Shown piece by piece: positions 1 through 46,127 of a stretch of DNA of 46,127 nt (position 1 is the first letter of the stretch; every line of letters begins with the position of its first letter). The translations under genes were made by a program, and so were the position numbers. The notes beneath the pieces are model-generated. The model ran no database searches. It was not told where the DNA came from and saw only the letters and a list, made by a program, of their open reading frames with translations. The DNA is from Actinomycetota bacterium (GTDB lineage: Bacteria; Actinomycetota; Acidimicrobiia; IMCC26256; PALSA-555): positions 1 through 46,127 of the forward strand of contig VGCA01000004.1 of the NCBI GenBank assembly GCA_016870245.1, in the 5' to 3' direction.

Positions 1-188
1 AGGCCGCGGGCACACCCCGCTCGGTGCGCCTCGCCGACGGCGACCTGGCGGCGGCGGTGCGCGCGGCCGCTCCGGTCCCGGTCGCCGCGGTGCTCACGGG
101 CCGCCTCCCGGTCGACCACCGTCATCAGTCCAAGGTCGACCGCGTCGCGCTCGCCCGCTCGGCCACGCGCTTCCTGGCGGGTCGATGA
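1..188 (+). CDS. oleC: C-terminal fragment of a probable OleC beta-lactone synthetase (AMP-ligase family)
   Basis: This frame is open from base 3 to a TGA at 186-188; the start lies outside the window. Only about 61 residues are visible. Near the end is a PVDHRHQSKVDR segment, matching the pattern (PVD-x-RH-x-(S/A)K-x-x-R) that I recall from OleC, the adenylate-forming enzyme that turns 2-alkyl-3-hydroxyalkanoates into beta-lactones in bacterial olefin biosynthesis. The stop overlaps the start of the next gene by ATGA (185-188), so the two are translationally coupled. That next gene is a clear OleD-type reductase, which supports the call. The main alternative is another acyl-CoA ligase. Confidence 0.6.
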   Translation, partial: AAGTPRSVRLADGDLAAAVRAAAPVPVAAVLTGRLPVDHRHQSKVDRVALARSATRFLAGR

Positions 189-1144
189 GGGTCCTGGTCA
201 CGGGCGCGTCGAGCCTGATCGGCCGCGCGACCGTCGGCCGGCTCCTCGCCCGCGGCGACGACGTCACCTGCTTCCAGCGCAGCCCGTCGGGCACCGGAGC
301 CCGCGACGCGCGCGGCGACATCCGCGACCGCGGGGCCGTCCTCACGGCCACCGACGGTCACGACGTGATCGTGCACCTCGCGGCGCTCGTCGCTCCCCGT
401 CCCGCGTTCGCCGACGCGTACGCGGTCAACGTCGAGGGCACCGGGCACGTGCTCGACGCCGCGGCGGCGAGCGCGGCCCGCCTCGTGCACGTGTCGTCGC
501 CGTCGGTGGCGTTCGCCGACCATCCGGTCATCGGCGCCGGTGCGGAGCCGCCGTCGTACCGCGGCCCCGACGCCTACGCGCACGCCAAGGCCCTCGCCGA
601 GCAGCTCGTGGCCGACCGGGCCCTCCCCGGCGTGGTCGTGATCCGCCCCCACCTGGTGTGGGGGCCCGGCGACACCCAGCTCGTCGGCCGCATCGTCGAC
701 CGGGCCCGGGCCGGCCGGCTCGCGCTGCCCGACGGCGGCCGGGCCCTCGTCGACACCACCTACGTCGACGACGCCGCCGCGGCGCTGGTCGCGGCGGTCG
801 ACCGCACGTTCGACAGTGCGGAGGCGACGACCCGGCCCTGGGTCGTCACGGGCAACGAGCCCCGGCCCGTCGCCGAGCTGGTGGCCGGGATCCTCGCCGC
901 GTCCGGCGTCGCCGGGCGCCCCCGCGCGATCCCCGCTCCCGTGGCGGGAGCGATCGGCTCGATCGTGGGCCGCTGGTGGCGCGGCGACGAGCCCCCGCTC
1001 ACCCGGTTCGCCGCCCGCCAGCTGTCGGTGGCCCACACCTTCGACCAGCGCGACACCCAGCGCGTGCTCCGGTGGGCGCCCACCGTGGGGGTCGACGAGG
1101 GCCTCGCCCGGCTCAGCCGGTCTCGGGGAGCACCACCGCCTTGA
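185..1144 (+). CDS. oleD: OleD-type NAD(P)-dependent 2-alkyl-3-oxoalkanoate reductase (extended SDR)
   Basis: A 319-residue extended SDR. The Rossmann motif TGASSLIG is at residues 6-13, a Ser-rich segment SSPS at 104-107 and the catalytic Tyr131-x3-Lys135 in YAHAK. The segment RPHLVWGPGD (154-163) and the later LVDTTYVDDAA are typical of OleD and the 3-beta-HSD/epimerase family. OleD reduces the 2-alkyl-3-ketoacid made by OleA to the 3-hydroxy acid used by OleC. The start is an ATG in an ATGA overlap with the preceding oleC-like gene. It is convergent with the following dehydrogenase and overlaps it by 32 bp. OleA and OleB are not visible and would lie upstream. A generic sterol-dehydrogenase-like SDR is the alternative. 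Confidence 0.78.
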   Translation: MRVLVTGASSLIGRATVGRLLARGDDVTCFQRSPSGTGARDARGDIRDRGAVLTATDGHDVIVHLAALVAPRPAFADAYAVNVEGTGHVLDAAAASAARLVHVSSPSVAFADHPVIGAGAEPPSYRGPDAYAHAKALAEQLVADRALPGVVVIRPHLVWGPGDTQLVGRIVDRARAGRLALPDGGRALVDTTYVDDAAAALVAAVDRTFDSAEATTRPWVVTGNEPRPVAELVAGILAASGVAGRPRAIPAPVAGAIGSIVGRWWRGDEPPLTRFAARQLSVAHTFDQRDTQRVLRWAPTVGVDEGLARLSRSRGAPPP

Positions 1145-2177
1145 TCGCCTCGCCGCGGCCGGCCACGCCGATCGCGGCCTCGGCGTCCGCGAGGGGCGCC
1201 CGGTGGGCGACCAGGTCGGCGAAGCCGAGTCGGGCGCCGTGGTCGCGCGCGAGGGCGATCGTGGCGGTGTAGTCGTCGAAGCGTGACGGCCCCAGGCTGC
1301 CGATCACCCGCTGGCTGAGGTTGTTGAGCCGAACGACGTCGAGCTCCACGGTCTGGTGCCCCGAGTAGATGCCGAGGACGAGGTAGCGCCCGCCGGGGGC
1401 GAGCAGCGCCATCCCCTCGGGGAACGCCTCCACCCGGCCGGTCGCCTCGACGATCACCTCGGGCCACCGTCCGCCGGTGAGGTCGAGCACCGCCTCGCGC
1501 CGCTCCGCCTCGGACGTGCCGACGAGCGGGATCACCGTCGACGCGCCGAGGCGGGCCGCGGCGGCGAGCCGGTCGTCGGGGGCGCCGATGACGATCACCT
1601 GCGCGGCGGGGCCGAGCGCGGCGAGCAGCGTCACCGACAGGCCGACCGGGCCACTCCCCTGCACGAGCACCGCCTGACCCGGTTCGATCGGCCCGAGCCG
1701 GTCGAGGCCGCCGAGCGCGGTGGGCATGGCGCAGCCGAACGCGATCACCGCCTCGGGATCGACGCCGGCGGGGATCCGGTAGCAGTGGTTCTCCGGGCCG
1801 AGCGTGGCGTAGTCCTGGTACGACGCAGGGTTGGGCACATCGTCGGGCGGGGGCCACCCCGTGGCCGGGAACGAGCCGGGCGTGGGACCCGACGGCGTCC
1901 AGTAGACGAGGTCACCCGCGCGCAGCGGCTCACCCGCCCCGTCGACGGTCCGCCCGGCGCCGAGCGCCTCCACCCGCCCGATGCCCTCGTGGCCGAAGCA
2001 CACCGGACGCCCCGGGTCGGGCTGGTCGCCGCTCAGCCGGTGCGCGTCGCTCCCGCACACCCCGCCGATCACGGTGCGCAGGAGCACGTGGCCGGGTCCC
2101 GGGTCGGGCACGGCACCGACGCGCAGCTCGAGCGGACGCCCGTTGCCCGTGAAGACCAGCCGTCGTCCCTCGCGCAC
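1113..2177 (-). CDS. Zinc-type medium-chain alcohol dehydrogenase
   Basis: A 354-residue MDR-family dehydrogenase with a GTG start preceded by a GAGGGGACC ribosome-binding site. Catalytic zinc ligands are recognisable as Cys41 (GGVCGSD), His63-Glu64 (FGHEG) and Cys149 (FGCAMPTA). The NAD(P)-binding glycine motif is VQGSGPVG at 172-179. The four-cysteine structural-zinc lobe of classical liver-type enzymes is absent and replaced by a Pro/Gly-rich loop around residues 93-112. This resembles the MDR subgroup that includes phosphonate-associated and sorbitol-type dehydrogenases. The substrate is unknown. Its end overlaps the 3' end of oleD by 32 bp on the opposite strand. Confidence 0.85.
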   Translation of the reverse strand: MREGRRLVFTGNGRPLELRVGAVPDPGPGHVLLRTVIGGVCGSDAHRLSGDQPDPGRPVCFGHEGIGRVEALGAGRTVDGAGEPLRAGDLVYWTPSGPTPGSFPATGWPPPDDVPNPASYQDYATLGPENHCYRIPAGVDPEAVIAFGCAMPTALGGLDRLGPIEPGQAVLVQGSGPVGLSVTLLAALGPAAQVIVIGAPDDRLAAAARLGASTVIPLVGTSEAERREAVLDLTGGRWPEVIVEATGRVEAFPEGMALLAPGGRYLVLGIYSGHQTVELDVVRLNNLSQRVIGSLGPSRFDDYTATIALARDHGARLGFADLVAHRAPLADAEAAIGVAGRGEAIKAVVLPETG

Positions 2178-2232
2178 CCCGGTCCCCCTCGCCGCGTCGT
2201 TCGCCGAACCCTACGTCGGACCGGGCCAGCGG

Positions 2233-3720
2233 TCAGTCGGAGTCGACGTCGCCGTGGAGGTCGGGGAACACGAGCAGCTCGGGATCGGCGAGCGGGAGCT
2301 CACCCTGCTCGCGCGCGCTGTGTCGGGGCAGGCCGAACATCAGCAGCACCTGCACCGCGGCGAACGCCAAGGTGATCCACATCACCCACTCCAGCCCGTC
2401 GAGGTACGGCTGGAGCCGCTCGCTGCTCCCCACCGCGCCGTAGAACGCGACCCCGTACACCGCGATGCCGATCGCGCTCGACAGCTGGAGACCGGTCGAC
2501 TGCACACCGGCGGCGCTCCCCGCGTCGGGCTGGGGCACGTCGGACAGGACGATCGCGACGACGGCGGCGATCGAGATGCCGAGCGAGAACCCCACGAGCA
2601 TGAACCCGGGGATCAGCGCGATCACCTGCGCGTCTCCCGCGCCGCCCGAGATCGCGACGAGCAGCACGATCGCGGCGAGCGCGGTGCTGGCGGCGCCGAA
2701 CGCGATGGTGAGCCGCCCGAACCGGCGCAGGAGGGGCGCGGTGACGAGCGAGCCGACCATGTTGGCCAGCGGCATCGGGCAGGCGATGAGTGCGGCTTCG
2801 AACGCGTCCCTCCCGAACCCGATCTGCACCGTCAGGATCAGGTAGAGCGGAAGCGCCGCGGCGACGAGCCCGACGAGCAGCGTGATCGCGTTGCCCACGC
2901 GGAACGTGCGGATGCGGAACAGGTCGGGGTTCACCAACGGCGATCCGCCGCGGCGCACGAGTCGCCGTTGGTAGCCGAGGAACGCGATGAACACCGGCAC
3001 CGCCGCGGCGAGCAGTGCGAAGACCCAGACCGGCCAGCCGACGCTGCGGCCCTTGATGAGCGGGAACATGACGAGGAACGAGACGACGGCGAGGATCAGC
3101 GCGCCCGGGACGTCGAGCCGCCCCGTCGCCTCCGGCTCGAGGTGCGGGACCTCGCGCCGCGCCACGAACCAGAGGAGCAGCGACGGCAGCACGAACGGGG
3201 CGAACGCCCACCGCCACCCGAGCCCCCACAGGTCGGCGGCCATCAGCGCGCCGCCGAGCAGCTGCCCGACGGTGAACCCGGCGCCGGCCGCGGTGAGGTA
3301 CACGGCGAACGCGCGGGTGCGCGTGTGCCCCCGGTAGGTGCGCTGGATCACGGCCGAGAGCTGGGGCGCCATGAGCCCGCCGGCGAAGCCCTGGAGCATC
3401 CGGGCCGCGAGCAGCGCGACCACGCCGGGTGACACCGCCTGGAGCGCGATCGCCGCGATGAAGAGCCCGTAGCCCCACATGAGGAGCCGGCGCGCCCCGA
3501 ACAGGTCGCCGAGACGGCCCGAGAGCACGAGCACCAACGAGAACGAGAGCCCGAACAGCGACGCGAACCACTGGAGGTCGGAGTTGCTCGCGCCGAGCCC
3601 CGACTGGATCGACGGCAACGCCATCGACGTCGACCCGTTGACCAGCACGTTGACGAACTGGATCGCGGTGACGACGACGAACGCCGGGTGGCGCAGCGAG
3701 GTCGGGCGCTCGGTGTCCAC
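2233..3720 (-). CDS. MFS multidrug-type transporter (DHA2/EmrB-like)
   Basis: A 495-residue integral membrane protein of the major facilitator superfamily. Its length and the number of hydrophobic segments suit a 14-helix DHA2-type drug:proton antiporter. MFS motif A is visible after the second helix as GRLGDLFGARR (residues 68-78). The antiporter-associated glycine-rich segment GAGFTVGQLLGG lies in the fifth helix. The cytoplasmic C-terminus is acidic. The start is GTG. No adjacent regulator suggests its substrate. It lies 48 bp downstream of the dimeric-barrel-like gene on the same strand, so the two may be co-transcribed. Confidence 0.88.
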   Translation of the reverse strand: MDTERPTSLRHPAFVVVTAIQFVNVLVNGSTSMALPSIQSGLGASNSDLQWFASLFGLSFSLVLVLSGRLGDLFGARRLLMWGYGLFIAAIALQAVSPGVVALLAARMLQGFAGGLMAPQLSAVIQRTYRGHTRTRAFAVYLTAAGAGFTVGQLLGGALMAADLWGLGWRWAFAPFVLPSLLLWFVARREVPHLEPEATGRLDVPGALILAVVSFLVMFPLIKGRSVGWPVWVFALLAAAVPVFIAFLGYQRRLVRRGGSPLVNPDLFRIRTFRVGNAITLLVGLVAAALPLYLILTVQIGFGRDAFEAALIACPMPLANMVGSLVTAPLLRRFGRLTIAFGAASTALAAIVLLVAISGGAGDAQVIALIPGFMLVGFSLGISIAAVVAIVLSDVPQPDAGSAAGVQSTGLQLSSAIGIAVYGVAFYGAVGSSERLQPYLDGLEWVMWITLAFAAVQVLLMFGLPRHSAREQGELPLADPELLVFPDLHGDVDSD

Positions 3721-3768
3721 GGGCTCGGTCGGGTTCGGGTCCGGCGCCAGCCGTCGGCGGGGGCGGGA

Positions 3769-4551
3769 TCAGTCGTCGAGCGCGACGGGACGGTTGCCCT
3801 GGAGCCACTCGTCGAGGGTGGCGTCCTCCCAGTCGTCGGGCCCGTAGACCGTGCGCGGGAGCGGCGTCATGATGTGGGTGTCGCCCCCGGTGACGAAGCC
3901 CGCCGACACCTGCTCCCACGCCACGATGCGGTCGTCGACCTCGCCGTCGTCGGCCAGGCCGCGGGTGGCGTCGCGGTTCTTGCGGTAGGTGAGGTTGGCG
4001 GGGATGTCGGTGGCCCACACCATCACGACCTCGTGCTGGTTGTTGAGCACCTCGTAGAGCCCGGTGGCCTGGTGCCCGTAGTCGGCCATCAGCGGCGCCC
4101 GCACCTCGGCCACCGCGGCGAGGAAGTCGAGCGCGCTGCCCGGCCGCACGGTGAGGATCTCGTTGACGAAGAGCGTCCCCTTGATCCCCGCGTCGCGGAT
4201 CTCGGCGGTGGTGGGGCTGCCGGGCACCCCGCCGCACAGCCGGTCGAACCCGCCGGTGCGCCACGCCGCGGCCTTGTCCCACCAGTCGCCGTAGAAGGCC
4301 TTGCGCCGCTTGAGGTTCTGGCGGTCGGCGTTCATCGCCCACGCGTCCCAGCCCCGCTCCCCCACGTCCCAGATGTTGATCACCTGGGGCCAGCGGCCGC
4401 CGCCGGCGGAGTTCACGTAGAAGGAGCCCTGGAGGTTGTACATGTCGGGCATCACCAGGACGGGGTCCTTCCAGAGGTGCTCCATGTAGTCGTACTGGCC
4501 CTGGCCGACGATGTCGACGACCTCGTACAGGTACAGGCTGCGGCTCGGCAC
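3769..4551 (-). CDS. Conserved hypothetical protein, possible dimeric alpha-beta barrel (NIPSNAP/EthD-like)
   Basis: A 260-residue soluble protein with a GTG start and no signal peptide or membrane segment. I do not recognise the family with confidence. The N-terminus (SLYLYEVVDIVGQGQYDYMEH) has the strand-then-helix pattern that opens NIPSNAP or EthD-type ferredoxin-like folds. A similar pattern recurs around residues 132-172 (TLFVNEILTV ... LYEVLNNQHEVVMVW), suggesting two tandem copies. It is rich in Trp and Tyr. It is divergent from the flavoprotein gene at 4661, with 109 bp between. A function in oxidative catabolism would fit the neighbourhood but is not shown by the sequence. Confidence 0.7.
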   Translation of the reverse strand: MPSRSLYLYEVVDIVGQGQYDYMEHLWKDPVLVMPDMYNLQGSFYVNSAGGGRWPQVINIWDVGERGWDAWAMNADRQNLKRRKAFYGDWWDKAAAWRTGGFDRLCGGVPGSPTTAEIRDAGIKGTLFVNEILTVRPGSALDFLAAVAEVRAPLMADYGHQATGLYEVLNNQHEVVMVWATDIPANLTYRKNRDATRGLADDGEVDDRIVAWEQVSAGFVTGGDTHIMTPLPRTVYGPDDWEDATLDEWLQGNRPVALDD

Positions 4552-4660
4552 GGGGCGGACTCCTCGGACGACGGCGGACGGGGCATCTTCTCAGGTGCGG
4601 GCGTCCCGTGGGGAAGGCGCCGGGACCGGCTCGCGCGACGGGCCGTGGCAGGCTGCGGCG

Positions 4661-5599
4661 ATGTTCGCCAACCGTGTCACCGCGCTGCTCGGGGTGGAGA
4701 TCCCGATCGTCCAGGCCCCGATGGGCTACATCGCCCGGTCGCCCCTGGCCGCCGCGGTGTCGAACGCGGGGGCGATGGGGATCATCGAGACCTCGTCGGG
4801 CGAGCTCGACGCGGTCCGGGAGGAGATCCGGCGCATGCGCAATCTCACCGACCGGCCCTTCGGCGTCAACATCGCCCAGAACCTCGTGCGCGACGACTCG
4901 ATCGTCGACTTCGTGGTGGGCAACGGCGTGCGGTTCGTGACCACCTCCGCCGGCGATCCCAACCGGTTCACCGCCCGCCTCAAGGACGCGGACCTGACCG
5001 TCTTCCACGTCGTGCCGAGCCTGCGCGCCGCGCTGAAGGCGGTCGACGCGGGCGTCGACGGCCTGGTGGTCGAGGGCTCCGAGGGGGGCGGGTTCAAGAA
5101 CCCCAAGGACGTCTCGACGATGGTGCTGCTCCCGCTCGTGGCCTCACGGGTCGACGTGCCGATCATCGCCGCCGGCGGGTTCGTCGACGGGCGCACGATG
5201 GCCGCGGCGTTGGCGCTCGGCGCCGAGGGCGTGCAGATGGGCACCCGCATGGTCGCGACCGCCGAGTCGCCGATCCACGACAACTGGAAGCAGGCGATCG
5301 TGGCCGCGCCGGAGACGGGCACCGTGCTGCTGAACCGCCACGCCGCCCCGGCGGTGCGGGTGCTGCGCACCGAGCTGGCGGAGACCTACGAGTTCGACAC
5401 CACGCGCAACGCGATGGAGGCCATGGCCCGCCACCGGGACCTCTACTTCGCGGGCGATCTCACCGCGGGGCTGCCGTTCGCCGGGCAGGTGTCGGGGCGG
5501 ATCGACGCGATCCGTCCCGTCGCCGAGGTCATCGACGAGTGCGCACGCGACTGCCTCGACGTGATCGCCGACCTCGCGCGGCGCTACCCACCCGCCTGA
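4661..5599 (+). CDS. Nitronate-monooxygenase-like FMN oxidoreductase lacking the usual catalytic His
   Basis: A 312-residue TIM-barrel flavoprotein of the 2-nitropropane dioxygenase/YrpB family. The start is the ATG at 4661 because homology to the family begins there (VEIPIVQAPMG); the frame stays open upstream without recognisable sequence. FMN-phosphate-binding segments AAGGFVDG (residues 170-177) and the downstream GVQMGTR are present. In true nitronate monooxygenases, and in FabK, the loop reads like AGGH with a catalytic histidine. Here it is EGSEGGGFKN (138-147), with Phe145 where His is expected. It is therefore better called an NAD(P)H-dependent flavin oxidoreductase of unknown substrate. 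It is followed by the esterase 51 bp downstream. Confidence 0.82.
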   Translation: MFANRVTALLGVEIPIVQAPMGYIARSPLAAAVSNAGAMGIIETSSGELDAVREEIRRMRNLTDRPFGVNIAQNLVRDDSIVDFVVGNGVRFVTTSAGDPNRFTARLKDADLTVFHVVPSLRAALKAVDAGVDGLVVEGSEGGGFKNPKDVSTMVLLPLVASRVDVPIIAAGGFVDGRTMAAALALGAEGVQMGTRMVATAESPIHDNWKQAIVAAPETGTVLLNRHAAPAVRVLRTELAETYEFDTTRNAMEAMARHRDLYFAGDLTAGLPFAGQVSGRIDAIRPVAEVIDECARDCLDVIADLARRYPPA

Positions 5600-5650
5600 G
5601 CCGGCAACCGCGGTCGCACGCTCCCCGGTGCGCGACGGAGAATGCAGGCG

Positions 5651-7108
5651 ATGGGGATCGAGATCACCACCGGGGCCGGGCGGCTGGGCGGCGGGCGCGC
5701 CGGCGGCATCACGCGGTTCCTGGGCATCCCCTACGGCGCGCCGACCTCGGGTGCGCGCCGGTTCCGGCTGCCGGAGCCCGTGGAGCCGTGGGCGGGCGTG
5801 CGCGACGCGACGACCTTCGGGCCCACCTGCCCGCAGACCGACATGAGCGGCGGGCCCCGCCGGAACCGTCATCTCGACCCCACCCCCGAGGGCGAGGACT
5901 GTCTCGTCCTCAACGTGTGGACCCCCGGGTGCGACGACCGGCGCCGCCCGGTCATGGTGTGGTTCCACGGGGGTGGCCTCCACGCGGGCTCGGCGTCGGA
6001 GCGCGTCACCGACGGAGCGGCCCTGGCCCGCCACGGCGACGTCGTGGTCGTGGGGGTCAACCACCGCCTCGGCGTGCTCGGGTTCTGCCATCTCGGTCCG
6101 ACCATGGGGCCCGAGCTGGCGTCGGCGGGGATGGTGGGGATGGCGGACACGGTGGCGGCGCTGCGATGGGTGCGCGACGAGATCGCGGCGTTCGGGGGCG
6201 ATCCCGACACCGTGACGATCTTCGGCCAGTCGGGCGGAGGCCAGAAGACCGGTCTGCTCCTCGCGATGCCGTCGGCCGCCGGGCTGTTCCACCGGGCCGT
6301 CTGCCAGAGCGGCTTCATGCTCCACGCCGGCAACCGGATGGACCCGGCCGAGCTCGCCGACTTCGTCCTCGGCGAGGTGAGGGTGGCCGCCGGCGACCTC
6401 GAGCACCTGCAGTCGCTCCCGGTCGGCGAGATCGTGCGCGCCGCGGAGGTCGCGACGGAGCGGTTCGGATCGATGGCGTTCTGCGGTGTGGTCGACGGCG
6501 AGGTGCTCCCCGCGCAGCCGGCCGATCTCATCGCGCGCGGCGCGTCGGCCCACGTGCCGCTGCTCCTCGGCACGACCGCCCACGAGTTCCGGGGCGTGGG
6601 CCGGGCCCCGGGCATCGACGCGATGGGCGACGCCGGGCTCCGGGCCATGCTCGGTGGCGTGATCGGGCGGGCCGACACCGGCGCCGGCACCGACGCACCG
6701 ATCGCCGCGTACCGTCACGCCTTCCCCGACGCCGACCCGGGGTTCCTGTTCGGCGAGATCTTCACCGACTACCTGACCATGGGAGTGGAGCGCACCGCCG
6801 ACGCCCGCGCCGCGGCGGGCGGGGCGCCGGTGCACCGATACGTCTTCGCGCCGGCGCCGGCGCTCCACAGCGGCGAGCTGCCGCCGCTGTTCCGGTACCG
6901 GGACGACGGTCCGATCGCCGACCTCATGGGCGACACCTGGACGGCGTTCGCCCGCACCGGCCACCCGCAGCACGCCGGGCTGCCCGACTGGCCGGCCTAC
7001 GACCGCGCCCGGCGGAGCACGATGTACCTCGACCGGCCGCCGGCGGTGGCCACCGACCCCTTCCGCGAGGTCCGCGACCGCTGGGCCCCGATCGCGTCGA
7101 CCCTCTGA
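5651..7108 (+). CDS. Type B carboxylesterase
   Basis: A 485-residue alpha/beta hydrolase of the para-nitrobenzyl-esterase/cholinesterase family. Markers are EDCLVLNVWTP, the oxyanion-hole loop WFHGGGLHAG and the nucleophile elbow FGQSGGG with Ser194. Probable Glu312 is in TTAHEF and His406 in ALHSGELPPLF. The elbow reads GQSGGG rather than the common GESAGG. I chose the ATG at 5651 because a GGAG at 5636-5639 is well spaced from it; an in-frame ATG at 5642 is too close to that site. It has no signal peptide and is probably cytoplasmic. It may hydrolyse an ester or lactone produced by the Baeyer-Villiger enzymes encoded next door, but that is inference. Confidence 0.88.
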   Translation: MGIEITTGAGRLGGGRAGGITRFLGIPYGAPTSGARRFRLPEPVEPWAGVRDATTFGPTCPQTDMSGGPRRNRHLDPTPEGEDCLVLNVWTPGCDDRRRPVMVWFHGGGLHAGSASERVTDGAALARHGDVVVVGVNHRLGVLGFCHLGPTMGPELASAGMVGMADTVAALRWVRDEIAAFGGDPDTVTIFGQSGGGQKTGLLLAMPSAAGLFHRAVCQSGFMLHAGNRMDPAELADFVLGEVRVAAGDLEHLQSLPVGEIVRAAEVATERFGSMAFCGVVDGEVLPAQPADLIARGASAHVPLLLGTTAHEFRGVGRAPGIDAMGDAGLRAMLGGVIGRADTGAGTDAPIAAYRHAFPDADPGFLFGEIFTDYLTMGVERTADARAAAGGAPVHRYVFAPAPALHSGELPPLFRYRDDGPIADLMGDTWTAFARTGHPQHAGLPDWPAYDRARRSTMYLDRPPAVATDPFREVRDRWAPIASTL

Positions 7109-7181
7109 GCCGCGCGGGACGGCGGCGGGGCATGGGACCTCCGGCACGCCTCGGGACCGCTCCGGGTGACAGGATCCTGCG

Positions 7182-8768
7182 ATGACGAGCGAGACGAGCG
7201 AGACGACGCCGGCCGACGGGCACGACCGGCGGATCGTGGTGATCGGTGCCGGTCCCGGAGGCCTCAGCTCCGGGTACTACCTGCGTGGGGCGGGCTACGC
7301 CGACGTCACGATCTACGAGCGCGACGGCGATGTGGGCGGGACGTGGCAGCGCAGCCGGTACCCGGGCCTGGCGTGCGACGTGATGAGCCACTTCTACTGC
7401 TTCACCTGGAACCTCAACCCGGCGTGGACCCGGTCGTACGCGACCCAGCCGGAGATCCTCGCCTACATGCGCCAGACGGTCGCCGACTTCGACCTGTGGC
7501 CGATGATCCGGCTGAACACCGGCATCGCCGGTTGCGCCTGGGACGACGACGCGGGGCACTGGCGGGTCACCACGGTCACCGGTGAGCACATCGACGCCGA
7601 CGTGGTGATCAGCGCGCAGGGGATGTTCGGCGAGATCAAGTACCCCGACATCGAGGGCCGCGACTCGTTCGCGGGCGTGTCGATGCACACGGGGGCGTGG
7701 GACGAGTCCCTCGACCTCACCGGCAAGCGGGTCGGCGTGATCGGCAGCGCCGCCAGCGCGGTGCAGTCGATCCCGGTGATCGCCCAGATCGCCGATCAGC
7801 TCACCGTGTTCCAGCGCTCACCCAACTGGGTGCTGCCCAAGGAGGACTACGCCCACACGCCGGAGCAGCTCGAGGCGTTCCGCACCGACCGGGCCGCGCT
7901 GCTCGAGCACTACGACGGGATCCGGTCGACGATCGCCCCGGCGATCCCGTTCTCCAACCCCGAGTCGATCCAGATGGCCGAGTTCGTCGCCGCGTGCGCC
8001 CTCGAGGTGGTGGAGGACCCCGAGGTGCGGGCCAAGCTCACGCCCACCACCCCGTGGGGCTGCACCCGGCCGCTGTTCTCCAACGACTACTTCGCCACCT
8101 ACAACCGGGAGAACGTCACGCTGGTGACCGACGCGGTCGAGCGGATCACCCCGACGGGGATCGTCACGGCCGACGGCGCCGAGCACGACCTCGACGTGAT
8201 CGTGTTCGCCACCGGCTACCACGTCGACAAGTTCGCGTCCCGCATCCCGATCACCGGGCGCGGCGGCCTCCCGCTCACCGAGGCGTGGTCCGACGGCGCG
8301 CAGGCCTACCTCGGCGTCACCACCGCCGGGTTCCCCAACCTCTTCATGCTCTACGGCCCCAACACCAACCAGGGCTCGCTGATCCCGATGATCGAGTCGT
8401 CGGTGGAGTACGTGGTGCGGCTGCTCCGGGAGATGGATGCAGCCGGCGTCGGCTGGATCGACGTGAAGCGCGACGTGATGGACGACTACAACGCCCGACT
8501 GCAGACCGCGCTCGACGGGTTCGACGTGTGGAAGGCCGGTTGCCACCACTACTACCTCGCCGAGTCGGGCCGGATGGTCACGCAGTACCCCTGGTCGATG
8601 CTCGACTACCGAGCGTCGACCGAGGCGTCGAGCCTCGACGACTTCGAGCTCGGGGGGAGTCGCCCGCACCCGGGGCGGGTGACCTCGCGGCGGGCGGCGG
8701 GCTCCTGCCCCTCGGCCATCGGGCGTGGTCGCGGTCGCCGCAGCGATCCTCGCAGTCAGTCGAGGTGA
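7182..8768 (+). CDS. Flavin-containing (Baeyer-Villiger-type) monooxygenase
   Basis: A 528-residue class B flavoprotein monooxygenase. The FAD-binding GAGPGG is at residues 22-27. The NADPH-binding glycine motif GSAASA is at 188-193, and the Baeyer-Villiger fingerprint F-x-G-x3-H-x3-W is met by Phe163 to Trp173 (FAGVSMHTGAW). A later ATGYH segment is also typical. Such enzymes insert oxygen next to a ketone to give an ester or lactone using NADPH and O2. The last roughly 35 residues are a low-complexity Arg/Ser/Gly-rich tail. It is about the same size as, and clearly paralogous to, the gene at 10450-11922. Its 3' end overlaps the converging gene by 13 bp. Confidence 0.87.
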   Translation: MTSETSETTPADGHDRRIVVIGAGPGGLSSGYYLRGAGYADVTIYERDGDVGGTWQRSRYPGLACDVMSHFYCFTWNLNPAWTRSYATQPEILAYMRQTVADFDLWPMIRLNTGIAGCAWDDDAGHWRVTTVTGEHIDADVVISAQGMFGEIKYPDIEGRDSFAGVSMHTGAWDESLDLTGKRVGVIGSAASAVQSIPVIAQIADQLTVFQRSPNWVLPKEDYAHTPEQLEAFRTDRAALLEHYDGIRSTIAPAIPFSNPESIQMAEFVAACALEVVEDPEVRAKLTPTTPWGCTRPLFSNDYFATYNRENVTLVTDAVERITPTGIVTADGAEHDLDVIVFATGYHVDKFASRIPITGRGGLPLTEAWSDGAQAYLGVTTAGFPNLFMLYGPNTNQGSLIPMIESSVEYVVRLLREMDAAGVGWIDVKRDVMDDYNARLQTALDGFDVWKAGCHHYYLAESGRMVTQYPWSMLDYRASTEASSLDDFELGGSRPHPGRVTSRRAAGSCPSAIGRGRGRRSDPRSQSR

Positions 8769-10453
8769 CGGCGGGCGCGCACGGAGGCCACACGGTCGGC
8801 GCGCTTCGCGCGCAGCTTCGCTCCGCGGCTGTACTCCAGCGCATCGAACGGTTCGGGGTCGGGCGGCACCGTCGCCGGATCGATGAGCTGGGTGCCCATG
8901 TACATCTCCACGATCAGCGGCCGGTCGAGGATCTTGCCGGCGCAGAAGACGCCCCCGGTGATCCCGCCGGCGACGCCGTGACCCGAGACCGTGTTGGCGC
9001 CGACGACGTACAGCCCCTCGATCTCCGTCCGGTGCTGCGGGCGGTGCTCACCGACCTGATCGGGTGAATGCATGTAGCCGTAGCTGGTGCCGCCGCTCGA
9101 GTGCACGTAGCGCTGGTGCGTCAGCGGGGTCGCGGTCTCGAGGTGCACCAGGTGCCCGCGCAGGGGGCCGAGCACCTCTTCGGCGGCGTCGAGCAGGCGG
9201 TCGGTCAGCTCCTGCTTGCGGGCGCGGTAGATCTCGTTGCGCCGGTACTGCTCACCGTCGGCCGGTCCGGCCTCCACGCCCCAGAAGTCGAACCCGCGCG
9301 GCGCCAGCGTCATGATCTGGAAGTTGGTGTGGCCGGGTGGGCACAGCTCGGCGTTGCCCGGGTCCTTGCGTGACGCGATGGCGATGTAGGCGAACGGCAC
9401 CCTGCTCTCCGGCAGGTGCCCCGCGTCGAGCTCCGCGTACATCTCGTCGGTGCGGTAGTCGGGGAACACGAAGTAGTTGGTGTTCGGACCCTCGATCACC
9501 CGGTCCACCACCGCGTACACGCACACCAGGGCCAACGTCATGCGTGCTTCCTCGGCCCAGGCGAAGGTGCCGGGGGAAACGTGCTCGCGACCCACCAGGT
9601 GCTCGATCGTGCGGCGGTAGTCGGCGTTGGACACGACGATCGGCGCGTCGAGCACGCGGCCGTCGGTCAGCCGCACCCCGGTGGCCCGCCCGCCCGCCAC
9701 CTCGATGCGCTCGACCGGTGAGAGCGTGCGCACCTCCCCGCCGGTGGCCTCCACGGCCTGCACCAGCCGGGCGGCGATCATCTGCCCGCCGCCTTCGGGG
9801 TAGTAGGCGCCGCTCATGTAGTGGTTCACGATGCCGGCGTGCATCACCGTGGCGGTCTGCTCCGGGCCGCCCGCGTACAGGCCGCTCCAGTGGTCGATCA
9901 CCGCGCGGGCCTGCTGCGAAAGCTCGCTCTGGTCCAGCAGGTCGCCGAGCGGGCGCATGGCCCACCGGTCGAAGGTGGGGCGTTCGCCGCCGAAGACGTT
10001 GCGGCTCTCCTCGGCCACGGTGCGCAGCGTGCGCAGGCACCGTTCGATGCCGGCCCGCTCCGCGGGGAACTGCGCCACCAGCCGCTGCTCGTACGCGTCC
10101 CAGCCCACCGGCACCCGGAACGTGAAGTCGGGGAAGTGCAACGTGTCGAAGCCGTCGGGATCGAGCGGCCGGAACCGGATCCGGTCGCCGACGCCGAGCG
10201 CGTCGAAGATGGTGGGGAACAACCCGCCGGGCTGGCACTCACCGATGTAGTGCACGCCGACGTCGAACTCGTACCAGTCCTCGCCCCCGCCCGGCACCGT
10301 GTGGTGGCGGCGGAACACCTGCAGGTTGCCGCCGGCCACGTCGTGGCGTTCGAGCACGAGCACCCGCATGCCGGCGGAGCCGAGGCAGGCGGCGGTGGTC
10401 AACCCGCCCGGCCCGGAACCGACCACGATCGCGTCCCACTGCTCGTCGCTCAT
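8756..10453 (-). CDS. Phytoene-dehydrogenase/retinol-saturase-like FAD oxidoreductase
   Basis: A 565-residue protein opening with an FAD-binding motif, IVVGSGPGGL (GSGPGG at residues 12-17). It belongs by overall pattern to the CrtI/CrtO/retinol-saturase superfamily. Features include the helix after the Rossmann turn with an ERH...GGN motif and the FDVGVHYIGE segment, which resembles retinol 13,14-reductase. The C-terminus has VVGANTVSGHGVAGGITGG. The start is the ATG at 10453, which overlaps the stop of the upstream monooxygenase by ATGA (10450-10453). The two are therefore one translationally coupled operon. A role in saturating or desaturating a polyene or ring substrate together with the monooxygenase is plausible, but the substrate is unknown. 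Confidence 0.82.
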   Translation of the reverse strand: MSDEQWDAIVVGSGPGGLTTAACLGSAGMRVLVLERHDVAGGNLQVFRRHHTVPGGGEDWYEFDVGVHYIGECQPGGLFPTIFDALGVGDRIRFRPLDPDGFDTLHFPDFTFRVPVGWDAYEQRLVAQFPAERAGIERCLRTLRTVAEESRNVFGGERPTFDRWAMRPLGDLLDQSELSQQARAVIDHWSGLYAGGPEQTATVMHAGIVNHYMSGAYYPEGGGQMIAARLVQAVEATGGEVRTLSPVERIEVAGGRATGVRLTDGRVLDAPIVVSNADYRRTIEHLVGREHVSPGTFAWAEEARMTLALVCVYAVVDRVIEGPNTNYFVFPDYRTDEMYAELDAGHLPESRVPFAYIAIASRKDPGNAELCPPGHTNFQIMTLAPRGFDFWGVEAGPADGEQYRRNEIYRARKQELTDRLLDAAEEVLGPLRGHLVHLETATPLTHQRYVHSSGGTSYGYMHSPDQVGEHRPQHRTEIEGLYVVGANTVSGHGVAGGITGGVFCAGKILDRPLIVEMYMGTQLIDPATVPPDPEPFDALEYSRGAKLRAKRADRVASVRARRHLD

Positions 10454-11922
10454 TGCCCGCGCGCCGCGCTCCCCCGGGGACGAACTTCGTACGACCCCGG
10501 GCCGTCGGCACGGAGCCGCGCGCAGTAGTCCGCCATCGAGTTCGGCCATTGCGTCACGATCCGCCCCGACGGGCCGCGGTAGTAGCCGCCGTGCTCGCCC
10601 TGCCAGACGGCGATGCCATCGAGCTCGTGCTGCAAGGCGTCGTTGTACGCGTCCATGACATCCGGCCGGACGTCGATCCAGGCGGTGTCCGTCTCGTCCA
10701 TCCACTGCAGCATCCGGACCGCGTACTCGACCTGGCACTCGATCATGTACATGATCGAGCCGTTGTTCGTGTTGGGTCCGTAGAGCATGAAGATGTTGGG
10801 GTACCCGGAGGTCACGACCCCGAGATACGCCCGAGGATCGCTCTCCCAGTCCTGCTGGAGCCGACGCCCGCCGCGACCCACGACGTCGATGGCCGCGAGG
10901 TACTTCGTGGTCGAGAAGCCCGTGGCGAGCACAATGACGTCGACCGCTCGCTCTTGCCCATCCACGGTCTCGATGCCGGCCGCGGTGATGCGCGCGATGC
11001 CGTCCGTCACCAGCTCGACGTTCGCCCGGTTGAACGTCGGGTAGTAGTAGTTCGACACGATCGGGCGCCGGGCGCCCCAGGGCATCCGGGGCGTCAGCTC
11101 GCGCCGGATCTCGTCGTCCTCGACGGCCGCCAGGTTCTGGAGGCCGGCCGCCTCGGCGTTCCGCAACGCCTCCGGATCCGAGAAGGTCATCATCGCGTTG
11201 ACGCCGTCGATGAGCTTCTGGCGCAGCTGCGGCATGGCTCCGGGGTCGGTCCGAAACCGCTCCCGATCCTCGTCGGTGTAGGGCCGGTCGTCCTTGGGGA
11301 GCACCCAGGTCGGGGTCCGCTGGAACACGTACAGCTGCTCGACGGTGGGCGCGATCTCCGGGACGAGCTGGACCGCGCTCGCCGCGCTTCCGACCACCGC
11401 GACGCGCGTGCCGTCGAGGTCGACGTCATCGGGCCAACGGGCCGAGTGGAAGATCGAGCCGGCGAAGCTGTCTGCGCCGACGATGTCGGGCCACGACGGC
11501 TCGTTGAACATCCCGAGTGCGCTGATCACCACGGCCGCCTCGAGCTCCTCGCCGTCCGAGAGCGCGATCCGCCACACCGCATGCGCTTCGTCCCAGGCCG
11601 CTCCCGTCACGGCCGTCCCCAAGCGCAGGTGGGGTTCGAGGCCGTACTTCTTCGTGCAGTGCTCGAGATAGTCGCGGATCTCCGGTTGACGCGCGTAGCG
11701 CTGCGACCACTCCGGGTTCAGCTCGAACGAGAAGGAGTACAGGTGCGACATGACGTCGCACTCGGCCCCCGGGTAGCGGTTGTGGTACCAGGTGCCCCCC
11801 ACGCTCGACGCCTGGTCGACGATGACGAAGTCGCGGTAGCCGGCTTCGAGCAGGCGCACACCCGCGCAGATCCCACCGGGCCCGGCGCCGATCACGACGA
11901 CGCGGCGACGGTCCGCCTCCAC
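10450..11922 (-). CDS. Flavin-containing (Baeyer-Villiger-type) monooxygenase, second paralogue
   Basis: A 490-residue class B flavin monooxygenase. It has GAGPGG at residues 12-17 and VGSAASA near 178-183. The Baeyer-Villiger fingerprint runs from Phe153 to Trp163 (FAGSIFHSARW), and an ATGF segment follows. It shares blocks with the enzyme at 7182-8768, for example RYPG-x-x-CDVMSH, LNP-x-W, QPEI and the C-terminal LYGPNTN. Duplication within the locus is likely. It is the first gene of a minus-strand pair with the CrtI-like oxidoreductase. It is transcribed divergently from the crotonase at 12027, from a 104-bp intergenic region that carries a palindromic candidate operator. Confidence 0.88.
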   Translation of the reverse strand: MEADRRRVVVIGAGPGGICAGVRLLEAGYRDFVIVDQASSVGGTWYHNRYPGAECDVMSHLYSFSFELNPEWSQRYARQPEIRDYLEHCTKKYGLEPHLRLGTAVTGAAWDEAHAVWRIALSDGEELEAAVVISALGMFNEPSWPDIVGADSFAGSIFHSARWPDDVDLDGTRVAVVGSAASAVQLVPEIAPTVEQLYVFQRTPTWVLPKDDRPYTDEDRERFRTDPGAMPQLRQKLIDGVNAMMTFSDPEALRNAEAAGLQNLAAVEDDEIRRELTPRMPWGARRPIVSNYYYPTFNRANVELVTDGIARITAAGIETVDGQERAVDVIVLATGFSTTKYLAAIDVVGRGGRRLQQDWESDPRAYLGVVTSGYPNIFMLYGPNTNNGSIMYMIECQVEYAVRMLQWMDETDTAWIDVRPDVMDAYNDALQHELDGIAVWQGEHGGYYRGPSGRIVTQWPNSMADYCARLRADGPGSYEVRPRGSAARGQ

Positions 11923-11967
11923 GTCAGCGCCCTCGTCGTGTCGCCGCCATCGGCGCGGATCCTAGAC

Positions 11968-11997
11968 GAGACAAAGAGGCAATGTTTGCCCTATGAT
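11968..11997 (+). promoter_or_regulatory. Candidate promoter with embedded palindromic operator
   Basis: On the plus strand, GAGACA (11968-11973) and TATGAT (11992-11997) are separated by 18 bp and make a plausible -35/-10 pair for the crotonase at 12027. Between them sits a perfect inverted repeat, GGCAA-TGT-TTGCC (11978-11990). An operator in the spacer is a classic repressor position. A TetR-family gene lies in the same operon (12828-13460), so autoregulation is the simplest reading. The promoter assignment is by eye. Confidence 0.5.
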
Positions 11998-12026
11998 CCA
12001 ACCCTCCATCAGCACCGGGGAGCCTC

Positions 12027-12815
12027 ATGTCGAACGGCGACGCCGCCACGAGCCCGATCACGGTGACCGCCGACGGGGGCGTGCGCATCGTCACGCTCGA
12101 TCGCCCCGAGCACGGCAACGCCGTCAACAACACCATGCACCGGGCGTTCAGCCGGCTCTGGGACGACCTCGCCGACGACATCGACGCCCGGGCCGTCGTC
12201 CTCACCGGAGCCGGGTCGACGTTCAGCGTCGGGGGGGACCTCGTCGAGTGGCTCCAGAACTACGTCGAGGACCCGGTCACGAGCCGCCTCGGCATGCGAG
12301 ACGCGCGTCGCATCGTGCGGGACATGATCGACTTCCCCCTCCCGATCGTCGCGGCCGTCAACGGGCCCGCCGTCGGGTTCGGCTGCAGCATCGCCGTGCT
12401 GTGCGACATCGTGCTGATCTCCGACCGCGCGTTCCTCGCGGACACCCACGTGGCGAGCGGGCTCGTGGCGGGCGACGGGGGTTCCGTCGCCTGGCCGCTC
12501 CTGATGAGCCTCCTCAAGGCCAAGGAGTACCTCTTCCTCGGCGAGCGCATCCCCGCCCAGGTCGCAGTCGACATCGGCTTGGCGAACCGTGTCGTTCCCC
12601 ACGACGACGTGAAGACGGAGGCCCTCGCGCTCGCGCACAGGCTCGCGGCGCTGCCGCCGCGCGCGCTCCAGGACACGAAGCGTGCGTTGAACCTGCACCT
12701 CGAGCGAGCCATCAGCGGCATCCTCGAATACGGGATCTCCGCCGAGTCGGAGTGCTTCCGGACTCCGGAGCACCGCGCCGCGATCGAACGCTTCTTGCCG
12801 AACGATGAGAAGTAG
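12027..12815 (+). CDS. Enoyl-CoA hydratase/isomerase family protein (crotonase fold)
   Basis: A 262-residue crotonase. The first oxyanion-hole segment is GSTFSVGGDL (about residues 63-72) and the second is NGPAVGFGCSIA (112-123). In classical enoyl-CoA hydratases a catalytic Glu occurs in the PE-x-x-x-G block; here the aligned position is His141 (ADTHVASG). The second acid region reads AGDGGS, with Asp150. Hydratase chemistry is therefore doubtful, and isomerase, hydrolase or C-C bond chemistry should be considered. The start has a GGGGAG ribosome-binding site (12017-12022). The TetR gene begins 12 bp after the stop, in the same operon. Confidence 0.87.
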   Translation: MSNGDAATSPITVTADGGVRIVTLDRPEHGNAVNNTMHRAFSRLWDDLADDIDARAVVLTGAGSTFSVGGDLVEWLQNYVEDPVTSRLGMRDARRIVRDMIDFPLPIVAAVNGPAVGFGCSIAVLCDIVLISDRAFLADTHVASGLVAGDGGSVAWPLLMSLLKAKEYLFLGERIPAQVAVDIGLANRVVPHDDVKTEALALAHRLAALPPRALQDTKRALNLHLERAISGILEYGISAESECFRTPEHRAAIERFLPNDEK

Positions 12816-12827
12816 GACCGATGCTGC

Positions 12828-13460
12828 ATGGCGCTGAGTCCGGCTTCTGACGTGTCCGCCGACGATGTGAGCCGGTCGCTGCAGGCGAGCCGCGAGTCGG
12901 AGATCATCGGCGCCGCGCTTCGATGCTTCCGGCAGTTCGGCATGCACAAGACGACGCTGCAAGACGTCGCCGACGCCGCCGGGCTCTCACGAGCCACCGT
13001 CTACCGGTACTTCCCCGACCGCGCGGTGCTGCTCGCGGCCGCGGCCGACCATGCCACACGCGAGATGTACGAGCGGGCCGCGGCCGCGGCCTCTCGTGGA
13101 ACGACCCTCGAGGACCAGGTCGCGGCGTTCGTCGAGGAGCAGGTCCGGGCCGGCGTCGACCAACGGGCCCGCCAACGAGTGCGCGCAGCCGAGCGCGACG
13201 CCGACTTCCTCGAGACCTACCTCCAGCGGGCCGATCGCGCGGCGCACACGCGCATGCAGTACTTGAAGCCGTACGTCGAAGCCGCGCGGGACCGTGGCGA
13301 GCTGCGCGACGACGTCACCGTCGACGAAGCGTGCGAGTGGCTGTCCATCGCCATGTTCTCGATGATCTTCTGGCCCAGCGGCGAGCACTTCGACGCCGAC
13401 GATCCGAAGAGCGTGAGCCGGTACTTCGCCCGCCACGTCTGCCGCGGGCTCACTGCGTGA
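12828..13460 (+). CDS. TetR-family transcriptional regulator
   Basis: A 210-residue TetR-type repressor. The N-terminal helix-turn-helix is clear at about residues 26-64: AALRCFRQFG, then TTLQDVADAAGLS, then ATVYRYFPDR. The C-terminal ligand domain is divergent, as usual. It ends in DPKSVSRYFARHVCRGL, which closely parallels the end of the second TetR at 16954-17562, so the two are paralogues. It follows the crotonase by 12 bp. The likely target is the palindrome at 11978-11990 between this operon and the divergent monooxygenase operon, with an acyl-CoA or ring intermediate as inducer. That part is inference. Confidence 0.92.
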   Translation: MALSPASDVSADDVSRSLQASRESEIIGAALRCFRQFGMHKTTLQDVADAAGLSRATVYRYFPDRAVLLAAAADHATREMYERAAAAASRGTTLEDQVAAFVEEQVRAGVDQRARQRVRAAERDADFLETYLQRADRAAHTRMQYLKPYVEAARDRGELRDDVTVDEACEWLSIAMFSMIFWPSGEHFDADDPKSVSRYFARHVCRGLTA

Positions 13461-13481
13461 GCGAATCCCGCTCGTCGGGCC

Positions 13482-14540
13482 TCAGCTGCGTACCGCGACC
13501 GACTGCATGATCGTCTCACCCCAGGACGGCAACGCGATCGCGTGCAGGCTGCCCCGGCCCCCACACACGATCGGGACGAGCTGCTCCGGTGCCCGGGCGA
13601 GGTGCACGCGACCGTCGTCATCGACCCGGCCCAGCGTCCGGAGGATCTCCTGATTCCCCTCGGGCCACAGGTCGATCGGCTGCCAGGCGTGCTCGTGGAC
13701 GAAGGCCTGCAGGTCTCCGATCTCCGGGAACTCCGCCCCGAAGCGCTGCGCCCACACCGGGTTGAACGCGACCATCGTCTCGCCTCGCGACGCGATCACC
13801 TCCACCATGAGGTTGGTCAGCGGGACCGCCAGCGACCTGCCCACGAGTGCCAGCAGATCCCCGACCGCGTCGTTGTGGATGTCGACGAGCGGGAAGGTGC
13901 CCTTGCTCGCGTGCACCGTGACCACTTCCTCCATCGCGCCGAAGCCGGCGCGTTGCGCGAGCGACGGCCACGGCGACTCCTCCTCCCACTCGCCCACGCA
14001 CAGGCCGGACACCCGGGCCGGTTGCCCGAACACGCTCTTCGACGTCGTCGGCACCCGCTGACCACCGAGGTTGCGCAGACACAGCTGCACGGCCCGACCG
14101 ATCGTCGAGGACCCCCGACCTCCGGCGCCGCCCATGCACCCGCCCTGCATGTCGAAGCCGAGCTCGGCACGGCGCGGACCGTTCACGACCAGGATCGGCG
14201 TCACGCTCGACGTCGTGGCGGCGACCGCGCTCCAGTTGAAGCCGGGTGCCATGATCGCTTCGAGCGCCGCGACCACGTACCCGAACGCCCGAGGCTCGAC
14301 CCCCGCCATGGCGGCGTTCACCGCGACCTTCTCGACCGTCACGTCGTTCGCGGCGGGGGCGAGCATGCCCAACAGGTCGCCCGGCGCGAGGGGCGTGTGG
14401 TCGAGCATCGCCGCCACCGTCGACTCCCGGGGCAGGAGCAGCGGGAGGCCGTCTCCGAAGCCCTCGCGCAGCGAGTACTCGTAGAACTCGAGCGGATCGG
14501 CGGGGACCCGCAGTCGGCGGCTGGCGAGCTCCCCCTTCAC
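13482..14540 (-). CDS. Partner protein of the UGSC selenoprotein (conserved, function unknown)
   Basis: A 352-residue cytoplasmic protein whose GTG start (14540) overlaps the stop of the selenoprotein gene by GTGA (14537-14540). The two are translationally coupled. I recognise it as the family, commonly found beside UGSC proteins, whose N-terminus has a GDGLP-x-x-x-P block (residues 29-37). A TVEKVAVNAAMAG segment (68-80) follows. Other conserved features are a glycine-rich GGCMGGAGGRGSS (133-145) with Cys135, and Cys326 in VPIVCGGRG. No established activity is known to me. The frame remains open far upstream of this start, but that region overlaps the selenoprotein and is a shadow. It converges on the TetR gene 21 bp away. 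Confidence 0.8.
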   Translation of the reverse strand: MKGELASRRLRVPADPLEFYEYSLREGFGDGLPLLLPRESTVAAMLDHTPLAPGDLLGMLAPAANDVTVEKVAVNAAMAGVEPRAFGYVVAALEAIMAPGFNWSAVAATTSSVTPILVVNGPRRAELGFDMQGGCMGGAGGRGSSTIGRAVQLCLRNLGGQRVPTTSKSVFGQPARVSGLCVGEWEEESPWPSLAQRAGFGAMEEVVTVHASKGTFPLVDIHNDAVGDLLALVGRSLAVPLTNLMVEVIASRGETMVAFNPVWAQRFGAEFPEIGDLQAFVHEHAWQPIDLWPEGNQEILRTLGRVDDDGRVHLARAPEQLVPIVCGGRGSLHAIALPSWGETIMQSVAVRS

Positions 14541-15091
14541 GGGACCACCCCCAGGAGCTCCAGGAGCTTCGGGTAGTACTCGCGACCGATCGCCCGGCAC
14601 TCGGCTTCCTCGCGGGACTCGAGTGGGTACGGGAGGACCAGCTGCCTGAGGCTCGCGCGGCCCTTCATGAGCGCGACCCGCGTGGCGATGACGCCGAACT
14701 CCTCCGTGATCACGACCACCGACGGCTTCTCCAGCTCCTCCACGAGCACGGCGTCGTGGACACTCCACGACGTGCACGATCCTCAGTTGCCGAGGCCCAC
14801 CACGCCGACGTCGATCAGGCGCGACCACTCTTCCAGATCGCTGCGGGTCCGCTCCCCCTCGGCCCCCACCCGTTCGCCGACCCACACGACCTTCGGCACG
14901 GCACCGTCGGCGACCAGCAGTCGCTCCCACTCGTCGACGATGGCCACGTACGAGCGCCACACCGCGTCGAGCCGGAGCCCGACGACCTTCCCCGCGATCG
15001 GTCCGCCGACATCGAAGGTGGCGCTCTCCGGCTCGTGCGGGCGGGCCTCCGCCCGTGGGTCGAGGACGAACGCGTACGCACGGTCGGTCAT
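14537..15091 (-). CDS. UGSC-family selenoprotein with in-frame UGA (Sec103)
   Basis: One 184-residue protein if the TGA at 14783-14785 is read as selenocysteine. The ATG at 15091 follows a strong GGAGGAGAGAGG ribosome-binding site. Residues 1-102 end VGVVGLGN, then comes U103-GSCTSWSVHD, and the same frame stays open for another 81 codons to the stop at 14537. N-U-G-S-C-T is the signature of the UGSC family of (seleno)proteins, in which some members have Cys at the Sec position. Sec103 and Cys106 form a U-x-x-C redox motif. A perfect hairpin just downstream (14752-14772) is a good bacterial SECIS. It lies between an SDR (20-bp gap) and its partner gene. Biochemical function is unknown. A pseudogene split by a stop is the alternative, but is disfavoured by the motif and hairpin. 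Confidence 0.88.
14752..14772 (-). promoter_or_regulatory. Bacterial SECIS element
   Basis: Read on the minus strand, 10 nt after the UGA comes CGTCGTGG, a 5-nt loop AGTGT, then CCACGACG. This is an uninterrupted 8-bp stem. The apical loop starts 18 nt after the UGA and has G at its second position. Both fit the published bacterial SECIS model as I know it: apical loop about 16-37 nt from the UGA, with a G among its first two bases. It would recruit SelB with selenocysteinyl-tRNA. A further 3 bp (GCA/UGC) could extend the stem past a 3-nt bulge. Confidence 0.8.
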
Positions 15092-15111
15092 CCTCTCTCC
15101 TCCCTCGGGGA

Positions 15112-15906
15112 TCAGTGGAACGCAGACCGGTCGATCTGCCCCGTGGTCGTGACCGCGGTCCAGCCGCCGTCCACGTCCACGATCGCACCCGAGCACCACG
15201 CGGCGTCGCGGCTCAGGAGGAAGACGATGGTCGGGGCGACATCGGCGGGGGTGCCCATCCGGCCCATCGTCGTCGCCGCCGCCACGCCGTCGATCATCCG
15301 GTCGCCCACCACCTCCCGGAAGTCCTTCATCATCCGCGTCTCGAGAGGTCCGGGAGACACCGCGTTCATGCGCACGGCGAGCTCGCGGTAGAGCGTGTGC
15401 GAACGCCGCATCGTGTAGACCTGCACGCACTCCTTCGAGAAGTTGTACGGGTCACCCTGCGCTTCGAGGTTCGCCTCGCACCAGCGTTCGCCGGCGGCGA
15501 AGTCCGGCGTGTCGAGCAGCCCGTTGATCACGTCCGTCCGGAGCGGCCAGCCGTTGCCGGCGTTCGACGCGACGTTGACGATGGCCGCGTGGTCGGCCAT
15601 CCTCGGCGCGAGGGTCTCGGTGAGATGACGAAGCCCCAGGAAGTTCACCCGCATCACGTCGAGCGAGTCGTGCGTCTGCGGGAGCCCGGCGACGTTGGCG
15701 AGGAGATCGACCGGCGCAAGGTGTGCGACCGCACGATCCACCGAGCCCGGGTCGGCGAGGTCGACGGCGACGATGGGGATGCCCTCCAGATCCCCGGCAC
15801 CGAGATCGAGACCGGTGACGCGCGCGCCGCGCTCGCGGAGCAGGAGCGCGGTCGCGCGCCCCAGACCGTTCGCCGCCCCCGTGACCACCGCGTGAAGCCC
15901 GTTCAT
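15112..15906 (-). CDS. SDR-family oxidoreductase
   Basis: A 264-residue short-chain dehydrogenase. The nucleotide-binding TGAANGLG is at residues 9-16 and NVAG at 71-74. The catalytic Tyr154-x3-Lys158 is in YNFSK, and the C-terminus has the usual GAIVDVDGG. A 3-alpha-hydroxysteroid-dehydrogenase/carbonyl-reductase-like insert (roughly residues 120-150) precedes the active-site Tyr. I chose the ATG at 15906, where the Rossmann motif begins; longer versions run into the upstream SDR. It lies 35 bp after the SDR at 15942-16844 and 20 bp before the selenoprotein, in one minus-strand operon. It probably oxidises a hydroxyl on the ring substrate or its CoA ester. Confidence 0.88.
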   Translation of the reverse strand: MNGLHAVVTGAANGLGRATALLLRERGARVTGLDLGAGDLEGIPIVAVDLADPGSVDRAVAHLAPVDLLANVAGLPQTHDSLDVMRVNFLGLRHLTETLAPRMADHAAIVNVASNAGNGWPLRTDVINGLLDTPDFAAGERWCEANLEAQGDPYNFSKECVQVYTMRRSHTLYRELAVRMNAVSPGPLETRMMKDFREVVGDRMIDGVAAATTMGRMGTPADVAPTIVFLLSRDAAWCSGAIVDVDGGWTAVTTTGQIDRSAFH

Positions 15907-15941
15907 TGGACGCTCCTCCCACGCTCCGACGGACGCGCTGC

Positions 15942-16844
15942 TCAGTCGCGCGGACGGTCGAAGATGTTCGGCCAGAGGATCGCCGACTGGAACGATTCCT
16001 CCATCTCGTCGTAGACGCTGTCGTCCCACGTCCCCGTGGTCGACACGATCTCGCGGGTGACCTCCGGGTTGCTCAGGAGGCTGATGCGACCGTTCCCCGC
16101 GAAGATCACGCGTCGGGTGAGCCACGACGAGCGTTCACTCGCCAGGTACACGACCGGCGGCACGACGTTGGCCGGCGAGAGCTTCGGGTCCGACGCGTAA
16201 TCGAAGGACGCCTTTCCGGTGGCGATCCCCGTCGTCATCCGCGTTCCCGCGATCGGTGAGATCGCGTTCGCCGTGACCCCGTAGCCCTTCAGCGCGTTCG
16301 CGCACGAGAACGTGAGTCCGACGATGCCCATCTTCGCGGCCGCGTAGTTGGGCTGACTGGGCGCGCCGAACAGCCCCGAGGCCGACGTGAAGTTGATCAG
16401 CCGGTACTCGCCGCCGCGGTGCTCACGCCACCACGCCGAGGCGTGACGGGTCGTGTTGAACGTGCCCTTCAGATGCACGTTCACCACCGCGTCGAAGTCG
16501 GCCTCCGACATCTTGAAGATCATCCCGTCGCGGAGGATCCCCGCGACGTTGACGAGGATGTCCAGCCGGCCGAAGTCGGCGACGGTCGACTCGACCAGCC
16601 GCTCGCACGCGTCGAAGTCGGTGACGTCGGTCGCGTCGGCCTTCGCCTGGCCGCCCGCGGCCGAGATCGCGTCCGCGACCTCGCGCGCCGGGCCGGCGTC
16701 CCCGCCGGTTCCGTCGACCTCGACCCCGAGGTCGCTCACCACGACGGTCGCCCCGGCGTCGGCGAGTCCCGCCGCCACCGCCGCACCGATCCCCCGGCCG
16801 GCTCCGGTGACGATCGCCACCCGTCCGTCGAGCATCAACCCCAC
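15942..16844 (-). CDS. SDR-family 3-hydroxyacyl-CoA-dehydrogenase-like oxidoreductase
   Basis: A 300-residue SDR with TGAGRGIG at 13-20, NVAGILRD at 99-106 and Tyr167-x3-Lys171 in YAAAK. The NxAGILRD block and the approximate length resemble the SDR half of peroxisomal-type multifunctional enzyme 2/17-beta-HSD4. Actinobacteria use such enzymes as (R)-3-hydroxyacyl-CoA dehydrogenases. No fused MaoC domain is present; the last roughly 60 residues are a distinct tail. It is the first gene of the operon that continues with a second SDR, the selenoprotein and its partner. An in-frame ATG at 16835 is an alternative start. Confidence 0.87.
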   Translation of the reverse strand: MGLMLDGRVAIVTGAGRGIGAAVAAGLADAGATVVVSDLGVEVDGTGGDAGPAREVADAISAAGGQAKADATDVTDFDACERLVESTVADFGRLDILVNVAGILRDGMIFKMSEADFDAVVNVHLKGTFNTTRHASAWWREHRGGEYRLINFTSASGLFGAPSQPNYAAAKMGIVGLTFSCANALKGYGVTANAISPIAGTRMTTGIATGKASFDYASDPKLSPANVVPPVVYLASERSSWLTRRVIFAGNGRISLLSNPEVTREIVSTTGTWDDSVYDEMEESFQSAILWPNIFDRPRD

Positions 16845-16872
16845 CCTCCCGCACCGTCCGCTGGGAAGGGAA

Positions 16873-16886
16873 CCATAGATCGATGG
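16873..16886 (-). promoter_or_regulatory. Imperfect palindrome upstream of the SDR/selenoprotein operon
   Basis: The 14-bp sequence CCATAGATCGATGG is symmetric apart from one mismatched pair (positions 5 and 10). It sits 29 bp upstream of the ATG of the SDR at 16844, in the 109-bp gap after the TetR gene. It is a candidate operator for the adjacent TetR regulator, but this is weak evidence by eye. Confidence 0.3.
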
Positions 16887-16953
16887 AACAGAATTCGCCA
16901 GATCGTCTCGCCACGATCCGCTGCCGCCACCGCGCGGAGGCAGCGGTCGGGAC

Positions 16954-17562
16954 TCAGCCCGCGAGACCGCCGACCGCGTACCGCCGCATGAACCGCGAGA
17001 CCGACTTCGGGTCGTGGACGTCGAACGAATCCGAGGTCGGGGTGGTCGTGATCGACATCAGCACGCGGGCGATCCATTCGCTCGCCTCGCGGACGTCGGC
17101 GTTCGACCGGATCTCGCCCCGCGTCTTCGCCGTCTGGAGATACGGGACGAGGAAGCGCGCCATCCGCAGGAGTGCACCCGCCCGGTCCTCACCGCTCAGC
17201 CGCATGAGGGCCATGTCGTCCGGTCCCAGGCGGTGGTCCTGGATGCCGGTGACGCTCTCCGCGAACACCTCGCCCAGTGCTCCGAGCTGGGCCGCCAGCG
17301 TCTTCTGGGCGGCCATCCGCGTGGCGGCCATCGCGTAGTAGCTCTCCGCGCGGTGCTCGATCGCGGCGTCGATGAGCGCCCGCCGCTCGGGGAAGTACCG
17401 GTAGACCGTGCCCCGCGAGATCCCCGCGGCCCGCGCCACGTCCTGGAGGTTCGTCTTCGCGATCCCCAGCTGCCCGAAGCACTCGAGCGCGGCCTCGAGG
17501 ATCTTCGTCCGCGTTGCGTCGCGATCAGAGCTCGCCCGCCGGTCACTCGTGCTCGCGCTCAC
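16954..17562 (-). CDS. TetR-family transcriptional regulator
   Basis: A 202-residue TetR repressor with a GTG start. The helix-turn-helix spans about residues 20-61: ILEAALECFGQLG, TNLQDVARAAGIS, then GTVYRYFPER. Its C-terminal DPKSVSRFMRRY segment mirrors the TetR at 12828-13460, so the two are recent paralogues or share a ligand class. It starts 18 bp after the Rieske oxygenase gene ends and is probably co-transcribed with it. The next gene downstream is the SDR that heads the selenoprotein operon, 109 bp away. It is a likely local repressor of the Rieske and/or selenoprotein operons. Confidence 0.92.
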   Translation of the reverse strand: MSASTSDRRASSDRDATRTKILEAALECFGQLGIAKTNLQDVARAAGISRGTVYRYFPERRALIDAAIEHRAESYYAMAATRMAAQKTLAAQLGALGEVFAESVTGIQDHRLGPDDMALMRLSGEDRAGALLRMARFLVPYLQTAKTRGEIRSNADVREASEWIARVLMSITTTPTSDSFDVHDPKSVSRFMRRYAVGGLAG

Positions 17563-17580
17563 GTCCGGGGACGATACCGG

Positions 17581-18981
17581 CTAGGTGTCGGCCTCATCGT
17601 GATCGACGCCGAACAGGTACCGATCGGCCACCTGGTGCGCGTGCAGGATCGTCGTCTCCTGGATGCCGTTGAGCCAGAGCCCGTCGAACCCGTCCGAGTG
17701 CATGCCCGCCTGGATGTCGGGGATGTTCTTCAGGTCCTGGGCCAGGAACGGTCCGAGGTCGGCCTCCCGCCAGTTCGGGAAGACCTCCCACTTCGGGTTC
17801 GGCTCCGCACCCGGCACGAAGTGCTCCAGGGAGAAGACGTCCCAGATGCACGAGTCGGGATCGCTGCCGTTCGGTCGCATCCGGTATCCGAGCGTGGATC
17901 CGGGCTCGACGAGGATCACCATCGTCGGGAAGACGTGGTAGTCGCCACAGCCCATGAAGTGCTGCTCGATCGACATGTCCGGGTAGGTGACCACACCCTC
18001 GTCCTGCGCGAGCTGCTTGCACAGGCCGAGATAGGTGATGATCGGCGGCACCTCCGACGGCTCCATGGTTGCGAGCATCTCGGCCGCCCGGGCGTCGCGC
18101 TCGGTCTGCATCGCACCGAGTGCGCGCGCGAGGTACTGCATCAGGTTCGCGTAGATCTCCGGGCGGGCGAGCACCGCGGCCCACTCCTCGGCCTGGGGTC
18201 CCTTGTCGGGTCGCTCGCCGTACTTCATGACCGAGTGGCTCCCCAGTGGGAACGTCGGGGAGAAGGGTGCGTGCGCGAACTCGTCGATGGCCGCGGGCCG
18301 AGCCGACGGGTCCGTGCCCTCCATGGGTCGCAGCGTCTGCGGATGGGTCCCGGGGGTGTGGTACCCCTCGACGAACGCGTCCACCACCGTCTTCCAGTTG
18401 GCCGGAACGACCACCGTCTTGCACCACCGGTACCGCATGTCCTCGAGCCGGAACGGGTCGAGCAGGCTCGGGATCGGATCGAGCCACTCGAGGAGCGGCG
18501 GCGGGTCGCTCGCCATGTTGACGAACACCCAGCCGCCCCACGTGTCGACGTGCACGGGCCGGAGCGCCCAGTCGGCGGCCGGGCGGTCCTCGAACTCCTC
18601 CGGGCAGTGCACGAACGTGCACGCGCCGTCGAGCGCGTAGCGAAAGCCATGGAACCGGCAGCGGAACTCGTCGACGCGGCCGGAGCCACCGATGATCTTC
18701 ATGCCGCGGTGGCGACAGGCGTTGTGCATCGCTCGCAGGGTGCCGTCGGCCTGGCGGACGACGAGGATCGACCGCTCGCCGATCGCGTACTCGTGGAACG
18801 AGCCCGCATTGGGGATCTCCTCCTCCCGACACGCCATCTGCCAGACGTTCGGGAAGAGCCGCTCGTGCTCGAGGCGAGCGAAGTCGGCATCCACGTACCG
18901 TCCCTTGGGCACGAAGCCGTGGCCGAGCGCCCAGCGCTCGGGGACCGAGGCCCGCTCGGTCGCACCTGCCGTGTTCGTCAT
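17581..18981 (-). CDS. Rieske non-heme iron aromatic-ring/ring-hydroxylating oxygenase, alpha subunit
   Basis: A 466-residue oxygenase starting at the ATG at 18981, with ribosome-binding site GGGAGG; a longer frame upstream has no family similarity. The Rieske 2Fe-2S site is C89-x-H91 (NACRHRG) and C108-x2-H111 (FRCRFHG). The mononuclear iron site follows in VEGYHTPGTH with His208 and His213. Glu205 occupies the place of the bridging Asp of naphthalene-dioxygenase-type enzymes. Such proteins hydroxylate rings or methyl groups using electrons from a separate ferredoxin/reductase. No reductase, ferredoxin or beta subunit is encoded in this window, so those must be supplied from elsewhere. It is divergent from the SDR at 19095. 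Confidence 0.9.
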   Translation of the reverse strand: MTNTAGATERASVPERWALGHGFVPKGRYVDADFARLEHERLFPNVWQMACREEEIPNAGSFHEYAIGERSILVVRQADGTLRAMHNACRHRGMKIIGGSGRVDEFRCRFHGFRYALDGACTFVHCPEEFEDRPAADWALRPVHVDTWGGWVFVNMASDPPPLLEWLDPIPSLLDPFRLEDMRYRWCKTVVVPANWKTVVDAFVEGYHTPGTHPQTLRPMEGTDPSARPAAIDEFAHAPFSPTFPLGSHSVMKYGERPDKGPQAEEWAAVLARPEIYANLMQYLARALGAMQTERDARAAEMLATMEPSEVPPIITYLGLCKQLAQDEGVVTYPDMSIEQHFMGCGDYHVFPTMVILVEPGSTLGYRMRPNGSDPDSCIWDVFSLEHFVPGAEPNPKWEVFPNWREADLGPFLAQDLKNIPDIQAGMHSDGFDGLWLNGIQETTILHAHQVADRYLFGVDHDEADT

Positions 18982-19024
18982 CCCGCCGACCTCCCTCGAG
19001 GCTCCCGATGCACCTGGGCTGTGC

Positions 19025-19052
19025 GAGACATTCGAGCAGCATTCGTTATGGT
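19025..19052 (+). promoter_or_regulatory. Candidate promoter for the SDR at 19095
   Basis: In the 113-bp divergent gap, GAGACA (19025-19030) and TATGGT (19047-19052) are 16 bp apart. This resembles the GAGACA...TATGAT pair ahead of the crotonase at 12027. A direct repeat CATTCG (19029-19034 and 19040-19045), spaced exactly 11 bp apart, overlaps it and could be an activator or repressor site. Assigned by eye only. Confidence 0.35.
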
Positions 19053-19094
19053 GTGCAACAGATGGCGGCAACCTGAAACGTCTGCGGAGGACCG

Positions 19095-19883
19095 ATGGGA
19101 CGGCTCGACGACAAGGTCGTGATCGTCACCGGCGCCGGGGAGGGGCTCGGCCGGACGATGGCCGAGCTCTTCAGCCGGGAGGGCGCGAAGCTCGTGCTCG
19201 CGGGGCGGCGACGGGAGCTCCTCGACGAGACCCGCGCACTGGTCGAGGCGGGGGGCGGCGTCGCCCTCGTCGTGCCCACCGACATCACCGACGAGGCGGC
19301 GGTGGTCGACCTCGTCGGCACCACCGTCGGCGAGCTCGGCGCGGTCGACGTGCTGTGCAACAACGCGTCGCAGCCGGGCACCGACCTGTACCTCTGGGAG
19401 CAGACCCTGGACAACTGGAACGGCTGCATCGCGGCCGTGGTCACCGGTCCCATGCTCTGCACGAGGGAGGTGCTGAGGCAGAGCATGCTGGAGCGCCGTT
19501 CGGGCTCGATCGTCAACTTCTCCTCCACCGCGTCGATCGACGGCTTCGCCCGCAAGAGCCACTACACCGTGGCCAAGAGCGGGCTGCGCCTGCTCACCAA
19601 GACGACCGCGCACGAGGTCGGGCCGTTCGGGATCCGCTGCAACTGCATCGTCCCGGGCGCCATCGAGACCGGGCTCCTGCACCGCTACTGGAACCGCGTC
19701 GCCGACGAGCGGGGTGTCTCCGTCGACATCGTGCGCGAGGAGTCGACGGCGGCGGCGGCGCTGCGCAAGGTGGCGTCACCCGACGAGGTGGCCCAGGCCG
19801 CGCTCTTCCTGGCGTCGGACGAGAGCAGCGCGATCACCGGTCAGTCGATCATCGTGGATGCCGGGCAGCACATGTACGGGTAG
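19095..19883 (+). CDS. SDR-family oxidoreductase
   Basis: A 262-residue classical SDR. TGAGEGLG is at residues 12-19 and CNNAS at 88-92 in place of NNAG. Catalytic Tyr157-x3-Lys161 is in YTVAK, and the C-terminal GQSIIVDAG closes the fold. The ATG at 19095 has a good GGAGG ribosome-binding site (19086-19090). It is transcribed alone, divergent from the Rieske oxygenase, and converges on the lipoyl-domain gene 17 bp away. It may oxidise the alcohol or dihydrodiol formed by the Rieske enzyme, judging only by position. Confidence 0.88.
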   Translation: MGRLDDKVVIVTGAGEGLGRTMAELFSREGAKLVLAGRRRELLDETRALVEAGGGVALVVPTDITDEAAVVDLVGTTVGELGAVDVLCNNASQPGTDLYLWEQTLDNWNGCIAAVVTGPMLCTREVLRQSMLERRSGSIVNFSSTASIDGFARKSHYTVAKSGLRLLTKTTAHEVGPFGIRCNCIVPGAIETGLLHRYWNRVADERGVSVDIVREESTAAAALRKVASPDEVAQAALFLASDESSAITGQSIIVDAGQHMYG

Positions 19884-19900
19884 GACGCCGGCTCCGGTTG

Positions 19901-20128
19901 CTACTCGATCACACCGAGGAGGGTGCCCACCTCGTAGGTCTCCCCCTCCTCGGCGCTCCACCGGACCGTGCCCGCGCTCGGCGCGACGATCTCCATCTCG
20001 ACCTTGTCGGTCTCGAGGACGTACAGGGGTGCCCCTTCGTCGATGTGCGCGCCGTCGGTCACGAGGATGCTGAGCAGGACCGCCTCCGTGATCGCGTCGC
20101 CGGGCTTCGGCATGCGGAACTCGGTCAC
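19901..20128 (-). CDS. Stand-alone lipoyl-domain (biotinyl/lipoyl carrier) protein
   Basis: A 75-residue protein that is essentially one lipoyl domain. The lipoylation site is LETDKVEMEI, with Lys42 at the tip of the hairpin. The glycine-rich second half (SAGTVRW...VGTLLGVIE) is typical of E2 lipoyl domains. The GTG start at 20128 overlaps the stop of the E1 gene by GTGA (20125-20128), so it is translationally coupled to E1. There is no peripheral-subunit-binding or acyltransferase domain. It is thus a mobile carrier without the catalytic E2 core, an unusual arrangement. It presumably shuttles an acyl or redox group between the fused E1 and an unlinked partner. Confidence 0.86.
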   Translation of the reverse strand: MTEFRMPKPGDAITEAVLLSILVTDGAHIDEGAPLYVLETDKVEMEIVAPSAGTVRWSAEEGETYEVGTLLGVIE

Positions 20129-22146
20129 CGCAGCGTCCGGACGGCCTCGGCCACCGCCGCGGCTCCGGGCCGGTGGGCCGCCTCGAGCGTCGCCGAGCGC
20201 GGGACCGGGGTGAACGCCGCGGCGACGCGCGCGATCGGCGCCGCGAGCTGCGCGTGGAGCTCGCCGGCGACCACCGCGGCGATCTCGGCGCTCGGCCCGC
20301 AGAACCCCACCGACTCGTGGACGACGACGAGCCGACCGGTCCGCCCGACCGACTCCAGGATCGTCTCGACGTCGAGCGGCACCAGCGTGCGGAGGTCGAC
20401 GACCTCGACCGAGACCCCCTCTCCCTCGAGCTCGACCGCGGCGGCGAGCGCGTCCTGGACCGAGCCGCCGTAGGCCACGACCGTGACGTCGCTGCCCGAG
20501 CGGGGGATGCCGGCGCGTCCGAGCGGCAGGGAGTAGTCCGCGACCGGGACCGGCGCGCGCCCACCGGCGAAGTAGAGCTTCATCGACTCGATGAACAGGC
20601 ACGGATCCTCGTCGGCGATGCACGCGTTCAGCAGGCCCACCGCGTCGGCCGGGGAGCCGGGCCACACGACCTTGAGACCCGGCACATGCATCGCCCAGGC
20701 CTCGAGTGCCTGCGAGTGCTGCGGTCCCGATCCCATCCCCACCGTGGTGCGGATCACGAGCGGCGCGTGCTGGCGCCCGCCCGACATGTAGCGGATCTTC
20801 GCGGCGTGGTTCGCGATCTGGTCCATCGCGACTCCGACGAAGTCCATGAACATGAGCTCGGCGATCGGGCGCAGCCCGCCCAGCGCGGCGCCGATCGCCG
20901 CGCCGATGATCGACGTCTCGGCGATCGGTGTCGCGCGCACTCGGTCGGTGCCGTACTTGCCCGACAGCCCGTAGGTCACCTTGAAGAGGCCACCCGCCGG
21001 ATCGGCGATGTCCTCGCCCAACAGGATGACCCGGTCGTCGGCCGCCATCGCGCGGTCGAGCGTCCGGTTGACGGCCTGGACGAGTCCGAGATCCTCCGTG
21101 TCGCCGTCGGGGAGCTCGCTCGCCGCCGGGCGGATCGAGCGGGAACCGTCGTCGCCGCGGTCGGCGTACACGTCGACGTGCAGCTCGCCGACGTCGGTCT
21201 CCGGGCTCTCCCTCGCGAACGTCCACGCGTCCTCGATCTCCGCGTCGAGGGCCGCGTCGATCTCGTCGAGCTCCGCGGCGGTCGCGACCCCGGCTCCGAC
21301 GACGCGCGCCCGGAACGTCCCGAACGGGTCGGCGGCTCGGGCGTTCGCCAGCTCGTCGCCGTCGACGTACTCCATGCCGTCGCCGAAGTAGTGGCCCTGG
21401 AGCCGATAGGCCACGGCCTCGACGAAGGTCGGGCCTCCGCCGTCACGCGCCCGGGTCGCGGCGTCGGAGACGGCCTGCCACACGGCCACCGGATCGGTCC
21501 CGTCGACGGTCACCCCGGGAATCCCGTAGCCGGCCGCACGGTCGGCGAAGTGCTCGGTCCGGGTGTAGCCGGCCACCGGCGTGCACTCGGCCCAGGCGTT
21601 GTTCTGGCAGAAGAAGACCACCGGCAGCTGCCACACCGCGGCGAGGTTCATCGCCTCGTGCACGAACCCGATGCTCGTCGCGCCGTCGCCGAAGCTCACG
21701 AGCACCACGCGGGGCTCCCGGCGGAGCGACGCGGCGAGGGCCAGGCCGTTGGCGATCGGCGGGCCGGCCCCGACGATGCCGGTCGACCAGAGGATGCCCA
21801 CGCCGGGCTCGCTCACCCCCATGGCGCCGGCCTTGCCCTTCGACAGGCCGGTGCTCTTGCCCAGCAGCTCCGCGAAGTACTGCGGCAGGCTCACGCCCTT
21901 GGCCACGACGTCGCCGAGGCCGCGGTAGGTCGTGACGATCTGGTCGTCGGGTGCGAGGGCGACCATGGCGCCGGCCGACATGGCCTCCTGGCCGTCGACC
22001 GGCCAGTAGCTGAACCCGGCCTCGCCGGTCATCAGCCCCTTGCGCACCCGCTCGTCGCAGCGATGGACCTTGCTCATCGCGCGGTACAGCGAGATCACCG
22101 CATCCCGGCCCAGCGCGTCGATCTGCACAGCACCCTCGTCACCCAT
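20125..22146 (-). CDS. Fused alpha/beta E1 component of a 2-oxoacid (acetoin/pyruvate-type) dehydrogenase
   Basis: A 673-residue thiamine-diphosphate enzyme carrying both E1 subunits in one chain. The alpha half (about 1-320) has the ThDP motif GDG (153-155) through NN (182-183). The beta half begins near residue 345 with VNRTLDRAM...VILLGEDIADPAGG. Further beta landmarks are SGKYGTDRV and the C-terminal transketolase domain with DLRTLVPLD. The ATG at 22146 follows a perfect GGAGGAG ribosome-binding site. It is the first gene of a two-gene operon with the free lipoyl protein. It likely decarboxylates a 2-oxoacid or cleaves an acetoin-like or 1,2-diketone compound. The substrate is not deducible. 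No E3 gene is nearby. Confidence 0.88.
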   Translation of the reverse strand: MGDEGAVQIDALGRDAVISLYRAMSKVHRCDERVRKGLMTGEAGFSYWPVDGQEAMSAGAMVALAPDDQIVTTYRGLGDVVAKGVSLPQYFAELLGKSTGLSKGKAGAMGVSEPGVGILWSTGIVGAGPPIANGLALAASLRREPRVVLVSFGDGATSIGFVHEAMNLAAVWQLPVVFFCQNNAWAECTPVAGYTRTEHFADRAAGYGIPGVTVDGTDPVAVWQAVSDAATRARDGGGPTFVEAVAYRLQGHYFGDGMEYVDGDELANARAADPFGTFRARVVGAGVATAAELDEIDAALDAEIEDAWTFARESPETDVGELHVDVYADRGDDGSRSIRPAASELPDGDTEDLGLVQAVNRTLDRAMAADDRVILLGEDIADPAGGLFKVTYGLSGKYGTDRVRATPIAETSIIGAAIGAALGGLRPIAELMFMDFVGVAMDQIANHAAKIRYMSGGRQHAPLVIRTTVGMGSGPQHSQALEAWAMHVPGLKVVWPGSPADAVGLLNACIADEDPCLFIESMKLYFAGGRAPVPVADYSLPLGRAGIPRSGSDVTVVAYGGSVQDALAAAVELEGEGVSVEVVDLRTLVPLDVETILESVGRTGRLVVVHESVGFCGPSAEIAAVVAGELHAQLAAPIARVAAAFTPVPRSATLEAAHRPGAAAVAEAVRTLR

Positions 22147-22173
22147 GGCGTCTCCTCCTCGACGGGCGGGATC

Positions 22174-22200
22174 GTATACAACGATACGAAGTTTGTATAC
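22174..22200 (-). promoter_or_regulatory. Perfect inverted repeat at the E1 promoter (candidate operator)
   Basis: GTATACAA (22174-22181) and TTGTATAC (22193-22200) form a perfect 8-bp inverted repeat with an 11-bp spacer, in an AT-rich island within very GC-rich DNA. It lies 28 bp upstream of the E1 start codon. On the minus strand it overlaps TATACGAT, a plausible -10. This is a strong candidate binding site for a dimeric repressor (TetR or GntR type) controlling the E1/lipoyl operon. Confidence 0.6.
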
Positions 22201-22227
22201 CTGCGTGGCCTCGGCCGACTCGCCGCA

Positions 22228-22776
22228 TCAGTCCGAGGGGGCTTCGGGCCGGCGGCCGCGCGCACGCGCGTCCCACCACTCCCGGAAGCGCTCGTCGGCG
22301 AGGGGGACGTCACCGACGCCGACCTGCGATCGCGGCCAGTCGGCCGCGGGCTGCTCGAAGGGCGACGGGGTCCGCCGCGTCCCGAACCAGAGACGGTGCC
22401 GCCGGTGGAGGAACCGCCACGCTCCGCCCTCGCGCCGGTAGCGGTCCTCGTACCGCAGCAGCTGTTCGACGTACTCGTCGCCACTCTGCGCCGCACACAG
22501 CGCCCACACCTCACCGCGCGCCGCGTCGGGCGCGTCCAGCTCCACGAGGTGGTTGGTCACCAGGATGACCGCCACGAGGTTGTCGGACATCGTCTCGCGC
22601 ATGAGGCGGCGGACGCCCTCCGGGCCGGTGCCGTACGAGCCGAAGCGTGCGTCGGACGCGAAGAGCCCGACCATGGCCTCGACGTCGCGCTGCTCGATGG
22701 CCTTGGCGTAGCGAACGGGAAGGGTGCGGATCTCCTCGAGGGCAACGAGTCGCTCGAGGTCGGTCAGCTCGGCCAT
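22228..22776 (-). CDS. SnoaL-like/NTF2-fold protein
   Basis: A 182-residue protein whose first half has the NTF2-like pattern: LVALEEIRTLPVRYAKAIEQRD, then VEAMVGLFASDARF. It continues into a conical beta sheet region ending WRFLHRRHRLWFG. This fold includes ketosteroid isomerases, limonene-epoxide hydrolases, bile-acid dehydratases and polyketide cyclases. Isomerisation or dehydration of a cyclic intermediate is therefore the natural guess. The ATG at 22776 overlaps the end of the upstream CoA-transferase gene by 13 bp. It is the last gene of the five-gene operon running from 28825. The longer open frame upstream is a shadow of the CoA-transferase gene. Confidence 0.8.
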   Translation of the reverse strand: MAELTDLERLVALEEIRTLPVRYAKAIEQRDVEAMVGLFASDARFGSYGTGPEGVRRLMRETMSDNLVAVILVTNHLVELDAPDAARGEVWALCAAQSGDEYVEQLLRYEDRYRREGGAWRFLHRRHRLWFGTRRTPSPFEQPAADWPRSQVGVGDVPLADERFREWWDARARGRRPEAPSD

Positions 22777-25007
22777 GTGCGCTCCGGGTGGTCGGCGGGG
22801 AACGTCGCGGCCCCGAGTCCCGGCGGTGGGCCCATCGGGAGGGGCCCCTCGCCGACGAAGCGCCAGCCGAGTCCCACGAGACGCGCGTCGTCGAGGTCGG
22901 GGTCGGGGTGATCGATGCGGGGGAAGAACCCTCGCGCCCGGAGGTGCGCGTCGGCGACCAGCGCGGCGCCGTCGAGCACTTCGGCACCGCGGACGCCGGC
23001 CGGGACGAGCGCATCGAGCAGGTCCGGCAGGAGGCGCGTGCCGACGATCCCACCGAGGATCTCGTCGAGCCCCGCGCGGTCGTCGAGACGCGCCGCCGCG
23101 CACGACCACTCCGAGCGTGCGAGGTCCGGCTGCTGCAGCGCGGCGCCGACGCGATGCCACTCGTCGTCGGACTGCACCGACAGGGCGAGCCACCGGTCGT
23201 CGGCCGTCCGGTAGACGCCGTGCGGCGCGAACGGCGCCAGCTCGCAGCCGACGGGCAGCGTCCGCGAGCTGCCGGCCGACGCCTCGGCCACGAACTCGTC
23301 CACCGTCGTCGCGACGACCTCCGCCATCGAGACGTCCAACGTCCCCCCGCACGATCGCCGCGGCCCCAGCCACCATGCGGCCATCGCCGTCGCGGTGACC
23401 ACTGCCGAGAGCACGTCGGCGAGGACCGTGCCCACCCGGGCGAGCTCACCCTGACGGTCCCGGCTCAAGAACGCCAGCCCCCCATACGCCTGGACGTTGT
23501 TGGCGTAGACGCGATAGCCGGCGAGCGGACCGTCGCTCCCGAACCCCGAGAGCCTCGTCACGAGGACGTGCGGGTCGCAGTCGCGCACCTCGGCCGGGCT
23601 CACTCCGAGCCGCTCGAGCCGACGGGCGCCGACGTTCTCGAGCACGACGTGGGTGCCGTCGACGAGCCGGCGGGCGATCGTGGGCGCGGCCGTCTCGTCG
23701 GCGGCCACACTGCGCTTCGAGTGGTTCGCGATCGCGAAGTACGCGCCGCGCTCGATCCCCGACACCCCGTCGGCGAAGGGTCCCGTGCGTCGGTACAGGT
23801 CGAGGCGGTCCAGCTCCTCCAGCCGCACGACGTCGGCGCCCATCGCGCCGACGAGCGCACCGGCGATCGGTGCCGCGAGGACGTGGGTGAACTCGGCGAT
23901 GCGCAGCTCGGAGAGCGGCCGCCACTCCGCGACGTGCGACGGCGCCTCGATGTCCAGCACCCACGGTTGCGCCGTCACGCACATCCGGACGCCTTCCACC
24001 TCGTCCTCGACGATGAAGTCGCGATGGCGGAACTGGGCCGAGGCCAGGATCTCGTCCGGCCCGTTGACCGGGGTCGAGGGCACACCCTCGCGTTGGAGCA
24101 TCGCCGCGCACGTGTCCTTGTCGAGCTCGCGAGCCCACTCCCCGACCCGCTCGGTGATGAACGCCGCATGCTCCGCGCGCGCGGGCCGGTCCTCGAGTCC
24201 TTCGGTCCAGGCCGGGGTGCCGAGCACGCGGACCATCGCCGCCCACTGGTGGTTCTCGATCGCGGCGATGCGCACGAACCCGTCGCGGCACGGGAAGGCA
24301 CCCGAGGGCGCGACGTAGCGGCCGCTCCCGGCCCGGCCCGGGCACCGGTACAGCACGTGCGCGCACTCCGGGAGCGCACCGACCATGACGACGGCCTCCT
24401 GCGCCGAGACATCGACGTGGACCGGCACAGCGGTCTCGCGGTGGCGGTCCAACCCGTGCAGCGCGGCCAACGCGGCCACGTGCCCCGTGGCCCGCATCGC
24501 GAGGAAGCCGGGCGGGGACACCGGGACGTCCTCGCCCTCGACGGTGACGGTCGACAGCAGGCCACCCGAGGCGAGGGCGACCAGCTCTCCTCCGGGCTGG
24601 GGCGCCCGGGGGCCGTCGAGGCCGAACGGCGAGATCGTGACCCACACCGCGCGGTTCCGCCGGCCGACGTCCTCGACGTGGCGATCGGGGTCGCCGACAC
24701 CGTCGACGCGATCGTCGATCACGACCGACGCGGCGGCCACGAGGTCGTCGGCCACCGCCGCGTCCGCGACCCGATGGATGACCTTGGCGCGGTCGAGGAC
24801 CGCGACCACGAGCGCGCCGGCACCCGGGACGCGCGGCTCGTGGTCGAGCACCGAGCGGTGCTCCCCCACGACCTTGTGGACGGTGGCGCCCATGGCCGCG
24901 AGCTGCGCGGCCGCGACGGCACCGGCGATCCCGTCACCGAGCTCGAGCACGGTCAGCCCGGCGAGCAGCCCCGGATCCGCGGCGCCCCTCGGGGCCACCT
25001 CGGTCAT
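22764..25007 (-). CDS. Double-domain CaiB/BaiF family III CoA-transferase
   Basis: A 747-residue protein made of two consecutive type III CoA-transferase modules. Each opens with the family's Rossmann-like start: GLTVLELGDGIAG near residue 17 and ELRIAEFTHVLAAPIAG near 367. Each has a D-V-S segment near the family's active-site region, HVDVSAQEA (197-205) and LDVSMAEV in the second half. Family members move CoA between carboxylic acids or racemise 2-methylacyl-CoAs. Most are about 400-residue chains that interlock as dimers; a fused tandem could form the interlocked pair within one chain. The ATG overlaps the preceding CoA-transferase stop by ATGA (25004-25007). Confidence 0.86.
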   Translation of the reverse strand: MTEVAPRGAADPGLLAGLTVLELGDGIAGAVAAAQLAAMGATVHKVVGEHRSVLDHEPRVPGAGALVVAVLDRAKVIHRVADAAVADDLVAAASVVIDDRVDGVGDPDRHVEDVGRRNRAVWVTISPFGLDGPRAPQPGGELVALASGGLLSTVTVEGEDVPVSPPGFLAMRATGHVAALAALHGLDRHRETAVPVHVDVSAQEAVVMVGALPECAHVLYRCPGRAGSGRYVAPSGAFPCRDGFVRIAAIENHQWAAMVRVLGTPAWTEGLEDRPARAEHAAFITERVGEWARELDKDTCAAMLQREGVPSTPVNGPDEILASAQFRHRDFIVEDEVEGVRMCVTAQPWVLDIEAPSHVAEWRPLSELRIAEFTHVLAAPIAGALVGAMGADVVRLEELDRLDLYRRTGPFADGVSGIERGAYFAIANHSKRSVAADETAAPTIARRLVDGTHVVLENVGARRLERLGVSPAEVRDCDPHVLVTRLSGFGSDGPLAGYRVYANNVQAYGGLAFLSRDRQGELARVGTVLADVLSAVVTATAMAAWWLGPRRSCGGTLDVSMAEVVATTVDEFVAEASAGSSRTLPVGCELAPFAPHGVYRTADDRWLALSVQSDDEWHRVGAALQQPDLARSEWSCAAARLDDRAGLDEILGGIVGTRLLPDLLDALVPAGVRGAEVLDGAALVADAHLRARGFFPRIDHPDPDLDDARLVGLGWRFVGEGPLPMGPPPGLGAATFPADHPERTWPS

Positions 25008-26275
25008 CCGGCGAGCGGTCCCGGATCGGCTCCCAGCTCGGCCAACACGTCGGCAGTGTGCTCACCGACGGTCGGCGGGCGGCGGACGATCCGCCAGGGC
25101 GTACGCATCAGGCGCAACGGCGGCCCCGGGTACCGCACCGTCCGGCCCAGCTCCGGGTGGTCCACGGGAACCTGCATCCCCCGGGCGACCGAGTGCTCGT
25201 TCTCGAACGCCTCCTCGGGCGCGAGGACCGCCCCGACCGGCAGGTCTCGTCGCTGGGCGCCGACGAAGAACTCGAGCGCGGGCAGCCGCGACGCGATCAG
25301 GTTCATGGCGTCACGCGATGCCGAGTAGACGGCCATCGCATCGACGGTGGCGTTCCCTTCGGGAGCACCGAGGGCGCGATCCGGGTCGCTCGCCTGCTGG
25401 AGGAACACCACCTCCGGGAGCTCGTCGGCGAGGCCGAGCTCGGCGATCCACGCGGCCAGGGCCGCGAACTGCGCCGGCGTGCGCGGGGGCACGCCGGTCG
25501 TCACGTAGCCGTCGTCGGCGGTGCGCACCTGGAGCGGCTCGGTCACGACCGGCGCGGCGTGGCGCCCCGTCTGGCGCTGGACGACGCTCTGCACCGAGAG
25601 CCAGTTGTAGGTGGCGATCTCGGTCGTCGTGTTCGCCACCGCGTTGAGGTTCACCGCGACCCGCTGGCCTCGTCCGGTCCGCCTCCGGGCCGCGATCGCG
25701 GCGAGCGCGCCGATCGCGGCGTAGACCGCGCCCATCTGGTGCGACTGGTAGCCCTGCCCGCGGACGGGCGGCAGCCGGTGGTCGTCGTACCCGCAGCTCC
25801 ACATCGGTCCGCCGCCCGCGAGGATCGTGAGGTCACACGCCGGCTCCCCGTCCCGGGGGCCGTCCCGGGTGAACGGGGTGATCGACACCCACACGAGCGT
25901 CGGATGGCGAGCGAGCACGGTGTCGGGGACGAGGTCGACCGCGGCGAGGCGTGCCCCGAGGTCGGACTCGAGGACCACGTCGGCGGTGCCGAGCAGCACC
26001 TCGAGCCGGCTGCGGTCGGCGGCGAGGTCGAGGTCGAGCACGACGCTCCGCTTGCCCGCGGCCTCCGACCACCACCGCAGGCTCCGATCCGGGTGGGGGT
26101 CGTCGTCGACGAACGGTGGGAGGTGACGGATCGCGGCGCCTCCCGGTGGCTCGACCACGACGACGTCGGCGCCGAGATCGGCGAAGTGCCGCCCCGCGAG
26201 GCCGGTGAACTCACCGGCGAGCTCGACGACCCGGAGGTCGCCCAGCGCGGCCGGGGGCGCGTCGGCGGCGCTCAC
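25004..26275 (-). CDS. CaiB/BaiF family III CoA-transferase, possibly catalytically degenerate
   Basis: A 423-residue type III CoA-transferase homologue. It opens DLRVVELAGEFTGLAGRHFADLGADVVVVEPP and ends VGEHTADVLAELG, both typical. The active-site block that reads (V/I)D-x-(S/A)-M in most members is RVAVNLNAVAN here, so the Asp is replaced by Ala. This subunit may have lost transferase chemistry and serve as a structural half of a heteromer with the neighbouring CoA-transferases. The GTG start at 26275 overlaps the upstream stop by GTGA (26272-26275), and its own stop overlaps the next start by ATGA. Strict stoichiometric expression is therefore likely. Confidence 0.82.
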   Translation of the reverse strand: MSAADAPPAALGDLRVVELAGEFTGLAGRHFADLGADVVVVEPPGGAAIRHLPPFVDDDPHPDRSLRWWSEAAGKRSVVLDLDLAADRSRLEVLLGTADVVLESDLGARLAAVDLVPDTVLARHPTLVWVSITPFTRDGPRDGEPACDLTILAGGGPMWSCGYDDHRLPPVRGQGYQSHQMGAVYAAIGALAAIAARRRTGRGQRVAVNLNAVANTTTEIATYNWLSVQSVVQRQTGRHAAPVVTEPLQVRTADDGYVTTGVPPRTPAQFAALAAWIAELGLADELPEVVFLQQASDPDRALGAPEGNATVDAMAVYSASRDAMNLIASRLPALEFFVGAQRRDLPVGAVLAPEEAFENEHSVARGMQVPVDHPELGRTVRYPGPPLRLMRTPWRIVRRPPTVGEHTADVLAELGADPGPLAG

Positions 26276-27528
26276 ACGACACCCGCGGCGCGGAGCTCGT
26301 CGATGGTGTCGGCGTCGCGGCCGAGGAGCTCGCCGAGCACGTAGTCGGTGTGCTGGCCGAGGCACGGCGCCGCGGACGCGATCGACCAGTCGGTCTCCGA
26401 GAGGTGGATCGGCAGGCCTTCCACCCGCGTCCGTCCGATCTCGGGGTGCTCGACCTCGGGGAACAGGCCCCACCCCGCGAGGTCGGGATCCCCGTCGATG
26501 CGCTCCGGTGGCCGGCGCACCGCGCTCGCGGGCACCCCGACGGCCACGAGCGCCCGCGCCGTGTCCTCCGCATCACGGTCGGCGGTCCACGCCGCGATGC
26601 GCGCGTCGAGCTCGTCCTGGCGCGCCAGCCGCGCGGCCAGCGTGCGCCACTGCTCGTCGTGCGCCCACGAGCCCAGCACGCCCGCGGCGCGCACCCACTC
26701 GTCGTCGTCGCGGCACGCGATCGCGACCCAGCAGTCGTCGCCGCGCGCGGGGTACACCGAGTGCGGGGCCATCTCGTCGTAGATGGCGTGGTTGCCGTTC
26801 GGCTGGCCGGGTCGCCGTCGGCCCCGGCCGTTGACGGTCCAGTCGAGCAGCGCCGGACCGTGGAGCGTGAGCGCCGCCTCGGTGGTGGCGAGGTCGATCC
26901 ACTGACCCTGACCCGTCGTGTCCCGGACGTGCAGCCCCACCAGCAGCGCCAGCGCCATCGCGTAGGCGCCCATGTGGTCCATGTAGGAGTAGCCCCACCC
27001 GGCCGGCTCCATGTCCGGGAGACCGGACGTGAACGTCAGGCCCGACATCGCCTGGACGATCGGACCCCACGTCTTGAACTCCCGGTAGGGACCGTCGGCG
27101 CCGAACCCGCTGCTCGACACGTACACGACGCCTTCGCGCAAGCCCCGGAGCTGCTCGTACCCGAAGCCCAGGCGGTCCATGACGCCGGCGGCGAAGTTCT
27201 CGGTCACGGCGTCCGAGATCCGCACCAGGTCGGCGAACAGCTCCTTGCCCCGCGGATCCGCCAGATCGATCGTGACCCCGAGCTTTCCCACGTTGTGGTT
27301 GTTGAACCCGACCCCGAGGTTCGGACCCCGCCGGTCGTCGACGTAGGGCCCGACGGTGCGCATCATGTCCCAGCGGCCCTGGTTCCGCGGGTTCTCGACC
27401 CGGATCACCTCGGCGCCGAGGGCCGCCAGGATCTTGGTGGCTCCGGCACCGGCGAGCTGCCCCGTGAGGTCGCAGATGCGAACGTGCTCCAGTGCGGTCA
27501 CGGCCGGCGGATCACCCGTCGACGCCAC
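26272..27528 (-). CDS. CaiB/BaiF family III CoA-transferase
   Basis: A 418-residue CoA-transferase. It has the expected N-terminal block LEHVRICDLTGQLAGAGATKILAALGAEVIRVE in two parts. SSSGFGADGPYREF follows in the middle, then the active-site segment WIDLATTEA retaining the Asp. The C-terminus has LGQHTDYVLGELLG. This is the most canonical of the three CoA-transferases in the operon, with normal length. It probably transfers CoA from a small donor such as succinyl-CoA to a carboxylic acid intermediate. The upstream amidohydrolase gene overlaps its start by 17 bp. Confidence 0.87.
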   Translation of the reverse strand: MASTGDPPAVTALEHVRICDLTGQLAGAGATKILAALGAEVIRVENPRNQGRWDMMRTVGPYVDDRRGPNLGVGFNNHNVGKLGVTIDLADPRGKELFADLVRISDAVTENFAAGVMDRLGFGYEQLRGLREGVVYVSSSGFGADGPYREFKTWGPIVQAMSGLTFTSGLPDMEPAGWGYSYMDHMGAYAMALALLVGLHVRDTTGQGQWIDLATTEAALTLHGPALLDWTVNGRGRRRPGQPNGNHAIYDEMAPHSVYPARGDDCWVAIACRDDDEWVRAAGVLGSWAHDEQWRTLAARLARQDELDARIAAWTADRDAEDTARALVAVGVPASAVRRPPERIDGDPDLAGWGLFPEVEHPEIGRTRVEGLPIHLSETDWSIASAAPCLGQHTDYVLGELLGRDADTIDELRAAGVV

Positions 27529-28825
27529 CGCTGAGGACCGACGCCATCCGCACCTTCATGTCGCCGTAGGTGATGGGCTCCTGCCCCGCCATCGGAGCCC
27601 TCCCCGCGTCGACCTTGGGGGCATCGAGGTCGACGGCATCGAGGCCGCTACGGAGTGCGGAGACCGTGCACGCGTCGCGGCCGAGGCGCTCGACCGCGTC
27701 GTAGCCGAAGACGCGCGCCGCATTGCCCCAGCAGATGGCGTCGATCTCGTCGTCGGTGCATCCGTCGAGCTGGGCGAGCAGCTGCTCCGGAGCATCGGGC
27801 CACGAGCTGTCGGAGTGGGGGTAGTCGAGCTCCCACGTGATCGTCTCGACACCGATGTGGTGACGGTTCTCGATCCCGAACCGGTCCCGGATGAAGCACG
27901 AGACGAAGTTGCGGCGGTACACGTCGGTCGGGGTGAGTCCGGGCCCGAGGTCGTCTCCCGTCCACGCCCGCTGACGCGAGTACGTGTCCTCGAGTCGCTC
28001 GAGCAGGAAGGGGATCCAGCCGATCCCGCCTTCCGACAGCGCGATCGTGATCTCGGGGAAGCGCTGGATGACCCGGGAGAACATGAGGTCGGACGCGAAG
28101 CGCGGCGTGTCGTTCGCGACCATGACGTTGTAGGCCAGGTACGAGGTCAGATCGGACGGGACGGCCACTCCACCGCCGGTGCCGATGTGGACGTTGACCA
28201 CGGTGCCCAGCTCCACGCACGCGCCCCACAACGCGTCCCAGTGCGGGTCCTGCCACGGCGGCTGGCCGTAGGCGTTGATGTGCTGGGGGATCGTGATGGC
28301 ACGACAGCCCCGGTCGGCCAGTCGACGGACCTCCGCGGCGGCGAGCGCCGGGTCCCAGAGGGGGAGGATCCCCATGGGGATGAACCGATCGGGATGCGCA
28401 CCGGCCCAGTCCTCGAGGTGCCAGTCGTTGTATGCACGGACCATGACCGCGGAGATGTCACGGTCGCCGTGGAACGTGAACAGCGCCCCCGAGATGGTCG
28501 GGAACGTCGGGAAGCAGAGCGAGGCCATCACGCCGGCGATGTCCATGTCGCGGACCCGGTCGTCGACGACGTAGCACCCGGAGCGCATCTCGTCGAAGCG
28601 CGCCGGCTCGAAGCCCCACTCCGTGTTGGGCCGACCCGCGACGGCGCCCAGGCCGATGTTCGGGAGGACCCGGCCCTCGTAGACCCAGAACTCGTTGCCC
28701 CGCGCGTCGGTCTCGATCCGCGGCGCCCGGTCGGCGTACCGTTCGGGAACGCGTCCCTCGAACATGTCGCGCGGCTCGATCACATGGTCGTCGACGCTGA
28801 TCAGGACGAGGTCTCCGACGTCCAC
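27512..28825 (-). CDS. Amidohydrolase-2 family metal-dependent hydrolase/decarboxylase
   Basis: A 437-residue TIM-barrel enzyme of the ACMSD/amidohydrolase-2 family. Metal-ligand candidates are the N-terminal D-x-H at residues 12-14 (ISVDDHVIEP), the His in VVNVHIG and the Asp in ELDYPHSDSSW. The family decarboxylates or hydrolyses ring carboxylates and related acids. Actinobacterial members commonly sit in CoA-transferase and steroid or terpenoid operons. The GTG at 28825 was chosen because a GGGGGA ribosome-binding site precedes it and the family alignment begins there. It is the first gene of the minus-strand CoA-transferase operon, and it is divergent from the SDR at 28951. Confidence 0.85.
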   Translation of the reverse strand: MDVGDLVLISVDDHVIEPRDMFEGRVPERYADRAPRIETDARGNEFWVYEGRVLPNIGLGAVAGRPNTEWGFEPARFDEMRSGCYVVDDRVRDMDIAGVMASLCFPTFPTISGALFTFHGDRDISAVMVRAYNDWHLEDWAGAHPDRFIPMGILPLWDPALAAAEVRRLADRGCRAITIPQHINAYGQPPWQDPHWDALWGACVELGTVVNVHIGTGGGVAVPSDLTSYLAYNVMVANDTPRFASDLMFSRVIQRFPEITIALSEGGIGWIPFLLERLEDTYSRQRAWTGDDLGPGLTPTDVYRRNFVSCFIRDRFGIENRHHIGVETITWELDYPHSDSSWPDAPEQLLAQLDGCTDDEIDAICWGNAARVFGYDAVERLGRDACTVSALRSGLDAVDLDAPKVDAGRAPMAGQEPITYGDMKVRMASVLSGGVDG

Positions 28826-28872
28826 GGCTCCCCCAGACTCCACCCGTCCCCACCCCGCACGCGGAGCAGGAG

Positions 28873-28920
28873 ACAACAGCACGGAACTTGTTGTACTGTA
28901 ACGCTCGACCACACTATGCA
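28873..28920 (+). promoter_or_regulatory. Divergent promoter region with ACAACA/TGTTGT inverted repeat
   Basis: In the 125-bp gap between the amidohydrolase and the SDR, ACAACA (28873-28878) and TGTTGT (28889-28894) form a perfect 6-bp inverted repeat with a 10-bp spacer. The right arm overlaps TTGTAC (28891-28896), which with TATGCA (28915-28920) makes a plausible promoter (18-bp spacing) for the SDR at 28951. The ACAAC/GTTGT half-site recurs upstream of the SDR at 45617. Confidence 0.4.
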
Positions 28921-28950
28921 CCACGAACGCGCACGTCGCCAGTCGACGCC

Positions 28951-29718
28951 ATGACCCGCGGCCGTCTCGCCGAGCGTGTCGCCGTCGTGACCGGGGCCGG
29001 TCAGGGTGTCGGACGCGGGATCGCCCTGGCGCTCGCCGCCGAGGGCGCACGGATCGCCGTCGTCGACGTGAACGTCGAGACCGCGCAGCAGACGGTCGAC
29101 GCGTGTCGAGCCCGTGGGGTGGACGCCGTCGCGGTGACGGCCGACGTCGGGCGCCGGGAGGAGGTCGCCGCGGCGACCGACGAGGTGATGCAGCGGTTCG
29201 GATCCATCGCGATCCTCGTCAACAACGCGCACGACTTCGCGCTCGGCATCCCCCTCGAGCAGACCTCCGACGACGACATGGAGCGCTCGTGGCGGACCGC
29301 CACGCTCGGGACCCTCTACTTCATGCAGGCGTGCTTCGTGCCGATGCGCGACCGAGGCGGGGGGAAGATCCTCAACATCGGCTCGGGAGGAGCGCTCGAC
29401 GGCGACGCGGGCGCCGCGAGCTACGTCGCCGCCAAGGAGGCCGTGCGGGCCCTCACCCGGGTCGCCGCCCGCGAATGGGGGCCCCACGGGATCCACGTCA
29501 ACACCCTGTGCCCGTTCGCCCGCACCCCACGGTGGGAGGCGTTTGCCGCGGAGCACCCGGGACGGGTCGAGCGTCAGGCGGCCGCCCTCCCGCTGCGCCG
29601 GGCACCGGGCGACCCCGAGCTCGACATCGGCCGCGCCGCGGTCTTCCTCGTGAGCGACGACTCCAGCTACGTCACCGGACAGACGCTCTTCGTCGAGGGC
29701 GGGCGGATGCGGACGTGA
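28951..29718 (+). CDS. SDR-family oxidoreductase
   Basis: A 255-residue short-chain dehydrogenase with TGAGQGVG at residues 14-21, NNAH at 91-94 in place of NNAG, and Tyr158-x3-Lys162 in YVAAK. The C-terminal GQTLFVEGG is standard. I chose the ATG at 28951; upstream sequence in frame is promoter DNA. It heads a plus-strand operon with the half-size dehydratases, another SDR, thiolase-like and DUF35 genes. The next gene overlaps its stop by GTGA (29715-29718). A role as 3-hydroxyacyl-CoA or ring-alcohol dehydrogenase fits. Confidence 0.88.
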   Translation: MTRGRLAERVAVVTGAGQGVGRGIALALAAEGARIAVVDVNVETAQQTVDACRARGVDAVAVTADVGRREEVAAATDEVMQRFGSIAILVNNAHDFALGIPLEQTSDDDMERSWRTATLGTLYFMQACFVPMRDRGGGKILNIGSGGALDGDAGAASYVAAKEAVRALTRVAAREWGPHGIHVNTLCPFARTPRWEAFAAEHPGRVERQAAALPLRRAPGDPELDIGRAAVFLVSDDSSYVTGQTLFVEGGRMRT

Positions 29719-30203
29719 ACGACGTCGGCCCGCTGCTGACGCCCCGTATGCGCGAGCAGCGCGGGAGGTGGACCGACTGGGGGCCACCGAGTCCCGCGGT
29801 GTCGGTCTCCGACATCCGGCGCTGGGCGATCGCCGTGTACTGGCCGCACACCCCGCCACGCCTCTACTGGGACGAGGAGTACGCGCAGACGACGCGGTGG
29901 GGCGGCGTCATCGCCCCCGCCGAGTTCAACCCGTTCGCGTGGCCCATCGAACCGCAGAGGTCGCGCCGCGCTCTCGACGGGCAGACCTCGCCCCGCGTCC
30001 GACGCGTGAACGGAGGGAGTCGCATCCGGTTCGGCGTCCCCGTGCGGCCCGGCGACCGCATCACGGCCCGGTCGCAGCTCGTCGAATGGCGGGCGAAGCG
30101 CGGGCGCAGCGGTGACCTCCTCTTCGTGGACTTCCGCCACCAGTGGCGCAACCAGCGGGGCGAGGACGTCCGCGACGCCGTCCACACGCTCGTCTACCAC
30201 TGA
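29715..30203 (+). CDS. MaoC-type dehydratase, N-terminal-half (FAS1-like dehydratase domain) subunit
   Basis: A 162-residue single hot-dog protein. The GTG start overlaps the preceding SDR stop by GTGA. The sequence shows an N-terminal strand/helix region (VSVSDIRRWAIAVYWP). A WGGVIAPAEFNPF segment follows, then a second strand set with VRPGDRITARSQLVEW, which is typical of the FAS1-like dehydratase domain. These proteins lack the hydratase dyad and pair with a catalytic MaoC-like half, as in heteromeric steroid and lipid enoyl-CoA hydratases. The probable partner is encoded two genes downstream at 30994, with an SDR in between. Confidence 0.8.
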   Translation: MNDVGPLLTPRMREQRGRWTDWGPPSPAVSVSDIRRWAIAVYWPHTPPRLYWDEEYAQTTRWGGVIAPAEFNPFAWPIEPQRSRRALDGQTSPRVRRVNGGSRIRFGVPVRPGDRITARSQLVEWRAKRGRSGDLLFVDFRHQWRNQRGEDVRDAVHTLVYH

Positions 30204-30204
30204 C

Positions 30205-30981
30205 GTGTTGCTCCGGGACCGCACCGTGATCGTGTCGGGAGTGGGTCCCGGGCTCGGCCGCGACCTGGCGCTCGCGTGCGCCCGCGAAGGCGCTCGCCTG
30301 GTGCTCGTCGCCCGCGACGGGGAGCGCCTGCGCACGATCGAGGCCGAGATCGGCGACGCGGCCTCCACCCACCGTGTCGCTGCCGACGCCGCCGACGCCG
30401 ACGAGGCCTCCCGCATCGTCGAGGAGACCCTCGCGCGCTTCGGCACGATCGACGGCCTGGTGAACAACGCGGCCGTGGTCCCCCCGCTGACGCAGATCGC
30501 GGCCGCGCCGCTCTCGGACGTCGAGCAGAGCCTGGATGCCAACTTCCTGACCGCGTTCCATCTCACCCGCGCTGTCGTCCCGACCATGGTGGCCCGGCAA
30601 CGCGGCTCAGTGGTGATGGTCAACTCGGCCATCCTGCGCCATCCGAAGCCCGACTTCGGTGCCTACAACATCGCCAAGCATGCGCTGCTCGGGTTCGCGC
30701 GCTCACTCGCGCTCGAGCTGGGACCGTCAGGCATCAGGGTGAACACCCTCGCGCCCGGGAAGATCGACGGCGAACGGCTCAGCGCGTACTTCGAGGTGCG
30801 AGCGCAAGCGCGCGGTGTCCCCGTCGAGGCCGTCCGCGCCGAGTACGCGTCGAACCTCTCCCTGCGCCGCCTTCCCTCCGGCGCCGAGTACGCCGACGTC
30901 GCGGTGTTCCTCCTCTCCGACCTCTCGCGCGCGATCACCGGGCACGTCCTCGACGCGAACGGCGGGGAGTACTTCGACTGA
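30205..30981 (+). CDS. SDR-family oxidoreductase
   Basis: A 258-residue SDR. The nucleotide-binding loop reads SGVGPGLG (11-18), VNNAA is at 86-90 and Tyr154-x3-Lys158 in YNIAK. The GVGPGLGR loop is shared with the SDR at 36332-37120, marking them as a subgroup. A GTG start 1 bp after the preceding stop is the best fit; the longer frame upstream is a shadow of the dehydratase gene. It sits between the two halves of the MaoC-type dehydratase. Oxidation of the 3-hydroxyacyl-CoA produced by that dehydratase is the natural inference. Confidence 0.87.
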   Translation: MLLRDRTVIVSGVGPGLGRDLALACAREGARLVLVARDGERLRTIEAEIGDAASTHRVAADAADADEASRIVEETLARFGTIDGLVNNAAVVPPLTQIAAAPLSDVEQSLDANFLTAFHLTRAVVPTMVARQRGSVVMVNSAILRHPKPDFGAYNIAKHALLGFARSLALELGPSGIRVNTLAPGKIDGERLSAYFEVRAQARGVPVEAVRAEYASNLSLRRLPSGAEYADVAVFLLSDLSRAITGHVLDANGGEYFD

Positions 30982-30993
30982 GAACGGAGACCC

Positions 30994-31440
30994 ATGACCA
31001 TCGAGTTCGACCAGCTCCGGCCGGGGCAGCGCTTGCCGCCGTGGGTCGCCCCCAGTGGCATCGAGCCGTGGAACCGATTCGCGGCCGTGAACGACGAGTT
31101 CGTCCCGGTGCACATGGACGACGACGCCGGCCGAAGGGCGGGAAACCCCCAGGGCGCGTTCGGCATGGGCAACCTCCGTCTCTCCTATGTCGCCAACCTT
31201 CTCCGCGAATGGGCCGGCGACGATGCCGAGATCCGCGAGCTGCACGTGGAGTACCGATCCCGGCACCAGAAGAACGACGTGCTCACCGCCAACGGAACGG
31301 TCGTTGCGGTGTCGTTCGCGCGTGACGAGGTGCTGGTGACCGTCGACGTCGACGTCGTCACCCGAGACGGTCGGAGCACCGCGCCGGGCACGGCGAGGGT
31401 CGCATTCCCGCTCGCCACCGCGGCCCCCGACGCGCCATGA
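30994..31440 (+). CDS. MaoC-type dehydratase, C-terminal-half (catalytic-like) subunit
   Basis: A 148-residue hot-dog protein with the hydratase signature region WNRFAAVNDEFVPVHMDDD. Glu35-x4-His40 aligns by eye with the usual Asp-x4-His dyad of (R)-specific enoyl-CoA hydratases, so the acid appears to be Glu rather than Asp. GAFGMGNLRLSYVANLL follows as the central hot-dog helix. It probably forms a heterodimer with the 162-residue protein at 29715 to hydrate a bulky enoyl-CoA. Its stop overlaps the thiolase-like start by ATGA (31437-31440). Confidence 0.82.
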   Translation: MTIEFDQLRPGQRLPPWVAPSGIEPWNRFAAVNDEFVPVHMDDDAGRRAGNPQGAFGMGNLRLSYVANLLREWAGDDAEIRELHVEYRSRHQKNDVLTANGTVVAVSFARDEVLVTVDVDVVTRDGRSTAPGTARVAFPLATAAPDAP

Positions 31441-32609
31441 GCCACCCGATGCGAGGGAGCGCGGCGATCGTGGGGGTCGCCGACGAGGTGTCGCCGACCG
31501 GCGAGCTCGATGGCGAGCTCCGCGCCATCGAGGCCCGCGTGGTTCGGGCGGCCCTGGCCGAGGCCGGATTGACCATCGCCGACGTCGACGGGCTCTTCAC
31601 CTGCACCGGGGGCACCATGATGCCGTCGGTCGAGCTGGCGGAGTACCTGGGGGTGGAGCCCACCTGGACGAACTCGACCCAGACCGGCGGTTCGTCGTAC
31701 GAGCTGCACGTCGAGCAGGCGGCCGCCGCGATCACGCTGGGGCTGTGCGAGACCGCAGTGATCGTGTACGCATCGACCCCGCGTTCGAACCGGCGCCGCG
31801 GCGGCGCCGGGATGGGTGTGCTCGCCACTCCCGAGCGAGTCGAGTGGGAGATGCCCTACGGCATCTTCCTCCCCATTGGCGCGTACTCCCTCGCGGCCGC
31901 ACGGCACATGGCGCAGTACGGCACCACGCCCGAGCAGCTCGCCCGCATCGCGGTCGATACGCGGACATGGGCGACGCGCAACCCGCGTGCGTTCTCCCGG
32001 GAGCCGATCACCGTCGACGACGTGCTCTCATCGCCCATGGTGGCCTCGCCGCTGCACCGGCTCGAGTGCTGCCCGGTCACCGATGGCGCCGGCGCCGTCG
32101 TGCTCACGAGCACGGCGCGGGCCCGCGACCTTCTCCGGCCACCGGTCCTGGTGCTCGGCGCGGGCAGTCACCACACGCACTCGATGATCAGCCAGATGCC
32201 CGATCTCACGTCGACACCCGGCCGAGTCTCCGGCGCGCGTGCCTTCGCGATGGCCGGCTGCTCCCCCGCCGAGGTCGACGTCGTGCAGCTGTACGACTCG
32301 TTCACCATCACCGTGCTCCTCGCGTTGGAGGATCTCGGCTTCTGCGCGAAGGGAGAGGGTGGGCCGTTCGTGGGGGACGGCACCCTCGGCCCCGGCGGGG
32401 CGCTGCCCGGCCAGACGTCCGGCGGCGGCCTCTCGTACACGCATCCCGGCGGGTTCGGGATGTTCCTGCTGGTCGAGGCCGTGCGTCAGCTGCGCGGCGA
32501 GGCCGAGGCCCGTCAGGTCGACGACGTCGACGTGGTCCTCGCCCACGGGTGCGGCGGCGTGCTCTCGGCGACCTCGACGATCGTCCTGGGAAGCGAGGCC
32601 ACCGCATGA
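31437..32609 (+). CDS. SCP-x/Ltp2-type thiolase-fold protein lacking the nucleophilic Cys (probable C-C lyase)
   Basis: A 390-residue thiolase-superfamily protein of the lipid-transfer/SCP-x branch. At the position of the thiolase nucleophile, normally within a CASG-type block, it has TQTGGSSYE (residues 81-89) and no Cys. The C-terminal catalytic region is GGGLSYTHPGG (329-339, His336), the form I associate with Ltp2-like retro-aldolases, followed by HGCGG. Steroid-degrading actinobacteria pair such proteins with DUF35 proteins to cleave 3-hydroxyacyl-CoA side chains by retro-aldol chemistry rather than thiolysis. The gene is coupled by ATGA overlaps to MaoC upstream and DUF35 downstream. 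Confidence 0.82.
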   Translation: MSHPMRGSAAIVGVADEVSPTGELDGELRAIEARVVRAALAEAGLTIADVDGLFTCTGGTMMPSVELAEYLGVEPTWTNSTQTGGSSYELHVEQAAAAITLGLCETAVIVYASTPRSNRRRGGAGMGVLATPERVEWEMPYGIFLPIGAYSLAAARHMAQYGTTPEQLARIAVDTRTWATRNPRAFSREPITVDDVLSSPMVASPLHRLECCPVTDGAGAVVLTSTARARDLLRPPVLVLGAGSHHTHSMISQMPDLTSTPGRVSGARAFAMAGCSPAEVDVVQLYDSFTITVLLALEDLGFCAKGEGGPFVGDGTLGPGGALPGQTSGGGLSYTHPGGFGMFLLVEAVRQLRGEAEARQVDDVDVVLAHGCGGVLSATSTIVLGSEATA

Positions 32610-33043
32610 TCGTGCCGCCCGTCCCCTCGGAAGAGGCCGCGTCCGCACCGTTCTGGGACGCGACGCGGACCCAGCGCCTCGTGTTCCAGCGGTGCGACGA
32701 CTGCGGCGCCCCGGTCTGGTACCCGAGGGCCGTCTGCCCGACCTGCCTGTCGGGGAACCTCACCTGGACCGAGTCGACCGGTCGGGGGACCGTCTACTCC
32801 GTCAGCGTGCACTACCGCGCCCCCGCGCCCGAGCTCACCGACGCCGTCCCGTACGCCGTCGCCCTGGTCGACCTCGACGGCGGGCCGCGGATGCTGACCA
32901 ACGTCGTGGACTGCGACCCGGAGGCGGTCCGCATCGGCGATCCGGTCCGGGCCACCTGGCGCGCGCTCCCCGACGGCCGCCACCTCCTGCAGTTCGCACC
33001 CGACCCGGCCGGCTCGCTTGCGGATCCACCGACGAGCCAATAG
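32606..33043 (+). CDS. DUF35 OB-fold/zinc-ribbon acyl-CoA-binding protein
   Basis: A 145-residue DUF35 protein. The N-terminal rubredoxin-like zinc ribbon has Cys30, Cys33, Cys44 and Cys47 (CDDCG and CPTC). The OB-fold follows, with TGRGTVYSVSVHYRA. These are obligate partners of SCP-x-type thiolases and of Ltp2-type aldolases, where they help bind the CoA substrate. The ATG overlaps the thiolase-like stop by ATGA (32606-32609), so a 1:1 complex is expected. It ends the operon; a 49-bp gap precedes the DUF1214 gene. Confidence 0.88.
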   Translation: MIVPPVPSEEAASAPFWDATRTQRLVFQRCDDCGAPVWYPRAVCPTCLSGNLTWTESTGRGTVYSVSVHYRAPAPELTDAVPYAVALVDLDGGPRMLTNVVDCDPEAVRIGDPVRATWRALPDGRHLLQFAPDPAGSLADPPTSQ

Positions 33044-33092
33044 AACGACTTCCGTCATATCGCCCAACATCGTCCCCGATCGGAGGCGGAGG

Positions 33093-34304
33093 GTGGCCAC
33101 CGACGACACCGACCCGTCGCGCGCGGCGATCGCCGAGGCCTGGGCCCGGCTCGCACGCGCGATCACGAGCGCCGATGCGATCCTCGACGCGCCCGACGTG
33201 CCCGACCACGGCGTGGCGCTGGCCGAGGGCTACGACTACTGGGCGCAGGTGATCTCCTTCGGCCTCCGACGCGAGCTCCACTACGCGGAGCCCGACAACC
33301 CGCTCTTCCACCGCATCGGGCTCGACACCAAGATCGGCTTCGACAACCCCGACAACGTGTACGAGATCGCCAAGATCAACCCGGGCCACGCGTACCGGGT
33401 GACCGGCTCTCGGGGCACGGCGCAGTTCCTCGAGTTCAGCGTGAGCGTCGGCTTCCCGGGCGTCGTCGCTACCCCCCGGACCATCTCGAAGCTCGACACG
33501 ACCGAGATCGACGTGGATGACGACGGTTCCATCGAGCTCTACGTCGGTGGTCCGCCGCGCGCGCGCAACTGGTTCGCGGTCGACGACGACGCCACCAGCT
33601 TCCTGGTGCGCCAGGTGTTCGGTGCGTGGCGGGCCGACGACGTCCCGGGCGACTTCCGCATCGAGCGGATCGGCGGTGAGGGCGCGAGCACGCCGCCGCT
33701 CGACCCCGAGGTGATGGCCCTGCGCCTGCACCGCACCGCCGAGTTCGTGGAGACGCAGACCCGCTACTGGATCGACTACGCGCGCGGCCTCTACGGCCGG
33801 ATCGCCCCCAACACCTTCGAGGCACCCGGCCTACAGGGTCGCGAGCTCGTCCAAATCAACGCGGCGCGTGCGTTCTTCTGCTGGGGCCTCTATGACCTGG
33901 GGGTCGACGACGCGCTCGTCGTCGAGGTCGCGGCGCCCGCCGAGGACACCTACCTCGGGTTCCATCTGGTCAACTACTGGTTGCAGTCGCTCGACTTCGT
34001 GACCCGCATCACGAGCCGCAACGCCCGCCAGGCCCGGGTCGACGACGACGGCGTCATCCGGCTCGTGCTCGCCCACACCGACCCCGGCGTCCCGAACTGG
34101 CTCGACGTCACCGGCCACCCCCGGGGCGGGATGCTCTTCCGGGCGGCACTCACGCCCACCGCGCCTCAGCCGACCGCCGCCGTCGTGGCGCTCGCGCGCG
34201 TGCGCGACACACTCCCCGCCGACACTCCCGTCGTCTCACCCGGCCAGCGGGCGGCCGAGATCGCCGAACGGCACGCGCACGTTGCCGGGCGCTTCCGTTG
34301 GTGA
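33093..34304 (+). CDS. DUF1214-domain protein
   Basis: A 403-residue soluble protein whose C-terminal third has the DUF1214 pattern, including PNWLDVTGHPRGGMLFR near residue 350. No signal peptide or membrane segment is evident. The GTG at 33093 follows a purine-rich GGAGGCGGAGG; the frame continues upstream into the DUF35 gene, which is not credible coding. The function of DUF1214 is unestablished to my knowledge. Members are frequent next to sulfotransferase-like and catabolic genes in actinobacteria. The next gene follows at 34319, or overlaps by GTGA if its upstream GTG is used. Confidence 0.78.
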   Translation: MATDDTDPSRAAIAEAWARLARAITSADAILDAPDVPDHGVALAEGYDYWAQVISFGLRRELHYAEPDNPLFHRIGLDTKIGFDNPDNVYEIAKINPGHAYRVTGSRGTAQFLEFSVSVGFPGVVATPRTISKLDTTEIDVDDDGSIELYVGGPPRARNWFAVDDDATSFLVRQVFGAWRADDVPGDFRIERIGGEGASTPPLDPEVMALRLHRTAEFVETQTRYWIDYARGLYGRIAPNTFEAPGLQGRELVQINAARAFFCWGLYDLGVDDALVVEVAAPAEDTYLGFHLVNYWLQSLDFVTRITSRNARQARVDDDGVIRLVLAHTDPGVPNWLDVTGHPRGGMLFRAALTPTAPQPTAAVVALARVRDTLPADTPVVSPGQRAAEIAERHAHVAGRFRW

Positions 34305-34318
34305 GCGGAGCGCCCACG

Positions 34319-35470
34319 ATGACGACGCTGGACGCCGGCACGCTGCTCGAGGAGGCGGCGAACGCCAAGGGGCTCGACGACTTCGGGGCCCCCACCTTCC
34401 GCGATGGTCTCGACGTGCTCATCGCCTCGGCCGAGTCCGAGGCCCGCCTCTCGGACCCGGGTCGGGCCCAGCTCGCGGCCATGATCCGCGGCCGGTTGGA
34501 GAACCGCCTCGAGCTCTACGACTGGCACCGACGGCACCCCGAGATCGGCGCCGAGCGGATCGAGGCGCCGGTCGTCGTCGTCGGCCTGTGGCGCACCGGC
34601 ACCACCATCCTCTCGTACCTGCTCGCGCAGGACCCCGACAGCCGATCGCTCCGGCGGTGGGAAGCGGCGATCCCGTGCCCGCCGCCGGGCCTCGACCCGG
34701 CAGCCGACGCCGAGCGCGTCGCCCGGCTCGAGCGCCAGATCGCCCGCCAGCACGCGTCGATGCCGGAGCTCGCGGCGATCAACCTCCAGGAGGCCGACGG
34801 CCCGACCGAGTGCGTGCTCACCATCTCCCACGAGTTCAAGGGGCAGCTCTACGACTGCAGCCTCCACATCCCCTCGTACTACGCCTGGAATCGCCGCACC
34901 GACCAGCGCTCGGCGTACGAGCACCACCTCGCCACGCTCCAGCTCCTCCAGTGGAAGGAGCCCGCGGAACGATGGATGCTCAAGGCACCGTCGCACACGC
35001 TCTCCCTCGACGCGCTCGTCGGCGTGTACCCGGACGCGCGGCTCGTCGTCTCGCACCGCGACCCCACCGTGTCGCTGGCGTCCGCCTGTGACTTCTGGGA
35101 GCGTCAGATGCAGTCGTTCTCCGACGACATCGATCTCCACGCGCTCGGCGCGCACTGGGCCGACATCTTCGAGGACGCGATGTCGTGCCTGATCGACTTC
35201 CACGGTCGGCACGACCCTCGATGCCTGCTCGACCTCCCCTACGAGACGCTGCGCAACCCCATGGACGCGGTTGACACCATCTATTCGACCTGGGATCTCC
35301 CCCTCACCGACGACACCCGGGCCCGCATGGAAGCCTTCCTCGCCGGCCACCGCGCCGGGAAGCACGGCGCGCACTCCTACAGCCTCGAGCGGTACGGGCT
35401 CGACCGAGCGACGCTCCTGGAGCGGTTCCGCCCCTACATCGACCACTTCGACGTCACGGTCGTGCCGTGA
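34319..35470 (+). CDS. Sulfotransferase-family protein
   Basis: A 383-residue protein with the 5'-phosphosulfate-binding loop near VVVGLWRTGTTILSYLL (about residues 82-98). A VVSHRDP segment appears where the 3'-phosphate of PAPS would bind. It resembles the large actinobacterial sulfotransferase-like family, many of whose members are uncharacterised. I prefer the ATG at 34319, with GGAG 8 bp upstream. The GTG at 34301, in a GTGA overlap with the preceding gene, is an alternative. It may transfer sulfate to a hydroxylated lipid or steroid, or may be a non-sulfating paralogue. It is probably co-transcribed with the DUF1214 gene. Confidence 0.82.
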   Translation: MTTLDAGTLLEEAANAKGLDDFGAPTFRDGLDVLIASAESEARLSDPGRAQLAAMIRGRLENRLELYDWHRRHPEIGAERIEAPVVVVGLWRTGTTILSYLLAQDPDSRSLRRWEAAIPCPPPGLDPAADAERVARLERQIARQHASMPELAAINLQEADGPTECVLTISHEFKGQLYDCSLHIPSYYAWNRRTDQRSAYEHHLATLQLLQWKEPAERWMLKAPSHTLSLDALVGVYPDARLVVSHRDPTVSLASACDFWERQMQSFSDDIDLHALGAHWADIFEDAMSCLIDFHGRHDPRCLLDLPYETLRNPMDAVDTIYSTWDLPLTDDTRARMEAFLAGHRAGKHGAHSYSLERYGLDRATLLERFRPYIDHFDVTVVP

Positions 35471-35480
35471 GCGAGCCCCT

Positions 35481-35542
35481 GTCCGGAGAAGACCCGCACC
35501 GGACGGCGAGCGGGGTCCGAGCGGCCCGGCGGCGAAGCCGCC
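35481..35542 (+). other. Two short hairpins in an 85-bp intergenic gap
   Basis: The gap 35471-35555 holds GTCCGG (35481-35486) with CCGGAC (35499-35504), and a tight hairpin GGCGGC-GAA-GCCGCC (35528-35542). The second lies just ahead of the AGGAG ribosome-binding site of the SDR at 35556. No T-run follows, so they are not convincing terminators. They could attenuate or stabilise the transcript between sulfotransferase and SDR genes. Confidence 0.3.
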
Positions 35543-35555
35543 AGGAGCGGGAAAC

Positions 35556-36302
35556 ATGAGCACGGTGGCCGACCAACCGCTCGCCGGCCGGATCGCGGTC
35601 GTCACCGGCGCCGGGCGTGGGATCGGCCGCGCGATCGCCACCGGCTACGCGCGGGCCGGCGCACACGTCGTCGTCGCGTCGAGGACACCGTCGGACCTCG
35701 CGTCGCTCGTGGACGAGATCACTGCCGCCGGCGGACGCGCGACCGCGGTCCCCTCCGACATCACGTCGGAGCCCGAGGTCGAGCGGATGTTCGCGGCCAC
35801 GGACGCGCTGGGCGGGCTCGACATCGTGGTGTGCAACGCCGGCGGGATGCCGAGCCGCGGACCGGTGGCCGACTCCGACCCCGACACCTGGCGCGCGTCC
35901 CTCGAGCTGAACTTCTTCGCCGCCTACCTGTGTGCCCGGGCCGCGATCGGGCGCCTGCGCGCCCGCGGCGGCGGGAAGATCATCCTGGTCGGGTCGGGCG
36001 TGGGTCATCGGGGCACGCCGGAGTTCGCGGCGTACGCGTGTGCGAAGGCCGCCCAGTGGATGCTCACCCGGGTCCTCGCGCAGGAGGTCCAGGGCGACGC
36101 CATCTCGGTGAACGAGCTGATCCCCGGTCCGGTCGCGACGACCATCGGCACCGGGACGCTGCGGGTCGGGACGGACTCGCCCTTCCCGACGGAGTGGGCC
36201 AAGACCCCCGAGGACGTCGTCCCCCTGGCGCTCCTCCTCGCCACGTTCCCCGACCACGGGCCCAGCGCCCAGAGCTTCAGCCTGATGCGTCGCGACCGGT
36301 GA
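35556..36302 (+). CDS. SDR-family oxidoreductase
   Basis: A 248-residue SDR. TGAGRGIG is at 17-24, CNAGG at 93-97, and Tyr160-x3-Lys164 in YACAK is preceded by the Ser region LVGSGVG. The ATG at 35556 has an AGGAG ribosome-binding site. The C-terminus is short and lacks the usual G-x-x-x-x-V-D-G-G end, finishing SFSLMRRDR. Like the others in this window, it has no linked regulator that would reveal its substrate. The next SDR starts 29 bp downstream in the same operon. Confidence 0.86.
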   Translation: MSTVADQPLAGRIAVVTGAGRGIGRAIATGYARAGAHVVVASRTPSDLASLVDEITAAGGRATAVPSDITSEPEVERMFAATDALGGLDIVVCNAGGMPSRGPVADSDPDTWRASLELNFFAAYLCARAAIGRLRARGGGKIILVGSGVGHRGTPEFAAYACAKAAQWMLTRVLAQEVQGDAISVNELIPGPVATTIGTGTLRVGTDSPFPTEWAKTPEDVVPLALLLATFPDHGPSAQSFSLMRRDR

Positions 36303-36331
36303 CCCCGGACGCCGAGGAGGAGCACAACCCC

Positions 36332-37120
36332 ATGCTGCTGCAGGACAAGGTCGTCGTCGTCACCGGGGTCGGCCCCGGCCTCGGTCGCTCCCTGTGTCGG
36401 GCCGCCGCCGCGGAGGGAGCCACGGTGGTCCCCGTGGCCCGGACGACACCGGTGATCGATGACGTGGTCGCGGAGATCCGGTCGGCCGGCGGCACGGCCG
36501 TGGCGGTCGCCGGTGACGTCACCGTCCGGGCCGACTGCGAGCGGATCGCCGCGACCGTCGAGCACGACCTCGGCCGCCTCGATGGAATCGTCAACAGCGC
36601 GTTCTCGGTCGGCGCGCTCGGTGCGTTCCCCGACATCGACCTCGACGACTGGCGCCGGGCGTTCGAGGTGAACCTGTTCGGCGCGCTCGGGCTCTTGCAG
36701 TGCCTGCTCCCGCTGCTCGAGCGCGACGGTGGCGGCGCGGTGGTGAGCGTCAACACCATGAGCAGCGTCGGGCCGATGAAGGGCCAGGGCGCGTACGGCG
36801 CCTCGAAGACCGCCCTCGAGTTCGCGATGCGTCAGCTCGCGGTCGACCTCGGTGGCCGCGGGATCCGCTGCAACACCGTCTACTGCGGACCTATGCGCGG
36901 TCCCAACCTCGACGACGCAATGGAGAAGTGGGCGCAGCGTCGCGGCGTCACGTACGAGGAGATCGTCGACGCGGTCACCGCCGTCATCGCGCAGGGGGAC
37001 ATCCCCACCGATGCCGACGTGGCGCCCGCGGTCCTGCTCCTGCTGTCCGATGCCGCGCGCGTCGTCAACGGCACGTCGTTCCACGCCACCGGCGGTGCGT
37101 GGGTCGAGCACCGCGTCTGA
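36332..37120 (+). CDS. SDR-family oxidoreductase
   Basis: A 262-residue SDR with TGVGPGLG at residues 11-18. VNSA at 87-90 replaces NNAG, and Tyr155-x3-Lys159 is in YGASK. The TGVGPGLGR loop links it to the SDR at 30205. The C-terminal NGTSFHATGGAW is the normal fold end. The ATG at 36332 follows GAGGAGGAG. It is the last gene of the plus-strand run from 33093 and converges on the crotonase at 37146 with a 25-bp gap. Confidence 0.87.
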   Translation: MLLQDKVVVVTGVGPGLGRSLCRAAAAEGATVVPVARTTPVIDDVVAEIRSAGGTAVAVAGDVTVRADCERIAATVEHDLGRLDGIVNSAFSVGALGAFPDIDLDDWRRAFEVNLFGALGLLQCLLPLLERDGGGAVVSVNTMSSVGPMKGQGAYGASKTALEFAMRQLAVDLGGRGIRCNTVYCGPMRGPNLDDAMEKWAQRRGVTYEEIVDAVTAVIAQGDIPTDADVAPAVLLLLSDAARVVNGTSFHATGGAWVEHRV

Positions 37121-37145
37121 TCGGCGACCCGACCGAACGCGCCGA

Positions 37146-37976
37146 CTACCCGATCTTCGGCGCGGTGCCCCGACCCTTCTCGATCAGCTCCTTGGTCGTC
37201 GCGTAGATCTGGGCCTGGACGTCGCTGTGGTGCGCGGCGAGGCTCACCATGTCGTTCGACCACTGGAAGTGGAGCCGCAGGCCCATCATCTCCCAGGCCC
37301 GCTTCACCATGAGCTTGGTCGCCCGGAGCGTGGTGAGCGGCGCCTCGGCGATCACCGCGGCCATCTCGGCCGCCGTCGACTCGAGCTCGTCGCGGGGCAC
37401 CACCCGGTTCACCAGGTTGAAGTGCTCCGCCTCCGCCGCGGTGAGCTTCTGCCGGGTGTAGAGGTACTCGTAGGTGCGCTTCCAGCTCATGAAGAGCCAG
37501 GGCTCCATCATCGTCTCGGCCCCGGGCAGACCCATCAGCTTCACGTGCGGCATCTGGAACCATGCCTCCTCCGAGGCGATGGTGATGTCGGGGAGCAGCG
37601 CCCAGTAGGTCCCGCACCCGGCCGAGTAGCCGTGGACCGCGGCGATGGTCGGCTTCGGGAACTCCCAGAGGCGCAGCACCGGGTCGACGAAGAGGGTCTG
37701 CTGGCCGGTCCACGTCGTGCCGGTCCGGGCCCGGTTCTCGTTGAACTCCGGGTAGTCACCCGTCCCCACGTGCCCGGCACAGAAGCCCTTGCCGTTCGCC
37801 TTGATCACCACGACCTTGACGTCGTAGTCCCGCTCGGCGAGGGTGAGCGCGTCGTCGAAGGCCCACACCATCTCGTGGTCCTGGAGGTTGCCCTTCTCCG
37901 GCCAGTCGAGCGTCATGGTCGCGACCGAGTCGGCCGACTCGTAGATGATCCGGTCACGCAGGCGAATGGGTTCCAC
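37146..37976 (-). CDS. Enoyl-CoA hydratase/isomerase family protein (crotonase fold)
   Basis: A 276-residue crotonase. Oxyanion-hole segments are GKGFCAGHVG (about 62-71) and VHGYSAGCGTYWAL (114-127). The block that usually carries the catalytic Glu as PE reads FQMPHVKLMGLPGAE here. His144 takes that place and the usual GAGGT is GAETM. This parallels the other crotonase in the window at 12027, although the proteins are otherwise not close. Ordinary hydration of a simple enoyl-CoA is not assured. The GTG at 37976 follows GAGGAGATC. It is divergent from the acyl-CoA ligase, sharing a 139-bp region with two palindromes. Confidence 0.87.
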   Translation of the reverse strand: MEPIRLRDRIIYESADSVATMTLDWPEKGNLQDHEMVWAFDDALTLAERDYDVKVVVIKANGKGFCAGHVGTGDYPEFNENRARTGTTWTGQQTLFVDPVLRLWEFPKPTIAAVHGYSAGCGTYWALLPDITIASEEAWFQMPHVKLMGLPGAETMMEPWLFMSWKRTYEYLYTRQKLTAAEAEHFNLVNRVVPRDELESTAAEMAAVIAEAPLTTLRATKLMVKRAWEMMGLRLHFQWSNDMVSLAAHHSDVQAQIYATTKELIEKGRGTAPKIG

Positions 37977-38020
37977 GGTGTGATCTCCTCGGGGTTCGCG
38001 ACTCGACGGGCGCCGCGCCA

Positions 38021-38049
38021 CAATGACATTGCGACAGAATCTGCATTCT
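38021..38049. promoter_or_regulatory. Two adjacent palindromes in a divergent promoter region
   Basis: CAATG-A-CATTG (38021-38031) and AGAAT-CTGC-ATTCT (38036-38049) are both perfect inverted repeats, 4 bp apart. They lie in the 139-bp gap between the crotonase (minus) and the acyl-CoA ligase (plus). Two operators for dimeric regulators, or one complex site, are likely. Their position suits control of both flanking genes. Confidence 0.5.
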
Positions 38050-38115
38050 CGTCCAATCGGCGGGCAGGGCGCAACGCGTGCGCCACGGGCCTCCCGGGAC
38101 GACTCAGGAGGCGGG

Positions 38116-39711
38116 ATGACACCGTTGCGGTACCCGGGCGCGTGGGCGAGATCCCACCCCGACCACGTCGCCCAGATCGTCGACGCCACCGGTGAGCGCA
38201 CCACGTACCGCGAGCTCGACGAGCGCTCGAACCGCATCGCCCACCTCCTGCGCGGCGCCGGGCTGCGGCGGGGCGACCACGTCGCGATCGTCCTCGAGAA
38301 CCATCCCCGGTTCCTCGAAGTCGTGTGGGCCGCGCTGCGCTCGGGGCTCTACTTCACCCCGGTGAACCCGCAGTTCACCGGCGACGAGGTCGCCGTGCTC
38401 CTCGACGCCTGCGAGGCGAACGCGGTGTTCGCCTCCGGGGAGACGCTGGCCACTGCGGCCCGCGGGGCACGCGGCTCGCAGCGTCTGCGGGCGCGCGTCG
38501 TCGTCGACGCCGTGCCGGCCCTTCCCGACGGGTGGCAGCACCTCGACGACGCGACCGCGGACCTGCCCGCCACGCCGATCGCCGACGAGTCGGAAGGCGC
38601 GCCCATGTGGTACTCGTCGGGGACGACGGGGAGCCCCAAGGGCGTGCACGGGCCGCTGCCGGAAGGTCCTATCGGCGTGCCCGACCCGGAGATCCGGTTC
38701 CTCGGCGACCACTACGGGTTCTCTCCCGAGACCGTGCACCTCGCCCTCGGACCGCTCTGCCACGGCGCGCCGTTGGCGTACGCCTTCATCACGCAGCGCT
38801 TCGGCGGGACGGTGGTGCTGACGGCCGCGTTCGACGCCGAGATGACGTTGCGCGCGATCGAGCACCGGCGGGTGACCACGCTCCATGCGGTCCCCACGAT
38901 GTTCGTGCGGATGCTGAAGCTCCCGCGAGCGGTGCGCGAGCGCTACGACCACTCCTCCCTGCGCACCGTGATCCACGGGGCCGCGCCCTGTCCCGTCGAC
39001 GTGAAGCGGGCGATGATCGACTGGTGGGGCCCGATCGTCTGGGAGTACTACTCGGGCACCGAGGGCCACGGCTCGACGCTCATCTCGACGGCCGAATGGC
39101 TCGAGCACCCGGGGTCGGTCGGGCGCGCCCGACGCGGCGTGATCCACATCGTCGACGACGACGGCAACGAGCTCAGCGCCGGCGAGACCGGGACGGTCTA
39201 CTTCGAGAACCCGGCGGCGAGGTCGGTGTACTTCAACGACCCGGACGGCACCGCCGCCATGCGGGACGCCCATAGCTGGGCGACCCTGGGCGACGTCGGA
39301 CATCTCGACGACGAGGGCTACCTGTACCTGACCGATCGCTGGGCCTTCAAGATCGTGTCGGGCGGCGTCAACATCTACCCCCGTCAGATCGAGGACGTGC
39401 TCCTGGCCCACCCGCAGGTCTGGGACGTCGCGGTGATCCCGGTTCCCGAGCCCGACCTCGGCGAGGCCGCCGTCGCGGTCGTGCAGGTGGTCCCGGGCAC
39501 CCGGACCGGAGCCGGGCTCTCCGACGAGCTGACCGCCTGGTGCCGGGCCCGGCTCGCCGCCTACAAGGTCCCCAAGCGGATCGTCTTCGACCCCGAGCTG
39601 CCCCGGCAGGACAACGGCAAGCTCTACAAGCACGCGCTCCGCGAGCGCTACCGGGACCTCGTGGTCACGCCCGCGGCTCCCGCGGGAGCCCCAGACCCGC
39701 CTCGCCGATGA
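38116..39711 (+). CDS. Acyl-CoA synthetase (AMP-forming, FadD-like)
   Basis: A 531-residue adenylate-forming ligase. The P-loop YSSGTTGSPKG is at 166-176 and the A5-type motif is YYSGTEG. The GYLYLTDR and K-x-V-S-G-G-V-N-I-Y-P hinge region is also present. The catalytic C-terminal Lys502 lies in PRQDNGKLYKHALRERY. It activates a carboxylic acid to its CoA thioester with ATP. By position this is the entry step for a side-chain or ring-opened acid handled by the acyl-CoA dehydrogenases that follow. The ATG at 38116 has a strong AGGAGG site. Its 3' end overlaps the converging dehydrogenase by 47 bp. Confidence 0.88.
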   Translation: MTPLRYPGAWARSHPDHVAQIVDATGERTTYRELDERSNRIAHLLRGAGLRRGDHVAIVLENHPRFLEVVWAALRSGLYFTPVNPQFTGDEVAVLLDACEANAVFASGETLATAARGARGSQRLRARVVVDAVPALPDGWQHLDDATADLPATPIADESEGAPMWYSSGTTGSPKGVHGPLPEGPIGVPDPEIRFLGDHYGFSPETVHLALGPLCHGAPLAYAFITQRFGGTVVLTAAFDAEMTLRAIEHRRVTTLHAVPTMFVRMLKLPRAVRERYDHSSLRTVIHGAAPCPVDVKRAMIDWWGPIVWEYYSGTEGHGSTLISTAEWLEHPGSVGRARRGVIHIVDDDGNELSAGETGTVYFENPAARSVYFNDPDGTAAMRDAHSWATLGDVGHLDDEGYLYLTDRWAFKIVSGGVNIYPRQIEDVLLAHPQVWDVAVIPVPEPDLGEAAVAVVQVVPGTRTGAGLSDELTAWCRARLAAYKVPKRIVFDPELPRQDNGKLYKHALRERYRDLVVTPAAPAGAPDPPRR

Positions 39712-40900
39712 CGTTGCGCTGCACCTCGTTCGTCCCGCCGCCGATCTGGTGGAGGAGCCCGAGCAGCAGCCCCTCCGCGAAGTGGCCATCGACGAGCGCG
39801 TCGGCGTCGCCGGGCATGAGCAGCCCGCCCGGGCCCAGGATGCGCGTGCCGACGTCCTTGATCTCGAACGCGAAGGACGACCAGAAGAGCTTCGACAGCG
39901 ATGCGAGCGCCGGCGTGAGCGCCCCGGCGGCCTGGAGGTGCGCGATCCGGTAGGACAGTGCCCGGCCGACCGCGATCCGCTCCGCGAGGTACGCGAGCTG
40001 CTCCCGCACGAGCGGGTCCCGGCGCAGATCGAGGCGGGTCCCCTCCTGGGCGTGCAGCCACTCGACGAGCTCGTCGTAGAAGCGTTGGGCCTGGGCGGCC
40101 CGGGTGATGTTGGTCCGCTCGGCGTTCAGCAGCGCCTTGGCCACACGCCAGCCGTCGTGCTCCGCGCCGACCCGGTGCTCGACCGGGACCCGCACGTCGT
40201 CGAAGAACTCCTCCGCGAACGTCGGGTACCCCGTCATCGACCGGATCGGTCGCATGGTGATGCCCGGGGTCCGCATGTCGACGAGCAGGAAGCTGATGCC
40301 GGCCTGCGGCTTCACGTCGGGATCGGTGCGGACCAGGACGAAGATCCAGTCGGCCAGGCGACCGTTGCTCGTCCAGGTCTTGTGGCCGTTGAGGACGTAG
40401 TGGTCGCCGTCGCGCACGGCCGTCATCCGGAGCGCGGCCAGGTCGGAGCCCGCCTCCGACTCGGAGTACCCCTGCGCCCACATCACCTCCGACCGCGCGA
40501 TGGGTCCGAGGTGCTGCGCCTGCTGCTCCGGCGTGCCCGACTGGAACAGGACCGGAGCGAGCATGTTCGTGCCGTTGGAGTTCACGAGGGGCGCACCGGC
40601 ATAGGCGAGCTCCTCCCGGATGATGACCTGCTCGATGATCGGGCGACCGCCTCCCTCGTGCTCGGCGGGCCAGTGCGGGACGAACCAACCCCGGGCGTGC
40701 AGCTCGCGGCAGAAGGCGACCGCGCGCTCGTGCGCGTCGCGCGGGAGGTAGTCGGGGTTCGCCACGGTCCGCCGGAACTCGTCGGGGATGGAGGCCGCGA
40801 GGAACGCGCGCAGCTCGGCCTGCAGCGCGCGCTGGCCGTCGTCGAGCCGGAGCCGGACGGGATGGCGGACCGGCGATCCGGATGGCGCGACGGGCTCCAT
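39665..40900 (-). CDS. Acyl-CoA dehydrogenase
   Basis: A 411-residue acyl-CoA dehydrogenase. Landmarks are AQGYSESEAGSDLAALRM (substrate/FAD loop) and GHKTWTSNG. TGYPTFAEEFFDDVRVP lies in the middle beta domain, and the C-terminal GGGTNEVQRNVIGEAGLGLPR is the FAD-contact motif. It looks like a complete single-subunit type, in contrast to the heteromeric pair at 40974-43168. The ATG at 40900 is the first Met of the homologous region. It is divergent from the pair with a 73-bp gap and overlaps the ligase 3' end by 47 bp on the opposite strand. Confidence 0.88.
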   Translation of the reverse strand: MEPVAPSGSPVRHPVRLRLDDGQRALQAELRAFLAASIPDEFRRTVANPDYLPRDAHERAVAFCRELHARGWFVPHWPAEHEGGGRPIIEQVIIREELAYAGAPLVNSNGTNMLAPVLFQSGTPEQQAQHLGPIARSEVMWAQGYSESEAGSDLAALRMTAVRDGDHYVLNGHKTWTSNGRLADWIFVLVRTDPDVKPQAGISFLLVDMRTPGITMRPIRSMTGYPTFAEEFFDDVRVPVEHRVGAEHDGWRVAKALLNAERTNITRAAQAQRFYDELVEWLHAQEGTRLDLRRDPLVREQLAYLAERIAVGRALSYRIAHLQAAGALTPALASLSKLFWSSFAFEIKDVGTRILGPGGLLMPGDADALVDGHFAEGLLLGLLHQIGGGTNEVQRNVIGEAGLGLPREPRA

Positions 40901-40973
40901 ACAGTGGCACACTATCCGTCTCACCGTTGCCCTCGACCCGACGCCGCACCCCCAGCATGCGAGGCTCGTGCCC

Positions 40974-42029
40974 ATGGACGTCCGTCTGACCGACGAGCAG
41001 GAGCTCTGGAACGAGACGGTGGCTCGCCTGGCTCGCGACCTCGCGATGACGGTGCCCGACGACGACGCGGCCGACCGCGACGTCGAGGCGGGATGGGGGC
41101 GGGTGCTCGGCCTGGGAGTGCCCGCGCTGCGATCGCCGGCCCTGAGCGGTCTCGACCACACGGGGGTGGAGGCCGCGCTGGCCGCCGAGCAGTTCGGACG
41201 CCATCTCGTCCCGCTCCCGCTCGTCGGCCAGGGCCTGATCGCAGCCGAGATGCTCGCCGCGGCCGGGGCCGACGACCTGCTCGAGCGGGTGGCCGCCGGC
41301 GAGGTCCGCATCGCCCCGGCCCTGGAGCCCACCCTCGCGCGCGTCGCCCGACCCGGCACCGCCGCCATCGCGTGGGACGCCGCCGCGGCAACGCACGCGC
41401 TGATGGTCGACGACACCCCCGACGGGCGCGTGCTCGTCACCGTGCCCGTCGGAAGCGAACGCGTCCTCGGCCTGGACATCACCCGCCGACACGTCGTCGT
41501 CCCCGCGGGGAGCGCACCCGAGGACGTGGGCGCGACGAGCGCTCCGATCCCGCCCGAGCGATGGGCCCGGGTGGAGGCGCTCGCGCACACCGCGCTCGCG
41601 GCCGACCTCGTCGGGATCATGGACGGCGCGCTCGCCGACGCGGTCGCCCACGTCACGGAACGCCGGCAGTTCGGGGTCCCCGTCGGATCCTTCCAGGCCG
41701 TGCAGCATCTCGCGGCGGACTGCCTCGTCCAGATCGAAGGCGCGCGCAGCTGCCTCTGGCACGCGGCCTGGGCCGTCGACGAGGCCGACGTCGCCGAGGC
41801 GCGGCTGGCTGCACACACGGCCAAGGCGTACGCATCGCGCGCGGGGCGGGACGTCGTCGAGATGACGATCCAGATGTTCGGCGGCGTGGCGATCACCTGG
41901 GAGTACCTGTCGCACGTCCGGGCTCGCCGGGTGTGGACCGATCGGCGGGTGCTCGGCGACGAAGGCGCGCACTACTCCACGATCGCCGCCGCTCGGCTGG
42001 AGGCCGCCGCCGGCGCCGGAGTGGCCTGA
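40974..42029 (+). CDS. Acyl-CoA dehydrogenase, small subunit of a probable heteromer
   Basis: A 351-residue acyl-CoA-dehydrogenase-fold protein, shorter than usual. The middle domain is reduced, with no clear substrate-loop motif like that of its partner. The C-terminal domain is recognisable from AHVTERRQFGVPVGSFQAVQHLAADC, and MFGGVAITWEYLSHVRARRV follows. This matches the FadE28/ChsE-type chains that form alpha2-beta2 enzymes acting on steroid CoA side chains. The following subunit gene overlaps its stop by 1 bp (TGATG at 42027-42031), supporting co-assembly. A GTG 6 bp upstream of the chosen ATG is an alternative start. Confidence 0.85.
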   Translation: MDVRLTDEQELWNETVARLARDLAMTVPDDDAADRDVEAGWGRVLGLGVPALRSPALSGLDHTGVEAALAAEQFGRHLVPLPLVGQGLIAAEMLAAAGADDLLERVAAGEVRIAPALEPTLARVARPGTAAIAWDAAAATHALMVDDTPDGRVLVTVPVGSERVLGLDITRRHVVVPAGSAPEDVGATSAPIPPERWARVEALAHTALAADLVGIMDGALADAVAHVTERRQFGVPVGSFQAVQHLAADCLVQIEGARSCLWHAAWAVDEADVAEARLAAHTAKAYASRAGRDVVEMTIQMFGGVAITWEYLSHVRARRVWTDRRVLGDEGAHYSTIAAARLEAAAGAGVA

Positions 42030-43168
42030 TGGACTTCCGCGACAGCCCCGAGGAAGCCGAGTTCCGCGCCGACCTGCGCCGGTGGCTCGAGACCAATGCC
42101 CGCGACGTGCGGATCCCCGACGATCCGGCGGAGCGCGCCCGGGCCCAGAACCGGTTCCACCAGAGGCTCTACGAGGCGGGCTACATCGCGCTGTCGTTCC
42201 CCTCCGAGTACGGCGGTCACGGCAAGCCGCCGACCTACGAGGCGATCCTCAACGAGGAGCTCGCCGGGTTCGGGGCACCGCCGATCGAGGGTGTGGGCCA
42301 CATGAGCAACGCCCTCCTCCTCTTCGGCACCGACGACCAGCGCCGCACGTTGCTCCCCGGTCTGCTCTCGGGCGCGACGCAGTGGTGCCAGGGCTTCAGC
42401 GAGCCGGGGGCCGGCTCCGACCTGGCCGGTCTCACGACCCGCGCCGATCTCGTGCAGGTCGACGGCGCACCGCACTTCCGGATCAACGGCCAGAAGATCT
42501 GGACGAGCTTCGCCGCGACGGCCGACATGTGCTTCCTGCTGTGCCGCACCGAGCCCGACGCGCCCAAGCACCAGGGGATCTCGATCCTCCTCGTCCCCAT
42601 GACGACGCCCGGGGTGGAGCCCCGTCGGATCGTGAACGCCGCGCGCAACACCGAGTTCGCCGAGGTGTTCTTCACCGACGCGCTCGTCCCGGCGTCGTGC
42701 CTCCTCGGCCAGCGCGGACAGGGCTGGGCGATCGCGAACCAGCTGCTCGCGTACGAGCGCGGCCCGAGCGACGTCAACTTCATCGCCCGCATCGGCACCT
42801 ATCTGCAGTCGCTCGAGCAGGACCTCGCGAGCGGGCGCCTCCCCGACGACGACATGTCGAGGCGGCGCGTCGGCGAGGCGTACGTCGAGCTCCGAGCGCT
42901 GCAGCTGAAGGTCCAGCGCTCGCTCACCGATCGCGTCCACGGCGCGCTCCCCGGTGCCGAGGGATCGATCGACAAGCTCCTCCTGACCCGGGCCGACCAG
43001 TGCATAGGGCACGCGGTCATGGACCTCCGCGGCGCCGACGCCGTGCTCGCCGAGGACCTCAGCTGGGACGTGTACGTCTGGTCCCGGGCATCGTCGATCT
43101 ACGGCGGGACCCAGCAGATCCAGCGCAACATCGTCGCCCAGCGCGTCCTCGGGCTCCCGCGCCATTGA
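42029..43168 (+). CDS. Acyl-CoA dehydrogenase, large subunit of a probable heteromer
   Basis: A 379-residue acyl-CoA dehydrogenase. It has the FAD/substrate loop CQGFSEPGAGSDLAGL and INGQKIWTSFA. NTEFAEVFFTDALVP lies in the beta domain, and the C-terminal YGGTQQIQRNIVAQRVLGLPR FAD contact closes it. It resembles FadE29/ChsE-type partners. Start and stop overlap with the previous gene (TGATG) implies translational coupling. Together they would desaturate a bulky acyl-CoA, with electrons passing to ETF. The gene converges on the luciferase-like oxidoreductase 4 bp away. Confidence 0.88.
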   Translation: MDFRDSPEEAEFRADLRRWLETNARDVRIPDDPAERARAQNRFHQRLYEAGYIALSFPSEYGGHGKPPTYEAILNEELAGFGAPPIEGVGHMSNALLLFGTDDQRRTLLPGLLSGATQWCQGFSEPGAGSDLAGLTTRADLVQVDGAPHFRINGQKIWTSFAATADMCFLLCRTEPDAPKHQGISILLVPMTTPGVEPRRIVNAARNTEFAEVFFTDALVPASCLLGQRGQGWAIANQLLAYERGPSDVNFIARIGTYLQSLEQDLASGRLPDDDMSRRRVGEAYVELRALQLKVQRSLTDRVHGALPGAEGSIDKLLLTRADQCIGHAVMDLRGADAVLAEDLSWDVYVWSRASSIYGGTQQIQRNIVAQRVLGLPRH

Positions 43169-43172
43169 TCGA

Positions 43173-44084
43173 TCAGTCGGGCCGGTGCTCCGCCCAGGCC
43201 TGCCCCAGCGCCGCGATCCGCCCCGCGGCGTGTGCCGGGTCGTCGATGAAGTTCGTGGTGAACGCGGTGAGATCGGTCACGCCCGCGTCCGCGTAGGCGC
43301 GCGCCGCGCGGACGGTCGCGTCGAAGTCGGGTTCCTCCCCGTCGTGGAGGAAGGGGAGGCGGGTGCGCACCCTGAGCCCACCGGGGTCGCGGCCGGCGTC
43401 GAGGAACCGTCCCCGGAGCCGCTCGACCCCGTCGGCGATCTGGTCGACAGGAAGCGCGGGATGGGTGATCCACCCGTTGCCGAGCTCCACGATGCGTTGC
43501 AGGTTCCGCTCGTGCAACGAGCCGGAGAAGAGCACGGGGATCCCGTCGGGGTTCGCCGGCTTCGGCACGCACCACAGTCCGTCGAACGACACCGTCTCCG
43601 ACCGGAACGAGACCGGGTCCGGGCCCCACAGCGCGCGGCACGCCCGCACGCCGTCGGTGAGCAGCTGCCCCCGCCGGGCGAAGTCCGCGCCGACGGCGTC
43701 GTACTCCTCGGGCTGCCAGCCGACGCCGACGCCCAGCTCCAGGCGTCCGCCCGTGATCGCGTCGAGCGTGGCGGCCGTCTTCGCGAGCAAGACCGGCGGG
43801 CGCAGAGGCGAGACGATGACGCCGGTCGTGAGGGAGATCCGGTCGGTCACCGCACCCACGGCGGCCAGGACTGTGAGGGGCTCCGCCCACACCGCGTCGG
43901 AGGTGAAGTGCACCGGCGGATAGGGATAGCGGTCGAGCCGGTTGCCGAGGACGATGTGGTCGCCGATCACGACGCCGTCGAGGCCGCTGGTCTCGGCGAT
44001 GGCACCGAGCTCGACCAGGCGGCGGAGGTCCGCGCCGTGGCGACCCGCGTGCGACTGGATCCCGATGGAGCAGCGGATGGCCAT
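43173..44084 (-). CDS. LLM-class (luciferase-like, probably F420-dependent) oxidoreductase
   Basis: A 303-residue TIM-barrel flavin/F420 oxidoreductase. Family markers are VVIGDHIVLG near residues 38-47 and LTTGVIVSPLRPPVLLAKTAATLD. The canonical GGRLELGVGVGWQPEEYDAVG region is also present. The WQPEEY version is typical of actinobacterial TIGR03619-like F420-dependent enzymes. It could reduce an enone or oxidise an alcohol in the pathway. The start codon directly abuts the stop of the thiolase gene (44085) on the same strand, so they are co-transcribed. Confidence 0.85.
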   Translation of the reverse strand: MAIRCSIGIQSHAGRHGADLRRLVELGAIAETSGLDGVVIGDHIVLGNRLDRYPYPPVHFTSDAVWAEPLTVLAAVGAVTDRISLTTGVIVSPLRPPVLLAKTAATLDAITGGRLELGVGVGWQPEEYDAVGADFARRGQLLTDGVRACRALWGPDPVSFRSETVSFDGLWCVPKPANPDGIPVLFSGSLHERNLQRIVELGNGWITHPALPVDQIADGVERLRGRFLDAGRDPGGLRVRTRLPFLHDGEEPDFDATVRAARAYADAGVTDLTAFTTNFIDDPAHAAGRIAALGQAWAEHRPD

Positions 44085-45200
44085 CTACCCCGCGAGCAGG
44101 GCGACCGCGCAGGATCCCCCACCGCCCGCCGCGTGGACCAGTGCGTGGCGCGCGTCGTCGACCTGTCGGTCACCGGCCGTTCCCCGGAGCTGGCGGACGG
44201 CCTCCACCGTCTGGGCCAGACCGGTGGCCGAGAACGGATGCCCCCGGGCGAGGCACCCCCCGTCGGTGTTGGTCGGCAGGGCTCCTCCGCGCGCGAGCTC
44301 GCCGGCCACGGCCATGGCGGCCACCTCGCGCGCCGGGACGAGCCCGAGGGCGCCGAGCGTGATGGCCTCCTCGATCACGCACAGGTCGTGCAGCAGCACC
44401 ACGTCGATGTCGGCCGGCGACAGACCGGCGCCGCGAAACGCTTCCTCGGCGGTGCGGGCGGTCTGGAGCGGGGAGCCGATGGCGGGCCCGACGAGCGGCC
44501 AGGCGGGGTCGTACGGGAGGCTCGTCTGGGTCAGGGCCACGAGCCGCGGGTGCGCCGAACCGGCATCGTCGCGCGTCACCACGACCGCCGCCGCGCCGTC
44601 GACCGACGCGTGGCACATCATGCGGGTCAGCGGGGACGCGACGAGCCGCGACTCGAGGACCTCCTGCGCCGTGACCTCGTGGTCGACCCGCCGGGCCGCA
44701 TCCGGGTTCGCCCGCGCGTGGTTCCAGTTCTTCGCCGCGAGCGCGGCGAGCGCGTCCACCGTCCCGAGACCGTCCGCGATCCACTGCGACGCCTGGACCG
44801 CGTACGGCGCGGCCGGGGTCACGTAGTCCCAGACCCCCACCGGCTTGGGCACGATCCCACCGGGGGTGAGCGCCGTCGTCTTCTCGTAGCCGATCGCGAG
44901 CGCGACGTCACAGCGACCGCTCTGCACCGCCCACGCCGCCTCCCGAAGCACCACCAGGCCACCGGCCGAGGCGCTCTCGACGGCCGTGACGGGCACGCCG
45001 GTGTGGCCGAGCCCGTGGGCGACGGCGAGCGCGTGCTGCGGCGGCGCGAGCGACGAGGTGGCGTACACCTCTCCGACGTCCGCGTAGTCGAGTCCGGCGT
45101 CGGCGAGGGCGGCCCGGGCGGCGCCCCGCCCGAGCTCGACGAGCGGGAGCTCGCTGGTCCCGAAGGGCACGAGCCCGACTCCCCTGACCGAGACGTTCAC
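44085..45200 (-). CDS. SCP-x-type thiolase-fold protein with Ser in place of the nucleophilic Cys
   Basis: A 371-residue thiolase-superfamily protein. The nucleophile block, normally ENACASG-like, reads VESASAGGLV, so Ser or Ala stands where Cys is expected. The C-terminal GHPFSATG and HAAGGGGSC regions are normal. The GTG start at 45200 overlaps the DUF35 stop by GTGA (45197-45200). It is a second member, with 31437-32609, of thiolase-like proteins paired with DUF35. The two differ in their C-terminal motif: GHPFSATG here, YTHPGGFG there. Non-thiolytic C-C cleavage or ligation is likely, but the activity is unproven. Confidence 0.83.
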   Translation of the reverse strand: MNVSVRGVGLVPFGTSELPLVELGRGAARAALADAGLDYADVGEVYATSSLAPPQHALAVAHGLGHTGVPVTAVESASAGGLVVLREAAWAVQSGRCDVALAIGYEKTTALTPGGIVPKPVGVWDYVTPAAPYAVQASQWIADGLGTVDALAALAAKNWNHARANPDAARRVDHEVTAQEVLESRLVASPLTRMMCHASVDGAAAVVVTRDDAGSAHPRLVALTQTSLPYDPAWPLVGPAIGSPLQTARTAEEAFRGAGLSPADIDVVLLHDLCVIEEAITLGALGLVPAREVAAMAVAGELARGGALPTNTDGGCLARGHPFSATGLAQTVEAVRQLRGTAGDRQVDDARHALVHAAGGGGSCAVALLAG

Positions 45201-45523
45201 GCCGACTCCGCCGAGAACACCGGCAGGTCCACGCCCTCCAGCACCCGGACGGCGACGGCTCCGGGCGTGCCGGCGGCCGGCGCGGCGCCGGCGACCAGCA
45301 CCTGCACCCGGGGACCGTCCTCGAGGTCGACCCAGGCGACCCCGAACCCCTCGGCCCCGAACCCCTCGATCCCGAATGCGCCGGGCACCCAGGTGGAGGC
45401 GACCACCCGCCCGCGACCGCCGATCACGACCGGGTCCGAGGTCGCGGATCCACACGCCGCGCACTGGTCCCGGGGAGGGAAGGCCGTCTCGCCACACGTC
45501 GGGCAGCGACTGACCGAGAGCAT
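45197..45523 (-). CDS. DUF35 OB-fold/zinc-ribbon protein
   Basis: A 108-residue DUF35 protein, shorter than the one at 32606. It has zinc-ribbon cysteines Cys7, Cys10, Cys21 and Cys24 (CPTCG and CAACG) and then an OB-fold with GGRGRVVASTWV. It precedes and overlaps the thiolase-like gene, the reverse order of the first pair. It is divergent from the SDR at 45617, with 93 bp between. Confidence 0.85.
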   Translation of the reverse strand: MLSVSRCPTCGETAFPPRDQCAACGSATSDPVVIGGRGRVVASTWVPGAFGIEGFGAEGFGVAWVDLEDGPRVQVLVAGAAPAAGTPGAVAVRVLEGVDLPVFSAESA

Positions 45524-45555
45524 CGGCGCAACGTAGCCACCCGCGGGGCAATTCG

Positions 45556-45571
45556 ACAACTGTTGTATGGT
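45556..45571 (+). promoter_or_regulatory. Palindrome overlapping a -10-like sequence upstream of the last SDR
   Basis: ACAAC-T-GTTGT (45556-45566) is a perfect inverted repeat and runs into TATGGT (45566-45571), a -10-like hexamer for the SDR at 45617. The half-sites match those at 28873-28894 upstream of another SDR, suggesting a shared regulator. It is also positioned to control the divergent DUF35/thiolase operon. Confidence 0.45.
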
Positions 45572-45616
45572 TGCCGCACCAGGCGCCCCGGTGGCGCGCC
45601 CGGCGGAGGAGTACGA

Positions 45617-46127
45617 ATGGATCGTCTGGCCGGGCGTCGCGCCCTCGTGTCGGGAGGCGCCGGCGGGATCGGAGCCGCCGTGTCCCGCCGGCTCGCGGCG
45701 GAGGGCGCGGAGGTCGTCATCGTGGACCTCAACCAGGACGCCGGCGAGGCGACCGCGCAATCCATCGTCGACGCCGGCGGCACAGCCGACTTCGTGCGGT
45801 GCAACGCCGCGAAGGACGAGGACCTCGAGATGGTCGTCGAAGTCGTCGCCCGGGGTGGCGGGCTCCACGCCCTCGTCAACCTCACCCAGTACTTCGCACC
45901 GAGCCGAGCCTTCGACCTGGTCACCCTCAAGGACTGGGAGCTCGCGGAGCGCACCGGTCCGCGGGCCTCGTTCCGGCTCATGCAGCTCTGCCTCCCGCTC
46001 TTTCGCGCCGCCGGATCGGGTTCGGTCGTCAACTTCACGTCGGGCTCCGCGCTGACGGGGATGAAGTACACGGCCGCATATTCGGCGGCGAAGGGCGCGA
46101 TCGTCGCGTTGAGCCGAGTCGCGGCCA
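45617..46127 (+). CDS. SDR-family oxidoreductase (N-terminal 170 residues; cut by window end)
   Basis: The first 170 residues of an SDR, open to the end of the window. SGGAGGIG is at residues 12-19. NLTQ at 88-91 occupies the place of the usual NNAG, which is unusual and may alter the fold near the cofactor. Catalytic Tyr155-x3-Lys159 is in YSAAK. The ATG at 45617 follows a GGAGGAG ribosome-binding site. It is divergent from the DUF35/thiolase/luciferase-like operon. Confidence 0.85.
   Translation, partial: MDRLAGRRALVSGGAGGIGAAVSRRLAAEGAEVVIVDLNQDAGEATAQSIVDAGGTADFVRCNAAKDEDLEMVVEVVARGGGLHALVNLTQYFAPSRAFDLVTLKDWELAERTGPRASFRLMQLCLPLFRAAGSGSVVNFTSGSALTGMKYTAAYSAAKGAIVALSRVAA

Follow-up and report, generated by a model that had tools for sequence, protein, structure and literature searches.

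A UGA-containing UGSC-family selenoprotein gene and its linked partner in a catabolic cluster of an Actinomycetota bacterium

The Locus and Its UGSC Gene

The window analysed here, that is, the whole stretch of 46,127 nucleotides of contig VGCA01000004.1 from an Actinomycetota bacterium, carries on its minus strand a gene of the UGSC family whose frame contains an internal UGA codon (Table 1). The family was described in 2008 from ocean metagenomes, where, with 255 members found, it was among the most abundant selenoproteins (PMC2398784), and, according to a review of 2026, such families are still largely uncharacterised (PMC13188914). As the first-pass annotation of this DNA had proposed, the frame opens with the ATG at 15091, meets a TGA at 14783-14785 and then stays open for 81 more codons up to the terminal TGA at 14537-14539. 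Translation with the internal TGA read as U gives a product of 184 residues in which the codon is flanked, again as proposed, by the residues ...VGLGN-U-GSCTSWSVHD.... An SD-like GGAGG lies upstream of the ATG. Without rules for selenocysteine (Sec), the same gene reads as an ORF of 102 residues and another of 70 residues (GTG at 14749).

Comparison of the conceptual 184-residue product with the UGSC family, which had been suggested as a check, places the Pfam domain PF24696 over residues 9-181 and across the TGA (E 8.8e-28, 98 bits against a curated cut-off of 25), and the U/C-G-S-C motif of the family is present as UGSC at residues 103-106. Since one Pfam domain runs across the TGA, the frame is not a product of chance. 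In addition, differences from same-genus copies are distributed alike over the three codon positions on both sides of the TGA (with L062, for example, 11/8/30 before and 10/11/26 after), and the alignment column of Sec103 is invariably U or C in 48 aligned relatives. The NCBIfam equivalog model NF041046 matches the product with 72 bits, which is under its 125-bit cut-off, so that the window protein represents a divergent subfamily that this model does not name.

Table 1. Coordinates of the features at the UGSC locus, numbered from the first position of the window
Feature	Position	Strand	Description	Basis
Partner gene, unnamed family	13482..14540	-	352 aa; GTGA overlap with the UGSC stop	Adjacency and matching counts
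UGSC-family selenoprotein gene	14537..15091	-	184 residues, Sec at position 103	Translation, PF24696, NF041046
SECIS-like hairpin	14752..14772	-	Begins 13 nt past the U of the UGA	
In-frame UGA for selenocysteine (U103, UGSC motif)	14783..14785	-	C106 is the second half of U-x-x-C	
Short-chain dehydrogenase	15112..15906	-	About 20 nt upstream of the UGSC start	Pfam adh_short_C2
Short-chain dehydrogenase SDR_b	15942..16844	-		Pfam adh_short; synteny
TetR-family regulator	16954..17562	-		
Rieske ring-hydroxylating oxygenase alpha subunit	17581..18981	-		

The surroundings of the gene are catabolic. From 10450 to 19883 the window encodes a flavin monooxygenase (FMO), an enoyl-CoA hydratase, the Rieske oxygenase, several short-chain dehydrogenases (SDRs) and two TetR regulators, and CoA-transferase-like matches lie further along at 22.8-26.3 kb. 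The SDR gene next to UGSC probably shares an operon with it, and in about a dozen related loci UGSC has an SDR_b homologue upstream. The likely arrangement is an operon of SDR, SDR, UGSC and partner, preceded by the TetR regulator and by the Rieske oxygenase gene, the latter being possibly part of the same cluster. PADLOC returned no match.

Decoding of the UGA Codon

The first-pass annotation had deduced that the organism makes selenocysteine, and it had named two findings that would tell against a selenoprotein, namely a genome devoid of the Sec machinery and homologues in which the protein ends at residue 102. The machinery is encoded in the genome (385 contigs, 95% complete), in support of the deduction: a tRNA-Sec scores over the cut-off (72.6 bits, anticodon UCA), selA and selB lie side by side on one contig (C225; SelA 457 bits), and SelD is present with 406 bits. 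Homologues continue through the site with either Sec or Cys, and the Cys codons that were to be looked for in relatives are present in sister clades at exactly the same codon. In particular, across 114 distinct UGSC sequences this codon is TGA in 61 and Cys in 53, and the UGSC tree needs 10 changes between the two states, at least five of which are forced by well-supported branches. The window gene lies inside an all-Sec clade (22 rows, SH-aLRT 98), and every member of its sister clades, which bear GLGTC and GLGNC motifs and come from Acidimicrobiia MAGs, Frankia, Phytohabitans, Sphingobium and other Proteobacteria, has Cys.

Of the seven UGSC genes in the window genome, six contain a single TGA and the seventh has Cys. 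The seven UGSC-partner pairs lie on contigs C22, C87, C71, C253, C163 and C18 (L050-L055) and at 13482-15091 of the window, and a related genome (G015) has eight such pairs. Among 100 genomes, the window's own and those of relatives, SelB is found over the cut-off in 38 of the 41 with a UGA-type UGSC gene versus 2 of the 11 with Cys-only UGSC genes (Fisher p 3e-6). The three UGA-type genomes without SelB over the cut-off are 79, 88 and 94% complete; G006, which is 94% complete, has three UGA-type UGSC genes and no SelB match at E 1e-60.

Downstream of the codon lies a SECIS-like hairpin, CGUCGUGGA-GUG-UCCACGACG. Its folding energy by itself is not significant (z -1.8), and thus the case for it rests on the comparison of Sec with Cys genes; an Rfam scan across the UGSC gene gave no match to a SECIS family. 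The best stem has a mean of 7.3 bp in the 61 Sec rows versus 4.3 bp in the 53 Cys rows, and at the pair 20-26, the neighbour of the loop-closing pair, 31 of the 61 Sec genes have C-G and 22 have G-C, a compensatory exchange. The loop reads GUG in 44 of the 61 Sec genes, whereas none of the five commonest loops of the Cys genes is GUG. Moreover, where the loop codon encodes Ser, 47 of 54 Sec rows use AGU versus 1 of 12 Cys rows (p 3e-7, the p-values of this comparison being optimistic as the rows are related to one another). Within a single clade (GSAD), the codon is AGU in four Sec members and AGC in their four nearest Cys relatives. As judged by this comparison, the hairpin is retained in Sec genes and eroded in Cys genes, as expected of a bacterial SECIS element. 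Collectively, as far as sequence can tell, the window gene is a genuine selenoprotein gene and not a pseudogene, and it is a new member of the UGSC family known since 2008.

The prediction that standard annotation would break up such a gene is borne out elsewhere. Indeed, UGA-containing UGSC genes of a Paracoccus plasmid (L137:7411-7980) and an Acidovorax plasmid (L175, around 6359) are annotated as two small ORFs or a truncated one, the Paracoccus record having two small ORFs over one such gene. UGA-containing members of the family are, in this way, missed by annotation. In the Paracoccus plasmid, a selB gene lies about 4.4 kb from UGSC.

A Conserved Partner Gene

The partner gene, which the first-pass annotation missed together with the relationship to GrdB and PrdB presented below, is matched by no family model of Pfam or NCBIfam. 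A homologue of it adjoins UGSC in nearly all loci with enough flanking sequence, and UGSC and partner gene counts are equal in 93 of the 100 genomes; this linkage, like the Sec gene and its machinery, is read from the DNA itself. One exception to adjacency is L102, where the contig ends beside the UGSC gene. No adjacent partner-like gene was found in the sister Cys-type loci L112 and L114, in each of which UGSC adjoins a TauD-like dioxygenase-like ORF. Gene order depends on the clade: the partner comes downstream of UGSC in the clade of the window gene and in the Cys sisters of that clade, and upstream in the ALAD and GSAD clades. In haloarchaea, three plasmids (L138, L170 and L173) have UGSC between partner paralogues (partner-UGSC-partner), and at one locus (L177) a partner stands with no UGSC beside it. 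Finally, a Variovorax plasmid (L176) encodes a single fused protein in which a UGSC domain with an intact CGAC is followed by the partner.

The invariant residues of the partner are D30, G31, P33, G80, G121, G148, R149 and E184. Its alignment contains no invariant Cys, and the redox residues of the pair therefore lie in UGSC. The structure model of the partner is confident (pLDDT 93.3); its Foldseek matches to class I fumarase (query TM at most 0.31) and to Toblerone were rejected as evidence owing to low TM and large rmsd.

The neighbours of the pair have also been compared among relatives. A plasmid-borne relative in Arthrobacter has the pair with trxB (thioredoxin reductase) and trxA (thioredoxin), those in Roseovarius and Variovorax SRS16 have it with trxB, and TrxB-like genes occur near UGSC in further relatives; the clade of the window gene showed none near UGSC. 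The pairs of the plasmid relatives are also near CoA-transferases, TRAP or tripartite tricarboxylate transporters and other organic-acid genes. On plasmids of Vibrio (L133:7359-9044) and Sporomusa (L136:7362-9086), UGSC-partner fusions have MGTS as the motif. Both the U/C and the C are lost in these fusions, which adjoin aconitase X and DUF126 genes. The UGSC scaffold can thus serve without the U/C-x-x-C residues, and the MGTS fusions are possibly a non-redox offshoot.

A Distant Relationship to GrdB and PrdB

The AlphaFold model of UGSC (pLDDT 92.7) consists of five parallel beta-alpha units in a Rossmann-like arrangement, with Sec placed between a strand (95-101) and a helix (104-119). Its best PDB fold matches are weak and mostly flavodoxin- or quinone-reductase-like (TM about 0.5), and the 50 best include no thioredoxin. 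The published guess of a Trx-like fold was rejected in favour of the Rossmann-like beta-alpha repeat predicted by the model. One fold match is to 8s7v_H, a chain of the MCR activation complex, and a few UGSC members weakly match Pfam MCR_C (best 0.0019) and the CGGC domain.

A sequence search of solved structures with UGSC, the partner and GrdB gave nothing meaningful. A profile of PF07355, the family of glycine reductase selenoprotein B (GrdB) and D-proline reductase PrdB, was built from sequences of the same relatives, and hhalign aligns UGSC with it, Sec on Sec, at a probability of 93% and an E of 4.4e-7, a value that refers to a pairwise test of a family chosen beforehand and is not corrected for a database. 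The alignment spans about 82 columns at 21% identity and continues past Sec through the helix, an E-x-x-G-I-P stretch and a C-terminal P-x-P stretch. Upon masking of the motif in both profiles the E value is 1.4e-5, and the region after the motif alone gives 1.1e-6. As for the controls, the reversed PF07355 template reaches 0.08, the best of 60 column shuffles 0.033, and the best of nine unrelated families from the same loci 0.0035. Single UGSC subclades score between 4e-4 and 3.6e-8, the latter for GSAD, with 6.7e-8 for the halophile AYGD and a weaker 1.5e-4 for the window's own clade. The PF07355 model itself has no match in the window UGSC protein or among the families listed for 48 UGSC proteins. 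Since this model misses UGSC, the relationship is called distant homology of the Sec domain rather than membership, and, as a reading of these profiles, distant homology between the Sec domains of UGSC and of GrdB/PrdB is well supported.

The same genome also has a short PrdB-like gene of PF07355 that is interrupted by a UGA (L152, G000:C1:56248-56670; ...VVLLTPV-U-PLCSRTV...). The partner, in turn, scores E 0.3 against the GrdE profile and gives nothing against that of GrdB. As no profile similarity links it to GrdE, which is the known pyruvoyl partner, the chemistry of the pair may differ.

A Model for the UGSC-Partner Pair

In the proposed mechanism, SelB, tRNA-Sec and the downstream hairpin would let ribosomes read the UGA at 14783-14785 as Sec, yielding the 184-residue UGSC protein, and since the UGSC stop overlaps the partner start, readthrough probably also couples translation of the partner. 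A complex, its chemistry, a thiol donor and a class of substrate can then be inferred. Most likely, UGSC and the partner are subunits of a single enzyme, the UGSC subunit being Rossmann-like with Sec103 at the helix start and the partner most likely serving to bind the substrate. Analogy suggests that Sec103 would attack a substrate carbon beside a carbonyl, with release of a leaving group; Cys106 would then resolve Sec103 as a selenenyl sulfide, and thioredoxin or another thiol would recharge it. The substrate would be a carbonyl-activated intermediate of the SDR/oxygenase/CoA catabolic cluster. The preferred reading, with a probability of about 0.6, is thus a functional Sec gene whose product and the partner make up a two-subunit, thiol-dependent reductase within a catabolic cluster. 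The earlier suggestion that the protein is redox-like and takes part in the surrounding pathway is plausible. More tentatively, and at somewhat less than even odds, UGSC and the partner may constitute a widespread, undescribed class of two-subunit selenoenzymes in aerobes, performing GrdB/PrdB-like reductive cleavage with a new, non-GrdE subunit for the substrate, fed by thioredoxin or another thiol, and acting on intermediates of organic-acid or CoA pathways.

The main rival, which appears unlikely, is a two-subunit lyase, isomerase or racemase that would use Sec as a nucleophile or base with no net reduction. It draws on the two Cys-pair-less fusions beside aconitase X and DUF126 and on the weak resemblance of the partner model to the class I fumarase fold, but the latter match is too weak to count, the U/C-x-x-C is otherwise strictly kept, and trxB or trxA adjoin the pair in some relatives. 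Still lower stands a generic thioredoxin-like thiol/selenol oxidoreductase or peroxidase, as in the metagenome papers, with neighbours that are incidental. The U-x-x-C motif would suit such a protein; however, the modelled beta-alpha units do not follow the Trx order, thioredoxins are missing from the 50 best fold matches, the UGSC profile matches GrdB/PrdB, and the tightly linked partner would be left unexplained.

Readings without selenocysteine are far less credible. A pseudogene, a sequencing error or two short proteins meeting at the UGA could appeal to the ORFs of 102 and 70 residues seen without Sec rules, but is very improbable given the identical TGA in 61 distinct homologues with Cys in 53, the one domain and the similar codon-position pattern across the site, and the presence of the Sec machinery. 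Hardly any weight is left for a genome-wide reassignment of UGA, for example to Trp or Gly. Such a change would account for a TGA inside an open frame, but TGA terminates UGSC, the partner, both TetR genes, the FMO and both upstream SDR genes, tRNA-Sec, SelA, SelB and SelD are all encoded, and the site alternates with Cys rather than Trp or Gly. As TGA is an ordinary stop in the neighbouring genes, UGA is not reassigned.

The reductase reading is set against a literature that, where searched, treats UGSC as functionally unknown. Among the papers searched, which take in a minority of the subscription journals, there is no mention of the GrdB/PrdB relationship or of a linked partner beyond a fusion to 'Unknown_1'. 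The new points are the near-constant adjacency of UGSC to the same unnamed partner and an active site apparently related to that of GrdB/PrdB. Together with the thioredoxin neighbours in some relatives, they offer a concrete and testable enzyme hypothesis for a defined pair of proteins.

Relation to Known Systems

With the UGSC family (PF24696/NF041046), the window protein shares the same domain from end to end, the same motif and the alternation of Sec and Cys (PMC2398784). It differs in scoring under the NF041046 cut-off and in having its partner downstream with the GTGA overlap, whereas the partner is upstream in other clades. The 2008 ocean survey found UGSC fused to a conserved domain, 'Unknown_1' (PMC2398784), which may be the partner family. 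Glycine reductase and proline reductase both act by reductive cleavage, and the former is recharged by thioredoxin (PMC13188914). UGSC resembles GrdB and PrdB in the Sec in register, in the layout of strand, U-x-x-x and helix, and in the E-x-x-G-I-P and P-x-P stretches, while the partner in the window is not GrdE-like (profile E 0.3). The glycine and proline reductases known so far come from anaerobes that ferment amino acids, whereas UGSC lies here in a cluster that contains oxygenases.
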